Assembly: GCA_020081605.1 (NCBI GenBank)
Contig: JAHREC010000011.1
Coordinates: 558,001 to 622,000, forward strand
Source of the DNA: Albifimbria verrucaria
Taxonomy: Eukaryota; Ascomycota; Sordariomycetes; Hypocreales; Stachybotryaceae
Length of the DNA: 64,000 nucleotides
Direction: 5' to 3'
The first letter of the stretch is position 1; each line of letters opens with the position of its first letter. The notes below the pieces were generated by a model. The model had not been told where the DNA came from and did not search any database. It was given only the letters and a program-made list of their open reading frames with translations. Made by a program: the position numbers and the translations under genes. Shown here piece by piece: positions 1 to 64,000 of the stretch.

Positions 1-440
1 TTCTGTCTAATGATGCTATGGAAGAGGCATTGCAAAATGGAATTATTTTTACCACGAAAAGATCCGATGTGTTTATGCTGCACTGAATGACAAGCAGAGG
101 GTGGGTGAAAGAGTGAGATAAGAAAACAGGCCCAGCCGCTGTTCGACGAAAAATGCCTACCCTAGACCTTGAAACTCTTTCATGAATTTTTTCTCTTTCT
201 TTTTCTTTTTCTGGCTATGCAATTACTGGATTGGGCACTGGCATGTCACGAGACAGGGTTCTGGCAGCCAGCCGCACTAAGCCGGAAAGGGACGGCACCT
301 AGCGGATGACGCTTATGACGCCACTGTCGAGCAATTCAGCAACCAACATCTTGCTTCTCATCCAACTTCTTCGCATCGAGATCACGCATTCAATCACCCC
401 TCTGCCATCACAAAAATTTGAGCCCGTCTCATCAGTCAAA

Positions 441-1127
441 ATGTCCATCCCCACTTCCACCTCCGTCCAAGAGTCCGCCGTCATCGAGGCCCACTTCAGC
501 GATGTCTGGCACCTGGTCAAGCTGCCCGAGTTCTCCAAGTGGTGGTCGAAGCTGGAGAAGAGCGAGTGGGTGAAGGAGCCTCGAGGAGACCGACATCGTC
601 AAGTGGACTTTCAAGGATGGCACCGAGCTGCAGGTCAAGCAGGAAGAGCATTCCGTGAGTTTTTCATCCGTTTTCACCTAGCAAAAACCGTGGCCCCGCT
701 TCGTGCCCTGGTCTGGGAGCTATGGGGAGCCATGGGAGCCATGCGAACCATGTGAGAGCTACAGGGGCTGATCCTTATCGTCAACCACCAACACAGTCCA
801 TCAACCACTACATCACCTACAGCATCATCTCCTCCGAGCCCGCCCTGAGCTACACCTCTGTTGTCAGCACCCTGCGCGTCTACCCCGTCACCTCGGGAGC
901 CCACGAGGGCCACACCTACGTCACTTGGTCTGGAAACTTTTCCAGCGACGCCGATGCTGGTATGTATCTGTATCCTTATCCCTGAGTCGTCGCAGTCGTC
1001 GCAGTCGCCGCCTCTCGAAATTCCAATCCCCTGCTGACCATTCCCTGTGATAGGCGTCATCGAGGATGCCAAGTTCAAGCGCAGAGAGGCGCTGGCTGAC
1101 CTCGCCAAGGCGGTTGCCAAGAAGTGA
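441..1127 (+). CDS. SRPBCC (START/Bet v1-like) family protein, three exons, frame break in exon 1
   Basis: Small soluble protein that looks like the SRPBCC superfamily (polyketide cyclase/dehydrase-like ligand-binding fold); the ligand cannot be told from sequence. Coding blocks are 441-654, 797-959 and 1054-1127, separated by introns 655-796 (gtgagt...cag) and 960-1053 (gtatgt...tag). The N-terminal half has the helix-rich opening with a WWSKLEKSEW stretch, and the second exon has the typical beta strand and closing pattern ending TWSGNFSSDADAG. The C-terminal helix ends in a Lys-rich tail. The block before about 577 and the block after about 590 lie in different frames; exon 1 has one base too many relative to exons 2 and 3, so either a one-base insertion or a sequence error is present. 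An in-frame ATG at 306 exists, but family members start near 441. Family call is moderately sure; function unknown. Confidence 0.7.
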
Positions 1128-2293
1128 AGGAAGAGCTTGCGGTAAGGGACGGAAGAAATTATACCTAGGGAACAGTAGTCTCCTCCAGAAGAAAGTCTTC
1201 AATAAAATATCCAAAAAGTACTTGAACTCAAGCATTCGCCACGGGCCCCATTTTATGAGAAGTTATCCAAATGCATCCAGGCCAGAATCCAGTTCCATCG
1301 TTGACGCAACCCACGGCCTGTACTTGGACAACATTTTATTGTTTCAACCGGGCCCAGGGCCACGAACCACAGCGTACAACACTTGTTTACCTTTCAACTG
1401 CCACACCAACCAAGAATCAATATGCACAACCATTGAGTGGAACTTGGACACGCCTCCAGTCTTTCAAAACAAAACTTCCTCAGTCTGAGCGTAACAGACT
1501 ACCGAAAAATAATACCAATACCACCTCGACAACAGCTTCCACAATTCTTGCAGTCAAACGTTTCTACAGTCCCCAGACGCACGAAATCCTTCAGCCTGTC
1601 CTTTTCATAAACAGACATGACGAATGAAAATCATTCTTCATCTAACCAGGACAAAGGGCTGACCAGGTGGTGCCAAGACACAGTCTGATTCGTAGTCTGA
1701 AGTTTTCCACGTTCCAACTTCTCCAACCACGCCTCTCAAAGCACTTGGTGTAACTCAAGTTATTGTAAACTTGTCGCGTGTCTGAGTTGCCTTCTCAACT
1801 CCGCCGCAAATGCCAAACTGACAACGGCAATTGACGCATGTGACAGGCCTCATGCAAGAAGGCGGCTAAAGACGATAGGTTACATCCATTCTTATCTTAG
1901 CTACGGCACTTCGAAGCCCGCGGTTCGGCACCTTTGTTGATCGGATAAATAACCTGACATCCCCACATGCTGACAGGCCATCCTGCAAGACGTTTGGCAG
2001 CGTGAGCGCGTGCAGGCATTTCGGTACCTTCAATTGGTCTGTTTCTGAAGTGTCCATTCTGTCAGCAGGGGTTTCCGTATTTGTTACGAAGCTTGGTTCC
2101 GAAAGACCAAGGAAATTCGTCTGCCCATTTGTCCGATTTGTCTGCAGGCCTGTACCTTGACCCCAGATACTGCAGTCACGAGAGGTAGCCTTGATGCTGG
2201 AATCCTCAAGGACATGACTGAAACTGGAGTACAAATACAAGTAGCTGCTCGCTTTCTCTCAAGGAATCAACTAGCTCAGTAGCACACGTTGAT
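1128..2293. other. intergenic stretch without recognisable gene
   Basis: About 1.2 kb between the SRPBCC gene and the xylanase. Short open frames on both strands (for example 1271-1627 plus, 1866-2240 minus) have no recognisable domain, no convincing splice structure and low-complexity composition. It probably holds the terminator of the upstream gene and the promoter of the xylanase. I see no RNA gene or element in it. Confidence 0.5.
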
Positions 2294-2339
2294 TTGAAAA
2301 CAGTTTTCCTGCAGAGTAGGTTGCCAGAACAATTTCAAT

Positions 2340-3270
2340 ATGAACTACTTGAAACACCTTCTCATTCTTGCTACATGTGCATTAGCACTCCCTTCCCCGC
2401 TGAGGTCCCCACAGGCGATCTTGAGGCTGGAGTCTCCAATCCGACAGATGAAGGAACCGCAATTGATAGTCCATATTACCTGCATAAGTGGGCCGAAGAT
2501 CTTGGTGAAGTAGATGTCATCAATGGTCCGGGCAGCCGTTTCGACGTGCAATGGAAGAATAGCGGAGACTTCATCGGCGGAAAGGGATGGAAGGTTGGCA
2601 CTGACCGCACTATATTCTACAATGGAACGCACAACTCCAACAGCCATAGCTTTGTTGGCATTTATGGTTGGACGACCGTATGTTTGACCCATTTCTTTTC
2701 GCCTTGACCTTTACACGCTAATGGCTATTTGACAGAACCCATTAGTTGAATACTTTGTGGTTGATACTTTTGTTACTCGGTAAGTCCACATGATCACACA
2801 ACTGACAAAGGAAAAGACGTTGCCATACGTCTTGGTCCTCATTTAACAGAAGCTGATCTCCAAGCAGTGAGTTGCCTTTTTATACTCTCTAATATACGAC
2901 AACCGGATAAGTATCGAATCCAATCCACTCACTCATCTTGGTCGAGTCTGAGCTGAGCCATCTATTACAGATAACCCTGCCGCGGCAGCTCGGAGATACG
3001 GCACCTTCAAAACTGACGAAGGCACATATGACGTGTTCAAGTCGACGCGTTACAATCAGCCGTCACTGGATGGAAGTCTCAAAACCTTTGAGCAATACTG
3101 GTCTGTTCGGAGACAGCACCGAGTGGGCGGTCAGGTAACTATGAAGAACCACCTGGATTTCTGGGCTAGCCAGGGATTCCCCATTGGCGACCTCCAGTAT
3201 CAGATTGTTGCTGTTCGAGGGTACTATAGCTCAGGAAAGGCCAGCCTGTTCTTCCAAGAGCAGAGTTAAT
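2340..3270 (+). CDS. GH11 endo-1,4-beta-xylanase, apparently disrupted
   Basis: Secreted glycoside hydrolase family 11 (xylan backbone cleavage). The ATG at 2340 opens a good signal peptide (MNYLKHLLILATCALALP), but the mature part (PYYLHKW, DVQWKNSGDFIGGKGW, GIYGW) is in the next frame; the switch is in the ccttcccc run at about 2391-2398. An intron starts at gtatgt after GIYGWTT and ends before NPLVEYFVVD, which carries the nucleophile Glu. The last coding block (from about 2971) holds YWSVRRQHRVGGQVTMKNH and ends at 3270. I found no canonical splice pair that joins the middle and last blocks in frame. The acid/base Glu expected in the VAVEGYYSSG motif reads Arg here (about 3214-3219). Either the gene is decaying or this stretch has several base errors. 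Family call is secure; activity is doubtful. Confidence 0.75.
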
Positions 3271-3470
3271 TAAACAACACAAAAAAAAAAAACGAGTGAA
3301 GAGCTGCTTTACTCCTTTAATAAAAGAATAATTAAGTTTAGGCTTATTTATTTTGTTAATAATTAATTAAAGATCCTATCATAGGGCTATTAATTAAATA
3401 CCAATGCATTTTATTATGAAATGCTCTTGATATTCTTAACGCACTATCCCTTAAGCCTTGATAATCGTGA

Positions 3471-3593
3471 TATCGAGCGTAGCGAGGCCGGGTCGATGCA
3501 ATCGCCGCCGGAGGCATTTGTTCAGGCCCACTGGGCTTTCCGCTTTGCTTACCGCTACGGGAAGGGCCCACGTTCCCGTCATAACTGGTAGCA
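3471..3593 (+). repeat. dispersed repeat, copy 1
   Basis: A GC-richer block inside an otherwise A+T-rich stretch. It shares long near-identical segments with 55506-55634 in the same orientation, notably the shared cores gagcgtagcgaggccgg and atcgccgccggaggcat. The flanks are unrelated. It has no coding potential, so it is probably a short non-autonomous mobile element or its relic. I see no clear terminal repeats or target duplication. Confidence 0.6.
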
Positions 3594-4043
3594 CTTAAGC
3601 TAGGGCCTTTCAGCACACGCTGCTATAACGGTAGTCTGTGGATTGGTACTACTTGCGACAGGGCACAGGTCACTATCGACAATTCTCAACAAAATATGTG
3701 TGAGTCATAGCCTAGATCTCGTAGGATTTTAAACCTGGATAAGACCATGGCAGATAAATCCATTTACCAAGTGCGATGCTCGGACTCGGTCGTTCTTGTT
3801 AACTCCAATGGCATTAGTTCGGTGATCTCGGGTACCAACCGAAGCCCGAGCGTCTAAATTCAAGGTTTCACGCTGTTCTGAGCGATGCACGCAAGGCACA
3901 GGCGGAGAGCAGATCAGAGAACCACAGCCAATGACCGCCAATAGCTCCCACGATTACGGCTCGTATAAGAAGATGGAATAGCCCACCGCCCTGGGGCGTC
4001 GCAGGTATGCGCAGACTGGAAGATTCGACGAGAGCAATTGATA

Positions 4044-5285
4044 ATGACACTCAAAGTCCTCATTTCTGGCGGTGGCATTGCCGGGCCCTCCCTGGCCTTC
4101 TGGCTTGCCCGCCTAGGGTACCGCTGCACCATTACTGAACGGTTCCACGAGCTGCGCACGGGCGGTCAACAAATCGATCTCAAAGCCCAAGGAATTGACG
4201 TAGTCAAGCGCATGGGCTTGCTGGAGGAGGTCCGCAAGCATGGTGTTGACGAAGTTGGTCTCCAGTTCGTTGATTCTCGGGGCAAAAGAAAAGCTTTCTT
4301 CCCAAAGGAGGAGAACAATGGAGGCCAAGGATTCACTAGCGAGTTTGAGATTATGCGCGGCGATATGTGTAGGATTCTTTACCAGGCAACGAGCCAGAGC
4401 TGCGATTATCGATTCGGTGTGTTTGTCGAGAGTTTTGAAGATGAGGGTCAGCAAGTCAAAGTCAAATTTTCGGACGGTACAGAATCTACTTATGATCTAC
4501 TTGTTGGAGCAGACGGTCAGGAATCGCGGATTCGAAAAAGCATACTGGGTCAAGAGGCCGATAAAGCCTCTAGATTCCCGCTCGGGGTCATGGGCTGTTA
4601 CTATCAGCTGGAGCGTGACGAACCAGGTGAAAAGATTGCAACAGTTTACCATGCTCCACAGCGACGTGTCATGTCAACTCGTTGGCACTCTGACCATCGA
4701 GGCCAGGCCTACCTATTCACAATGGCTCACACGGACGAGCTGAAGAAGTGTCTGCGCGAAGGCATCGAGGATCAAAAGGAGACATTTATCAAGATTTTCG
4801 GTACTAGTGGCTGGCAGGCCGAGCAACTCGTCGATGCCCTGAGAAAGTCCACAGACTTTTATGCACAAGAAGTGGTGCAGATTCGGAGTCCGTTCTGGTC
4901 AAAGGGAAGAGTAGTTCTCTTGGGCGACGCAGGATATGCCCCCACGCCATTGACGGGCATGGGTACCAGCCTCGCCGTGATAGGAGCCTATGTCCTGGCT
5001 AGCGAGCTCTCGAGGCACGAGCAGGATATTACCGAGGGATTAAAGTCTTACGAAAAGACCATGCGGCCGCTGGTGGAGGATATTCAAAACCTGCCCAAGG
5101 GCGTGCCTGACTTGGCATATCCCGAATCTACGTGGGGCATCAAACTGATGTATGGATTGCTGGGGTTTGCTTCAGCAATTAAACTGAACAAAGCGGTGGC
5201 GCTGTTGATTTCGAAAGACTCAAAGATAGGTGGCAGCTGCCACCAATGCCTGAGAATGCCTTTAGCAAAGGGGAGGGTTGGATAA
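4044..5285 (+). CDS. FAD-dependent aromatic-type monooxygenase (PHBH/UbiH/TetX family)
   Basis: Single-exon flavoprotein of about 413 residues, the least damaged enzyme on the left side. It has the N-terminal dinucleotide fold VLISGGGIAGPSLA (GxGxxG-type), the mid DG motif GADGQESRIRKS and the GD motif VLLGDAGYAPTPLTGMGTS that contacts FAD ribityl phosphate. Enzymes of this class use NAD(P)H and oxygen to hydroxylate or epoxidise small organic substrates, and many act in secondary metabolism or drug and phenol breakdown. The start is the ATG at 4044; the upstream in-frame TTG is not a plausible start. The last 20 residues look shifted: from about 5230 the next frame gives a more natural family-like tail (LPPMPENAFSKGEGW), so a one-base loss near 5230 is likely. 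No partner gene is adjacent, so the substrate cannot be inferred. Confidence 0.88.
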   Translation: MTLKVLISGGGIAGPSLAFWLARLGYRCTITERFHELRTGGQQIDLKAQGIDVVKRMGLLEEVRKHGVDEVGLQFVDSRGKRKAFFPKEENNGGQGFTSEFEIMRGDMCRILYQATSQSCDYRFGVFVESFEDEGQQVKVKFSDGTESTYDLLVGADGQESRIRKSILGQEADKASRFPLGVMGCYYQLERDEPGEKIATVYHAPQRRVMSTRWHSDHRGQAYLFTMAHTDELKKCLREGIEDQKETFIKIFGTSGWQAEQLVDALRKSTDFYAQEVVQIRSPFWSKGRVVLLGDAGYAPTPLTGMGTSLAVIGAYVLASELSRHEQDITEGLKSYEKTMRPLVEDIQNLPKGVPDLAYPESTWGIKLMYGLLGFASAIKLNKAVALLISKDSKIGGSCHQCLRMPLAKGRVG

Positions 5286-5399
5286 GTCCCATCAAAGCAT
5301 TTAATAACGTGAAGGTCTCATGCGGATCAACCTACGCCACCAGTATCACCGACCCTAATGGATTTTGCGAAAGAAAGGGTTAACTAGAGCTAGAAATAG

Positions 5400-5640
5400 T
5401 CAGTATAATATTAAAACTAATAAATTCGAAACTGGTTTCTACATAGCTTATATAGAGATTGTTTATTCTATATTTTGAATAATTTTTTTATAAAAGTTCA
5501 AAATTTATAAAATAAAATATAATAGTTTAAATTATTTTTAATCTGAAAAGAAATAAATTAATATTAATAATTTCTATTTTTAATATTTTTAAATTTTCTT
5601 ATAGTTTTTATTATTTATTAAATAGTAAATTTTACAGCGA
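5400..5640. other. strongly A+T-rich intergenic block
   Basis: The stretch is dominated by A/T runs and TpA steps, has no open frame and contrasts sharply with the neighbouring genes. This is the composition left by repeat-induced point mutation or by an old degraded element. I cannot identify an ancestor. Confidence 0.5.
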
Positions 5641-5938
5641 AAGTTTGCTGATTGCAACCGTGGTCGGAAGTTGATTAAGGGCATCCATCCTTGCAGCACA
5701 TTCGTGTTAGAAAGTGGCATCAGGCAATTTGAGGGAATTGATGAAGGAAGGGGTTAAGGATAAAGAATAAGAGAAGATAATAAAGGATAAACTCCAGGGA
5801 GAGGTAGGGCGCAAACGGACGAGAAGAAAGTATAGACGACATTGGGACTTCTCAAGTCCGTGTGCAAGCATCACAGCTTCAAAAGCCACACCTTGTGGGA
5901 GGCATCTGCAATTAGTCCACCAGAAGTAGGAAATTCAT

Positions 5939-8160
5939 TTATTCGATACGAACGGTCTTTGCACAAGCTTTGTCAAATACTGAAGGTGCTGTGACCTGAA
6001 AGAAACCTATGCGACGAAATGCACTGCTAGATGCAATCGGAGCAAGGAGCAGACCTTCCACAGGCACTGGGTGTTGCCCACCCACCCTACGTTTGCTCAT
6101 GGCCAGACACAGAACCTTTGTTTCTGGCTTGAGTTCTTCATTCATAGGGTCCATTGTCGCATGACCGACACCACGCGCTTCACCCCCATGGTGATCTGCG
6201 CTGAAGAGAGTTACATCTGAACCATCAGGGTCGCGCCAGCCCTGTGGCCTCATGAACAGCTCAATAAGCTTACCCTTTACGAGGAGGAAGCCACTTTCAA
6301 CAGGACCAAATGAAAATCCGGCTCCTCCAACATTCATCACTTGACAGTCAAGTATCTCGAAATCGAAAACCTCTCGCTGCATGCACTCGTCTTCGCTGTC
6401 TGTAATCATACCAAGACCACTGCTGGCCCAGCTCAGCTGGGAGCGATATAACCGGCATCTCTAGCCTTTTTGGTTTGACAGAGAAATAATCCCCTCCTGG
6501 CAATATCTTGACTGAGGTCCAATGCAGCTCAGAAAACAAATTTTCTTTCCAAATACCGGCCAAATATATCCAGCTCGTTCTTCTCTGGACTTCTGCCGCC
6601 AGGGCGGAGATGGCTGGGAGCTTGTCCCTGCAATAGGTTAGGTCCATTTCTGTGAAATCGGCACGAATTGCCATCCACTTCTCCCGAATATGTTCTTCGT
6701 CGAACGCCTCATCACCAGTCTTGTCTGGAAGCGCTGTTTGATATGGCGGCCCTGTATCTGGTGGAGCAGCAGGGTTGAAGTGTAATTCCTTGCACATCCA
6801 CATGACACCGCTACTGGAAAAGATAAGCATTCGAGGGGATAGAGTACGTTCTTGAAGCGTCCAAGCCCGAGAGTTGATTGGGTCCATGCCTGTCTTGTAC
6901 GTCTCCCGGTATCCGAATTCCAGCGATATGGCTATGCCACCCTTGGCGTTGATGTTGATGCAGAATGGGTCAACGAAGAAAGTAGGAGCTTTCGGTTTAT
7001 GAAGAAACCCATCTTTTGCTGATGATGCGCTAGCTGCAACAATCGTCATCGAGCTTTTCTGGTAGATTCGGGCCATTTGAGGAAGTTCCCGGAGCTTGTC
7101 CTCCTCCGAATCTTGGATGATGCATAAAGCATCCACCCAAAGATAATCAAATTCCAGCTCTTTAGCAACCAGGATGGCATCTTTTATGGTTTGAGGCAAC
7201 GCTCCCATATCAAACTCGGCGTGCATCTGGCTGTGCGTCTCCTTCTTGAGCACAAACGATTGGTGATATCCCACACATAACTCAGCGCAACGTAACGGCA
7301 AGCGTCAACGGCGCCCCTGCAAGTGGCGAGCTTCAGGTGTGGAAGGTTGCGTAGATCAATCAGACGAGTCGGCTGGAATTTATCTTCGTGCTTGCACCTT
7401 ACATGATCATGACATATCTGGAGCCATTTTCTAGCCTCTTCCACCCAATCTCTAGAAGCCGCAGAAGTGGCAGCCCAGCTTTGCCGAATCATTGTAGGGG
7501 TAGATCTAGTCAATGTTAATCAAACATAAGAAGCTATGCATGGGTACAGCCGCACCTGTTGATCTGACTTCAAAAATGATACGAACAGGCTCCTCATGCG
7601 TGTCCGGTAGAAGCTTGTTAGGCGTCTCCTTTTCTTGACGTGCTGAAATGGCAACGTCCACCATATCCAGGATGTAGTTGCTTCCACGACTGACAAAATC
7701 AATGGTGATATCTAGTTCTACGGGACACTGGAGGGCTTCTAAGGTGACGAACCCCGGAGTTCCCCGCCGCTTCCTTGACTGCTAATGTCCACAGATTTTT
7801 CGCTCGATTTGGAGTCACCTGTTGATCCGGGAGATTCTTCATCATTATCACTTGTCGATTGGCCATCCGACCCTAACCAGTCGTTCATCCAATAATCTAG
7901 GTCAGCTGCTGTTAGAAGGGCATTTCCTATACTTGTGCACCAAGGACAGCCTCCGAAGATGGAGGCATACATATCAGAGGCAACAACCGAGTAATGGCGA
8001 GAAACTTGCGTGTTTTTGCCTGGTTGGTGTCTAGTAATCTCAGAAGCTCTGAATTGAAGACGAGTTCCTTGCATTGCCGACATGCTGTTTTGCTGCCATG
8101 CTGAGAAGCGGAAGGCTCAAAGTGCCGCGGAGGCTGGTTCCTGTCGCGGCGGGAGAGCAT
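5939..8160 (-). CDS. HET-domain (heterokaryon incompatibility) protein, several frame breaks
   Basis: A HET protein of the large fungal family tied to non-self recognition and cell death after hyphal fusion. The N-terminal part (8160 down to about 7740) has a zinc-finger-like CRQCKELVF...GGCPWC pattern. The HET domain follows with YVALSYVW (about 7280), FDYLWVDALCIIQDSEEDK (about 7130), ARIYQKSSMTIVAASA and SRAWTLQERTLSPRMLIF (about 6840). The C-terminal part (6409-5939) has a beta-rich tail. Frame changes fall at the aaa run 8002-8004, cccc 7752-7755, ccc 7270-7272, the five-T run at about 6467-6471 and agctcagctg at about 6431-6440. Each looks like one missing base, and two hit the most conserved HET motifs (SYVWG and APSWSW). 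At least one intron is likely near 7500-7550. Family call is secure; exact exon borders are not. Confidence 0.8.
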
Positions 8161-8517
8161 CTTTCAAGATTTCGCCCGGTGAGCATTTCAGTTTGGGCAT
8201 TGGAGAAGCATTTTCCCCTCTTTCAGGTGCCGGGTACAAGTGAGGGCACTTCCAGATGCAAGGAGCCATGTCAGCTGAACAGCACCCCTTGACTCAGGCT
8301 ACCCCACAGACATGCTTCAGCCATGATAAAATTTCCTATCACCGCCGTACCAGCAAGTTAATGCCCTTGCTACCTACTACCTATGTAATCATTGGTGCGA
8401 AGAAAACAAGCGGGAAGGGAAAAGCCTAGATCTCTCAGCTGTTCAAGAACCTACAACTTTATTTACATCAGTAGTCTCTACTGAAATCCATAATCACATT
8501 ACCCCTGACGTGCTTGG

Positions 8518-11500
8518 TCAAGCCCTTCCTCTAGTGAGACCCATATCAAACAAAATTTCCCACATACTTCGTTGTTTCTCGATTCGACCGATCCATAGGA
8601 AGGCTGCCATGAAGTCTAGGAATAAATCCCACGTCTTCAGACCTGTGCCGTCCGTCTTCGTAGCCATCAGTCCACGCTGCATCATGGTCAACTTTTGAAC
8701 ATTATGCTCGCCTAATTGTTCCTGATCAAAGGCTTGCGCAGTCCAATGGTCTGAAGATGCCAAGGATTGAGCAATTTGTGGCTCTTGTGTTTGGTGGTAG
8801 CCTTGATGTAGGACAGTATCGTCGTTCAATGTTGCTGAAAGTTCGTTTCCACTATCGTCCAAGTAGTTCTGCAACGGTGTCTCTAGACTATGCTTTTGTC
8901 TCCATCTCGACAGTACTACTTGGACCCAAAGCCGCTTGATCAACCCAAGCCAATCATCTCCTGCTTGTTGGAGCTTGTACGGCGTGGCTCTGTAGAAGAT
9001 TGGCTGGACGAACGAAGATTGATGGAATCTTCGCATCCACATCACAAAACCATTTACGCTGGGCAAACCATCCCAGTAAAGTACTCTCACGTACCATGCC
9101 AGATGGTCTGTCAGATAGCTTTGCTGAACCCAAGGCGTCGAGATGTAGCGCGCACTTATGAGCGCAACGAAGCTCATATAATACAAGACGACGAGCGTGA
9201 TGGTAGCGTAGAAAAGCAGGACGATGTAAATGATCACTGGTAGTAATAAGAATTTTCGACCCGACGGAAACAAGATGACAGACCCAAGGAGCCGCCACTG
9301 ATGGATGCCACCATAACAACAACAAGTAGGGAAGTGATGAGATATATCAGGGCAATAGCTAGGATGGCTTTGGCGGGAAGAGTAGCAATGAGATTGGCGC
9401 CAACGCGAAGCGGTCGACGAAATCGAAGCATGTAACGAGTCTCGGGCCCTGGAAGATTCATGATCAGTCTTAGATAGGTGTTTCATTTTCAGCTTTCAAA
9501 TTAGAATGGCCATACCAGCAATAGAGACCTTCGCCGTTCTGCTTACAGGTTCAGAAGGTGTTTGCTCGCCCTCTAGTTCGTGGACCTCCCAGCAATCCCA
9601 AAACTTTACAGAACATAGATATTTGAGTTCCAGTAAAGATTTCTGACGGTTGAGGACCACAAAAGCGGCCCCATTCCTTCTGTAATCGGCGACAAGGCGG
9701 TGAGTCTGGGTAGATACGTTCAAGTACACAAGCAACTGGGTGTTCTCTTCCAAGACCGTATCTTGTGGGAGATCTAATAGTAAATGCGGATGCACAATGT
9801 CTGTGGAGGGTAGACCTAGGCAAAAGCTTCGTCGCGAGTCTTGGGGAGGACTCGTGTAGAAGCAAAAGGAAGACACGCCGGTTCTAGATCGAATCGTCCG
9901 AGCTTTACCTTGACTGAACATGCAAAAGCATCATCGGGAAGCCTTGGTTCAATTGGTTTCTCGGGAAGCCACTCCATGGTTTTGTCAGCTGCTGGACCCT
10001 TTCTACCCGAAAAGCAGAATAGCTGCAAAGGTAGTCTTTTTGGGAGAGAATGATGGCTCGCATTCTAGCCTGGCTGTCATAGCCCTTGAGTGCAAATGCG
10101 CTGTAATCCAAGAGACTATGATTGCAAACATTAGACCCGGTACAAAATGACTTACGAGGTCCTAACTTACTTGGCCACGATGCAATGGAAATCCTCAGGT
10201 TGTGTGGTTGATCGACCAATAAGGCTGTTCCATACTTCCAGAAACTGGACCTCTCTAGCCGAAGAGCACCAGGCTGCCGCTGCTGTGAGATCTTGTGTCC
10301 CCTGCCCGACAGAGGGAGTGACACCTGGGGTTCTAACGCTTGCCTCAGCGCGAAGAGCTCTGGGGGTGCTTTGTCTACTAAGGAGGGAGGAAATTTCGAA
10401 GCATAGAATGATCTCGCTGGAACCGGGCGGTTTGCGTAATGAGCCCAGAGTTCAGAAGCCAGTGCTCCCTCCTGAAGAGTCCAAGATCTCCCCATCCAAC
10501 GCGATGTAGCAAAGCGGCACAATTCCTCAGTAGATGCCTTGAATTCGTGCATGTGGTCTGCGTCAGAGCGAGGTCCCATTCTCCCCACTGTGAGGTTCAT
10601 CTCTGAGTCTAATACCAGAACTTGGCGCGCACAGGAATATGTCAAATCCATGAGTCGAATAGCCTGCTCTTTCAAAAGAGTGTGGCGGTCACTATTTGAC
10701 TTCTGGACAGGGACGCAGAACACATCCATCCAAAAGACAATAGGTTTTCGTTCGTCCCAGGCAGTTGAGCCTGGGAGTGCATTATTAAAGGGTGATGCTC
10801 GAGTCTTTGACACAGCCTTTGTCAACACGCTGAGCTTTCTATACAAAAGTTTAAACTGGCATTTGGGCAGCGAATTTGAAACAGGATTCCCAAGACCGTC
10901 GGCCCAGACCTACAACTTGTTGTTAATAGCAGCACGATGTGTATCTTGGAAGATTCTTACATGACTAATGGCATAGTAGAATGTTGGTCTCCCAAGCACC
11001 GTATGAATATCTGCTGGGATTACTTTCACATCAAAGTCGCCAGACGATGTTCTCACACAGGAAAGTAGCGGGATTCTGTTATTTTCCAAATGCATCATTA
11101 TGTCTTCCTCGTTCACAGAAACGTGCTTACACGTGCATCCAGAAGAGACGTGCGGGGCTCAAAATTTGCCCAGTCAACTTGGCTTGCCTTGCAGTAATCG
11201 TCATCAAGACATTTTTCGTGATTGATATGCCTCTTGTCTCGTTGCAAGGAAGCGAGGTACACCATCGAAGTTGCGTTGTGAAGGTTGAGCAGGTGGTTGA
11301 TTTGATGCGGGCACCATCCGTTCTGCACCATGTAGTCCCATAGCAGGAAGTCTGTCTCCTTGGTCGATCCATCTGCCTCTGTGATTGTAGGATGGAACGA
11401 AAGACGAGAGACTACAGCTTTGAGAGTAGGTGTAGGGAACAGGACAGTTTGAACGGTGTGACAGAGAGAACATAGAGTGATTTTGATGGAGAACATGACA

Positions 11501-12140
11501 CGGCGCGTGCACGGCTCTTCACCCAACAACTCCTCTATCACCTCGTATGCCCAACATGCGCGGGCCAGGAGAACGCTAAGCCGTCGAGCCTCTCGCTGTC
11601 GAAACCCAGCATTGATCAACAGTCGCCACGGCAAGAAAGCGGCCCAGCGAGTTCTATAGGCAGGAGTGCCGAAGTCTGGATAATAGCTTGCCCATTTTCA
11701 TCTGCTTTGGTGAAGGTGGCTGACTTGATAGGCTGTTGGAAAAATTCAGCCAAGGTGCCAAAGAAAAGCCATGACTGCGCGAGCGATAAAAGACAGTCGT
11801 GGGCTGAGAGTCTTGCGCGAGTGAGCCGTAACTCATCAAGATGGCGTTGAGGAAATGATAAGAAGTTGTCGTCACCACTGTACGGCTGTTGCCTCCTAGC
11901 TTTTACAACAAAGGGGACAGATAGTTGTGGAGCATCAGCACCGTCAGCGAGCGGGAGATGCTCCATATCGCGAAGACTGCATTGAGATTTGCCGATGCTA
12001 CAGAATATGCGGAGGTCCATCGTAACCCTGAATGGAAGCAAAGATAATTGTTTCATCTCATTCCTTGCATTACGGGTAACGGCCAATAATTCATCCGCAG
12101 CACTGCCTCTCAATGAAGCATCGCAAGAGACAGGGTGCAT
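8518..12140 (-). CDS. large HET-like protein with C-terminal membrane segments
   Basis: A second minus-strand incompatibility-type gene, 360 bases upstream of the first and of a different subfamily. The N-terminal region (12140-11116) is the helical leader seen in this family, with candidate starts at 12140, 12056 and 12020. A confirmed intron lies at 10910-10960 and interrupts YYAISHVWADGLGNP. The HET core follows: FWMDVFCVPVQ, TYSCARQVLVLDSE and ASTEELCRFATSRWMGRSWTLQEGALAS (written here in parts). The C-terminal third (about 9480-9200) has two or more long hydrophobic segments, for example LLLPVIIYIVLLFYATITLV, so it is probably membrane-bound. Frame breaks occur at the tttt run 11695-11698 and around 9905-9920 and 9490. 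Role in self/non-self recognition is inferred from family only. Confidence 0.72.
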
Positions 12141-12669
12141 GCAGGAAGGCCATGCAAGAAACCTTGTTACCTGCGGTTTGGTAACTGCAGACCCTTATAA
12201 TTTCATTAGAACCCAAATCCGTGGATACTAACTGTATTATAAACAGGTCCTAAACTGCTCTACAGTCTCTTTAAAGGCTCTTTAAAGGCTCTGAAGACGC
12301 TGAGCTTAGAGTTGCAAGCCTCAGTGTATTTGTCAATAAGTCTATTAGTGGACTCCGCGATGCTTATTGGCTAATCTTCTCCGTGTTCTTAACTTCTATC
12401 TAGTTCTTAACCGCTCTGGGGTTAGAAGGCATAGTGGAGGGTAAACCGGCGTAAGACGATCTTTACCTAGAAAGGACTACAATGTGGTCGTAAGCCAGCA
12501 GGGGATCCAGATACGGCTTGACTGCATAATCAATCACCTCCCTACCTTTCTTACACCCATCAAACACTGAAGTCTCGAGTTACCGAACTTGCTCTCAACA
12601 GCGTTATCTCACGTATTGCCTTCTTTCCTACTCATCGGTCTAATTCGGCGGGAAAGTTGGCGCATAGCC
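12141..12669. other. intergenic region between divergent genes
   Basis: About 530 bases separating the minus-strand HET gene from the plus-strand regulator-like gene; it must hold both promoters. A short direct duplication, ctctttaaagg repeated twice, lies near 12266-12290. No gene is seen. Confidence 0.4.
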
Positions 12670-14351
12670 ATGGCCACGCTTCCATTTGTATTTGTCGACG
12701 GCAACAATGGCAAGGTCAACACGGCAGATCGCGAGTTCATACGCAGTCACTGCATGGAAGGGAAAAACAAGCGGCAAAACTCGCGACGCTGCCTCCAGGC
12801 ACAGCGAAAAGCACAGCGGCTCTCGGCGCAGCACCGGCAGAACCCCATACCTATGCCGCCGTCACGAGTGTGCCCCCTGCTCCAACCACCGACATCGTAA
12901 GCTCTCAAGCCCGGGTAAACAAGGCCATGAGTAGGCATCTTTCGGTCTCGGCACAGTGTTTTAGCCCACAACTGGACTGGGAGATTTCGCGTCATGTTCA
13001 TGAGGACACCATCGTGTACCCTCGCAACATGATGTCCAATAGTAAGTCATGCTAGCATTCCTCTTTGTCGGCTCAAGTTGAGCCTCACAGCTCATGATTG
13101 CGTGTGCCAACCTTAGGTGACATCTTGGTGCATGTCAAAAAATAAGTAGCCCCATCTACAATTATATCCACTTCGAAGATAGGCCTGCCAAGAGTCCACT
13201 TCTCTGGATCATGTATGATGACCTGTTTCGACACGCGGTGCAACTCCTGGTATCGGCGTTCAAGGAACGTATGCGACAAGAATCCTCGAGCACAACCACA
13301 TACAGGCAATACCTCGAAACATTGACGCTGCTCAACAACAGACTTTGCATTTGGAGCCAGGACCGCATTATTGACACTACAATCTGGACTATCAATATCC
13401 TTACTAACTTGGCTATTTGGGGCGCTCGCTACAACGAAGCTTCGACTCACACGTCAGCTCTGCGAGAGATCATTGAGATCGCGGGGGAGAGTTACCTCAT
13501 TTCACGCCCGACCTTACGATACCAGCTATTCAGGTACATTGAAAGCCCTATCTTCAGATGTTAATCACCTGCGATGTCTGCTGACCCTTGCCCATGAAGT
13601 TTCGAGCTTGCAATCTCTTCAGCGACCGGCAAAAAGCCTCATTCAACCCTACAAAAGTCCAGATGCAAGAGTCTTAGCGTTTATGAGTGTCCTATCCAGA
13701 ATCTTGATCAACTACTGCTGTCTGCATCAAGCCCCATTCGGATGATCTTGACAGCTTGTTGGACAAGAAAGTTATGTGTTTATTCCGCAGGCTGCAAGCT
13801 ATAACGCTTCAAATCAATGAGAAAAGACATCAGGGTAGGTTGCCTGACTCGTCCACATTTCAAGCTACCTACGAGGCGGCCTGGACGGAGCTGCTTGAGC
13901 TGAATGAAACCCTCAACGATACCTTGTCTGAGTGCCTTCAACTGACACTTCTCGCCTTCCTCACCGTCACTGTCTTCCAAATACCAAACGACAGAGCGAA
14001 CCACGGCGGAAAATCGAAGCTATATCCATTTTTGGCCAAGAATTTACGCAAAAATGGCAGGGTCTTGAGCCAACAGCGCAGAAGTCGACACCTCTACTGT
14101 TCTGGCTTCTCACCGTCGCCGCCATGTCGGTTTTTGACGTTGACACCGAGGACTGGCTGAGTGTTAAATGGAAACGAGCTGCGGTTGAAGTTCTGGGTAT
14201 CCGGACAGGCTGGGATCACGCAAGACGGCAGCTGGAGAGCGTCATGTGGATCCCAGTGGTCCACGACATGTTGGGCCAGCAAATCTATAGCAAACTCATG
14301 GCAGATAGTTCCGGTGTAGATTGCTTCACGGTTTTGCTCTCAGCGATGTAG
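12670..14351 (+). CDS. fungal transcription-factor-like protein without visible zinc finger, frames broken
   Basis: It resembles the fungal family of regulator-like proteins that begin with MATLPFVFVDG, carry a basic stretch (GKNKRQNSRR) and continue into a fungal-specific transcription-factor region. An intron follows PRNMMSNS (gtaagt at about 13040, acceptor about 13118). Later blocks show PLLWIMYDDLFRHAV, INILTNLAIWGARYNEA and, near the end, LFWLLTVAAMSVF and MWIPVVHDMLG, which fit the C-terminal helices of that domain. No Cys6 cluster is seen. The coding blocks are spread over all three frames, with switches near 12770, 13145, 13530 and 14010. So the gene is either decayed or carries multiple base errors. 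DNA binding is uncertain. Confidence 0.55.
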
Positions 14352-14954
14352 ACACGCGTCTGATATCACTTCCAAAGTTTCATGTTCGCGCAGCTTTACT
14401 TGGCGTGCTCCTCATTGCTTCGCATAACGAAAGGAATCAAGCCTCTGATGGTCTTAGACGCGACAGGCTCCTGATTCAACATATAACAAGGTGCAGGTCA
14501 TTTGTTTGGTTTACCTAACCGACGGAATTCTGACCTTTTCCTGATCAGCGGTATGGAAACTCGATTCATTGATCAACAACGGATAAAGCATTATGGGATG
14601 GCTAGACCTGAGATGCTATGGCGGTAATGCGACCAGAGAAGTCCAGGCCCGGTATAAGCTGGAGAGAAACGAAGAAATGTTAGGATGAATTCATAAATCA
14701 ATGTTTGCTGGATATGAGCGTCATGCAGCTTAATATTAACTAAAGCGGCAGGGTCCGCCAGCTGCTTAGATCTGTTCGCAGATCAAGAGCTAAACATACA
14801 AGAACTTACTCACTGGTAAATAGTGCATATATAACGACATTCTCACATATTCTCATAAATGATGCTTCGATAATATCTATTTCATTTTTTTGTCATTCAT
14901 TAAATACAGTCTTTACTGAGCGCCTTTTTGCTTGTGGGCAGGATTGGTACTTAA

Positions 14955-15411
14955 GCAACGAAGAAATTGGTGCAGAGTGGTATCAAGACCTGGGCAGACC
15001 TTAAGGCCTAAAAGAACCCTGCGAACAAGGAACAGAAAGTCAAGAGAAGGCCGTTTTCATCCGGCATCCACGACCGCCTCATCATCACTGTAAAGAAGGC
15101 ACACAGTGCTCTAGAGTTGTGCGAATCCGAGACTTCGCATGGGCCTGATAGAGTCTCGACTGTCGAGGGCTTATTCTGCGACATGGATACGAAGACCCTC
15201 TGCCCTCTTTATGATCAGAAGGTCAAGGAAACTTGTTTTAATCTTTAAACCAAGCGTTTGGCTCAATCAAACGCTCATGAGGCTAGACGTGGCAGGACCA
15301 CGATTCCTAAGGAGTAACGGAAGGTATATGAATGGGCTAAGAGAATTATGCTTGGTTGGTTGGATATGAGCTTCAATGATAAATATGCTCAGAATAAATA
15401 ATTCAAATTTC
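14955..15411 (+). pseudogene. decayed gene remnant with CAA-to-TAA type stops
   Basis: One frame reads as plausible protein for about 150 codons but is cut by isolated TAA codons. It contains a Cys-bearing stretch EGLFCDMDTKTLCPLYDQK (about 15166-15222). Two of the stops (about 15246 and 15318) sit where CAA (Gln) would read through, which is the change produced by repeat-induced point mutation (CpA to TpA). It resembles secreted fungal proteins of unknown function, but I cannot name a family. Surrounding sequence is A+T-rich and otherwise empty. Confidence 0.35.
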
Positions 15412-15885
15412 TTAAAAATATGCTCATTCCTGAAGAACTGATTAGCAGATATTATTAGGTGTATTCTAAGCTCATAAGTGTCTTGATGCTCTGTGTAGTT
15501 ATCGTATACATTAGTATTGTGGTAACCAGGGAAGAACGACTATCGCCTTACTCAACGGGTCAATTGGAGCCTCCCTAGAGGAGGGCTGTCCTGTGCTCGA
15601 TTTTTGATCCTAACTCTATCCTACATCTTTAATCAAATTAGCTATTCAGTCGGAATAATGTGTAAAGTCCGTTGATCATGAAGTATTAGAGTCAGCTTAA
15701 AGCCGGCAGACCAACAGTTTCGTGCCTGGATCGGGTGGGTTGGGTTGTTCCGAACAAGGGTGCATTACTCTTTTGGGTATACAATGTGGTTTTCAGCATG
15801 ACCACAGACATGCATGGGTGTTGGTCAGACTTAAATATCATCATGTCGGTTCTAACAGTGTGAGCATTAAACTTCATGATGGCAT

Positions 15886-15893
15886 TATAAATA
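15886..15893 (+). promoter_or_regulatory. TATA-like element of the GMC oxidoreductase gene
   Basis: TATAAATA lies about 78 bases before the ATG at 15971 and is followed by a CA-rich leader (tcaccaacacaaagag), typical of fungal promoters. No binding site for a specific regulator was recognised. Confidence 0.45.
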
Positions 15894-15970
15894 CTAGCCA
15901 TCACCAACACAAAGAGACTCATGAAACACAACCATTCACATCTCAATAACGCAGACCGGAGATTCCAAAC

Positions 15971-18207
15971 ATGCCTTCCCACCTCAAGTTCGAACTCAAA
16001 AGCCTACTACTAACAGTAGCTGCTTTTGTGAGCTCTGTCAATGGCTCCGCAGTCAAGCTCAACTCAACCGAATATGAATATGTGGTCGTCGGATCAGGTC
16101 CAGGCGGTGGCCCCTTGCGTGAGTAACGCCCAACTTGCACTCGCACAAAGACGCATACTGACTCGGTCATAGCGCAAAGCTTGCCCGTGCCGGACATTCG
16201 GTTTTCTTGATTGAGGCGGGCCAAGATTACGGCGACCAGCTCGTCCAGGAGATTCCGGCTTGGTAAGACTCCATCATTGGTGGGTGACGATGCTCAATGC
16301 TGATATAAGTGTGGTGAAGGTGGATCGGCTCCACTGCCAGCCCTCAGATGAGCTGGCATTTCTATGTTGAGCACTATCGAAATGAGACGCAAGCTCGGCG
16401 GGATAATAAATACGTCTATCAATTCAAAAACGGAACTACATACCATGGGCTCAACCCTCCTGAGGGTGTTAAACCGTGAGTACTATCTCTACCGTAATGA
16501 CTCCATAGTCTGATCCGACAATATCTAGTTTAGGGATTCTGTACCCTCGTGGATCCAGCCTTGGAGGCTCTGGCCAATCTAACGCAGGCAATTTTCTTTT
16601 ACCTCCTGACGGTGACTGGGATTATATTGCCAAGCTTACAGGCGATGAGTCTTGGTCTCCTGAGCGAATGCGTGAACATTTTATCAACATTGAGAAGAAT
16701 GAATACGTACCTTGTGGGACAAAAGGCCATGGCTTTGACGGGTACCTCTCAGTGGGTGTTATGATCAACGTTGGCCAACTTCGCTAATACGTCAGCAGAC
16801 GAACCAAAATAACTTGACTAGCGTCCTTGACCGTCCTGGTATCATTGACATTGCACGTCAGGGCCTTCGACTCGTTGAAGGTATTGAAGTGGCCAACGAT
16901 GAAGAACTCGCTAGCCTCCTTCAGAGAGACAACAACCGCGACGATCCTATGCGGTTCCACAAACCAGCCTTTCTGCAGAACCCTGTGCATGTAACGTCCA
17001 AGCGTGAGCGCAGCTCGGCTCGGGATCTCGTCGCCGACACGCTGGCGGCACGCAACGAGGATGGAACGCAAAAGTATCCTCTCACTGTGAGCTTCAACAG
17101 TCTTGCTTCGCGAGTCTTATTCGGAAATCACCCAGCCGCAAAAGGAAAGCCGAAGGCTGCGGGAGTTGAGTATCTTTACGGCGAGGCCTTGTACTCTGCC
17201 GACCAACGATACGATCCATCTACCGAAGGAGAGCTTCGCACTGTCTTGGCGACCAAGGAGGTCATTGTCGCCGGAGGTGCCTTTAATACTCCCCAGATCT
17301 TGAAGCTAAGTGGTATTGGCCCCAAGGAGGAGCTCAAGGCTCATGGAATTCCTGTGGTGGTGGACCTCCCTGCGGTGGTTAGTCCTTCTTGTTCAGCCTC
17401 CATCTACTATTGCCTTGACTCACAACCTTGTAGGGAAGCAATCTTCACGACCACAAGGAGAGCGGAGTCAGCCTCCGCGCCAAGATTGACTGGCCGAGGA
17501 ATCCTCTTGAGGGCTGCTTATTGGGACAGACAGCAAACCCTGACGAAGATCACTGCCTGGCTGAATGGATGAATGCACATATCGGTATCTACGGCGAAGC
17601 TGGCACGCCCCTCTCGTTCAGCTATCGTTCCACTGTCGCCGAAACCGACGATGTCGATATCCAATACTTTGGCACGCCTGGTTTCCAGTTCATCGGCTTC
17701 CAGCCTGATTTTCAGTTGGCTGGGGTTCAGCCGGACGTTATTGGATGGTCCGTCGTCAAAGTTCTCGGACGTGACACGGGTGGGACAGTGCAGTTGCGCT
17801 CAAGCAACCCGCGTGATACACCAGTCATCAACTTCAACTGGTTCGAGGGACCTGGTGGTGAGCTTGACCTGCAAGCTATGACCGAGGGTGTGCAGAACCT
17901 ACTGGACGTCATGGATGCGGTGGGCGAGCCGTACACTCCTTACGAGTCAATTCAGCCCATCCCTGGTCTCGAAATGAAGCAGTCTATCGCGGACACTGTC
18001 TTCAGCCACCACGCAACTTCCACCTGTCGCGTTGGCCCGAAGGATAATAAGGAGTATTGTGTTGATAGTAAGTTCAAGGTTAATGGCGTGGATGGACTTC
18101 GCGTTGTGGATGCCTCAATCTTCCCTTATTCGCCAGGTGCCTATCCTATCGCATCAGTCTTCATTGTGAGCGAGAAGGCCTTTCAGGATATTATTCATGG
18201 GTACTAA
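15971..18207 (+). CDS. secreted GMC-family FAD oxidoreductase
   Basis: Glucose-methanol-choline oxidoreductase, a flavoenzyme that oxidises alcohols (aryl-alcohol, sugar or a pathway intermediate). The ATG at 15971 opens a signal peptide ([19 protein letters not shown]). FAD-binding [10 protein letters not shown] follows, then [50 protein letters not shown] (GMC signature 2) and the catalytic-end [12 protein letters not shown]. The C-terminus is [16 protein letters not shown]. Introns lie near 16118-16172, 16264-16310 and 16474-16528, and clearly at 17378-17433. Frame breaks are likely near 16173 and 16760. It is convergent with the Baeyer-Villiger-type gene and belongs to the tailoring-enzyme group up to 31.8 kb. 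The combination with P450, BVMO and exporter suggests oxidation of a small metabolite. Family is secure; substrate unknown. Confidence 0.85.
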
Positions 18208-18211
18208 ATGA

Positions 18212-18690
18212 GGGTCCGTCTCTAAATTCTTTGATAATATTATAGTTCTATATATATATACTATAAGCTCTTCTATCTTTCATAATAGGCTTATCTTAGA
18301 AGAAAGGTAGTGCTACTTATAGAGTTTTATAGACTAGTTAATGATATTTTATTATTAAATTATACTTATTATTGCTACTAGTAGTATAGAATATATTATC
18401 TTTAATATTACTTTTATATATAAAATATAGAATAAGCTAATTACATATTTATAGAATAATAAATAATATAATTACCCTAGAGTTAAACTCTATTAATTAT
18501 TCTTATTTATGTTTAAAATAATAATTAAAATAAAATAAAAAAAGTTTTCTTATTTAAATAAAAATCTGATATAAATATACATTATAAAATGAAATTTATT
18601 TATTTAATTATTTGTTTTTATAATAATTTAAATACACTTAACATAGTTTATATTAATTATTTAAACTATATATATATTTTTACGCCGATT
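18212..18690. other. very A+T-rich spacer between convergent genes
   Basis: About 480 bases composed almost only of A and T with many TATA/TTAA steps, directly after the stop of the GMC gene and before the stop of the next gene. No open frame and no recognisable element. It looks like a RIP-type A+T island rather than a simple terminator region. Confidence 0.55.
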
Positions 18691-18713
18691 TAACAGAAAT
18701 CATATCCCTGGGC

Positions 18714-20181
18714 TTATAGAAATACCAGATTACTTGTAACATCTCCCCACTTCACACTGGCCATGTCAGCAAAGTAGTGAGACTTCGGCTTCCACTGCCC
18801 TGTTCCTCCTTTTGGCAAGATGTCTAGCGCATTTTTGACATAGGTCGATGACAATCTAAACATGGAAGTGGGTTCCATGTACCCATCATGCCGAGGCACT
18901 ATTGCTCTAGCATTTCGCTGCTTCATCAGCCCAACCAGGCGAGTGAAGAGCTTGGCGCTAACATCTGCGCCTAGAGTCCAGGATGCGTTTTCATAGCCAG
19001 TCAAGAAGACCATGTTCGGCACATCTTGCAGCATTGCAGATTTCCAGGCAAATTTGGAGGTAACATCAAGTGGTTCTCCGTCGACCATGAATGCAATGCC
19101 GCCACCAAACTTGAGCTTAAGCCCTGTTGCCGTTACGATGACGTCGGGCTGTAGACTTGCTCCGCTCTCTAACTCGATGCTGCTGCTGGTCACTTTCTTG
19201 ATCTTGTCTGTTACAATATCTGCCTTTCCAGAACGAAGGGCGGCAAAGAAGTCACCGTCTTTGCAAGCACAAAACCTTTGTTCCCAAGGATTATATCTCG
19301 GGTTAAAGTGAGGATCTAAATTGATGTTTGGAGGTAGCTGCTCGAGTGTTCTTTTCCGAATGGCCTTCTTGGCGAGATCGGGAAATGCTTTGCAAAAAGA
19401 CGTTGTAAAGTAGCTCCAGGCCAGCCAAATGAGTCGACTGGCTTGTCTAGCGAGACGATCTGGTAGGATTGCAAAAGCAGGCCAGCCAAGAAGCTTGTCT
19501 GCGCCAGCGGCATGATGTAGGATGGACTGCGCTGTAGCATGGTGACTCGTTTTGCCCGGTCTGTGAGTGAAGGAAGTAAAGTCACAGCTGTGGCTCCGCT
19601 ACCAACAATGACAATTTCCTTGCCAGTATAGTCGTACTCCTTTGGCCAGAATTGGGGATGAATGACTTTGCCGGCAAAGTTGTCGATGCCCGGAATGACA
19701 GTCTGCAATGGTGTTTCATAATCATAGTAACCAGTGCCCAGCAGAACAAATCGTGCGTGGTAGATTGCAGGTTCCTCTTGTCCAGCCGCGCGAACTCTGA
19801 GCTCCCAGCAGCTCTTGTCGGAGAGCCAGTTGGCTGACTCCACACTGTGATTGTATCGGATATTTCGGTCGATACCCTCTGACTTGGCGGATCGGGTGAG
19901 GTATTCTTTTATCTGAGTACCGGTAGCCAGCGTCTCCTTCCGATCCCACGGACTCCAGGTAAGACCAAATGTGAACATGTCGGAGTCTGATCTAATTCCC
20001 GGGTATTGGAAGAGATCCCACGTCCCCCAAGCGAGGAACGACCTTCCAGTATGGCATAGCTGGTAGATGGTAGTTCAGACTGAATGCGATAGGCAGCATT
20101 AATTCCGGAGAGACCAGCGCCAATGATGATGGTATCGAAATAAGTTGATGGGTCAACGCGATCGGATATTGCACCTGACAT
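18714..20181 (-). CDS. FAD-containing Baeyer-Villiger-type monooxygenase
   Basis: NADPH- and FAD-dependent monooxygenase that inserts oxygen next to a ketone or oxidises soft nucleophiles. It has N-terminal TIIIGAGLSGINAAYRIQ (first Rossmann motif), the BVMO fingerprint FAGKVIHPQFWPKEYD (matches FxGxxxHxxxWP) and the second Rossmann motif IVIVGSGATAVTLLPSL. The C-terminal half has FLTGYENASWTLGAD and ends at 18714. Three frame segments are needed: a break in the ccccc run 20024-20028 (just after the SSLGG motif), one near 19460-19480 and one near 19330. All fit single missing bases. Its start (ATG at 20181) is about 0.8 kb from the end of the minus-strand SDR, so it may be co-expressed with it. 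The substrate is not predictable. Confidence 0.87.
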
Positions 20182-21002
20182 TTTGAATGCGTATCAGGCG
20201 AGCCTTATCACATAAAGATACTTGTCTAGGAAAGTATGGCTATCTGTTCCACAAAGTTCACAGTCTGGCTTCGCAGGTTACTGGCAGACGCATCAGGTTA
20301 TAAGTCGTAAACTAGTGATAATGCCTCGGCAGCCAGTTGAGGGCGCGAGTTTAGCGCAGGTCTAGTGCCTTCATATGATGTAAGTTATTCGTGGCGAAGG
20401 CAGGTTGGTTCAAGACCAATGCGACATGTGCCTGGTGTGTCATCTCCGGGATCAGCGGACACCGGCCTAGATTACCGTAGCATGGGGCAAGTAACACAAG
20501 TTTCGTTTCGCTCGCGTAGCAAACCACCATTGGGAGGGAGCTATGGCGTTGCACCCATGACCTAGCCGGAACGATTGCTGCGGGTTAGTGTGGCTTTAGC
20601 CCAGCGGATCATCCGATCCGTAGGCAGGCTCCGCAAACAGGGGCCTGATAGGGAATGGGTTGGCACATGTTTAGGTGCCAGGACAAGAGTTACTAGGCAT
20701 GGAGGTGCGTAAATGGCTGTCAGCGTGTTCGACTCGTTCTAGTTGATTAGCACCACTACAAATCACCCTTCAACGTCTTTAAGCTCTGTAGATTCGCTAC
20801 AGGCGACTACTCTATAACTTAGTTAGGCGACAAAGGCTTCTTGCCATAGCGCATTGGGCCACGTCATTCGTCTCTCGCGCAGTTAGCATAGCTTGCTTGG
20901 CGAAATCAGGCGTCAGGGTTTTATGGCTATCCTACTGTATCGAAGCAGATTGTTATTTATAATAATTGCAAAAATTAATTCATCCATCCCTCTTATAGCT
21001 TG
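20182..21002. other. intergenic region upstream of the BVMO gene
   Basis: About 820 bases, the likely promoter of the minus-strand monooxygenase and the 3' region of the SDR. Short open frames have no recognisable content. I see nothing else in it. Confidence 0.4.
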
Positions 21003-22115
21003 TTACATTTTAGATGCTCGATGTCCCAATATGTCCCGGACGCCATGCTGCACCCATGCTGGCCACGCCCTGAAGCTTGTCACCGGAGACATGTGCTTGG
21101 GAACCACCAATTGACCGCCCTTGTTGCTGCACAAGCCAGCCAGAATATCTTCAGCGACATGCTCGCTCGTCAGCATGTTGACACCGGAGCGCTCCAGGCG
21201 GTCGGCGAGATGCTCGATCAGAGGTGTCCGGACAAAGTTGGGATGAACCACTGTGGTCAGCACATTCGGTGCCTTGTAGCAATGTCTAAGTTCTGCCGTC
21301 AGAGACTCGTGGAAAGCCAACGCTCCGGCCTTTGTGGCTGAGTAGTCGGCAGCAGTGGTTAGAGAAACAAATGAGGCCATGCTGGCGACCGTGACAACGT
21401 GGCCCTTGTTTTGCTGGATCATGTTTGGAAGGAATTGCTGGGTGGTGAGCCACAGGGCGAGCAGGTTGACTCCAAAAATCTTGCGCAGAAAGGCTTCCGA
21501 GGTATCCAAGATTGTTGAATCGGTGACAATACCGGCATTGTTAATTAATATGGATGGATGGCCCAGTTCCTTGCGGACGGCGTCTGCAGCCGCTGCCACC
21601 GACTCGGAGTTGGTGACGTCGCAACGGTAGAACCGTACACGGGGCTCGTTCTGCAACGACTTTGGCAGGTCTTGGATGTCAAGAACTGCAACGTTCAAGC
21701 CTTTCCTGACCATTTTCTCCACGAGGCTCTTGCCTATGCCACTGGAACCGCCTGTGACAACGGCTACCTCATCTCGTAGGTCCTTGCCGCCGCGCTTGGA
21801 ACAAAGCTGAGCGCAACAGACGCTCCCCAACCGCCAGGAATTAGAAGCCATAACATTTAGCAATCTATTGACCCTGCGAAGCGTTGACAGTACTAAATGT
21901 GACCATAAGATGGTTTTTATGAGAGACAAGTCGCTGAGGCATGATGCCTTGGCCCATTCGATGAGCGCGCAGGTATGGATAGTGGGAAAGGCCTCGCGTA
22001 GAGGATCAAAGTATTTGATAGCCAGCAGCAAGGCACCTGACAAAATAGGAGACCACAGAATCTCAGCCAAACACATAATGGCGTTGAGACATCTGGAAGA
22101 AGATTGGCTCGTCAT
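21003..22115 (-). CDS. membrane-anchored short-chain dehydrogenase (SDR16C-like)
   Basis: Intact single-exon gene of about 370 residues from the ATG at 22115 (an upstream in-frame ATG at 22181 is also possible). The N-terminus is hydrophobic (LWSPILSGALLLAIKYF, then IKTILWSHLVLSTL), so it is probably anchored in the ER or lipid-droplet membrane. The catalytic domain has VAVVTGGSSGIGKS (cofactor), ILINNAGIV, VASMASFVS with the catalytic Ser region, and YSATKAG (YxxxK). This layout is that of retinol-dehydrogenase-like SDRs, which reduce or oxidise hydrophobic alcohols, aldehydes or sterols. It starts 570 bases from the divergently transcribed Zn2Cys6 regulator. It is one of few genes here with no frame break. 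Confidence 0.88.
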   Translation of the reverse strand: MTSQSSSRCLNAIMCLAEILWSPILSGALLLAIKYFDPLREAFPTIHTCALIEWAKASCLSDLSLIKTILWSHLVLSTLRRVNRLLNVMASNSWRLGSVCCAQLCSKRGGKDLRDEVAVVTGGSSGIGKSLVEKMVRKGLNVAVLDIQDLPKSLQNEPRVRFYRCDVTNSESVAAAADAVRKELGHPSILINNAGIVTDSTILDTSEAFLRKIFGVNLLALWLTTQQFLPNMIQQNKGHVVTVASMASFVSLTTAADYSATKAGALAFHESLTAELRHCYKAPNVLTTVVHPNFVRTPLIEHLADRLERSGVNMLTSEHVAEDILAGLCSNKGGQLVVPKHMSPVTSFRAWPAWVQHGVRDILGHRASKM

Positions 22116-22687
22116 GGTTGAAATTGTGCACTGTTTCTTAAAGATCAAGTTACAATTTGTGTTGAAGTTTGTGGTGAACAACCAGAAATGATAAGATTTG
22201 ACGCTGTTTGCATTTGCATCATGACAAAGTCTTTCCCTTTATACGGTCCCTATACCTGAACGATTCAGCCTGGAGGATACCGGAACCAGTGACCAGATCG
22301 TTCGTTTCCCAAGCTAAACAAGAAGAGCGTCGCAGGTTTTAGAAACGTAAACTGCCATCGTTAGCATCTCTCTAGCCAGACGGTAGCGGCACACCTATCC
22401 CCATGCATCAACAACCCCTGGCCAGACCCACGACAAGCAGCTCGGAAGCTAAACCCAACCTAGACCAGTGCGACGCCATCTCCCAATGACCGTTGCAGAT
22501 TCGACGGTGGGGTTTTGCTTGGGGATGAGGTTCTGAGGCAGAAGCCGAGGTCCTGAGACTAATATTTGGGTGGCAAGGCATTGGTCATTGAAACTCGTGA
22601 AATTTGAATCATGTGCTGACTGCGGCAGTCCCCATTATCAACCTGTCAAAACGGTACCGCCAGTTCGTCCCTTGCCGGCGTAGGTGG

Positions 22688-24507
22688 ATGCTCAAGGTGC
22701 AACTCAGAAGTGAAGTGTGGACCGACATACAGACTCTGCAGGGCAATGGTTTTCCTGGTCGCTTCAGTACGGGCTGCAAGCGCTGTCGCAGTCGTAAAGT
22801 CAAGGCAAGCACCACCATTACCTGATACAGGCGTCGTGAGCCTTGTAGACCATGTATTGACTCTTTTATTTGATTGACTGCAGTGCGACGAAGCAAAGCC
22901 CTCTTGTCATCGCTGTTATGTGTATGGAAAGCCTTGTCCTGGTTATACGGACCAGTTTCATTTTCGTTACAGTCATGGCAAGTCAAATATCGATGACAAG
23001 GTAAGGGAAGCAGTTCCTTTGCCAGCTTCAAAGCCGGGCTTCCCGCCACAATGTCGAAAGACAAAAGACAGCGTCAGTAGGCGTAGCTCTACTGCACAGC
23101 CCGACAGCAATGTCTCTCTTATTGCATCAAGTATCAGTCCCACACACGAGGATATCTCACTCTGCTATTTTGTCAGCCGTTTCGTATCACCTAATGGCAT
23201 GGATGGCTTCCCTGGACACTTGAGCTTTCTCACGCGGCTCTTCGACCATCACCGACATGGGTTGATGGAGCTGGCCACCCTGACTGTCGCCCAGATGGCG
23301 GCGTATAACCAGTTCCGAGACGAGGGGCTTAGATTGGAATCGTATCGAAACTACGGTAGAACCATCAAATCTTTGCAAAAGGCTATACATTGCGATGAAG
23401 AGGTCAAAGACGACAGGGTCATTGCTACAGTGTTGCTTCTTTGCATTCTAAAGGTCAGTACCCATTCAAGATCCTTTGTTTGTCAAAATCCAGGTTGTTA
23501 CGAAACAAATCACCTCTAACAAGACGTAGGATATCAGCGGCGAATGCTGTGGTGACCCTCATGAGCATGCATCGGGAATTTACTACCTCTTAGCGAAGAG
23601 GGGTGGAGCAGCTTGCATCTAGCACTGGATTTGAACTTTTGATATTCGCACTGATGAGGCTTGTAAGGTCCTACCTCGTTCATTCTGGCGCAAACGTCTA
23701 GTGGCTAACGCTCCCGTCAGCACATTTACTCATTCGTACACAACGATGATACGTACAACGACCCCGGCGGAGTCGCTGCCCTCCTTGGCGCGTTCGACCC
23801 CTTGATTCGTGCGATGGCTATAATGTCGAAAATTCTCCGGCTGAGACACTCTATCCACTCTACTATTTCTCTCATGCCTTGTCAGTCTGACTCTGAACGA
23901 GACAACCCCTACTGGACAAGGAGGAACAGCATGAAAGCATTTTCCAATCAAGCCTGGACGCTTTGCAGGACTTGGAGACCTGGGAGTCTGAAATTCCACA
24001 ATACTGGGACAGCACATTTCAAGGCCGTGCCCTTCCAGCCGCGTTGGGTCAGGTTACGTCTGCTGGGGTCACTACGATCCCGAGACAGCCTGCACCATGA
24101 TATTGATACGCTCTGCACGCTTAGTGCTTCTTTCGAGCATGTACGAATACTTTGTTGGGACGCAAATTGCCCCGGGCGATGGCACTTTCGCAACCACCTT
24201 GCGACAAGACATGCATCTAACTATTGACGATATGATAGCATGCGTTCCATATGCGATGGGAGATGTAAACGTTTGCGGACAAGCTTCATCGCTGCCGTAC
24301 GATGCAGCTGCAGCATTAGTTATCCGCCATTCCATCAAAGTTGTGACTTATTGCTGTTACTGGGATGCCGCGCAAATGCAGACAACGCAGCAGATATTGA
24401 GCCGCATTGATCGCGCTATTGGCTTGCAACCCGTGGCGGCTTGCAAGGACGAGCTGGCACCTCTCAAGGCCGGCATGAAAATGCAACCTTTTGCTGTATT
24501 GCTTTAG
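22688..24507 (+). CDS. Zn2Cys6 transcription factor with a GC-AG intron
   Basis: Binuclear zinc-cluster regulator. The DNA-binding motif is split by an intron: CKRCRSRKVK before it, and CDEAKPSCHRCYVYGKPC after it, giving the six Cys. The intron 22805-22883 begins with gcaagc, a GC donor, and ends in ctgcag. A second intron (about 23455-23529) and a third (about 23668-23720) follow in the fungal-specific activation region, which contains MELATLTVAQMAAYNQFR and HIYSFVHNDDTYNDPGG. The C-terminus (KVVTYCCYWDAAQMQTTQQ) ends at 24507. Frame changes near 23612 and 23850 indicate single-base losses. Its place amid oxidative genes suggests that it is the local pathway regulator; that is inference. 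The start at 22688 is uncertain. Confidence 0.82.
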
Positions 24508-25379
24508 CAGATGATTGTAATTAGAATGATCAATTAGCCTAGTCTATTATTTTCCGTTTCACGAAGTTGGATAAGTTGGCACTCCCACAAATGACTGCGC
24601 ATCGCATCACTTATTGACACGTGAAGCTCGAATATTGCCGTCGAGTGATCTGCGGAGATGGGGTTCACCGAGTAAATAAACGAGTTTCAAGTATTGGTCC
24701 TAAAACAAATCCATCATTCTGGAAGTGACAAGGGCCGGTCGGATGCACAACAGGTGTGATTGACTCGTGGTGACAAGGCGCTGTGGCTTGACAGTTGTTT
24801 CACTGGGGTATCGTCGCACGTAGCCACGCTATACTGGCCTCCTGGCCATTGATGAATTCTCTAGCTCATCTAAGGGCGATTAATAGCAAGCACTAACTAA
24901 CTAGTCTCCAGGTGGTATTGGCAGGCCACGTGCTGCTAACGCTCGCAAGCTAAACTCATTACGATAGCTGCGACGTGCATCCGACGCAGATCCATGATTG
25001 AGCCACCTGAGCTTAGGATAGACAGAGCCGGCTCGACCATGAAACATGTGCTCAAAGGTTCGCAGATATAAAAAGGTGGCTGAGGGAATTTGCAACGTGT
25101 TCGTATATCATTTGAATAATTTATCTTTATTTACAGCTGTCTAAGTGGACAAGCTCTACCATGTCATGAACTCATAGCTCGCCCCAATTAGAATTAACCA
25201 TTTGCTTCTACGAACTCTTCAAACACATTCCTACCAAGACATTCAGAGTTCTGTGAGTATCTATTATTAAAGACGACATAATGATAGATTGTGAGATTTG
25301 CTGATCAAGTTGTGATTCTAGTTTGGGATAACCAGCGAAAGTGTTTTCACCATATCCTTTCCACCAAGCCTCTTCCACT
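24508..25379. other. promoter region of the P450 gene
   Basis: About 870 bases with no gene. TATAAAAA at 25067-25074 lies about 310 bases before the P450 ATG, so a long leader, perhaps with a leader intron (gtgagt at about 25253), is possible. Confidence 0.4.
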
Positions 25380-27182
25380 ATGACTTCTTCCAGTCAAATC
25401 ATCAGTTTCCCAAGTCTTACTGTCGCCGCAACGGTAGAGTCATTCTTAGCTATCAAACTACTTGCAGATGGCTATTCCTTAAGAGAATGCGGATACGTCG
25501 TGGCTGGCGTCTTCCTAGCGAATTATGGTTTCTTTTTGTTTTTCTGGGTTGTCGTTTATCCAGTTTTCCTCAGCCCGCTATGTCGATTGCCTGGACCAAA
25601 GGTAATTCATCATATCAATCCTTTGCACTGCATCGCCCGCTCCTATCACACTTTGTGATACCCAAAGGTTGAGGATGCACTTGCTGATTCACTCTGCTAG
25701 ACAATCATCACACCAACCAATCGAATGCTCCTTGAGACAAAAAGACCCCCGGTGATCACTTTGTTGATCTTGCGCAACAGTATCCTGGTGAAGATATGAT
25801 CTATCTCAGCCCAATCCAACGCCAAGTGCTAGTGATGAAGCCACGGTTCTTGGCCGATTTGCTGGTTCATCGCTCATATGACTTTGTCAAACCTCCAAGC
25901 ATCAGCTCGTTTCTTCGTTACGTGTTAGGCGATGGTCTTGTCGTTATTGAAGGAGACAAGCACAAGTTTTACGGAAGAATACCATGCCAGCGTTTGCCTT
26001 TCGGCATATCAAGGATCTCTACCCGATGATGTGGGCAAAAGCTGCGCTTCTGACCGCGAGCCTGAAGCGACAAGAGCTTGGCCAAACCGAATTCAGCAGG
26101 GAAAAGAATCTGCCACCGTTGAAATCTCCACATGGGCGAGCAAGGTCACCCTCGACATGATTGGCATTGCCGGCCTTGGACGCCAATTCAACACGCTTGA
26201 GACGTCAACAGACCCTCTTCTAAACATTTACGAAGAGCTACTCGAGCCCTCCAGTGAGAAGCTGGTTTACGCGCTGGCATCATTCATTTTGGAAATTCTA
26301 CCTTGCGGCTCATCCCGTGGCGAATGAACGGCATATTTCAGCGTCTCACCACGTCACTCAGTACCATTTGCATGTCCATGATCCAAGAGAAAAGAGACGC
26401 GATTGTTAAGAACAAGGATGACCATTTTGATGTGCTGTCCTTGCTGATTAAATCAAACAACTTTTCCGATACCGAGCTCAAAGACCAATTGCTGACCTTT
26501 TTAGCTGCTGGGTAAGTCACTCCGATTCAAAAACTGCATCATGCTAATCTTCATGTTCGATAGCCATGAAACTACCTCATCTTCTCTCACATGGGCGTGC
26601 TATCTGCTGTCGCAACGCCCAGATATGCAAGAAATTCTCCGCCAAGAAATTGCAGGTGCACTTCCCGACGACGACTCCATCGAACATACACCAGATCTAG
26701 CGGGTATCCTGGAGCAGCTTCCGTATCTCAATGGTGTCATAAACGAGACCTTGCGTCTCTACCCAACAGTACCTTTAACTATCCGCGAGGCCATAAAGGA
26801 CACAACGCTGGCAGACCAGCCAATTCCTAAGCGTACCAATGTCGTTGTATCCATGTGGATGATCAATCGCTCAACCGAACTCTGGGGTCCTGATGCCACC
26901 GAGTTTCGACCCGAAAGATGGATTACGGAAACCGGTAAACCCAATCAAAACGGAGGTGCAAGCAGCAACTATGACTTTTTGACCTTTTTACATGGTCCAC
27001 GAAGTTGTATTGGCCAGGGGTTCGCCAGAGCAGAGTTACGCTGTCTCTTGGCCGCACTTGTCAGGTCGTTTTCATGGGAGCTAGGGATGAATGATGCCGA
27101 TGTTTTGCCTCGAGGTATCATTACTATCAAGCCATCTAAAGGCATGTATCTGCGCCTCAAACCCCTTAGCAAAACGCTATAG
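25380..27182 (+). CDS. cytochrome P450 monooxygenase
   Basis: Microsomal P450 with an N-terminal membrane anchor (FFLFFWVVVYPVFLSPL) and proline hinge (RLPGPK). The I-helix motif AAGHETTSSS spans intron 26512-26563, the K-helix has ETLRLYP (ExxR), the PERF-like motif is FRPERW and the heme loop FLHGPRSCIGQGFA contains the axial Cys. A first intron lies at 25602-25700. Frame breaks occur at tttt 25967-25970, near 26060-26090 and at ccttgcgg (about 26300), each consistent with one missing base. It hydroxylates or otherwise oxidises a small molecule using an NADPH-P450 reductase partner. The 3' end is convergent with the DHA2 exporter, 540 bases away. CYP family not assigned. Confidence 0.9.
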
Positions 27183-27720
27183 AGACTTTGGCTCCCAGTT
27201 GAAATCTCTTAGAGTTTGGATTTGGGCGACTTTCGAGTGTCTAGGCGTTAAGATTTAAGGATACACGGCAATGATGGACAAATAATCTTCCAGGGGCCCA
27301 GGAGCGAAATTGAGGTGATGAGCATTAGAGCCTACAACCCTGGTTTACAGTGGCTGAACACGACTAGGCATTTGTGGTTGTACGATTGGCATGTTAATGA
27401 GGTGGGTGTGGCATATGAGGCGACATGGATATATCTAGCCATGTGGTTTGATAACAGCTGTATAAAAGAATGATAACAGTATGCAGATCTCTTGAAACTG
27501 TAGGAGTAATAGGACTCCCAATCCAGCGCATAATTAGTGTATTCAAACGAGTAGTGGTACGAATCCTAAAGCCACCTCTCACCAACGTGGAATATTCTGG
27601 TTTCTATCATCTATATCAGCAACCATCCGCACAAGTGACGCGTTATAGATGTCTAAAGTGCGGCCTATACAATATTCATTCCTCAAACCATGCATTTCTG
27701 TTCTGTATCAGGTACCATGT
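27183..27720. other. spacer between convergent P450 and exporter genes
   Basis: About 540 bases with no recognisable gene; it should hold both terminators. Confidence 0.4.
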
Positions 27721-29391
27721 CTAAGTGACTCGTCCATTCCGTAACTGTGTGAGTAGCTTTTGCATCTCAACATCATTGTTTGCTTCATGCTCCGCATCTC
27801 TGGCATCATTTGGCTGCGTGTGACCTGACGCCTTTGCCGGTATCATGTCTCTGTTTCCGACACATATCGTCAAGATCATGCACAGGCCGGAGCACACCGT
27901 ATGATAGATAAATATGTAATGTATGCCCTTCATATAAACATCTAGAATGATATTCTTTTCATTCTCTGATAGGTTTGTCTGGTCAAGGAGATAAGTGGAA
28001 GACGTTAGCGCTGTTATGCTGTCTTTTGAGATGATGCCGGTATCGTATAAATCTGCGCTCAAAATGTTCGACAGAATCGCACCAGAGACTACGAGCCCTG
28101 CAGCACCGCCAATTGTTCGAATGTAGTTTCTCAAACCTGTAGTCGCTCCACGATCCTCGCTCTTATTGTTGGCGTACATTCCCATCAAGATTGGTTGCAG
28201 AGAAAACCAATACCTAAGCCTTCAATCACCAAAACAGGAATTAAAAGGCCCGGGCCTGTACCGCGATGAAAAAGTAGCGTAAGTCCATTGCCAGTAGCCC
28301 TGAGAATAAACCCCACGAGGATGCAGTGCATGTAACTTCCCACGCGAGAGATGTACTGCCCTGATAAATGAGACGCAAGTGAAGTCGGGATTATAACGGC
28401 AAGGATTAGAGCTCCTGAAGCTAGTGGCGAGTATTTTAAAATGGTTTGAAAATATAGTGGCAAGTAAGAGAAGTTGCCGAAATACGATGAGCCTGTAAGG
28501 AATGCCTGAGCATAAAGCGCCCAGCAATGCGGTGCCCAGAACAACCGTAGCTGAGTAGCAGGCACCTGTGGGCATTTCCACTCGAATAGTAGAAATATGA
28601 CACCTAGTACCATACCAATTGGCACAGGGGCGACGAATCGTGGCGACGACCACGGGTAATCAACTCCTGCTCCTGCAAAAGGAACGAGGAACAGAAGTGT
28701 GGCTGCTAAATTGATCATCATGCCCACATAATCAATGTGTTTGGCCTTTTCGGAGGCACGTCCAGGTCGTCGCGTTGAAGGCACCACAAATAGGACGATC
28801 ACAGCTGTTGGGATTGTAATGATGGATATTATCCAAAACAGCCACCGCCACGATGTCGTCTGCACAATAACACCGCCTAGCACAGGGCCGAGAGCATTTG
28901 ATAGAGTGACAACTGTGCCAATGATACCTTCAAGGCTAGTCAACATATGCAAGGCTACAGTCTGCAGTCTGGAAACCCTTACCCTGGTACTGAGTCGTGA
29001 TATCCAATACAACAACCATAGATAGACTACTTACTCCGCCTGCCCCAACACCAGCAATTCCACGGAACGCGAAAAGTTGCTGCCGTGTCTGAGCCAAGCC
29101 GCAAGCTAAATCTCCTATGCCAAGAAGAAAAAGACAGATTGCTAGGAGATTCTTGCGACCCACGGTGTCTGATACCGGACCGTGAAGGAGCTGAAGGACT
29201 GTCGTGGCGACCAAGAAGGACGCACCGATCCAGGAAGTCGAGGTCCCTGTACTTAGCCCAGCGGCAATCGCAGGCAATGCTGTCGACACTCCCAACTGGT
29301 CAATGAATGTTACAAAGTGGCATATGGACAGCGCGACGATGGAGGTGCGCAGCCGCGTAATGGAGAGCTCGTCATCTCCAGACTGCTCCAT
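27721..29391 (-). CDS. MFS multidrug/metabolite exporter, DHA2 (14-TM) family
   Basis: Plasma-membrane proton antiporter of the DHA2 drug:H+ family. The first block (29391-28985) has TM1 with FVTFIDQLGVSTALPAI, the motif-A-like loop GPVSDTVGRKNLL and motif C-like GVGAGGVSSLSMVVV. An intron follows at about 28981-28928. The next block contains NALGPVLGGVIVQTTSWRW (motif C) and many membrane segments, and the last block (28188-27721) ends with a charged tail. Frame breaks: ccc at 28982-28984 next to the donor, and aaaa 28202-28205. Next to a P450, a thiamine-diphosphate enzyme and a zinc-cluster regulator, it probably exports the product of that group or an inhibitor. Family is secure; cargo is inference. 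Confidence 0.88.
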
Positions 29392-29763
29392 CTCGACTTC
29401 GACATGGCGAGCCTAAGCGTGGGGCCCCGCGATTTGCCTTGTCCTCCCTGCCACAGAGGTTGGTTCAACTTGGGCCAAACGTCCTCGTTTTGGCCATGGG
29501 GATGATGGACCAAAGAGCGGCAAATCTATCGAGGTCCGGCGGTGTTTCTCCTCAACCAAGTGTCATACTGTGGGGCCGTGCATCAACATGTGGAGTCCAG
29601 TTTCCCAGTTCCAAGGATGAAAATGCCGAGAGGTGGCTAACATGTTAGTGCGATTCGTCTCGGCTTTAAGTGCCGAGTTGTAAGGCTGCATTCACGCAAT
29701 TACCACTCATCATAGGGCTAACAAGCAGTTGTGCAAGTTCTATGGATCAAGGTCTGACAATTT

Positions 29764-31817
29764 CTACATTAGCACTTCGATAAACATTCCCTTTTTCTGC
29801 TTGCCAACCCTCAAGGTTGCATCACGAAGGGCATCCCTAAGCTCTGCTACGGTCTTGACTCGTACACCCTTCATCCATTTCTCGTCAGACCCATCAGCAC
29901 TGTTCCATCCAACTTCTGACCCCGCCGCTGCTTCGGCCAAGGCTGCGTAATTTGGTGATGGGCGGAAAGAAATATTAATCTCTTCGTCAGTCGCGGACCT
30001 GTTCAATCCAGAAGGATACACAAGCTGTGTTGAGTTTCGAGGAGCCTTCCAGCCTGGAAGATGTTATCAAGTCTGCAGCGAGGGTATGGGCATGCTCGAG
30101 ACGAAGGGAAAACAGCTTACCTCCATTGTTCAACACAATTGTGAGAAGTGGGATGGAATATTTCCTAGCAACCCACAGCGCTGTAGAAGGAGCGGCGCAC
30201 ATGAAACTTCCATCGCCAACAACCTGGCAAACAAGGCTCTCGTTGCCGGCCTCAGTTTCATGGTCTTTGAGTGCCATTTGAACGCCTAGTGCCGCGCCGT
30301 TGCTCCACCCGATGCCAGTGCCGCCACAGTTGACCCAGCTACCTGGGCGACTAGGCTGTATTTGATCGTGAATAGGTGACGAAGCCGTGACTGCTTCTAC
30401 CACGAATGTGGTCGAGTCTGGAAGAGTGCTTTTCAAAAGACTACCAATGTTGTCTGCATTCAATCCATCCTCCCCGCGTAGCCGAGGCCGAGATGCAATC
30501 TCCGCCAAACGGGCCTTGTGAGCTTGAGTTTGAGCTTGTCCTCGCTCACGATACTTGGTGTCTTTGAGCGATTCGACCAGCGACTTGTCGTCCCGAATGT
30601 AATTAACCAGCTGTGACAGCGCAACGAAACTATCAACTTTCCACCGTCCATTGGCAGGGAAAAAGATACAGGGATCTGTTGATTCAAGGGATCGCAGTCC
30701 ACATGATAAATCCTTGCCGTCTTCTGGGGCGGGTTTCGCGATGGTATCCAAGGCACGTCACAATCCAATAAAAGAATGACGTCGGCGTCTTTGCTGCAAT
30801 CGTCGGAGCTGAGACGGAAGCCTTCGGAAGCAGGGTGAGAAGCTGGGAAACACACATCGCTACCACCCGTGTCATGAACACGGATGCCGGGGATGAGGTC
30901 TGCCAGAGCCACTAGGAGCTCCGGAGTTCGTCTGTCACGGCCGGAATACCCTGTGATGACAAGAGGGCGTCGGGCTTCTACAAGGGCCCTGGACACATTC
31001 TGCACGGCATCTGGGGAAGCGCAGCGGGTCCTACCGGCACCCACTGGTCCTGATCCAGAGAGTAAGGGTGGAGCTCCTGAGCCAGGACCTCTCGCGCACT
31101 AGCGACATAGACTGGACCTTTGGGTGTGCTGCTTGCAAATTGGATGGCACGCCCGATTGTTTGCTTGATGTTCAGTCCAGTGCGAACCTCACCAGTATAT
31201 CTGCAGTACTGCCGAACGATGGCTTTCTGGTCTTGAGCTTCTTGCAGCCAATGCATGTATTCTGTCCTCGATCCTGGCAGCTCGCCAGACTCTGTGTAAG
31301 GGCACAAGCCGGCAAAAATGAAAACTGGAGCACGACCGATGCTTGCATTATGGACGCCTTGACCGAGGGCTTGCGTGCCTACGTCGACGTGAACAAGCAC
31401 GGCCTGCGGTTTGCCAGTCACCCGAGCATACCCATCCGCCATTGAGATTGCCGTCACTTCGGAAGGACAGGTGATCATTCGAGGCCAGGAGTTGGGCCTC
31501 TCTCTCTGCCTTTGACGATGGCTTCAATGATCGACGGGTGGTCAGACCCAACATTGACAAAGCAGGTTGTGATGCCAGCCTAGCGAGGAGGGTGAGCAGG
31601 TGCCTAACTACGTGGAGGGTAGATTTACTTCCCAGAGACCCTCAAAGAGAGCAAAAGCCGTTGTATAGCCACTAGCCACTGAGCCATTCTGTGGTGTTAC
31701 TGCTTCCGAGGATGGAGGATCTGGACGACGCAATCGTACACTGCTAGAGAAGGAGCAACAGATGGTACGGATGCCTTGGTACGTGGGCGAAAGGCGGAGA
31801 ACCGAGGACCAGTACAC
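29764..31817 (-). CDS. thiamine-diphosphate-dependent enzyme (acetolactate synthase/decarboxylase-like)
   Basis: ThDP enzyme of the pyruvate-decarboxylase/AHAS superfamily. The pyrimidine domain has VNVGSDHPSIIEAIVKG and CPSEVTAISMADGYARVTG, whose Glu is the residue that activates the cofactor. The middle domain (about 31000-30600) starts at DAVQNVSRALVEARRPLVIT. The PP domain has GDGSFMCAAPSTALW followed by VLNNGG, the metal-ThDP motif. Introns are 31580-31628 and 30054-30120. Frame breaks fall near 31500, at gggg 31013-31016 and at the five-A run 30660-30664. The reaction would be decarboxylation of, or C-C bond formation from, a 2-oxo acid. It lies in tandem with the exporter. A general role in valine synthesis is less likely, because the sequence has diverged from housekeeping AHAS and it sits among tailoring genes. 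The start is uncertain. Confidence 0.85.
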
Positions 31818-32542
31818 GGTGGCCTCGTCCTCAAGACTGGGCTACAGAGCGATCTAGCTGTACAAACTCTCCACGTCATTTTGCCTGTGGTGTATAGGAA
31901 GCCAATGCAGGTAAGCAATGTTTGAGGGCTGCAATCAAATTCTTGTCAATTCCTGTCGGCCCTGACAGGATGTTGGCTGACGCGACGTGACAGCAGGGCA
32001 CAAGCGCCTACGCCACTCCCTGCTCAAGGCACCTCGCTGATGGCTGGCCATCCCTGTTTTCCAGTCCACCAAAGGACCAGCTCGGCCGAAAGACAATGCG
32101 GAGACACTGCTATAATACAACATGAGCGCTAAAGCATTCGCCAATGGCTGCATTACCCCAGACCAGCTCACCAGACCTACCCTACAACGAGCAACAATAA
32201 ACAAGCAACTTATGATTGAACGGAGATTTAGCTGTATGGCTGTGAAGACAATTGAAATCATAGAAAACACAGTTCGTTGTATGTAGCATTTGAATGAATT
32301 ACAAGGTTAGCCTAACCCTAGTCGAAATACTGCAGACATGTCACTAGCATTCTACACAGGGAGTAATTGACCAGTTTATTTAATGATCAGGTAGCTTATT
32401 ATAAGAAACCAATACATTACAGCCTGGCGTTTCTAAGCCATGTCAACAATTATACAAAAAGACATCAGTAACTCGAACTTGACGAGCCTCTTGATAAGGC
32501 TTACACCAAGATTCACGTCAAAAATGCCTAGGTCTTCATCAC
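31818..32542. other. intergenic region
   Basis: About 725 bases covering the promoter of the ThDP gene and the 3' side of the rhodopsin-domain gene. No gene or RNA recognised. Confidence 0.4.
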
Positions 32543-33770
32543 CTATTCATGCTCTACTCGAACCTCATTCTTCATCAACACCACCCCATTATCCGGATTT
32601 TGACCCTGCGGAAACGTGCCCATAGACGTAACGTGGATATTGTTGCCTTGGTCTTTCAGCTCAATATAATTAGTCTCTCCATTGACGCTAAACGTTGTGC
32701 TCATCAAACTCTTTGGCAGGTAAGGGTGCTGAGCCTTGGCAGCGCGCTTCGAGTTCCCAGCAGACGCAATTTCAGAAGCAGTCGGGCGTCGCGGATAGGA
32801 GCCTTTGTGCGAAGCTGTTTGCGGAATAACACGGCCAGCTCTGGGAAGCAGACGCACAAGTTACCAGACGCAAGCTCTGCCGCGCCCCAAAGTAGAATCT
32901 CTGGTTGTTTCCATGTCTTGTCGGGGTTACCGCTGTTCTTGAGTCTGACGACGAAGCCAATGGTTGCAAATATGGGAGCACTGTATTTCGTTAGAGAATT
33001 GTAAAAGCAGGACACGCCTCTTGTATTCTATAGGCAAGAACTCACCATGCTCCGAATGTAAATGCAAGGATTACAAGGCCTTTTCTGACTTTGTCGATTT
33101 GCAACTTCCATACAGCATGAACTGGAAGCAACATTATGATAAAGTCAGTAACGGTGTTGAAACCACCGCTGACATTGAGGATCCATTTCATCTGAATGCA
33201 TTTTCCTGGAACAGCCTTGTTCCATATCTTTTCCCGAGGCCAGCACTCGAATATCTTGACAAAGCTAGTGCTTCCGTAAAAACAGATTGTGACGACAATC
33301 AAGGCTATTATGGCAAGGTCAAACATGCTTTTCCGTGCTGGAGAAAAGACACGACGGTAGAGCCACAAGACCGCCAGCTTGGCAATGGCAATCATGACGC
33401 CGTAGTGAATCGCCGCTACGTTAAACCAGTAGGCAGCCTGCTGGGCTTCTGCCTTGGTGATGTCCCAACCATGTTCGCCTCCGTGGTTAGCCATGGTGGC
33501 CCTCATGATGCCGCAGTAAGACACGGCTCCGGCCCACCCGACGCTGACAATGTAGTCCTCGAATATCCATGTGCGCTTAATGAATAGCCGCACGTAGCAG
33601 CGGAGCGCAAAGAAGATTGTGACCAGAGGAATACATACTCCCATAGTGATGCTCGCAATCTGAGCGAGCGACTCTGGGTTATCTGGGTTGGGTGTAACCC
33701 CAGGTGGAGGCGGCAAAGCTGGGGTAAAGGTAGTCGTAGGAGTGCTCGGTGAGAGGCCTTGAGGTGCCAT
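32543..33770 (-). CDS. fungal rhodopsin-domain integral membrane protein (PTH11-like family)
   Basis: Seven-helix membrane protein of the fungal 'rhodopsin domain' family. After a Pro/Thr-rich N-terminus (TFTPALPPPPGVTPNPDNPE) come hydrophobic segments such as SITMGVCIPLVTIFFALRCY and IHYGVMIAIAKLAVLWLYRR. The family hallmark is the C-rich and W-rich loop (FECWPREKIWNKAVPGKC) before LNVSGGFNTVTDFIIMLLP. The intron is 32981-33045. The tail after about 32800 is cytoplasmic and hydrophilic, with a frame break near 32805. Such proteins are proposed surface sensors in pathogenic and soil fungi; the ligand is unknown. The left neighbours are metabolic genes and the right neighbours are MFS permeases, so no clear partner. 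Confidence 0.85.
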
Positions 33771-33891
33771 GTTTGGCTACCGGGAGACAGAGGCGTTGAT
33801 CCAACGCTTGTCTCTGTGCTCGGATAACACTTAACGCCACCTCAAATTGTCGAATGCATGTCAGATGAAAAAGAAAATTCGAGGAATAACT

Positions 33892-34632
33892 TCAACTTTT
33901 GTGGAGAGAGACTGAGATGGCCAAGCTGAAATCGTAGCAGGGCCAACGCTGAGTTGGGAGCAGGTGGCCGTTGAAGAACGCCTCGCCTAGCATCTTTTCC
34001 GTAGCAGCATATGGTGTTCCTGAAGCAGTCGTCTCAGGTAGGGAACCAATGCGTAAAGTCGTATAACATCCGGCATGAGCTGAACTCGCAGTCGATGAAC
34101 ATACAGCAGCCACACCAATTGTGAATGCAACTCTGTCAATTCACCTCCCTCTGGGATGCCAGTATTGCCTGCAACACAACGTCAGGAAAGGCAGTGAGGT
34201 ACGCGACCACATACCCCAAACGGCTGCATGGCTCTGTGGAGGTGCGGAATCCTTTCCCATTCGATCGGGTGAGTAGCTGTGCTATCTGCCGGCGCAACCC
34301 TGTATCCTGCCAACGCTCATAACTTCGGCCGACGGAAAATGGGCCAAGGGTCTTGTTAATGCCGGTTTCAGCACGGGCCGCTGGCAAGTTGATCGTAATC
34401 CTCAACTCTGAGTTCCCGAGTGTAACTTCACCACCTTCCCTTGAGACTGCCCATGGGGTTGCAAGCTGTTCGCCGGGAGGGTTGGCCCAGCACGTGGTAG
34501 TGCATGTTCTGGAAGCAGTTGAGTCTCATGGAACATCCCGGCCGTGGTAAGCCACGTTGTATTTGCATACTCGTTTTGGTGGCTCATTTCGTTGTCGTTG
34601 GTCGTTCCGTCAAAGCGAATTAAGGAGAACAC
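33892..34632 (-). other. possible small gene, not recognised
   Basis: Overlapping open blocks on the minus strand (34632-34402, 34405-34136, 34113-33892) could be exons or frame-broken parts of one gene. Readable segments include SELRITINLPAARAETGINK and SLPETTASGTPYAATEKML. There is no signal peptide, transmembrane segment or known motif. I do not recognise it; it could be chance reading frames in the shared promoter region between the membrane protein and the MFS gene. Confidence 0.2.
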
Positions 34633-34989
34633 ACCGATGGCATCGCTGGAATAGCACCCGCGTGTATGCAGATCCCGACTCCATCTTCAGCGCGGGCTCA
34701 ACAGTTCGAAGCTGCATCTAATATTGGCAACTTGAGACGCGCCTCACCGTGAATTCTTATTGTTCAGCTGAACTCCTTCTCATTTTTCTAGAACTCTGTG
34801 CGCGACAACCAGTATTTGAGGCCTTGTATTTGTGTGCATGTCAATCCCGCCTCCTGCTGTCCTTGGGTTTCATTCTACCATCCCTCGACTTACCTGCGCA
34901 TCTCGAAGCAACCTTAGCACGTTTTCCACGTTGCACGAAGCAGCTGCTGATTCTAAGACAACACACCATCTCTGTTACTGCCACGCACA

Positions 34990-36540
34990 ATGGGCTACGA
35001 AGGTACGATAGCTTCATGCTAGTTTAGTGTTGCGTTGTCTAACATACGCAGAACGCGATGTGGTAGAGTCTATTTCGACTCTACCAGAAGCGTCTTTACT
35101 CCAGAGGAAGAGGCGAAGCTGGTACGCAGAATCGACTATCGTCTGCTTCCTATGCTCTTCCTCATCTACGTTGTGGCTTTCCTTGACCGGTATGGCTTCC
35201 GCTTGAAGGTTCAGTTTGAACTCGCTGACCTAGAAATTGCCATCTTGCAGAGCGAATGTATCGAACGCTCTCACGATGAGAATGCCTGAGGAGCTGGGCT
35301 TGTCAGGCCAGCAGCCTAATACAGCTCTAGCCATCTTCTTCGTTCCTTACATCATATTCGAGATACCTTCAAACTTCATCATGAAGAAGTTGACTCCGCA
35401 TGTCTGGCTGTCAGCATGCATTCTTGGGTTCGGCATTGTGATGCTGGCTCAAGGATTTGTTCACAGCTTCAGCGGCCTGCTTGCGACACGCTTCTTCCTT
35501 GGTCTTTTGAAGCGGGAATCTTCCCTGGAAGCTTCTACCTGATCAGCTTTTGGTATAAGCGAGAGGAAGCGCAGCAGCGATTCACCTTTTACTTTTGCTC
35601 CGTCATATTTGCGTCAGCCTTTGGAGGTCTTCTTGCTACGGGCATTGCCAACATGGACGGTATCAGGGTCTCAGCAACTGGAGGTGGATCTTCATCTTGG
35701 AGGGCATGCTCACCATCATAGTTGCATTCATGGCCTTCTTCTTGACCTGCGACTTTCCCAACGAGGCCAAATGGCTGACCGACACCGAAAAGGAGTTTGT
35801 GCTGAGACGCACCCGGGCCGTGGACTCAGAGAAACAAGAAGGACCTGTCACCAAACAAGATCTCGTCGATTTCTTCAAGGAGCCCTTGAATTATCTCGGT
35901 GCATTGATGTACTTCGGTAAGCCCCAAGTATGCACAATTTGCGTACCTCTACTAACGTCTCTGTAGCTGTCGTGGTGCCAGTCTACTCTTTTGCCTACTT
36001 CACGCCCTCAATCGTGAAGACGCTTGGGTACAGTGTGGTGCAGACGCAGCTTCACTCAGTTCCTCCATTCGCGGCTGCCTTTGGGTTCTGTGCCTTGTTG
36101 GCTTACATGTCGAGCCGGACCAACACCCGTATGCCTTACGTATTGTCCTCGGCCATTGTCCTCATTGTCGGCCTTGCCATTCTGATGACTACCCGCGGCA
36201 ACTTCTCGGCTCAATATGGTGGTATTTGTCTGGTATGCATGGGTGCCTTTGGTGCAGGGTCCATTGTCGTCTGCTGGTACCTGATGAACCTGGAGGGTCA
36301 CAAGCAGCGTAGCATTGGCTCAGGTTGGATGATCAGTTTTGGTAACACTGGCGGAATTCTGGCCCCTTTGCCTTCCTACCACGGTACGCGCCGGCGTACG
36401 TGCCCGGCTATTCAACCTGCATGGGAGTTGCGGCGCTGGGTATCGTTGCAACGCTCTGCTACGCGCTATTGGTGATAAGGGAACGACGCAAGGTGCTCAA
36501 TGAGAATGGGTCTCAGCAGACACATGTTCTCTCTCTGTAA
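34990..36540 (+). CDS. MFS permease, anion:cation symporter (allantoate/nicotinate-type) family
   Basis: Twelve-TM carrier of the ACS family (Dal5/Tna1-like), which imports organic anions such as vitamins, ureides or carboxylates. The 13-base first exon (34990-35002) is followed by intron 35003-35051. The N-terminal cytoplasmic part (TPEEEAKLVRRIDYRLLPML) leads to TM1, LIYVVAFLDRSNVSNA, with a second intron in between (about 35188-35249). Family motifs are IPSNFIMKKL, RFFLGL and FYLISFWYKREEAQQRF. A third intron lies at about 35915-35966. The C-terminal block contains SFAYFTPSIVKTLGYS and ends near 36540. Frame breaks are at about 35092, 35505-35509, 35666-35668 and 36362. Substrate unknown. 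Confidence 0.85.
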
Positions 36541-36821
36541 AGGGCAGCCAGCCCGCGGCGGCAGACGGTAAGACGGCGATCTGGGAGCAGGGAAAGGTGT
36601 CTTGGAAGGGAAAGCGGAATGCGATGTAACAGAGAGTAGTATTTTTGTTGGCTCTACCACTTGTTGAGATAATAGACATGTATAAAAACTGGATTGTCGT
36701 AACCAGGGATTGCATGAAAGGATCATAGTCTTGTCACAGACATACTGTAGGAGCAATAAACTTTTGTTCTGGTCTCGAACACGTTCTTGCGGCTGTCAGA
36801 TACAGCCTCTCCTGTTTCATC

Positions 36822-38439
36822 ATGGCTGTCGAGGTCCAGCCAGCAAAGAGCTTTGAAGGTAATAAGCTATGAGATCTCATGCACATTGGCCGCCACCATC
36901 TAACTACTCGGGATAGGGGTTCTTACCGTATCCTCGACACCAGAGTCCGTTCCCATCAGGACGTCGGTGGAAGTGGCAGCAAGCCTGTCCCCGGTACTGG
37001 GCCATTTCAGCTCCCTGGACTCCAGCACAACTCGCTAACCGTGGAAACAGGCACGTAAAGTGTTCATTTGCGCTACTGTCATTTTCCTCAACTTCAATGT
37101 CACACTGGGATCATCCCTGCCAAGTGGCGCCGGAGCTACGCTGAATGCTCACTTTGGGGTTACATCAGAGCTGCAAAAGCCATTGCCTGTAGCGATCTTC
37201 CTTGTTGGCTACAGTAAGTAACTTTCAGATGCACTCGATCATTGGGTGGCATCTCCCGAATCGCACGGTCGATCGAACAGGCCTGCTGACCCGCGTCTAC
37301 CTCTAGTTTTCGGCCCCATCATCTTTGCACCACTGTCCGAGTCCTTGGGGCGGCGCATAGTCTTTCTTGTGTCTTTTGCCATCTATACTGCGTTTACGCT
37401 TGGATGTGCGTTTGCGCCAAGCTGGCCAGTCTTCTTGTTCTTCCGCTTCATGCTTGGATGCGGTGCGGCAGCTCCTCAGACAGTCTCGGGCGGGCTCTTC
37501 TGCGACCTGTACCCGGACCTTGGACCTCGCGGCATGGCGGTGACAATGTTGGGCTTGACAAGCAATGTTGGTCCCCTAGTGGGTCCGATCATCTCCGGCT
37601 TCACGTCGACGAGGGCGTGGCAGTGGCAGTTCTGGTGTGCCCTAATCCTTGCTGGTGCCAACTGGCCCATGCTTCTCATGATGCCGGAGACGTTTGCGCC
37701 CGTTTTGAATGCTCGTGCTTTGAGAAAAGCTGCTGCGGAGGAATCTAGCGCGGATCACACTCCCAAAATGCCCTTCAGCCTTCGGGAGCAAATGAGGATC
37801 CTGACCCGCCCCATTCGCATTCTCTCCGAACCACTCGTCTTTTTCACCGACCTCTTTATTCTGTATCAATACGTCATATTCTTCCTGTACTTTGGAGCTT
37901 ACCCTGTCATTTTCCGCGGCACATATGCCATGTCTGATGGCGTCTCCGCCTTGATGTTTGTGCCAACAGGCATCGGGGCAGTCTTGGCCATTGGCATATT
38001 CATGGCGTGGGACAAGTTCCACAAGAAGAGTGTCGAGCAAAAGAAGCCTTGGGCTCTGCGTGAGGAATACCGCCGGCTTCCTCTGGCGTGCCTCGGCGGT
38101 CCGCTGTTTGCTCTCTCAGAGTTCTGGCTGGGATGGGCTGCACGGCCCAACATCCACTGGGTAGTTCCTGCGTTGTCAGGTATCCCTCTTGGCATTGGCA
38201 TTGACTTGACGTTCCTGGCGTTGAACAACTACCTCACTGATGCATACGACATTTACAGCGCATCAGCCTTGGCATCGAGCGTCTTTACACGTAACATTCT
38301 CGCTGCAGTCTTGATTCCTCTTACCACACATCCGCTGTATGCAAGGCTAGGCACACAATGGGCCTGTACCTTGCTAGGATGTCTATGCCTTATCTTGACG
38401 CCGATCCCGTTCGCGTTTATTCGCTGGGGCCGGCAATGA
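36822..38439 (+). CDS. MFS transporter, DHA1 (12-TM, polyamine/drug type)
   Basis: Drug:H+ antiporter of the DHA1 family, similar in layout to fungal polyamine and multidrug exporters. The ATG at 36822 starts a soluble N-terminus; one intron begins at about 36859 (gtaataag) and another at about 37212 (gtaagt...tag 37308). The main block (37309-38439) is uninterrupted, with FAPLSESLGRRIVFLVSF (motif A), RFMLGCGAAAPQTVSGG, LTSNVGPLVGPIISGF (motif C) and FFLYFGAYPVIFRGTYAMS. The charged loop after the sixth helix is typical. The frame between 36917 and 37050 contains a stop, so the first soluble exon is not resolved. Two permeases in tandem here suggest a transport island, but no shared substrate is evident. 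Confidence 0.85.
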
Positions 38440-39701
38440 GAAGACGCAGCCCGTTCTGCCAACAGCTAACACGGCTCAAAGAAGGCAGCGGGGTAGAGAA
38501 CCTGCCATCGCCGCCGTGAAATGACCGAGAATGTGTGAATAATGTGGACGGTTGGACAGACAGAGTCTAGACACAACTGCATAAATAAATAACTATTGGG
38601 TAACGGGGCTTGAATAGACCACAGCACCATGCAAGCCACACCTGTGTTTGCGAATGTGATACGTTCGATCCAATGCTATCCCTGTTGCTGATGGATAAAA
38701 TGTGAAATGTGCGGATGGACCGAATTTTGGATTGACCAGCAGGCCTGTTATCGCCGGTGGTTCCCTGCACCATGCCGGCAAGGATGCAACCATGAGCCAG
38801 TGTTGCGGAATTGGCCCCGTGCCATCGTTTCAATGACATGCTGGGTGCGCCAAAACTATCTTTTTCACAAATGCTAACTGAAGGGTTGAGAATTGATGTT
38901 GTTCCTCGTGCTACATGGCGATCTCAACGCATGCGATGCTAGTGTAGCTATCCAACTGATTGAACAGTAACATCGGTCTTACGGCTGACCTGCTCCTGGC
39001 GTCGGCTGTATGGGTTGCAACCATTTGGCTGGCTTCCTCCAACAAAGCCGGTTTCCTACCGGGCCGGGAACTAACGTGACCTGTTGGTGGGTTGTATTGT
39101 CAGTGCTGTGGCTGAGAACTGCGACATGAAGTGACATTCACCCTACCTAAGCTTATCAACCCCTGTCAGTCTAGACCTCGACGTGAGTTCGGCCAATTAT
39201 CCGGATCGAGGGCTAGGGATCAGCCGTTGACTAGATCGCAAAAGGTTGCTTGGTGAATTGGGTAATGAATGTGTTTATCTTACGTCGCTCTGTTTGATAT
39301 TAACGTTCCAAGTTGTGTCATCTGTCTACCTTGGATTTCCTTTTAGGTATGCACGCTGTTGTAGATACGAATTGCCCTTGTCGGCTCTATAGCATGGCTG
39401 TGAGCGAATGCGGCAGGCCAATCTCGCAATATTGAACTGCCCGTCATAGACATTTAGCTGAACGTATGGTACATCTTGTTGCTCACAATAATCTTCGTAC
39501 ACATGGAATATGGGTCCCATCCAAGCCTGAAACATCCTTCATCGAGGGCAAGGAAGACAGAAAGGCGGTGCACTTGATGCCTAAACATGATCAAACGAAA
39601 TAGCCACCATATTAATTTGAAATACGAAAGTAAAAAGATCACAAGCCCTGAAGCTGCTGCCGTTGCATGCTCCCAATATCTTGCAACAATCATACCCCTG
39701 T
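38440..39701. other. gene-free spacer before the RiPP-like locus
   Basis: About 1.26 kb with only short, unconvincing open frames on both strands. It separates the permease group from the repeat-precursor locus and probably holds the 3' ends of both. Confidence 0.45.
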
Positions 39702-40288
39702 CTAAGAGTCATAGGACGAGTTCTCTGCGTCAGCGTTGATGCCAAGGTGTCCATCGCCAGAGAAGACCTCGCTCCTCTTTGCGTCGTAGGAAGACTCAGA
39801 GGCATCAGAGTTGATTCCTAGGTGTCCGTCGCCAGAAAACACCTCACGTTCCTTCACATCGTAAGAGGATTTAGAAGAGTCAGGGTTGATACCCAGATTT
39901 CCGTCACCCGAGAAGACCTCTCTTTTCTTCGCATCATAGGAAGACTCTGAATCGTCAGAGTTGATACCTAGATGCCCATCACCAGAGAATATTTCGCTTC
40001 TCTTTACATCGTAAGAGGACTCAGACGCATCGGAGTTGATGCCCAAATGTCCATCGCCAGAAAAGACCTCGTTTCTCTTCACGTCGTAAGAAGATGCAGA
40101 GGCATCAGAGTTGATCCCCAGATTGCCATCACCTGAGAAAACCTCTAAACTACCCATCAGCACGTTCTCGTAGAGTAAATGTGTACTTGGAGTGGAGCTG
40201 TCAGCGGGAGTGGCTTACCAGGCTGAGAAACAGGGGCTGCCGCTGTCAGGGTCGCTGCAAGAACGATGAGAGGCGTCGAGTAGCGCAT
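39702..40288 (-). CDS. secreted repeat precursor with Kex2-type sites (candidate dikaritin RiPP precursor)
   Basis: Small two-exon gene. Exon 1 (40288-40219) encodes a signal peptide, MRYSTPLIVLAATLTAAAPV. The intron is 40150-40218 (gtaagc...gggtag). Exon 2 (40149-39702) is built of six 25-residue units. Each has FSGDG at its start, LGIN in the middle and SSYD near the end, followed by a basic pair: KR, KR, KK, KE, KR, with the last unit ending at the stop. Kex2-repeat secreted precursors of this kind are cut in the Golgi into multiple short peptides; those in dikaritin pathways are then cyclised by UstYa oxidases through an aromatic side chain. Each unit offers one Phe and one Tyr. Exon 1 and exon 2 join one base out of frame, best explained by one T lost from the ttt run at the acceptor (40147-40149). 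A divergent UstYa gene starts 1.2 kb away. Alternatives are a pheromone-like or structural repeat protein. Confidence 0.85.
39705..40148 (-). repeat. six tandem 75-base units inside the precursor gene
   Basis: Units, read on the minus strand, are 40148-40074, 40073-39999, 39998-39924, 39923-39849, 39848-39774 and 39773-39705 (the last is shortened to 23 codons). The peptide is strongly conserved, while codons differ between units (for example the Ser codon in FSGDG is TCA, TCT or TCG). So the units are old and kept by selection on the peptide rather than recent duplications. Confidence 0.9.
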
Positions 40289-40428
40289 TTTCAAGATGGT
40301 GGCTTAAGTGGCTGCTGTAAAATGATTGCAAGTCTTTACGGAGCAAACGCCGAAAGGCTTCACGAATAGTGTTTTATCTGGAGATTCTGAGATGCGTTGG
40401 TGGTTCGTTCGAGAGGAAGGGTACGTGG

Positions 40429-40436
40429 TATTTAAA
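40429..40436 (-). promoter_or_regulatory. TATA-like element of the repeat-precursor gene
   Basis: TTTAAATA on the minus strand lies about 141 bases before the precursor ATG at 40288. Its position fits a core promoter with a leader of about 100 bases. No regulator site was recognised. Confidence 0.35.
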
Positions 40437-41516
40437 ACAGATGAGCAGCATTCCATGCAGTCTACCATGCAGTGACCAGTTTCTCGTGCTGGATACGCAA
40501 TCGACAGTAGCATTCTTGGGAAACTTCCCTGAGAAAGTTAGCTTGTTATTGGATAAGCAGATGGTGAACCCTCCTTTCATGTGGACAGACTGCACCCTGA
40601 CGCCACCAAAGCAACCTGCGTTGCCAACGACGGTGGCATCGAACTTCACGGCCAACTTTTCCGTAATGGATATCACCTTCCATGACGCAACCTCCCCAGC
40701 AGGCACGAACTCATGCTAAGGGTTGCCAATGAAACTGCGGCGCTAGGGAGGTTTCCACCACAGGCGCCGGTGAATATTGATACCTTCAGCTTCACGGCAG
40801 TTAAGGGAAAGCCCGAAAATCATTCCCAATCACGTTATCTTGGAGTTTCAAGCTTGGGATCTGTGTTGCTTCCCGCACGCACTGCCTATCCAGGAATGAG
40901 TGGCCGCGCTGAAAATGTTTGCGACACTAGCGGTAGAGGGTCTGGACCTGATGTGTAGCATACATGGCTTCTCCTTACCGTTACTGTTGTGATATCGGAA
41001 CTTAGAAGCCGCTCAGTTGTTTCACTCTGGAATAGATGCATAGTAGCGCGCAGCTATCCCGTTTGGATTAGTTTCAACGGCCATGTCTGATGTAGGGTGA
41101 CAATTACGACTTCAACTCGTCAGTTTGGGCTTCGGTGAGGTCTAGATTTAGGCGAAAGAGGTGCAGACCAGAGTTGCAAGCGCATGCAAGGTATCAAAAT
41201 CCCACCCAATGCTGGGTGTTCATTGGAGGGATCAACAACAGCTATGCCTTTCCCAACGTAAGTCATATGCAGATCAATTAGTTGAAGTGGTTAGCTGACA
41301 GACTTTAATAGGCTAGAGCGGATATCATTAAGGGAGACGAGGCAAACAGGAGCTCGTCATGTGAGTGGAATCGCCCAAGACGCTTGGCATAGACTCCGAA
41401 ACTGACCATGGTCATCCGATGACCTATACATGTCCACACTGCTTTAATCGTGGCACTATTCACCCTGCATTGTCTTGTTCTTGTCCATCATCGTTGACTC
41501 GAGCTATACAGTGGGG
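40437..41516. other. divergent intergenic region with unassigned coding-like blocks
   Basis: It separates the precursor gene from the UstYa gene. Two stretches read like protein: about 40540-40960 plus, with glycosylation-type NFTANFS and later FPPQAPVNIDTFSFTAVKGK in a second frame; and about 41101-41260 plus, followed by a good intron (gtaagt...aatag, about 41261-41312). No family was recognised, and the two do not join in one frame. A small secreted protein gene broken by base errors is possible; otherwise this is shared promoter sequence. Confidence 0.3.
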
Positions 41517-42439
41517 ATGAATTCGGATCGCAGCTCCCGCGAGTTTTGTGCTGTTGATAATGGTGAGAAATTTGAGCTGCTAAATGAAGAGTCTCGCAAA
41601 GTAGACACTCGCAAGCCGGCTTGGAGAAGGCTTGCACCATGGTTACTGCATGGTTTCTTTTTGACGTTGTATCTGGCGATTTTACCATTCGTGGCATCCC
41701 GATGGACTTGGCAGCAACAGAAATGTGTTGATAAAGTCAATTCTTACTGTTAGTTCATGCGCCCTACTAAACGACAATGCTGACACTGTATCCAAGCTCC
41801 AATAAATGAAGGCATTCAAGAGGAATACGTGGATTACTGGTTCAAGGGCTCTTTGTGGTACGACTCTCCCTACAAGGGCCCGCCAACACCAAAGGTGAAC
41901 GAGGCTTGGGCAGATTTGTTGAAATGTAGGAATGCCCCGTCGATGTAACTTGTAGAGAACTACATAACTAACAATCTTGTTTCAGATGGTGCCATCAGCG
42001 TTACTGCGGACGATATTCAACGTATCGGGCACAACCTCACAGCTGTACAATTTCCATCTGAAGTAGGCGGCGGTTACCTTGCTGTTGCCATGGGGGCTCA
42101 TCACCTCCATTGCCTGCACTTTATCTGGCAGGATCACCACATGAGCTATTTCCTGATACCAAGAAGAACAAAGAGGGCGTTCCCGAAATGTACGAGCGCC
42201 ATTACGAGCACTGCGTGGATTATCTTCGACAGGCCATCATGTGCAATTTTGACCCTGGTATCATCCCGTATTATTGGGTGAGAAAACACAATCAGCCAAC
42301 ACCAGATGGTAACACATTCCATAAGTGTGTTAACTGGGATCATTTGCAAGATTGGTTGAAGAACCGTGCTGTTGAGATGCCCGAGGGCTTTGAATGGCGC
42401 CAACCACCAGACGCTGTATCTCTACCAAAGAACCCTTAA
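41517..42439 (+). CDS. UstYa-family (DUF3328) oxidase
   Basis: Three exons: 41517-41748, 41797-41925 and 41986-42439, with introns 41749-41796 and 41926-41985 (the latter has a tactaac branch site). A single N-terminal membrane segment (WLLHGFFLTLYLAILPFVAS) follows a charged cytoplasmic tail. The lumenal domain carries both family motifs, HHLHC (in AHHLHCLHFIW) and HYEHC (in YERHYEHCVDYLRQ), proposed metal-binding and catalytic sites of UstYa-type oxidases that crosslink RiPP precursors. The two motifs are in different frames because of a break at ttt 42149-42151, one base lost from the run. An in-frame ATG at 41475 is also possible. The gene sits next to the repeat precursor, which is the defining pairing of dikaritin pathways. 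Confidence 0.9.
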
Positions 42440-42704
42440 TTTACCTCGCCAGGTGGACGGATGAGAAGACTTCAACTGTGAGGGTTGCTATTGAAGAGTT
42501 AATAGGAGGCCCTATAGGTCCAAGATGTACATTTAGAATTAAACAACGAAAATTTCAAGTCGGCGACATTCTCACATAAATCGTTGCGACTCTGCAGATG
42601 CGCGACAGGAAAATAATCCTCGGTATAGGAGCTATTGGATAATCAGATAAGGCCTCTGTTAACTTCTCAACTCTGCAGAGTATCAAATTGTCTACAACGA
42701 CCAC

Positions 42705-44464
42705 TCATGCTACAGGCAACTTGAAAGCACCCTCAGCAAAGCGACGAAATACCCCTTGAGGGTCATATCGCTTCTGCGCAGCCCAAAGCTTTCTGTAGTT
42801 CTTCCTTTCATAGCTCGCAATAACATGTTGCTCATCGTTTGCATCGTTCATGAAAATGAAGTCAAGGAAATAACCAAGAGACTTGCTGAAGGCTTCTATT
42901 TCTTCCATGAGTGCATTAGAAGCCTTACGCACGGCTGCATCATCGTTTGGGTTGAACCAATAGAACTCGACGCGAAGCCAAGACTGGTTTACATCTTCCA
43001 GTTCCATAGCCAGATCACCAGACATACGTCCAACTTTAATGAGGTTAGTTGAGACAGGCTGCCAGGTGAAGGTTACAGTTCCACCGGTCAGGTTCTTCAC
43101 TGTTTGTACGTGAGGCGATGTACGCATCAAGTGCTTGATTATCCTATACATTCTTTCTGTCGGTCGCAATGTCACAGCCATAAATTGAGCACTGAAGCTG
43201 AAATTAGCAATAGTTCATAACCTGAACATACAAACGCACCGTGTTATAGTTGGAGTCTGAAACGCATTGATTATTTTGGTAAGTGGCTGTATTTGTGTTG
43301 TGTCCATCTCTGATTTAATGTCATAAAACGGAGCGAACACAATCGGCCACTGTTCAGGCTTGAGATATACCAAACTCAGAGTTATGCCTGTATCTGTTTC
43401 GTTGGATGCTGCTATGTTTAACACAAGACTTGCGTACGGATCATTGTTCTGTGTTGCTTGGAACTTAAAGAGGGCTTCCATCACAGCATCCAGCTTGTTC
43501 CACGCGAAGACAATAGTTCCGCCCCAGACTCTATGCACATTGTATGTCCTCATGGTAAAAGAGGTAACAATACCTAAAAAGCAATTCATTAGTTACGTAG
43601 CATGGATTACAGTGAAGTCTGCACTGTACCAAAATTGTTGCCACCTCCTTTCAGGGCAGAGAACAAATCAATATTCCTGGACTGGTTGGCAGTTACCAAG
43701 GATCCATTGGCAAGAACAACCTTTTTCCTTTTAGTTCAAATCATTCAGCGGTCACATATTGTTTGGGGGTGTGTGCGTGCATATAACTTACGTCAAAAGA
43801 TACAATATTGTCGCAGGCTAGACCATGCATCTCAGACAAGTATGAAAGCCCTCCTTATGCAAAAGTTAGCACACGCATAAGCTGAGAAAACAACGAAATA
43901 CCTCCTAGCAGGAACCCTCCAACTCCTACGTCAGGTGCTCGGCTTCCCACAGCTGTGGCATCGTAAGCGTCAAGATGTTCATAGACATGGCGCCATCTTA
44001 GGCCGGTTCCCACAACAGCCAAATGCTTGGCAGCCTGGCACTCAATATGGTTCAAACGGGATAGATCTATCAAGACGCCATGGCCTGTACTTGCAGCTCC
44101 TCTGATCGGCATGTTACCACCTGAACGGATGGCGAACTTGTTTCTGGCTTTAGTAATAATGGGCAACGCTTGCTGCAAATCTTGAGTTGTATGGGGACAA
44201 AGATGCAATCAGGTTCTCCCCACGCTATTTGAGACCTGGCCCCAGATATTCTTAGCGGATAAAGTAGATATGGAAGACGTGGCAGTGGTACCAGTGTGCT
44301 TTTCTGATATGCGCATAAAACTCACTCTCCGGCGTGAATGTCGAGTTATTCGAAATGTTGACCAGAGTCTCGCACGCTATGCTTTTAGAGGTAGAAATTA
44401 CATTGTCCCAGAGAAACTGGGACACCAGGAAGAGTGAACTTCCGAGATTTCCTAGATATTCCAT
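42705..44464 (-). CDS. BBE-type FAD-linked oxidase
   Basis: Berberine-bridge-enzyme-like flavoprotein. The N-terminus (MEYLGNLGSSLFLVSQFLWD) looks like a secretion signal or anchor. The FAD-binding half has FAIRSGGNMPIRGAA, VGTGLRWRHVYEHLD, VGVGGFLLGGGLSYLSEMHG and GGGNNFGIVTSF. The second half has the substrate domain and ends NYRKLWAAQKRYDPQGVF, the usual BBE C-terminal motif. Introns are near 43850-43900, 43730-43795, 43575-43630 and 43200-43243. In most relatives the covalent flavin His follows RSGG; here it is Asn (codon at 44113-44115). A frame break lies near 44190-44280. It is convergent with the UstYa gene, 265 bases apart. Such oxidases act in many fungal pathways, so a tailoring role on the peptide is plausible but unproven. 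Confidence 0.87.
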
Positions 44465-45233
44465 GATCGTCACTTGGGCATAGATTGTTAGTCCTGTATA
44501 TGAGGTAGGAATAACTAGGTATATACTGTCTAGAAAGAAATGACTGAGGTAAGTATGTGAGTAGGTTCCTTTAGAAGCAAAAGCCTGCGATAATCGTATC
44601 TGAAGTAAATGACAAATCACGGAGCACAGATCACAGACTGAAGGTCATGGATGACTGAGAGTCCGTTGCGGTCGAGGCAAGGGCAGATCGTGAATAATTT
44701 GACACTGATGAAATCTGTAGATTAGAGGTAGGCAAGAAAGCGGGGTCAACGATGATCCGTATCTTGTCTGCAAGGTAATAATTGATTCTTACACACTTTT
44801 GTTAATGCTCCGGTGTGGAGTTGCAGCACTTTATGTCCCCATTTGAATATGCATCTTACATGCAGCTCACATGGTAATTGTCGAGTAGTCAAACGTCAAT
44901 GAACTATCTGGTGTAAATTACAATACGTCTATTACTTGTTCAAAGACATGTCGAGGCGGCTGCAAACTCATAGTCCTGGAGATGTAATCCTTTCCATTCT
45001 TAACAAAGTAGTGTGTAATTGCCGGTCGGCTTAATGGCCTTAGTTGGCCAAAAGAGCGTAATTCAATGATTGATTCGAGATCAGGTAAATAGCAATGATC
45101 CCGTATACCAGAACTATGTTTTATGAACAAATTACCCTACTCTACATCAAGGCCACCAATGTAAGGATACTGTCCTTACTCATACAGTCGCCTAATAAAT
45201 TCCAATGTTTGATCAATCTTGATTTCCACGTAT
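44465..45233. other. intergenic region
   Basis: About 770 bases: promoter of the FAD oxidase and 3' region of the subtilisin gene. Nothing recognisable. Confidence 0.4.
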
Positions 45234-47980
45234 CTAGGCCGCAGATGCATTTGTTGTGTATACCAGGTTGAAGGGTTCGAATGCCCTAGCCTCCCAGCCG
45301 TCCGCCTTGGTAGGATCGCCAAAGATCTTGAGAACACGCACCAAGAAATAATATCGGCCCTCAGGGGCCACTGAGCCATCATCCAATATGCCGTTGAAAG
45401 TAAGACTGTTAGAAAAGCGTTGCACGAGTGTCAGGGGATAGCCTCTTCCGCTACCGATTACTCTTACACCAAATTCATCAACATGTCTATTGCTAGTGTT
45501 GTGATTCGGACCATCTGCTACGAGGTCTAGTCGAACAGTCTTGGTGCCAAGATTTGTCCGAAACTGAATGAAAGGCCATCCAATCCCACTATTTCCTGGG
45601 GTATTGAAGTCTTTGGGGTAAGGTAGGTAAAAGGTTCCGTTGGGAATAAGAGGCAAGACCTGCTGTGTCAGGTTTGTCATACTGAATAAGGATGAATTCA
45701 GCATGGGTGCTGAGTTCATGCTACCTAGAACACCAAGATATGGGATCGAAAGCGACTCGACTCTTGCCCTTTTATCTTTCTCAGTGCCAGTCCCGTTTAT
45801 GGTGATATAGCCACTATACACAGGCAACCGTGAGCTGTCTAAGCCTCGAGGGGTCTAGGTGTCACATGAACCTCTACAGAGCTCCCGGCAGGCACCACAA
45901 CTCGGGCATGATCAAAGTCTAGCTCGGCATGTTCTGAGGCCACGGGGTTAGGGTACCTAGCTGGCTGATGGTTTTTATCGAATGTGTAGAGTGACACGGC
46001 AGGGACATGGTCGATACCGTATGTCATGGCCGTGGGGCCTAGGTTCCGGATGCGAAATCGGGTCGAAGCCAGGATGTTGTCTGTATCATTGAACGAGATG
46101 CTTGAAACACTCAATAGCGTTTTGACTTGAGCGGCATCGTACGCCTGAGCAACTCCAGCGCCTTGTTGAGCAACTGAAGATAGGCCTGCACTTTTATCCG
46201 GGGCCCATAATGTCGGCTTAGCAGTGGAGGTAAGGACCCTAAAGAGCTCAGAGGGATCTCGAGTTCCACGAGCCTGGGCAACCAGAGCATATATGGCCGC
46301 TGCTAACGCCGTAGCCATAGAGGTTCCTGATTGAGTTGCATATCCACCTAGATTGAGGGGTACGTTGAGAGGACGCCGCCGCCGACAGTTGCAAGATTGG
46401 GTTTGACATCTAGCTCCCAGGTCGGGCCCCATGTAGTTGTGCTGCTCATTAACCCACCGTTCCCAGTGTTTGGTGATTCGATGATTATGCTCGGCGACGC
46501 CTCACGCTCGGTAATATCTAGCAAGATTTCTTTGCAACTATTAATGAGGCCAACCCAGCTAAGGCCTTGTTCCCGAGACACTCCTGCAGCACCCAAAATC
46601 TCACTAACATCATTGAGATAAGGGCGTGGTACGCTATCCAAGGCACTGTACATTATGACATACTTGGCCCCTTATCAGCAACGTTGCGTCCTTGCTCAGA
46701 GATCAGGCACGTCGCTTCTCGTATGAGAACGATGTAGTTTGAGAGATTAGGAGTGTCATCTGGTAGGGGATTGCACGCATCATCATCAATGGCTGTGTCG
46801 TTGCTGGTGGCGTAGAGTGGAAGGGAGACGTTTGCAAAGGCAGGGTAGCCTTCCGTCCAGCCAAAGTCTTCGGTTGGTGAATCCTCCACGCTGAAAGTCG
46901 CGCGAATAGCTATAATTGTGGCAACCAAGTTCTCCACTGATGCTATCGCTGTGACTCCTTGCCAACAGCCCCAGAAGCAGCAAAGAACATTCCCTGGTTG
47001 CCCTCATTGCCTGCAGCAACAGTAACTGGTACACCTTTCTCAACAATACGCTGCAGAGCTACCACTATGGGGTTCTCACTCCACCCAGATGAGCTTCCAA
47101 TAGAAGCCGTGATAATGTCGTTTCCGTCCTCGTAAGCTTGGTTGAACGCTGCAACGAGCATATCGCTGGCTACACCGCCGCTACATCCGAAAACCTTGTA
47201 TATCCCTACGTCAGCATCAGGAGCTGCGCCAGTGAATCCAAGCGGGTTTTCTTGAGCCACAATGGTTCCAATGACATGAGTGCCGTGGAAGCTCGAGGTG
47301 CAGGGTTCCATTGGGTCGTTGTCGGGGATAGGAGTATTACTGCCATTGTAGGCATCACCAACAAAGTCGATACCACGGGAGATCAAACAACCTGGACCGA
47401 AACAGCCCCCAAGGCGGGGTGATTGTAATCGACACCGCTATCGAGTACACCAATCTTGATCCCTTTTCCAGTGTAGCCTGCGGTTCTAAGCTTATCGACC
47501 TGTGTCATGACATGAGGTGAAAATGTGGTGTTTGATTCCGAGTTGAACCGTCTGCTCAGCGCAGAAGCGCTAGTCATCTGTTCGTTGCCCACCCAGATAA
47601 TCTCATCCTCAGGGCGCTGGTGCACTTGCACAGGCCACAGGTTTTTACTCTCGCCAGTCTCGCAATGCTGTTTACTGTGGCGTCTGGTTCGGAGACATTG
47701 TCTACGCGGAATGAAGCGCCTTTGAAGAGCGAGTAAGACAGGTCAACACGAGGAACAGCGTCTATAGCCACCGACTTGAGATCCTGGAAGAACTCATCCT
47801 GATTCTGTTTTACGAGTTTAGTATGCTTGGATTTCTTCGAGGAGCGCTGTTTACCTGCTGGGGATCCTCGAACTCGACGATATATGCTCCTGGGATCACA
47901 GTATTGTCTGTGGAAGGACTGGCAGCAGATAACACTGGGAGGCTACCTAACAAAGAAACTAGAATGCCTAGCTTCTTCAT
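45234..47980 (-). CDS. secreted subtilisin-like serine protease (S8A, PA-domain type)
   Basis: Large secreted protease of the vpr/cuticle-degrading type. The ATG at 47980 starts a signal peptide (MKKLGILVSLLGSLPVLSAA), then an inhibitor-type propeptide with intron at about 47801-47851. Catalytic Asp is in IGVLDSGVDYNHPALG, His in SSFHGTHVIGTI and Ser in SGTSMATALAAA. A protease-associated domain sits between the His and Ser blocks, and an Fn3-like C-terminal domain (SVEVHVTP, then IGWPFIQFRTNLG) ends at 45234. Frame breaks occur near 47650, at ccccc 47406-47410, near 46955, at cccc 46668-46671, near 46362 and near 45835, all fitting single-base losses. It lies beside the repeat precursor and could serve peptide maturation, but a general nutrient or host-degrading role is at least as likely. 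Confidence 0.88.
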
Positions 47981-49200
47981 CTTGGTCTTCAGTTGTCAAG
48001 TATGGCAATAAACCACGTCCAGATGACAGAAAAAGGAAACCGTTGAGATCTATTCATGAGCGGGCTTTTAGATACCTTATTCCACCCGCGGGAACAAGAT
48101 GCGGCTTCTTGTCCCTGGGCGCCGCCCCTCGAAAGGGCAGGTGAATAAAGCCCCTAACGTCGGCAGTTCATGCTCACCTCTCCATAGTATAAAACATGGG
48201 AGATACAGTTCTGCAAATTTTCGTTTTGAGTCGACATCACTTGTATAGCCAGAGGTTTTACCAAATACACATGTTTTGAAAAGAAACACAACAAGCCTGT
48301 GAACCTGTTCCAGCAATTGAGGTCCTCATTAACCGCTATCTTGGTGATGAAAGCAATCTTAAGTTCATAGAGGTGGAGCTGCCAATGGGCCAGGTGCTTG
48401 TAGCAGATGTGGATACTATACCAAGACCTCGTATTATACGAGCTTGGTGGTGGTGTACAAGGATTTGAAAGCGTCGAACAATATTCGCCAAGCATCGGGT
48501 TCAAATAGAACGCGATATTCAATTCGAAATTTCTCAAGATGATCTGCAATCACTATAGAGCATTCCTGCAGTGTAGGCTTTGTCAATGGTCTAGGCTAAG
48601 ATAATAAATGTGAACATTACATTGAAACAGTGCTTCAATATTCACCAAGCGAGCAGAAAAAGTGTTTCTGTTCCTGTTACAGTACAGTGTTGCTCTCCTC
48701 TAGGCGAATCGAGGTTTTGAGCTTGCACCAGAGACCAAGTAAGCCTTGGGGCTCTATCAATCAATTTCTGGAATATGCGATCCATCCAGCCAGATTTATC
48801 GGCCGTAGGATTCACAGAACAGTTGCCGCATACCCTGGTGACGGCGTAATTCAGCTGTTTCTTTACGAGTCTCCACAATGACGTCTGAGCTGATCTTCTA
48901 ACGTAGTTAGCTTTAAGGCTTGTCAACTCATTGCAGGAAATTTGAATCGCTTTAAATGGCTACCTTGGTAGCATCAACGCAATATTAGGATAGCCTCTAG
49001 TACGCAGAAGTGTTCGTCGGCTGGTACAGGGTTCAGAATCTGCGGCAGGCAGTTAATCATGGACGCAATTCTGGCGAATTCATCTTTGCTCCAATTGAAC
49101 AGCACAAATCAGTACAAATCGGTATTTCATGTGCTGCACAATTCCAAACAATTCAAGTGTTCTATTCGATTTCGTGACCATTGGGCCCAATTCCATTGAC
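47981..49200. other. gene-free spacer
   Basis: About 1.2 kb. Open frames such as 48154-48549 (minus) have no recognisable domain or splice structure. The protease promoter lies at its left end. Confidence 0.4.
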
Positions 49201-49655
49201 TTAGGCGTACTGGCTTGTCTGAACACCCTCGATTGGTGGCAACCAAGAGGGCCGCCTAGCAACAAATATCTCGACAGCCGGCTTTGAGTCCACTTCTATG
49301 ACATTTTCACCGTCCAATGTTCCTGCTTTTAAAACTTTCGTATTTCCAAATGCTTCGCCCTCCCGCCAGACGGTTGTGCCACAGTCACCACAAAAATAAG
49401 ATGTCATGGTCTTTCCACTGCCTCCTTGGGTGGCGAACACCTTGGGAGTGCCTTTCGTTACCGAGAATCCATCGCTGTCAACGATGATGTTTGTAGAGAA
49501 CAAAGAGCCTGTTATCTTCCGACAGTCGGTGCAGTGGCAGAGACCCTACGCCATTAGCAAGTATCTGAGAAGGGATGAAAAGTACGAACCTTAAGTCGGA
49601 TTTCGCCAGCCGATTTGATGCGAATTGCGCCACAAAAGCAGCCGCCTTCAAACAT
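49201..49655 (-). CDS. GFA/CENP-V family zinc protein
   Basis: Small soluble protein of the glutathione-dependent formaldehyde-activating (GFA, DUF636) family. The Zn-binding Cys motifs are MFEGGCFCGAIR near the start, LCHCTDCRK after the intron and YFCGDCGTTVW later. The intron is 49546-49589 (gttcgt...gtag). I chose the ATG at 49655 because homologues begin just before the first Cys motif; an in-frame ATG at 49751 would add 32 residues. It ends at 49201. Members may bind S-hydroxymethylglutathione or other thiol adducts, and the true reaction of most fungal copies is unknown. No frame break. Confidence 0.88.
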
Positions 49656-50484
49656 TGTGTATGACTGTTCGCCTGGTCTAGTGTTGAGTCGAGAGGGATG
49701 GGAGAAAATGATAGGCAACGAAGCAACTGTCAGACGCTCCGCTTCAGCCATTTGGAAAGATGATATCAATATCTCCTCTTTGCCCCTCACTTCCCCACCT
49801 CCCTATGTCAGCTCATGCACTGTGCCTTGTTTGATCCTTTGTGAAACCTGAAATGTTGCTACCCTGGCCCAGCATGTTCACTGCTTATGGGAGGGTTCGA
49901 TAACTGGCTAATGGGCGGAACATGGCGCGAATTAGCCTAGTCCAGTCTTCAGCCACCTGTTCTGGCCAATCATATCCACATGCTGATCTATTGCCATCTC
50001 GGAAACTCAAGGTCAGTTGAATACCGCTGATTTCATCACGTAACGTAGAGCACCTGAGTCTATTTCTATCGACTCGTGAGTATCAAGAATAAGTTCTTAA
50101 ACATAGCGAGTTTATTTTCCTTCATAAGAAACTGTAACAGAACAATATTTAGGCTGCGTGACTCGGTCTATAGTTGGCTGCAACGAATATAGGGTATCTC
50201 AAAAGCATTAACCTCCTACTGGCACACTTATTTTTCTGCACGTAAAACTCTTGATAATTCATGATAATCTTAAAACGATAAAAAATAATAATATCTATCT
50301 CTTCTATTTGTTTAAACCGGAATGATTCTATGCAATATTCTACTTCTTTGCTAATGGTGTGTCGATATTTCTTCGACGTTGCTCTTATTAATAATCCTAA
50401 TTAAAAAATCTCTAAGACGGCGTGCCAACTAATTCGTATCTAGAGCTGAAATTGCAAATGGCATTAGGAATTTGAGAAACAACA
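49656..50484. other. intergenic region, partly A+T-rich
   Basis: About 830 bases with an A+T-rich stretch around 50210-50450 and no recognisable gene. Confidence 0.4.
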
Positions 50485-52321
50485 CTAATCGCTTTTCGAA
50501 TACTTGCTGCGCTGTCGAATTTTGTACCCGTATCGCCAAAATATGAACGGAAAGGGAAGCAAAGCCAGGGTCAGAAAGGCGAGGAGCGATGAGGCCCAAG
50601 GATAGCTAAGCTTTGTGTACATTTGGTTCCCAAATAAGGGAAAGCAGCAGCAAAGATGCATCGGACAAAGGCATTGGCGGCGAGGGCACTCGCAGCGTAT
50701 GATGGATACGCATCCACCTAGATAACGGTTAGCACAGCCGATAATCAAGCTGGGGTTAACTCACCAAAAACGTGAAAATACCAGTAAAGACAAGCAATGT
50801 GCCAGCACCAAAGATTCCTGACCCGATAACCGGTGCGATCCAGTGGACATGCTCAAATGATGTCCAGGCAAAGATGAACAGACCTCCTGTGACAAGGAAA
50901 GCACCAAGCACAGCAGGAGGCAGACGGTCCTCGGGCTCCATCTTATGCACATTACCTTGTTCAGCACGCGCCCTCAGGCGCTTGGCCTCGTATTGATGAT
51001 ACAGGAAGTCTCCAGCGGCGGCTAGAAGCATACCGACGAAAATTCCCATAAAGGACAACCCAACCTGCCAAAGGTTGAACTTGTGAAGGTTGCCAAATAC
51101 AAGCAGGAAGGCCCCGAAAAACAGATACAGAATTCCAAGGAGAACTGCGGAGAACAAGCATGTAACAAGAACCATGACTTCGTATGCAAGAAGCTGAAAT
51201 GGCCGTAAAAGAGAACGTCCTATCGCCAATTTTACAGATTTGTTTGTTGTTTCCATGGGGCTTTCCAGCGCTCGTCGCCGGTTTCTTTGCGCATACGCTT
51301 GGCCTTGTTGCGAAGAACGATGGGATCTATTGTAGTAATGTAAGCAAGCGAGTCAGTAATAGACATGTTGGTGTGACTCACGGTATGTCTCAGGAACGTA
51401 AAAGACTATTAGCAACAACATGACAAAGGACCAAATAAGTAAGACATAGTACGTCCATCTCCAATTTGTATAGTAGTTGATGAAACCGCCAACCAGTGGA
51501 CCAATAGTAGGGCCAAGGAAAGGTGCGAGGAGTATATCAGCATAGGGGCTTGCAGCTTCTCTCTGGTGAACAAGTCACTGACGGTACCACCCGAAACAGC
51601 GAGGAACGCGCTGCCTGACAAACCATCAAAGAACCGGGCAACAATCATAGTGGCCATGTTTTGAGCAACGGCCGAAGGAATAACCCAGATAAGGTACATT
51701 GTCCAAGCAACCAGATAAATTGGTCGACGGCCATAGAACTCACTCAGGGGCCCAAAAATCATGGGTCCGAAGCTGATACCCAAAACAAAGGTTGAGAGAC
51801 CCAGTGTAGCCACGATCCGGCTGCTGTTGAACTCTTCAGTAATCTGGGCATATGTTGACGTGTACATGGAACTCGCGGCAGTTCTGTTCTCATGTTAGCA
51901 GGCTGAGTCGAAATGAGGATTTCGCTGACGTACACGCAGAAGCTGCCACCTGATACAATTAAGATGATTAGCCATTTCCGCAAAATTCCCATGCTACGCG
52001 GACAATCCGGATCAGAATCGCCGCCCTCGAATTTGACCTCGAAAGCATGGGTTGGCGTTCGTGAGACTCGTCCAGCACCATCAGCCTCGTGTTCATCATC
52101 ATACCCATCATCGCATGCGTATCCATTCTGGGACCTAGCAACGCTTATGTAACGGGTCAAATTTTCCGGCCTCTGACTGGCGCTTTCTTCGGATGCATTT
52201 CCCCAGAAGGATCGCTGTCCAAAGACGTTTTCTCGCCGAAATCGCCGAGCTCGCCCCGAGCCGTCATATCGGCATCTGGAGAATCGCTGGCCGTCTCCAA
52301 AGTGCGATCATGGTCTGCCAT
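50485..52321 (-). CDS. MFS transporter, DHA1 multidrug family
   Basis: Twelve-TM drug:H+ antiporter. The ATG at 52321 opens a long hydrophilic N-terminus (about 110 residues, rich in Asp/Glu/Ser). TM1 is followed by an intron at the CV-TAASSMYTSTY junction (about 51882-51930). Motifs: GPLSEFYGRRPIYLVAW (motif A), RFFDGLSGSAFLAVSGG, LGPTIGPLVGGFINYYTNWR (motif C) and VFYVPET. A large central loop contains RNKAKRMRKETGDERWKAPM. The last block, 50748-50485, ends in a basic tail (GYKIRQRSKYSKSD). Introns lie near 51318-51375 and 50750-50762. A frame break lies near 51535. Fluconazole/benomyl-resistance-type pumps share this architecture. Cargo unknown. Confidence 0.87.
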
Positions 52322-53272
52322 GATGCTCGAATCAATTGCTGATGGCGAAAATGGCAGTCGTCTCTGTTCTTGCGGGATCTAGGTCGACACTCATTCACTG
52401 CTCATTTCCTGGTAGTGCCTTATTCCCGTGGGGTCGCGGACGAGAAACTGATTCAACGGTGAGAAAGAGGCACCTTGGAAACCAACCTCGATCAATGTAA
52501 GAGGGACAATCAATGCCGAGGAAAATTCTTTCGACTGTTTATGAAGCAACTGATGCTCCCGTTGAATCCGTATAGATAACGTGACAGGCTTACAACGAAA
52601 TTTGTCAATGACGCGGATGGGATAACGGCATTACTAATGCCTCAACGAACAGCCGGTGGATACATGACTCAAAAATGGTTAGGGCTTCGGCTTTGGTTAT
52701 TCCCATCAACCGTTGCGAGAAGCGTGTAAGCGTAGGCTGAATTGTTTAGCGTGAGACTGGTCCAGTTTCTGGTTAATCAGCCAACAAAGCCTCTCCACAA
52801 CTTATAGTGCCTCCCAGTTTGACTCCCATGTTTGAAGTCTGGTAGGCTAAACACCAAAATGCTTGATAGCAAAATCACCGCGCCGTGAACACCAATCAGA
52901 GGATTTGCCGCAGCGCTCCGATTTTGTGAATTGTGCTAGGGATGTATGTGATCGACAAGACCTCCCAAAGCTGCTATACAGGCGTGGGCAAGTCCTGGCT
53001 AATGCAAGCGGCGGGATTGGGCCTGTACAACCCACACCACATGAGAGCTGCCATGGTTGACTGGTTTTATATGCAAGAAGATCTTGTTTTTTGGGAGCCG
53101 AACAACTTCACCATCACACCCATGATATAACGCCACGCCCTGGACTATATATATCCCCTTAATTCCTAGCATTTTCAAGCATCAAACATCGTGATATCCC
53201 ATCTGACTTGTCCTTTGACTGGAATATCATAGCACTTGACTTGTCCCTTGGTGGAAATTTGCTACCTCAATC
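52322..53272. other. intergenic region between divergent genes, with TATA element
   Basis: About 950 bases shared by the minus-strand MFS gene and the plus-strand flavin oxidoreductase. TATATATA at 53146-53153 lies about 120 bases before the latter's ATG. No gene recognised, though a short open frame at 52933-53130 exists. Confidence 0.4.
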
Positions 53273-54733
53273 ATGGCCGCCTATCTCACGAAACGCATCA
53301 GCCACCCTCACCACGGAATCGCTGTATCGCGACCGGACACTCCAGATGTTGACAAGGCAGAAAAATGCAAGGAGCCAATCTTCAACGTTGCTGCCGAGGA
53401 GTGCCCTTTTTCACCCCAGCTCAGGACCCTCCCGCCGGTACAGCTGTGCTTCCTGCAGATGGCTCGCCGCTGCCTAAGCTATTCACGCCTCTGCGCATTC
53501 GTGGAATTGTCTTGCCCAATCGTATCTGGGTGAGCCCCATGTGCCAGTACAGCGCCCACGAAGGGTTCCATACACCGTGGCACATCACTCACTACGGTGG
53601 GATGGCTCAACGTGGGGTAAGTTTATGGCTGACCCTGCCCATGGCGCAAATGGATGACGGTTGCTTACTCGCTGCAGCCGGGTTTCATAATGATTGAAGC
53701 TACCGCTGTTCAAGCAAACGGTCGCATCACTCCAGAAGACTCTGGTATTTACCTCGATGCTCATGTCGACACCCTCCGCAAGCATGTTCAGTTTGCACAC
53801 AGTCAAAACGCGCTCATCGGTATCCAACTGGCTCATGCAGGCCGCAAGGCATCCACAGTAGCCCCTTGGCTGTCATCCGGCGCCGCGGCCCAGAAGGAGG
53901 CCAACGGTTGGCCTGATGACGTGGTTGGCCCAAGCGCGGAGCCGTTCAACGAGCATTATCCTACGCCGCGCAGCATGTCCCTACAAGAGATTGACCAGCT
54001 CAAGAAGGACTTTGTCGCCGGCGCACGGAGGGCTTTGGAGGCCGGCTTTGACATTGTCGAGCTGCACTTTGCGCACGGCTACCTTCTTTCCTCATTCTTT
54101 TCGCCGGCGGTGAACAAAAGAACTGATCAGTATGGCGGCAGCTTTGAGAACCGTACAAGGCTGGCAGTTGAACTCGTCGATGCGGTGAGACCCATCCTAC
54201 CGGACACCATGCCGCTCTTCGCGCGCATAAGTGCCACGGATTGGCTTGAAGAGAATCCTGATTTCCCTGAAAGTTGGACGGTAGAGGAAAGCGCTAAGCT
54301 CGCTAAGATTCTTGCTGAGCGCGGTGTTGATGTTCTTGACGTTTCTAGTGGGGGTAACCATCCGCAGCAAAAGGTCAAGGGCGGCCTAGGCTACCAGGCG
54401 GGTTTTGCAAAGCACATCAAAAAGGCTGTCGGAGACTCACTGCTGGTTAGCACGGTGGGTAGTATCAAGTCAGGCACCCTCGCAGAGCAGCTCCTCGCTG
54501 GCGGGCAGGACGAGAACGATACGCCATTGGACCTGGTTGCCGCAGGACGCATGTTCCAAAAGAATCCTGGCCTGGTATGGGCATGGGCTGAAGAATTGGG
54601 TGTTGAGATTCGGGTAGCACACCAGATCGGATGGGGCTTTGGAGGCAGGGGTGAACGACAAGAAGGAGTATGTGAAGCTTACAACCTCATGAATTGCTTG
54701 ATCAAAGAGCTGTCCAGCACATCCTGGCCATAG
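53273..54733 (+). CDS. old-yellow-enzyme family NADH:flavin oxidoreductase (YqjM-like)
   Basis: FMN-dependent ene-reductase of the old-yellow-enzyme class, YqjM/xenobiotic-reductase branch; it reduces activated C=C bonds using NAD(P)H. The ATG at 53273 is followed by a 60-residue extension. The barrel begins with LFTPLRIRGIVLPNRIWVSP and MCQYSAHEG. Intron 53617-53677 lies after HYGGMAQRG. FMN and substrate residues are in IGIQLAHAGRKAS, the HFAHGYLLSSFFSPAVNKRTD motif (His-Ala-His variant of HxAHGYL) and QYGGSFENR, and the phosphate site in STVGSIKSG and LVAAGRMF. A frame break is at ttttt 53407-53411 (one T missing). The C-terminus after GWGFGGRG reads plausibly. Strong family call. Confidence 0.92.
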
Positions 54734-56027
54734 ATTACACGTCATCTGCGCTGCTTTCGTGCTTCTTCACTAGTGATGACAGGGTGCTGCATTGTGTGAC
54801 CATAACACAAGATGTTCATGTGCGGCACAGGTCAGATTGGACTCAATTTTCACGTCACGCTCAGGTCAAACCTACCAATGAACAGACACCGGATAAGAGT
54901 AAAGCTTGTGTGTCAACCAAAAGACCAAATTTTCACTCCAATTTTAAGAGAAACCTCGAGCACGATCCTTGTTTGGCTGAATCATCTTGGGGCCTCGATG
55001 TGCACTTGTCAGGCGGTGTGACTTTTAAGTAAAAGCGACACAAACGGGGTGTTACACAGACATTTGCAGTCTTTTCCAAATCCAACAATCTCTTTTATCT
55101 GCCTGTCAGTTCCCCAGGAACGGCTTGTCAGGAAATAGTGCACTGAAATGGTTCAATACCACGTTCAATTGTGCGGAGCATTGAAAGCAGGAATTCCCTC
55201 GCTCTCAAGTCACCCAACGATCCAGACAATCAGAACCCAAGTTTAAAGATTAGTTTGTGTACAAAATGCCGTCAACTCCCTCCTTGCCTCATTGAAAGTA
55301 CCTTCGGGCTTCCTTTCAGTCACAACACCATTACAGCTTGAAGAATTAGAGATTTCCCTAGTCCTCTACTGATTGAAGGTCTACTTATATGAGGCTGTTA
55401 GTCAGAGATGAAGGTACCTTTTGATGATATGCTGCGGATATTATTCATATACTGCTTGCCTTAAGCTCTGAGCCCTGTGATGGGACCCGGCTGCCTCGAG
55501 TCCTGATAGTCATAATAGCGAGCGTAGCGAGGCCGGCTCGATGTAATCGCCGCCGGAGGCATTGCTAGAGCCTGCCGGGCTTTCCCTTCGCTCACCCTTA
55601 AGGGAAGGGTTTAAGTTCCTGTAATGACTAGTCGCATTCAAAATGTGTCACTTCGCGCGATGCTCTCATTTACTGTGCAAGCCGGATATCACAGTTCTAT
55701 TTGATGATGATGTGGAGAAGGTCTTGATAGGTAATTAAGTGTTGGGCAAAGAGAATTAATTCTTTATATAGTCGTTAGTGAAAGCTAGTCGAGGTGTAGG
55801 GCGTAGGCGTGAGCGCGAATCGTTCGCCATTGTGGGCTTTTAGCTTTAGACTGGCTAATATGGCTTTCAACTCCTGCAGACTAGCAATATATGGGACGCA
55901 TCGTAATGGGGCAGGACCTTTTTCGAACAGTGTTAGATGTGAGATGCTGGGATACATGAAGCTGATTTGAAATCCCAGACAAACCTGCCAAACTTGTTGT
56001 ATTCGCTAGGATGTTCCACTATTCCCC
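54734..56027. other. gene-free spacer holding the second dispersed repeat
   Basis: About 1.3 kb without a recognisable gene. It contains the second repeat copy at 55506-55634, listed separately. Confidence 0.45.
55506..55634 (+). repeat. dispersed repeat, copy 2
   Basis: Partner of the block at 3471-3593, same orientation. Shared cores gcgagcgtagcgaggccgg and atcgccgccggaggcatt are nearly identical. The rest (gggctttcc, then gggaaggg, then a gtaatgact-like end) aligns with scattered substitutions. I judge overall identity to be roughly three quarters by eye. Likely remnants of a short mobile element. Confidence 0.6.
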
Positions 56028-56516
56028 TCACTTAGCTCCCAGAAGCTTTCGAGGAGCTGGACCACCTTTCCTAGTCGGTGCTGGAGCGCTATAAACGCCC
56101 CCTGCACTGTTCGCAGCATCCACCAAGGTCGCAAAATCTTTGGAGCCTATGTTGAGCGCAATCAGCTCGCTTTGGGCCTGAGCGAAAGTCACTCGTACAG
56201 TCTGAGCTGGTGTGCTTTCATCTTGCAGGTTTCGCCGCACTAGAAGCACAGATCCATTGCTGGCAGTCTTATCATCCACGATAGCAAAGTGCCACGTCCC
56301 GGGTAGGCGCGAGGAAACCTGGTCAACTGTGCTGCCTATGAAAGGAGACGTGTAGTCTCGCGTAGGAGGCTGAGATGCAGTTTGCGGAACGTCCGCCACT
56401 CCGTCTCTTATCTTTGTAACGAGTGCAAAGACTCGAGGACTATTGGGTACCAAGCAATTATGTTCTTGATGGGCTTCATCAAGGAAACGATCAATCACCT
56501 GAATACCGTTAGTCAT
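56028..56516 (-). CDS. hypothetical protein, 162 residues
   Basis: Uninterrupted open frame from the ATG at 56516 to 56028. I do not recognise a family. It has a polar N-terminus (QVIDRFLDEAHQEHNCLVP), a central segment with LPGTWHFAIVDDK that could be beta-rich, and a C-terminal tail rich in Ala, Pro and basic residues (APAPTRKGGPAPRKLLG). No signal peptide or membrane segment. A further minus-strand open block at 56806-56621 may be an upstream exon or unrelated. Codon usage looks like that of real genes. Confidence 0.5.
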   Translation of the reverse strand: MTNGIQVIDRFLDEAHQEHNCLVPNSPRVFALVTKIRDGVADVPQTASQPPTRDYTSPFIGSTVDQVSSRLPGTWHFAIVDDKTASNGSVLLVRRNLQDESTPAQTVRVTFAQAQSELIALNIGSKDFATLVDAANSAGGVYSAPAPTRKGGPAPRKLLGAK

Positions 56517-58073
56517 CGTGGCTCGGAATGAAGCAAGGCCATAAATACATCAAGTGGAACTTGAGCAGTACAACAGACAGGAATTGTCCCCATACTGTAG
56601 AAACAGGACGCGAAGCCGGTTTAAAATTTGATGCCTTTTTTTGTTTGTGCAGATGATATAATGAGACGCAGCATGGAAACATACTTATACCTCAGGTCAC
56701 CACGAACACGTTGACCACTTTCGAAAAGGGTCATCTGCTGACGTGATGGCAAATCATTATCGACATCAAATTCACATGGCTCAAAAGGGAAAACTTCAAG
56801 TTCCACTTAATTGTAGACTCTAGGCCAATGATTTGGGCATGGGCGATGGTTCCAAGACTAACGCTTGTAGGTCAACCGCTGGCCATGGTGGCTATGTGCA
56901 GTGCTGTTGATTGCGAGAACCCGGGCGACAGATCTCAATATAACAAAAGGCACAGCCTGAGTTTTTAAATCGTTAATCACCTCTCTTGTTACATTTTCAC
57001 GGTGCATTTACAACTTTGTCCTATCAGATGCGTTTCTGCTCAAAGTGTCGCAAGTGAGCTGTAACAATCACCGAGCACGCGACATCCCCTAATAGAGACG
57101 AAGTTAATTTTCTTTGCATGGAGCAATGGTCGTTTGCTCACTGTCGAAGATTGTTATAATTACTACAACAAGTGCCAATGAAAGACCCGAATTAGTAGTA
57201 TCTATGGTACGCTACGCTAATACACGTCACGAAGACGAGCTTAGGTTTGGCCTTTATACACAAATGCATGACACAGGCGCCCATACAATATGGGTCAGCC
57301 GGACACGAGGTCAAGCGGTGGATTCTTAAAAGGAGGAAACCTTGGGCAACAGATAGCCAATTCTCTGATATTTCTTCATACATGGTTAGGCCGGAATCAC
57401 TGTAAGCTGTGGTTAGGACTGCCGTGCGATGGACCACTTCCGTTGTCCGGCCGGAGGAAAACAGTTTCAGGACGCCCCAGATTGTTCACAAACCTTTGAC
57501 TTACCATCCACCAAATGTGAGATTATCTACCACACTCGAATATTACACCAAGACATCAATGAGGACACTCGTCTACAACCAGCAAGTTGACGAAGCAATA
57601 TGTAACGAAATTGGGCATGACTACTCTTGTGGTCCAACCTGGGCAACCAAGAGATGGCATGTCAATCGAGCTTGTCTATCTTGTGGATTCTATTTCGTTT
57701 GCTGGCTTGGCTCCAAGAAACTGCTAAACCATGTCCGGAGTGGGATAGCAATTCAATGCGCTAAACGAACTTATGCCTGCCCCAGACGGGGCACGGTCCT
57801 ACAAGAATCTCCCGAGGCTGAGATAAAGCGACCGTCTCAATTCATGCTCGGCCTGATTGTGATTGGCTGCTTTTGTCCCCGTAGCTCGTATTCTTAGACC
57901 CCTGTATCCTGAAATATTGGTTTTCCCTGAGAAATGCTGACCAGAGCTGCGACTGTTGCGGGCTTGCAATTGTTCTGTTTTTGATCATTGCATAGCTGTC
58001 ATCGATATAGATGCAGCTCAGTGATGCTGCTTGCAAGTTCTGGCATTTTCCCCAGAACTCGGGAACCAGCTAG
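56517..58073. other. mostly gene-free region
   Basis: About 1.5 kb. An open frame at 57409-57897 (plus) of 162 residues, Cys-rich near its middle, has no recognisable domain and lies in A+T-balanced sequence; I do not call it a gene. The right end must hold the promoter of the sugar transporter. Confidence 0.35.
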
Positions 58074-59657
58074 ATGTTGAGACCCATGGACGCCCTCTAC
58101 CATGGCTCGATCGACACGAACCACAGAAGCTTGAGGTTCATCCTGGCCCTTTGTGCAGGATGGTTCGGCCTGCAGCAAATTCTGGCAATCTTCTACGCCA
58201 GTGGCTACTTTTACCTGGCTTCCTTGGGCTTCAGCGACACGTCGATATCGCTAACATGGCTCTCGGGTCCTGTTGCTGGCATGTTTTTCCAGCCATTCAT
58301 CGGTGCCTTGAGCGACAACTCCGCGCATCCTTGGGGCAAAAGACGGCCGTTCATCGTCGCTGGCACTCTTGTCTTGATCTGCGCTATGCTTTCGCTGGCG
58401 TGGGCCGAGGAGATCATTACCGCCTTTTCTGGGGCTCCTCGGAGGACGAGTGGGGTTCAGGATGATCACCAACGCATCTTGACCTGGGGCCTGCTCATCT
58501 TCGTCACCGCCTGCATTTCGATTGCAAATCTTGCCATACAGCCCGTCCAGCTGGGTCTCCGGGCCATGATTGTTGATCTCGTTCCGATCCACCAGCAAGC
58601 CCAGGCACATGCATGGGTCGCAAAGCTCAACTTGGCGGGCAGCATCGTCGGATACAGCATTGGCTCAACAGACCTTACAAAGAGGTTGAGTTTCCTCGGA
58701 CAATCGCAATTTCAGATTCTGTGCAGCCTTGTGTGTCTGAATCTGTTGATATGCGTCTCGATTACTTGCTATTCCACCCAGGAGAAACTACTGCAAGAGC
58801 CTGATTGCTTGAGCCCACCTCGATCTGTCAGGAAATATTGCATTTCCCTCCTCATATCACTTAGAAACCTGTCTGTCACACGAAAAGTATGCGCTGCACA
58901 ATTCTTTTGCTGGCTGGCTTGGTTTCCAGTCATGTATTATATGGCAAAGTAAGTTACTTGAATCCATCCGTTTCGTCTCCAGCCTGGACTAACATCAACA
59001 AAGATATGTCGGGGCCCTACAATTAAAGGAGTCAGTCCGTATTAGCATCAAAGCCTCTACTTCGGATGAGACCAATGCAACCCGCACCGGTTCATTTGGA
59101 ATGCTGATTTTGCTTCCGCATCCCTCGTCATGACTACGATTCTTTCCTGGCTTGTAGATATTTCAGGCTCAGCATTTGCAGGTCGAAAACAATGGCAGCA
59201 AAACAGGTACTTTCTCTCAGCACAGTGGCTCTCTCTGCGCCGTATCTGGCTCATTTGTCAAATCATTTTCTTCATCTGCATGATGTCGACATTCGTCGTT
59301 GACAGCGTAAGATCGGCTTATGTCCTCGTCGCCCTGACCGGAATTCCATGGGCAGCTGGCACATGGATTCCTTTCACGCTGATTTCGCAAGATATTCGCA
59401 AGTCATTGAGCGAAACGGGTGATGGGGATGAGGATAACGCCTTGGCTGCCACAGTCGTGGGGCTTCACAATTCCGCGATAAACGCCCCTCAAATTGCTGC
59501 GGCAATAGGGAGCAGCTTTCTTTTCCTTTTCCTTGGTTCTCAAAATGCAGATTCAGCTCAAGATGGCGCTGGCTTGGAGGTTTGGCTGCTGCGGGCTGGT
59601 GGCGCATCAGCTTTGGTCGCGGCCTGGATTATCAGAGGACTACCCAATGCGAGCTGA
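58074..59657 (+). CDS. sucrose/alpha-glucoside transporter (GPH, SUT type)
   Basis: Glycoside-pentoside-hexuronide family symporter like fungal Sut1, importing sucrose or maltose with protons. The first exon (58074-58948) has many TM segments, the motif SDNSAHPWGKRRPFIVAGTL (the SUT signature after TM2) and ANLAIQPVQLGLRAMIVD. The intron is 58949-59003. The second exon contains SWLVDISGSAFAGRKQWQQN and TLISQDIRKSLSETGDGDED. The family signature RRPF is complete. A frame break is at tttt 59108-59111 (one T missing), just before the second-exon membrane segments. It precedes a ferric reductase on the same strand. Start at 58074; an ATG at 58086 is also possible. Confidence 0.88.
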
Positions 59658-60162
59658 ACAATAGTTTGATACACAGCATAATAGATAAGCTGAATTAATC
59701 CAGCTGAAATGGAGAGTAAATGTAGAGGTTTTCTCGTCGGTGATCAGTTGGGGTCTCCGAAATCCGCTGGACAACGTTGGTTTCAGTGCAGCTCATTTGC
59801 AACTAACGTCAAATTGGGTCCATTTTCTTTGTTTCTGGGCCCTGCTTACCAACAGACCGCCTAGTTGTAATCCGTGTCGTATAGTGAATACCCTGCAGGG
59901 TTCGAGGCCCGTGATCTTGCCAAGCCCGAATCCTCCGGGCCGCCCGTGCAAAGTCAGCTGGACCCCTCACCCACTCACCCAGCGCATCTTCGAGGTGGCT
60001 GCTGGAGATCTGGCGCTATGCAACTGTTGCCAACTCTATCTTCTAGATCTATTTCACCTTGTTGCTAAGGTCCTGACGTTGTTGCCCACTCGTGGGTTGT
60101 CGTGCAGGTCTCGCTAGGCGGAAGGCCTCATTAGCAGGCTGCGGATCCAGAGCGCGTGCGAC

Positions 60163-61940
60163 ATGGGATGGCCGTGGAAATTTGTGGAGCTCACCACAGC
60201 CCAGCAGCATGAGCGCCGTCAATTGCTAGATCTTTACGGGCTTTGTGCTCAGCTGTCTGGCGTTCTCATTCTGATCATTCTTCTCCTAGCCAGGTTCACT
60301 CAGTGGGGTCTCAGGCGGATTGCCGTCTCCAGCTTTTCCTATGATGCGATTCCAGCCTCCCCAGAAGACCAGAAGGGAGCAAACTGGACCCGCTCACTAT
60401 CTACGAAACGACGCCAGGTTCTTTGGTGGCTCGAGAGTGACCTAACTCTGTTTGGGCTGAGTCTTGGTCGAAGGGACCAGTTACTCTACGGAGTTATCTG
60501 GGGAGCTTGGTTGACCTTCTTGTCCATACACCGGACTGGCAATGGTAAATCTTTCTGCTGCTGACGTTTTTTGTTCATTTGCTGAAATTGCTAGATTATC
60601 TGCACCTTACCAAGAGGTTTGGTGCCATTGGTGCTTCACAGTTTCCTCTTCAATATCTTTTATCGTTGAAGCGCTTCAACCCTGTTGCCTTTGTTTTCCG
60701 CACCTCCCACGAGCATATCAATCGATGGCACCGCGTACTTGGCTACATAACCTACCTTTTCATCGTTCTCCATGGCATCTTCTATCTGAACTATTACATC
60801 CAGATTGGCGATATGCCTGATGCCTTGCTTCGTGCAGTCCCTGTTTTGGGTTTAATCGGGTTATTTTTCATGACAATGCTCAGCACTACAGCCTTGTCCC
60901 TCGTAAGGCAATACTCCTATCGAGCATTCTACCTTGCACACCTGTTTGTGGCCTTAACCATGCCTCCGTTGATCTGGCTCCATGTACATCACAGCAGGGT
61001 TTTCATGACTGAGTCATTCTTGATTTTGATCTTTGGCATGGTCGTGCGCAGATATGGCATCGTCAAAACTGGAGCCGCTATCGAAGTACATCACGGCACT
61101 GACCTGATCAAGGTGGTTGCAACGATCCCTTCCAAGAAACTACAACAATTTGCAGCACATCCAGCTTCACACGTCTACCTGAGCATTCCGGCTGAGACTC
61201 GGCCAGACCCGAATCCGTTATCATGGTCCTATCTTCGATTCATATTTACCTCGAACCCATTCACGGTGGCCGAGTTCAATGAAGAGGCATCGGAAATCAC
61301 TCTTGTTGCACGCCAGATGCGTGGTCCAATGACCGGCGTTCTTTCTAGGCTTACCAGTCTACAGTCTTCGGGCGATAAATTCGCTATCAATGTGGACGGC
61401 CCATACGGCACGGCTGGCAATTTTCTTGAAATTGCAGGAACCAATTTCGATCAAATTCTTTTGGTTGCTGGAGGCGTTGGGGCGACATTCATCCTACCAC
61501 TATACAGGCATGTCCTAGCCACGAACCCTTCGGCACAGGTTCAAGTGGTCTGGTCGGCTCGGACCTCGGACGAAATGACTTGGCCCGTTCTTAGCGGACA
61601 ATGATTTAATTAAAGACGACAGGGTCCATTTATTTGTGACTAGGAACAAGACGCACACGGGAGTTGATGTCAATCATCCCAGTGGATCTGACGATGTTGA
61701 GTTGAGCCAACTGGAATTAGACAAGGCAGAGTCACAGAACACAAGCATTCCAGTGGCAAATCATAGACGACCAGATATTCAGGCAATAGTAGATGGGATA
61801 TTTCGTCAAAAGCCTCACCACCGAGTTGCTGTTGTTGTGTGTGGTCCAGTGGCAATGGCTCGTGACCTACGAAAAGCTGTTGGGGTCTGGGTCAATTCAG
61901 GCAGTGATGTATGGTTTCATAACGAAAGCTTTGGCTGGTA
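60163..61940 (+). CDS. ferric reductase transmembrane component (FRE family)
   Basis: Plasma-membrane flavocytochrome that reduces Fe(III) or Cu(II) outside the cell with NADPH electrons. Exon 1 (60163-60544) has the first TM segments; intron 60545-60594. The ferric-reductase domain shows INRWHRVLGYITYLFIVLHG and YRAFYLAHLFVALTMPPLIW with the paired heme His residues. The FAD-binding region has HVYLSIPAE, and the NAD-binding domain has ILLVAGGVGATFILPLY and, near the end, VAVVVCGPVAMARDLRKAVG. The frame breaks near 61598: the reading frame to 61604 ends, while the correct one continues from about 61590 to 61940. Its final residues are WFHNESFGW, the usual C-terminus of the family. Length matches. 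Confidence 0.9.
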
Positions 61941-62765
61941 ACAGTGAGGATGCATGTCACTCTTAATAATTTACACTTATTCCATGGACAAGGTGTTCTG
62001 GGAAACAGTGTTGAACTTTACGTATATTGAATAGCATCAAGAAATACCTTAACTACCCGATCTCCGGACTTTCCAGTCGGACCGGGCATACACAAATAGG
62101 AAGGTCGTATCAAAGTGATTTCCAAGCTGTCGGAGTAAGATTTCTGCCCTTTTCAGTCTCTACTTTCGAGCTTTGATTCTATTCCATGTGGTGGGTTGTC
62201 TATAGACGGCTTCCGGCGACACTGCAACACATCTACTTGCCTAATGCGACAAGAATTTGAGGGTAACCTTGACCTGGGATATGACCCCAACAGATGACCT
62301 TTGGGGGAGGGTAGATTTATCAACTGTAAGCATGAGCGCTTTCGACCGGTTATTATCCTGGATGCAGGAACTCTCTTGCATATCGTCAGGTTTCATGATA
62401 GAAATGGAACCTTTGCTCGCATATGGTCCTTTAGGCAGCAGGGCTCTTGTACGAGAGTCGTTACTGGCTACAAGAGCAGCGGTCAGCAAATAGTCTTCAT
62501 CACATCAACCAACCTCCGGCTTATGAATGCCGGGCTACCCCACACCACCTAAGCATGGTTGAAAGATCCAATAATGATGAACCAACACAATGCATGGAGG
62601 AAGTTCTTGAACTGTTAGCTTGTACTGGATAATATCTCGCACAGAGGGAACTCCTTCTAGTCAACCCCAAGCCGCAATAGATGTACCAGCCTGTCCCAAT
62701 TCAGGATCCTCTGTAATCAGAAGTCCCTCCTTTACTGGCAACTATCAGCCTACTAGAACTGAACC
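61941..62765. other. intergenic region
   Basis: About 825 bases between the ferric reductase and the last SDR. Open frames at about 62241-62489 on both strands have no recognisable domain. Nothing else seen. Confidence 0.4.
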
Positions 62766-63631
62766 ATGGCATCTACGGATAAAACCATTGTACTCATAAC
62801 TGGTGCAAACTCTGGCATTGGTTGGGAGACAGCCAAAGCACTTCTACAGTCAGAGAGGCAATACCATATTCTTTTGGGAGCTCGAGACTTAGAAAAGGGG
62901 TTACAGCCCTAAAAACCTTGGAGAATGAGGTTCCAGAGACCAGCAGTGCTATTGAATTAATACAAATTGATGTGGCCAATGATGAATCCATATCAAATGC
63001 TTATGAGAAGATCCAGGCTTCTCATGGACGCGTTGATACATTAATAAACAATGCCGGTTAGTCTATAACAATTTGTCGCGAGTTCTGGATGCAAAACATT
63101 GACTAAAGTTTGATAGGCATTGCATTAGACGCTGACTTGGCATATGGTGCTGTCAATATGCGCGAGGCTTGGAATAAAGCGTACGATGTGAATGTAACCG
63201 GGGCAAATATCGTCACTCACACGTTTGTGCCACTATTACTCAAATCCACAGACCCTCGACTACTCTTCATCACGAGCGGCCTGTCAAGTAACGGACGAAT
63301 GAGCGAGGCGCACTACCCCATGCTTGGACCCATTCCGGCCGGGTGGCCAAAGAAAAGTGCTTACCTACCAGGCTCCTATCGTGCAAGCAAGACGGCACTG
63401 AGCATGGTGATGCTGTCTTGGTACTGGGTGCTGAAGGAGGATGGAGTCAAGGTATGGTGTGTTTCACCCGGGTACCTCGCTACTGGTCTTGGAGGTGAAA
63501 GGGCGGCATCAGCCAGACGTGGAGCTGCTCATCCTTCCATCGGTGGAAAGCTCTTCAGGGCTGTCGTTGAAGGCGAGAGAGACGCAGATGTGGGAAAGAT
63601 TGTTGATGGAGCAGGTACACAGCTATTTTAA
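62766..63631 (+). CDS. short-chain dehydrogenase/reductase
   Basis: Classical NAD(P)-dependent SDR. The ATG at 62766 precedes IVLITGANSGIGWETAKALL (cofactor motif TGxxxGIG). Intron 63057-63116 interrupts the LINNAG motif exactly after the Ala-Gly. The second exon has NVTGANIVTHTFVPLLL, LLFITSGLSSNG (catalytic Ser region), GSYRASKTALSM (YxxxK) and VWCVSPGYLATGLGG. It ends at 63631. Exon 1 has a frame break at gggg 62897-62900 (one G missing). Fungal SDRs of this form reduce a wide range of carbonyls; substrate unknown. Confidence 0.88.
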
Positions 63632-64000
63632 TTTTGGTAGCCATGTGCGGTGCGCGGCGGAACACTCCTTTTCATTGGGATCAATTTTCCCACATGACCA
63701 ATGGAAAAGATTACGATATTTTGGGCTTTCGCGCTTCAAAGTTACGCTAGAAGATATGGTTAATTTCTCATCCAGACTGCCCTTAACTATCTTTTCCCTC
63801 GATCTCAGTTTCCTTTGTTTCCTTAAGCCTAATGGCAACTACCGAGATATACTGCATGACATTCATAACAGACTTAAGTAGCATAAACAACCTGCCTTCC
63901 TTTAACTGAAAACTACCTTGTGCTTGGATTAGTAAAAGCAAAGGAGGCTATAACTTATATAATTAATTATTTAAAGAGAGCCAAAGGAATACCACTATTA
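63632..64000. other. right edge, no gene seen
   Basis: About 370 bases of 3' flank, A+T-rich near the end. An open frame overlapping the SDR 3' end is a shadow. Confidence 0.4.

Follow-up and report, generated by a model that had tools for sequence, protein, structure and literature searches.

A locus in the fungus Albifimbria verrucaria (GCA_020081605.1, contig JAHREC010000011.1, near 598-602 kb) probably encodes a small dikaritin-like peptide pathway, in which the gene for a Kex2-processed repeat precursor (KEP) lies beside the gene for an oxidase of the UstYa (DUF3328) family. The core peptide is new relative to our protein search, our search of the fungus's own genome, and the open-access literature, since neither the protein search nor the rest of the genome gave a relative of the precursor; the architecture is already known, being the published KEP/dikaritin pattern. 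An earlier reading of the sequence alone had proposed an undescribed dikaritin-type locus. That proposal stands for the core, which has no match, and falls for the architecture, which is in print and recurs as at least five further pairs in the same genome. Because UstYa-KEP pairs are common in both places, the sequence-only reading made the locus seem more unusual than it is.

The stretch of DNA that was analysed, here called the window, is 64 kb long. The features that the argument needs are given below, with positions counted from the first letter of the window.

37222-38436, plus strand: ORF for an MFS transporter (PF07690, 95.9 bits), the first ORF with a Pfam match beyond the precursor, away from UstYa
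39702-40288, minus strand: KEP gene, 170 aa, an open spliced model with one match in the genome
40219-40288, minus strand: exon 1 of the KEP gene
40145-40218, minus strand: intron of the KEP gene, 74 nt, GT-AG
39702-40144, minus strand: exon 2 of the KEP gene, with six 25-codon units (from TRF, translation, and pN/pS)
40289-41516: intergenic region of 1.2 kb separating the KEP gene from the UstYa gene, which is divergent to it
41517-42439, plus strand: UstYa (DUF3328) family oxidase gene (PF11807), exons 41517-41748, 41797-41925, and 41986-42439
42099-42113, plus strand: first HxxHC motif (HHLHC), its H and C positions identical across 15 aligned relatives
42200-42214, plus strand: second HxxHC motif (HYEHC), its last H and C invariant in 15 relatives and its first H nearly so
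42705-44464, minus strand: FAD-linked oxidase gene (PF01565), a putative pathway member
44236-44291, 43854-43901, 43721-43791, 43574-43629, and 43198-43239, minus strand: modelled introns of the FAD-linked oxidase gene
45234-47437, minus strand: subtilase gene (Peptidase_S8 plus fn3_5; PF00082 58.5 and 29.2 bits, PF06280 36.1 bits)

Structural annotation of the precursor bears out the six 25-residue repeats that had been read from the letters, with linkers mostly of the Lys-Arg type, and is compatible with the signal peptide that had been placed before them. To the eye, the N-terminus of the spliced product is hydrophobic and signal-like, and the linkers after units 1-5 are KR, KR, KKR, KER, and KR, that is, four dibasic linkers and one that is not. 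The array thus falls within the KEP rule of Umemura 2020, which as given in PMC7329392 calls for at least three tandem repeats, of 8-100 aa, between KR, KK, RK, or RR. Counted on the translations, 15 of the first 22 residues of the unit are identical across all six copies (F-S-G-D-G-x-L-G-I-N-x-D-x-x-x-S-S-Y-D included), and each unit possesses one Phe near its start and one Tyr close to the linker.

The array is more than chance. It has TRF scores of 403 (75-nt period) and 475 (150-nt period), and TRF gives just two further rows for the 64 kb, with 11-nt and 31-nt periods. Among the six units, pS is 0.745 and pN 0.105 (Nei-Gojobori, 15 unit pairs), and when 21-codon units are read in all six frames, pN/pS is lowest in the coding one (0.12) and ranges from 0.28 to 10.8 in the others. 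The frame with the value of 0.28 is antisense; its third positions coincide with the true ones, so that a degree of carry-over would be expected there. Silent sites have changed heavily while the protein has been held, and the repeats are therefore constrained coding sequence.

One way of assessing the novelty of the unit is to look for relatives of the whole precursor. The protein search, run against a database of 5.8 billion proteins and able to detect only proteins of 0.55-1.75 times the query length that share exact 5-mers, scored 24 candidates and gave no homologue at E<=1. Within the genome (48.4 Mb, 41 contigs), a protein search matched the array only once. No fungal paper in the open-access library contained a string of the FSGDG type; the matches there, judged by title, concerned human proteins, a biomaterial, and wheat. 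The suggestion that the repeat resembles no known core is thus upheld by the protein database and by the text search.

The gene divergent from the precursor had been described as possessing an N-terminal membrane segment and both HxxHC motifs, and this description is sound, although it did not mention a change of reading frame. Inspection finds a hydrophobic, membrane-like segment in the N-terminal region. The pieces before and after the frame change score 87.9 and 81.7 bits, respectively, against PF11807 (cut-off 25), with the first covering profile positions 3-148 and the second 145-219. The frame change falls between HHLHC and HYEHC, so that the two motifs lie in two reading frames. An intron was considered and rejected as the cause, as inspection found no GT-AG pair between the motifs.

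A protein search with UstYa returned 19 relatives. The best with nearly full coverage are metagenome proteins (71%) and a protein of Clonostachys solani (68%); others come from Cytospora, Hypoxylon, Stachybotrys, Metarhizium, Pochonia, and further sources, with shorter fragments reaching 80%. When the pieces are compared separately with Clonostachys solani, Stachybotrys elegans, Hypoxylon sp. FL0890, and Metarhizium, the first is 56-68% and the second 76-87% identical. The second piece reaches 84-87% identity to Stachybotrys, Clonostachys, and Hypoxylon, but no more than about 40% to those UstYa paralogues within the A. verrucaria genome with which it was compared, which places this UstYa in a distinct and well-kept lineage. 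No relative was found in the prokaryote genome collection. A sequence search for solved relatives found none, the single chain listed being a lymphocyte receptor (E 0.13), and an AlphaFold model from a 15-row alignment (mean pLDDT 51.5, pTM 0.38) is too poor for an active-site reading.

Pairs of this kind are not confined to the window, as can be seen in the one fungal genome, its own, in which the pairing was examined. A profile search of the genome gave 35 exon matches to PF11807 in about 20 neighbourhoods. Seventeen were read, the window included, at 6 to 24 kb each and one partly (C6 near 5.64 Mb); those near 6.56 Mb on C15, 7.19 Mb on C10, and 1.70 Mb on C33 lie outside the 17. A repeat array with dibasic linkers stands within about 2 kb of the UstYa match in at least six of the 17. 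The arrays other than that of the window are:

L011: 27-aa unit, pS 0.434, pN/pS 0.05
L016: 18-aa unit, pS 0.265
L019: 16-aa unit, partly frame-broken, pS 0.704
L030: unit of about 23 aa, irregular, with His-His, pS 0.797
L031: 14-aa unit, pS 0.707

The count of six, taken from the best 60 rows of arrays in these neighbourhoods, is a lower bound; it excludes arrays without dibasic linkers in the stretch listed (L018, L022, and L027 among others) and two that are weak or short (L034 and L035). Since L019, L030, and L031 are similarly diverged and L011 has a lower pN/pS, neither the age nor the constraint of the window array is special in this genome. The architecture of the locus is not very special there either.

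Judged from its sequence features, the precursor would be processed in several steps. Signal peptidase would act first, after which Kex2 would cut at the KR and KKR linkers in the Golgi; units 4 and 5, which KER separates, may stay together. Trimming of the basic residues by Kex1 would leave peptides some 22-23 residues long that contain a single Phe and a single Tyr. In these, the membrane-anchored UstYa would then cross-link or otherwise oxidise a side chain, with the lone Tyr, close to the linker, as the likeliest site. Export would follow, and the MFS pump and the FAD oxidase, to guess from their positions, may serve export and further oxidation. We are fairly confident that the six units are the substrates of UstYa, and their product is likely to be oxidatively cross-linked.

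One should keep in mind that the peptides may instead be linear and at most trimmed (signals, pheromone-like peptides, or surface peptides), with UstYa serving elsewhere or standing by. Several KEPs yield linear peptides, as described in PMC9769878, and the conservation here spans most of a 22-residue unit instead of a short core. According to PMC12048977, polyketide and nonribosomal pathways employ UstYa enzymes as well, which counts against a shared pathway of precursor and oxidase. In addition, the UstYa search gave homologues and the precursor search none, so no shared history of the two genes is visible here. Against this, the two genes are divergent neighbours only 1.2 kb apart, the same genome holds the five more pairs listed above, and DUF3328 genes are enriched beside KEPs in the published survey. 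As reported in PMC7329392, a DUF3328 gene neighbours 22% of 7878 KEPs, the position adjoining the KEP gene is where DUF3328 is commonest, and Tyr occurs in 65.6% of DUF3328-linked KEP repeats versus 38.2% otherwise. We consider the linear peptide unlikely, and a peptide modified by the adjoining UstYa remains our preferred reading.

Frame changes also occur at this locus. UstYa and the FAD oxidase each possess one for which no intron accounts (in the oxidase it lies near the 5' part), and the pieces of the subtilase, the next gene beyond the oxidase, are in different frames. Taken at face value, these breaks would mean that the locus has decayed, with UstYa and the flavin oxidase as pseudogenes and the precursor as a remnant or put to another use. 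Most members of the HSP70 and CCT families are essential, and the matches to these families in the same genome offer a measure of how often an assembled gene is broken. Of their 26 junctions, 11 are shifted by 1-2 nt across gaps too short for an intron, another 14 have gaps of intron size, and one is unclear. Taking all short gaps for frame breaks was rejected: of 17 junctions first flagged, six were dropped, five because they proved to be intron-sized and one as a nested match. It is improbable that all the chaperone genes so broken are pseudogenes, and since they show similar breaks, those in UstYa, the oxidase, and the subtilase are likely to be assembly errors. Both UstYa pieces, moreover, retain their strong PF11807 scores, the piece after the break keeps its high identity to Clonostachys, Stachybotrys, and Hypoxylon, and the precursor array is open and constrained. 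Decay of the locus is accordingly very unlikely, and we read the genes as probably intact ones in an imperfect assembly.

The flavin enzyme beyond UstYa had been called a BBE-type oxidase. It is FAD-linked, as the joined later exons, after the frame change, score 79.8 bits against PF01565 (FAD_binding_4); the C-terminal BBE domain scores 14.7-16.2 bits, under the cut-off of 20.6, which makes 'FAD-linked oxidase' the safer name. A 258-residue piece of record P0020 shares 94% identity with the enzyme in BLAST; when the read-through of the last intron is discounted, the two look almost the same by eye. The best named relative among the 120 matches listed is from Apiospora (48%).

This oxidase could be an integral part of the locus, which would then represent a sub-type of KEP, UstYa, and flavin oxidase distinct from the ustiloxin, phomopsin, and asperipin-2a pathways. 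It is convergent with UstYa and lies 265 bp from the UstYa stop codon; its solved relatives include the natural-product enzymes EncM and berberine bridge enzyme; and a search of the open-access literature found no account joining a Kex2/DUF3328 precursor to an FAD-binding or berberine-type enzyme. The mere presence of a flavin enzyme would be no novelty, because ustiloxin biosynthesis, as described in PMC6514808, already uses flavoprotein monooxygenases.

Several observations weigh on the other side. The family is large, with 883 relatives at E<=1e-20 among 7998 candidates scored. The genera with close UstYa relatives are distant here: among the 120 oxidase relatives listed, Hypoxylon stands at 39-44%, Cytospora at 41%, Metarhizium at 39%, and Stachybotrys at 35%, and Clonostachys does not appear. 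There is thus no visible sign that the oxidase accompanies the UstYa lineage. The His of the RSGGH motif is the usual residue for FAD attachment, and in this oxidase the motif is RSGGN, with Asn in its place. Among the same 120 relatives, 106 have RSGGH, one each RGGGH, RSGGR, and RSGGN, and in 11 the motif is absent. We hold the sub-type to be doubtful, and participation of the flavin oxidase in the pathway is put forward just as tentatively.

The remaining neighbours contribute less. The MFS transporter is possibly the exporter. The subtilase is probably a bystander, and its candidacy as a cluster protease was dropped, there being no supporting evidence. The same was done with the small ORFs between the precursor and UstYa as parts of the cluster; the three that were scanned in the intergenic region gave no Pfam match above cut-off. 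Across the ORFs scanned at 35-52 kb, the families above cut-off are MFS/Sugar_tr, UstYa, FAD_binding_4, and S8/fn3_5.

If the peptide is modified, a core without a detected relative would join the few UstYa-made peptides with known products. Because most of the unit is under visible purifying selection, the array, together with the similarly diverged L019, L030, and L031, is useful in testing whether conserved signals, as well as toxins, are among the products of KEP-UstYa pathways. An improbable extension, to which we give even less weight than to the linear peptide, is that the product is a cyclised hormone or pheromone and not a mycotoxin: a long cross-linked peptide of about 22 residues, selected over the whole unit, made by a conserved UstYa and a flavin oxidase that replaces the tyrosinase. 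A host with at least six KEP-UstYa pairs would be a good place for matching precursors to products.

Membership of the dikaritins depends on the definition employed. The broad one, as given in PMC12048977, is centred on a DUF3328 enzyme with two HxxHC motifs; here a PF11807 protein with HHLHC and HYEHC adjoins a repeat precursor, and at the level of sequence the locus is a dikaritin by this definition, which agrees with the pattern that the sequence-only reading had named. By the narrow phomopsin/ustiloxin definition it is not a dikaritin, because the searches gave neither a tyrosinase nor an S41 peptidase at the locus, and the repeat lacks a YxI core. The genome has 69 tyrosinase (PF00264) matches, of which none falls in the window and the closest on this contig lies at about 323 kb; the sole S41 peptidase (PF03572) match in the genome is on another contig; and YxI is absent from all six units.

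The comparison with known systems follows the same lines. The locus shares with the ustiloxin and phomopsin pathways a repeat precursor with Kex2 sites and a DUF3328 oxidase with HxxHC motifs; it differs in the three absences just given and in having one UstYa gene where those pathways, as described in PMC7329392, have two or five. With published KEPs it shares the rule, whereas its repeat matches nothing found in the protein search or the open-access literature. For the UstYa lineage of Clonostachys solani, Stachybotrys elegans, Hypoxylon sp. FL0890, and Metarhizium, the protein search gave no precursor of this repeat type. The nearest anatomy is that of the asperipin-2a pathway of Aspergillus flavus (AprA, AprY, AprT, and AprR), as described in PMC6514808. 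That pathway has an isoflavone-reductase-type gene where an FAD-linked oxidase stands here (no such reductase gene was found among the ORFs scanned at 35-52 kb, which do not include every small or antisense ORF), and its six-residue core is unmatched by the unit with one Phe and one Tyr. In both, however, tyrosinase is lacking, from the four genes described there and from the locus here, and both possess a repeat precursor, a single UstYa-type gene, and a transporter nearby.

Apart from the precursor in the window, the same genome encodes five others in which dibasic linkers separate the repeats. All lie no more than approximately 2 kb from a UstYa match, and they can be found in the following UstYa neighbourhoods (local coordinates):

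Repeat precursors with dibasic linkers, each with a UstYa match within ~2 kb
L011, 6259-6963
L016, 1597-1977
L019, 6961-7666
L030, 209-787
L031, 3277-3863

The units of these precursors are unrelated, and a text search of an open-access paper library with the unit strings of L011, L016, L019, and L031 returned no match.

A secreted precursor-like ORF adjoining the UstYa gene of L034 (1103-1623), with a Lys-Arg site followed by short Gly/Tyr/Pro-rich repeats, does not fit the usual Kex2-processed pattern well. Short repeats without dibasic linkers also occur in neighbourhoods L018 (11 aa; 554-676) and L027 (15 aa; 7918-8523); these are possibly precursors with another processing route, or due to chance.

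One should keep in mind that 1-2 nt frame breaks occur at 11 of 26 junctions in the HSP70 and CCT family chaperone genes genome-wide (e.g., contigs C8, C10, C15, and C36); gene calls from this assembly, therefore, need care.

Within the window, four genes lie 8-17 kb from the main locus and probably constitute a neighbourhood of their own:

22878-23519, Zn2Cys6-type regulator (weak match, below the cut-off)
26505-27182, P450
27721-29412, MFS
29987-31523, thiamine-pyrophosphate enzyme

The His of the RSGGH motif has a role in FAD attachment. Because Asn replaces this residue in the FAD oxidase of the window (42705-44464), the sequence suggests non-covalent FAD; the RSGGH His is present in 106 of the 120 listed relatives.

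Tyrosinase-domain matches lie within ~3 kb of a UstYa match at two other loci:

contig C33, 327217-327925 (in L017)
contig C8, 186251-186888 (in L032)

A tyrosinase-containing arrangement, absent from the window, is thus present elsewhere in the same genome.
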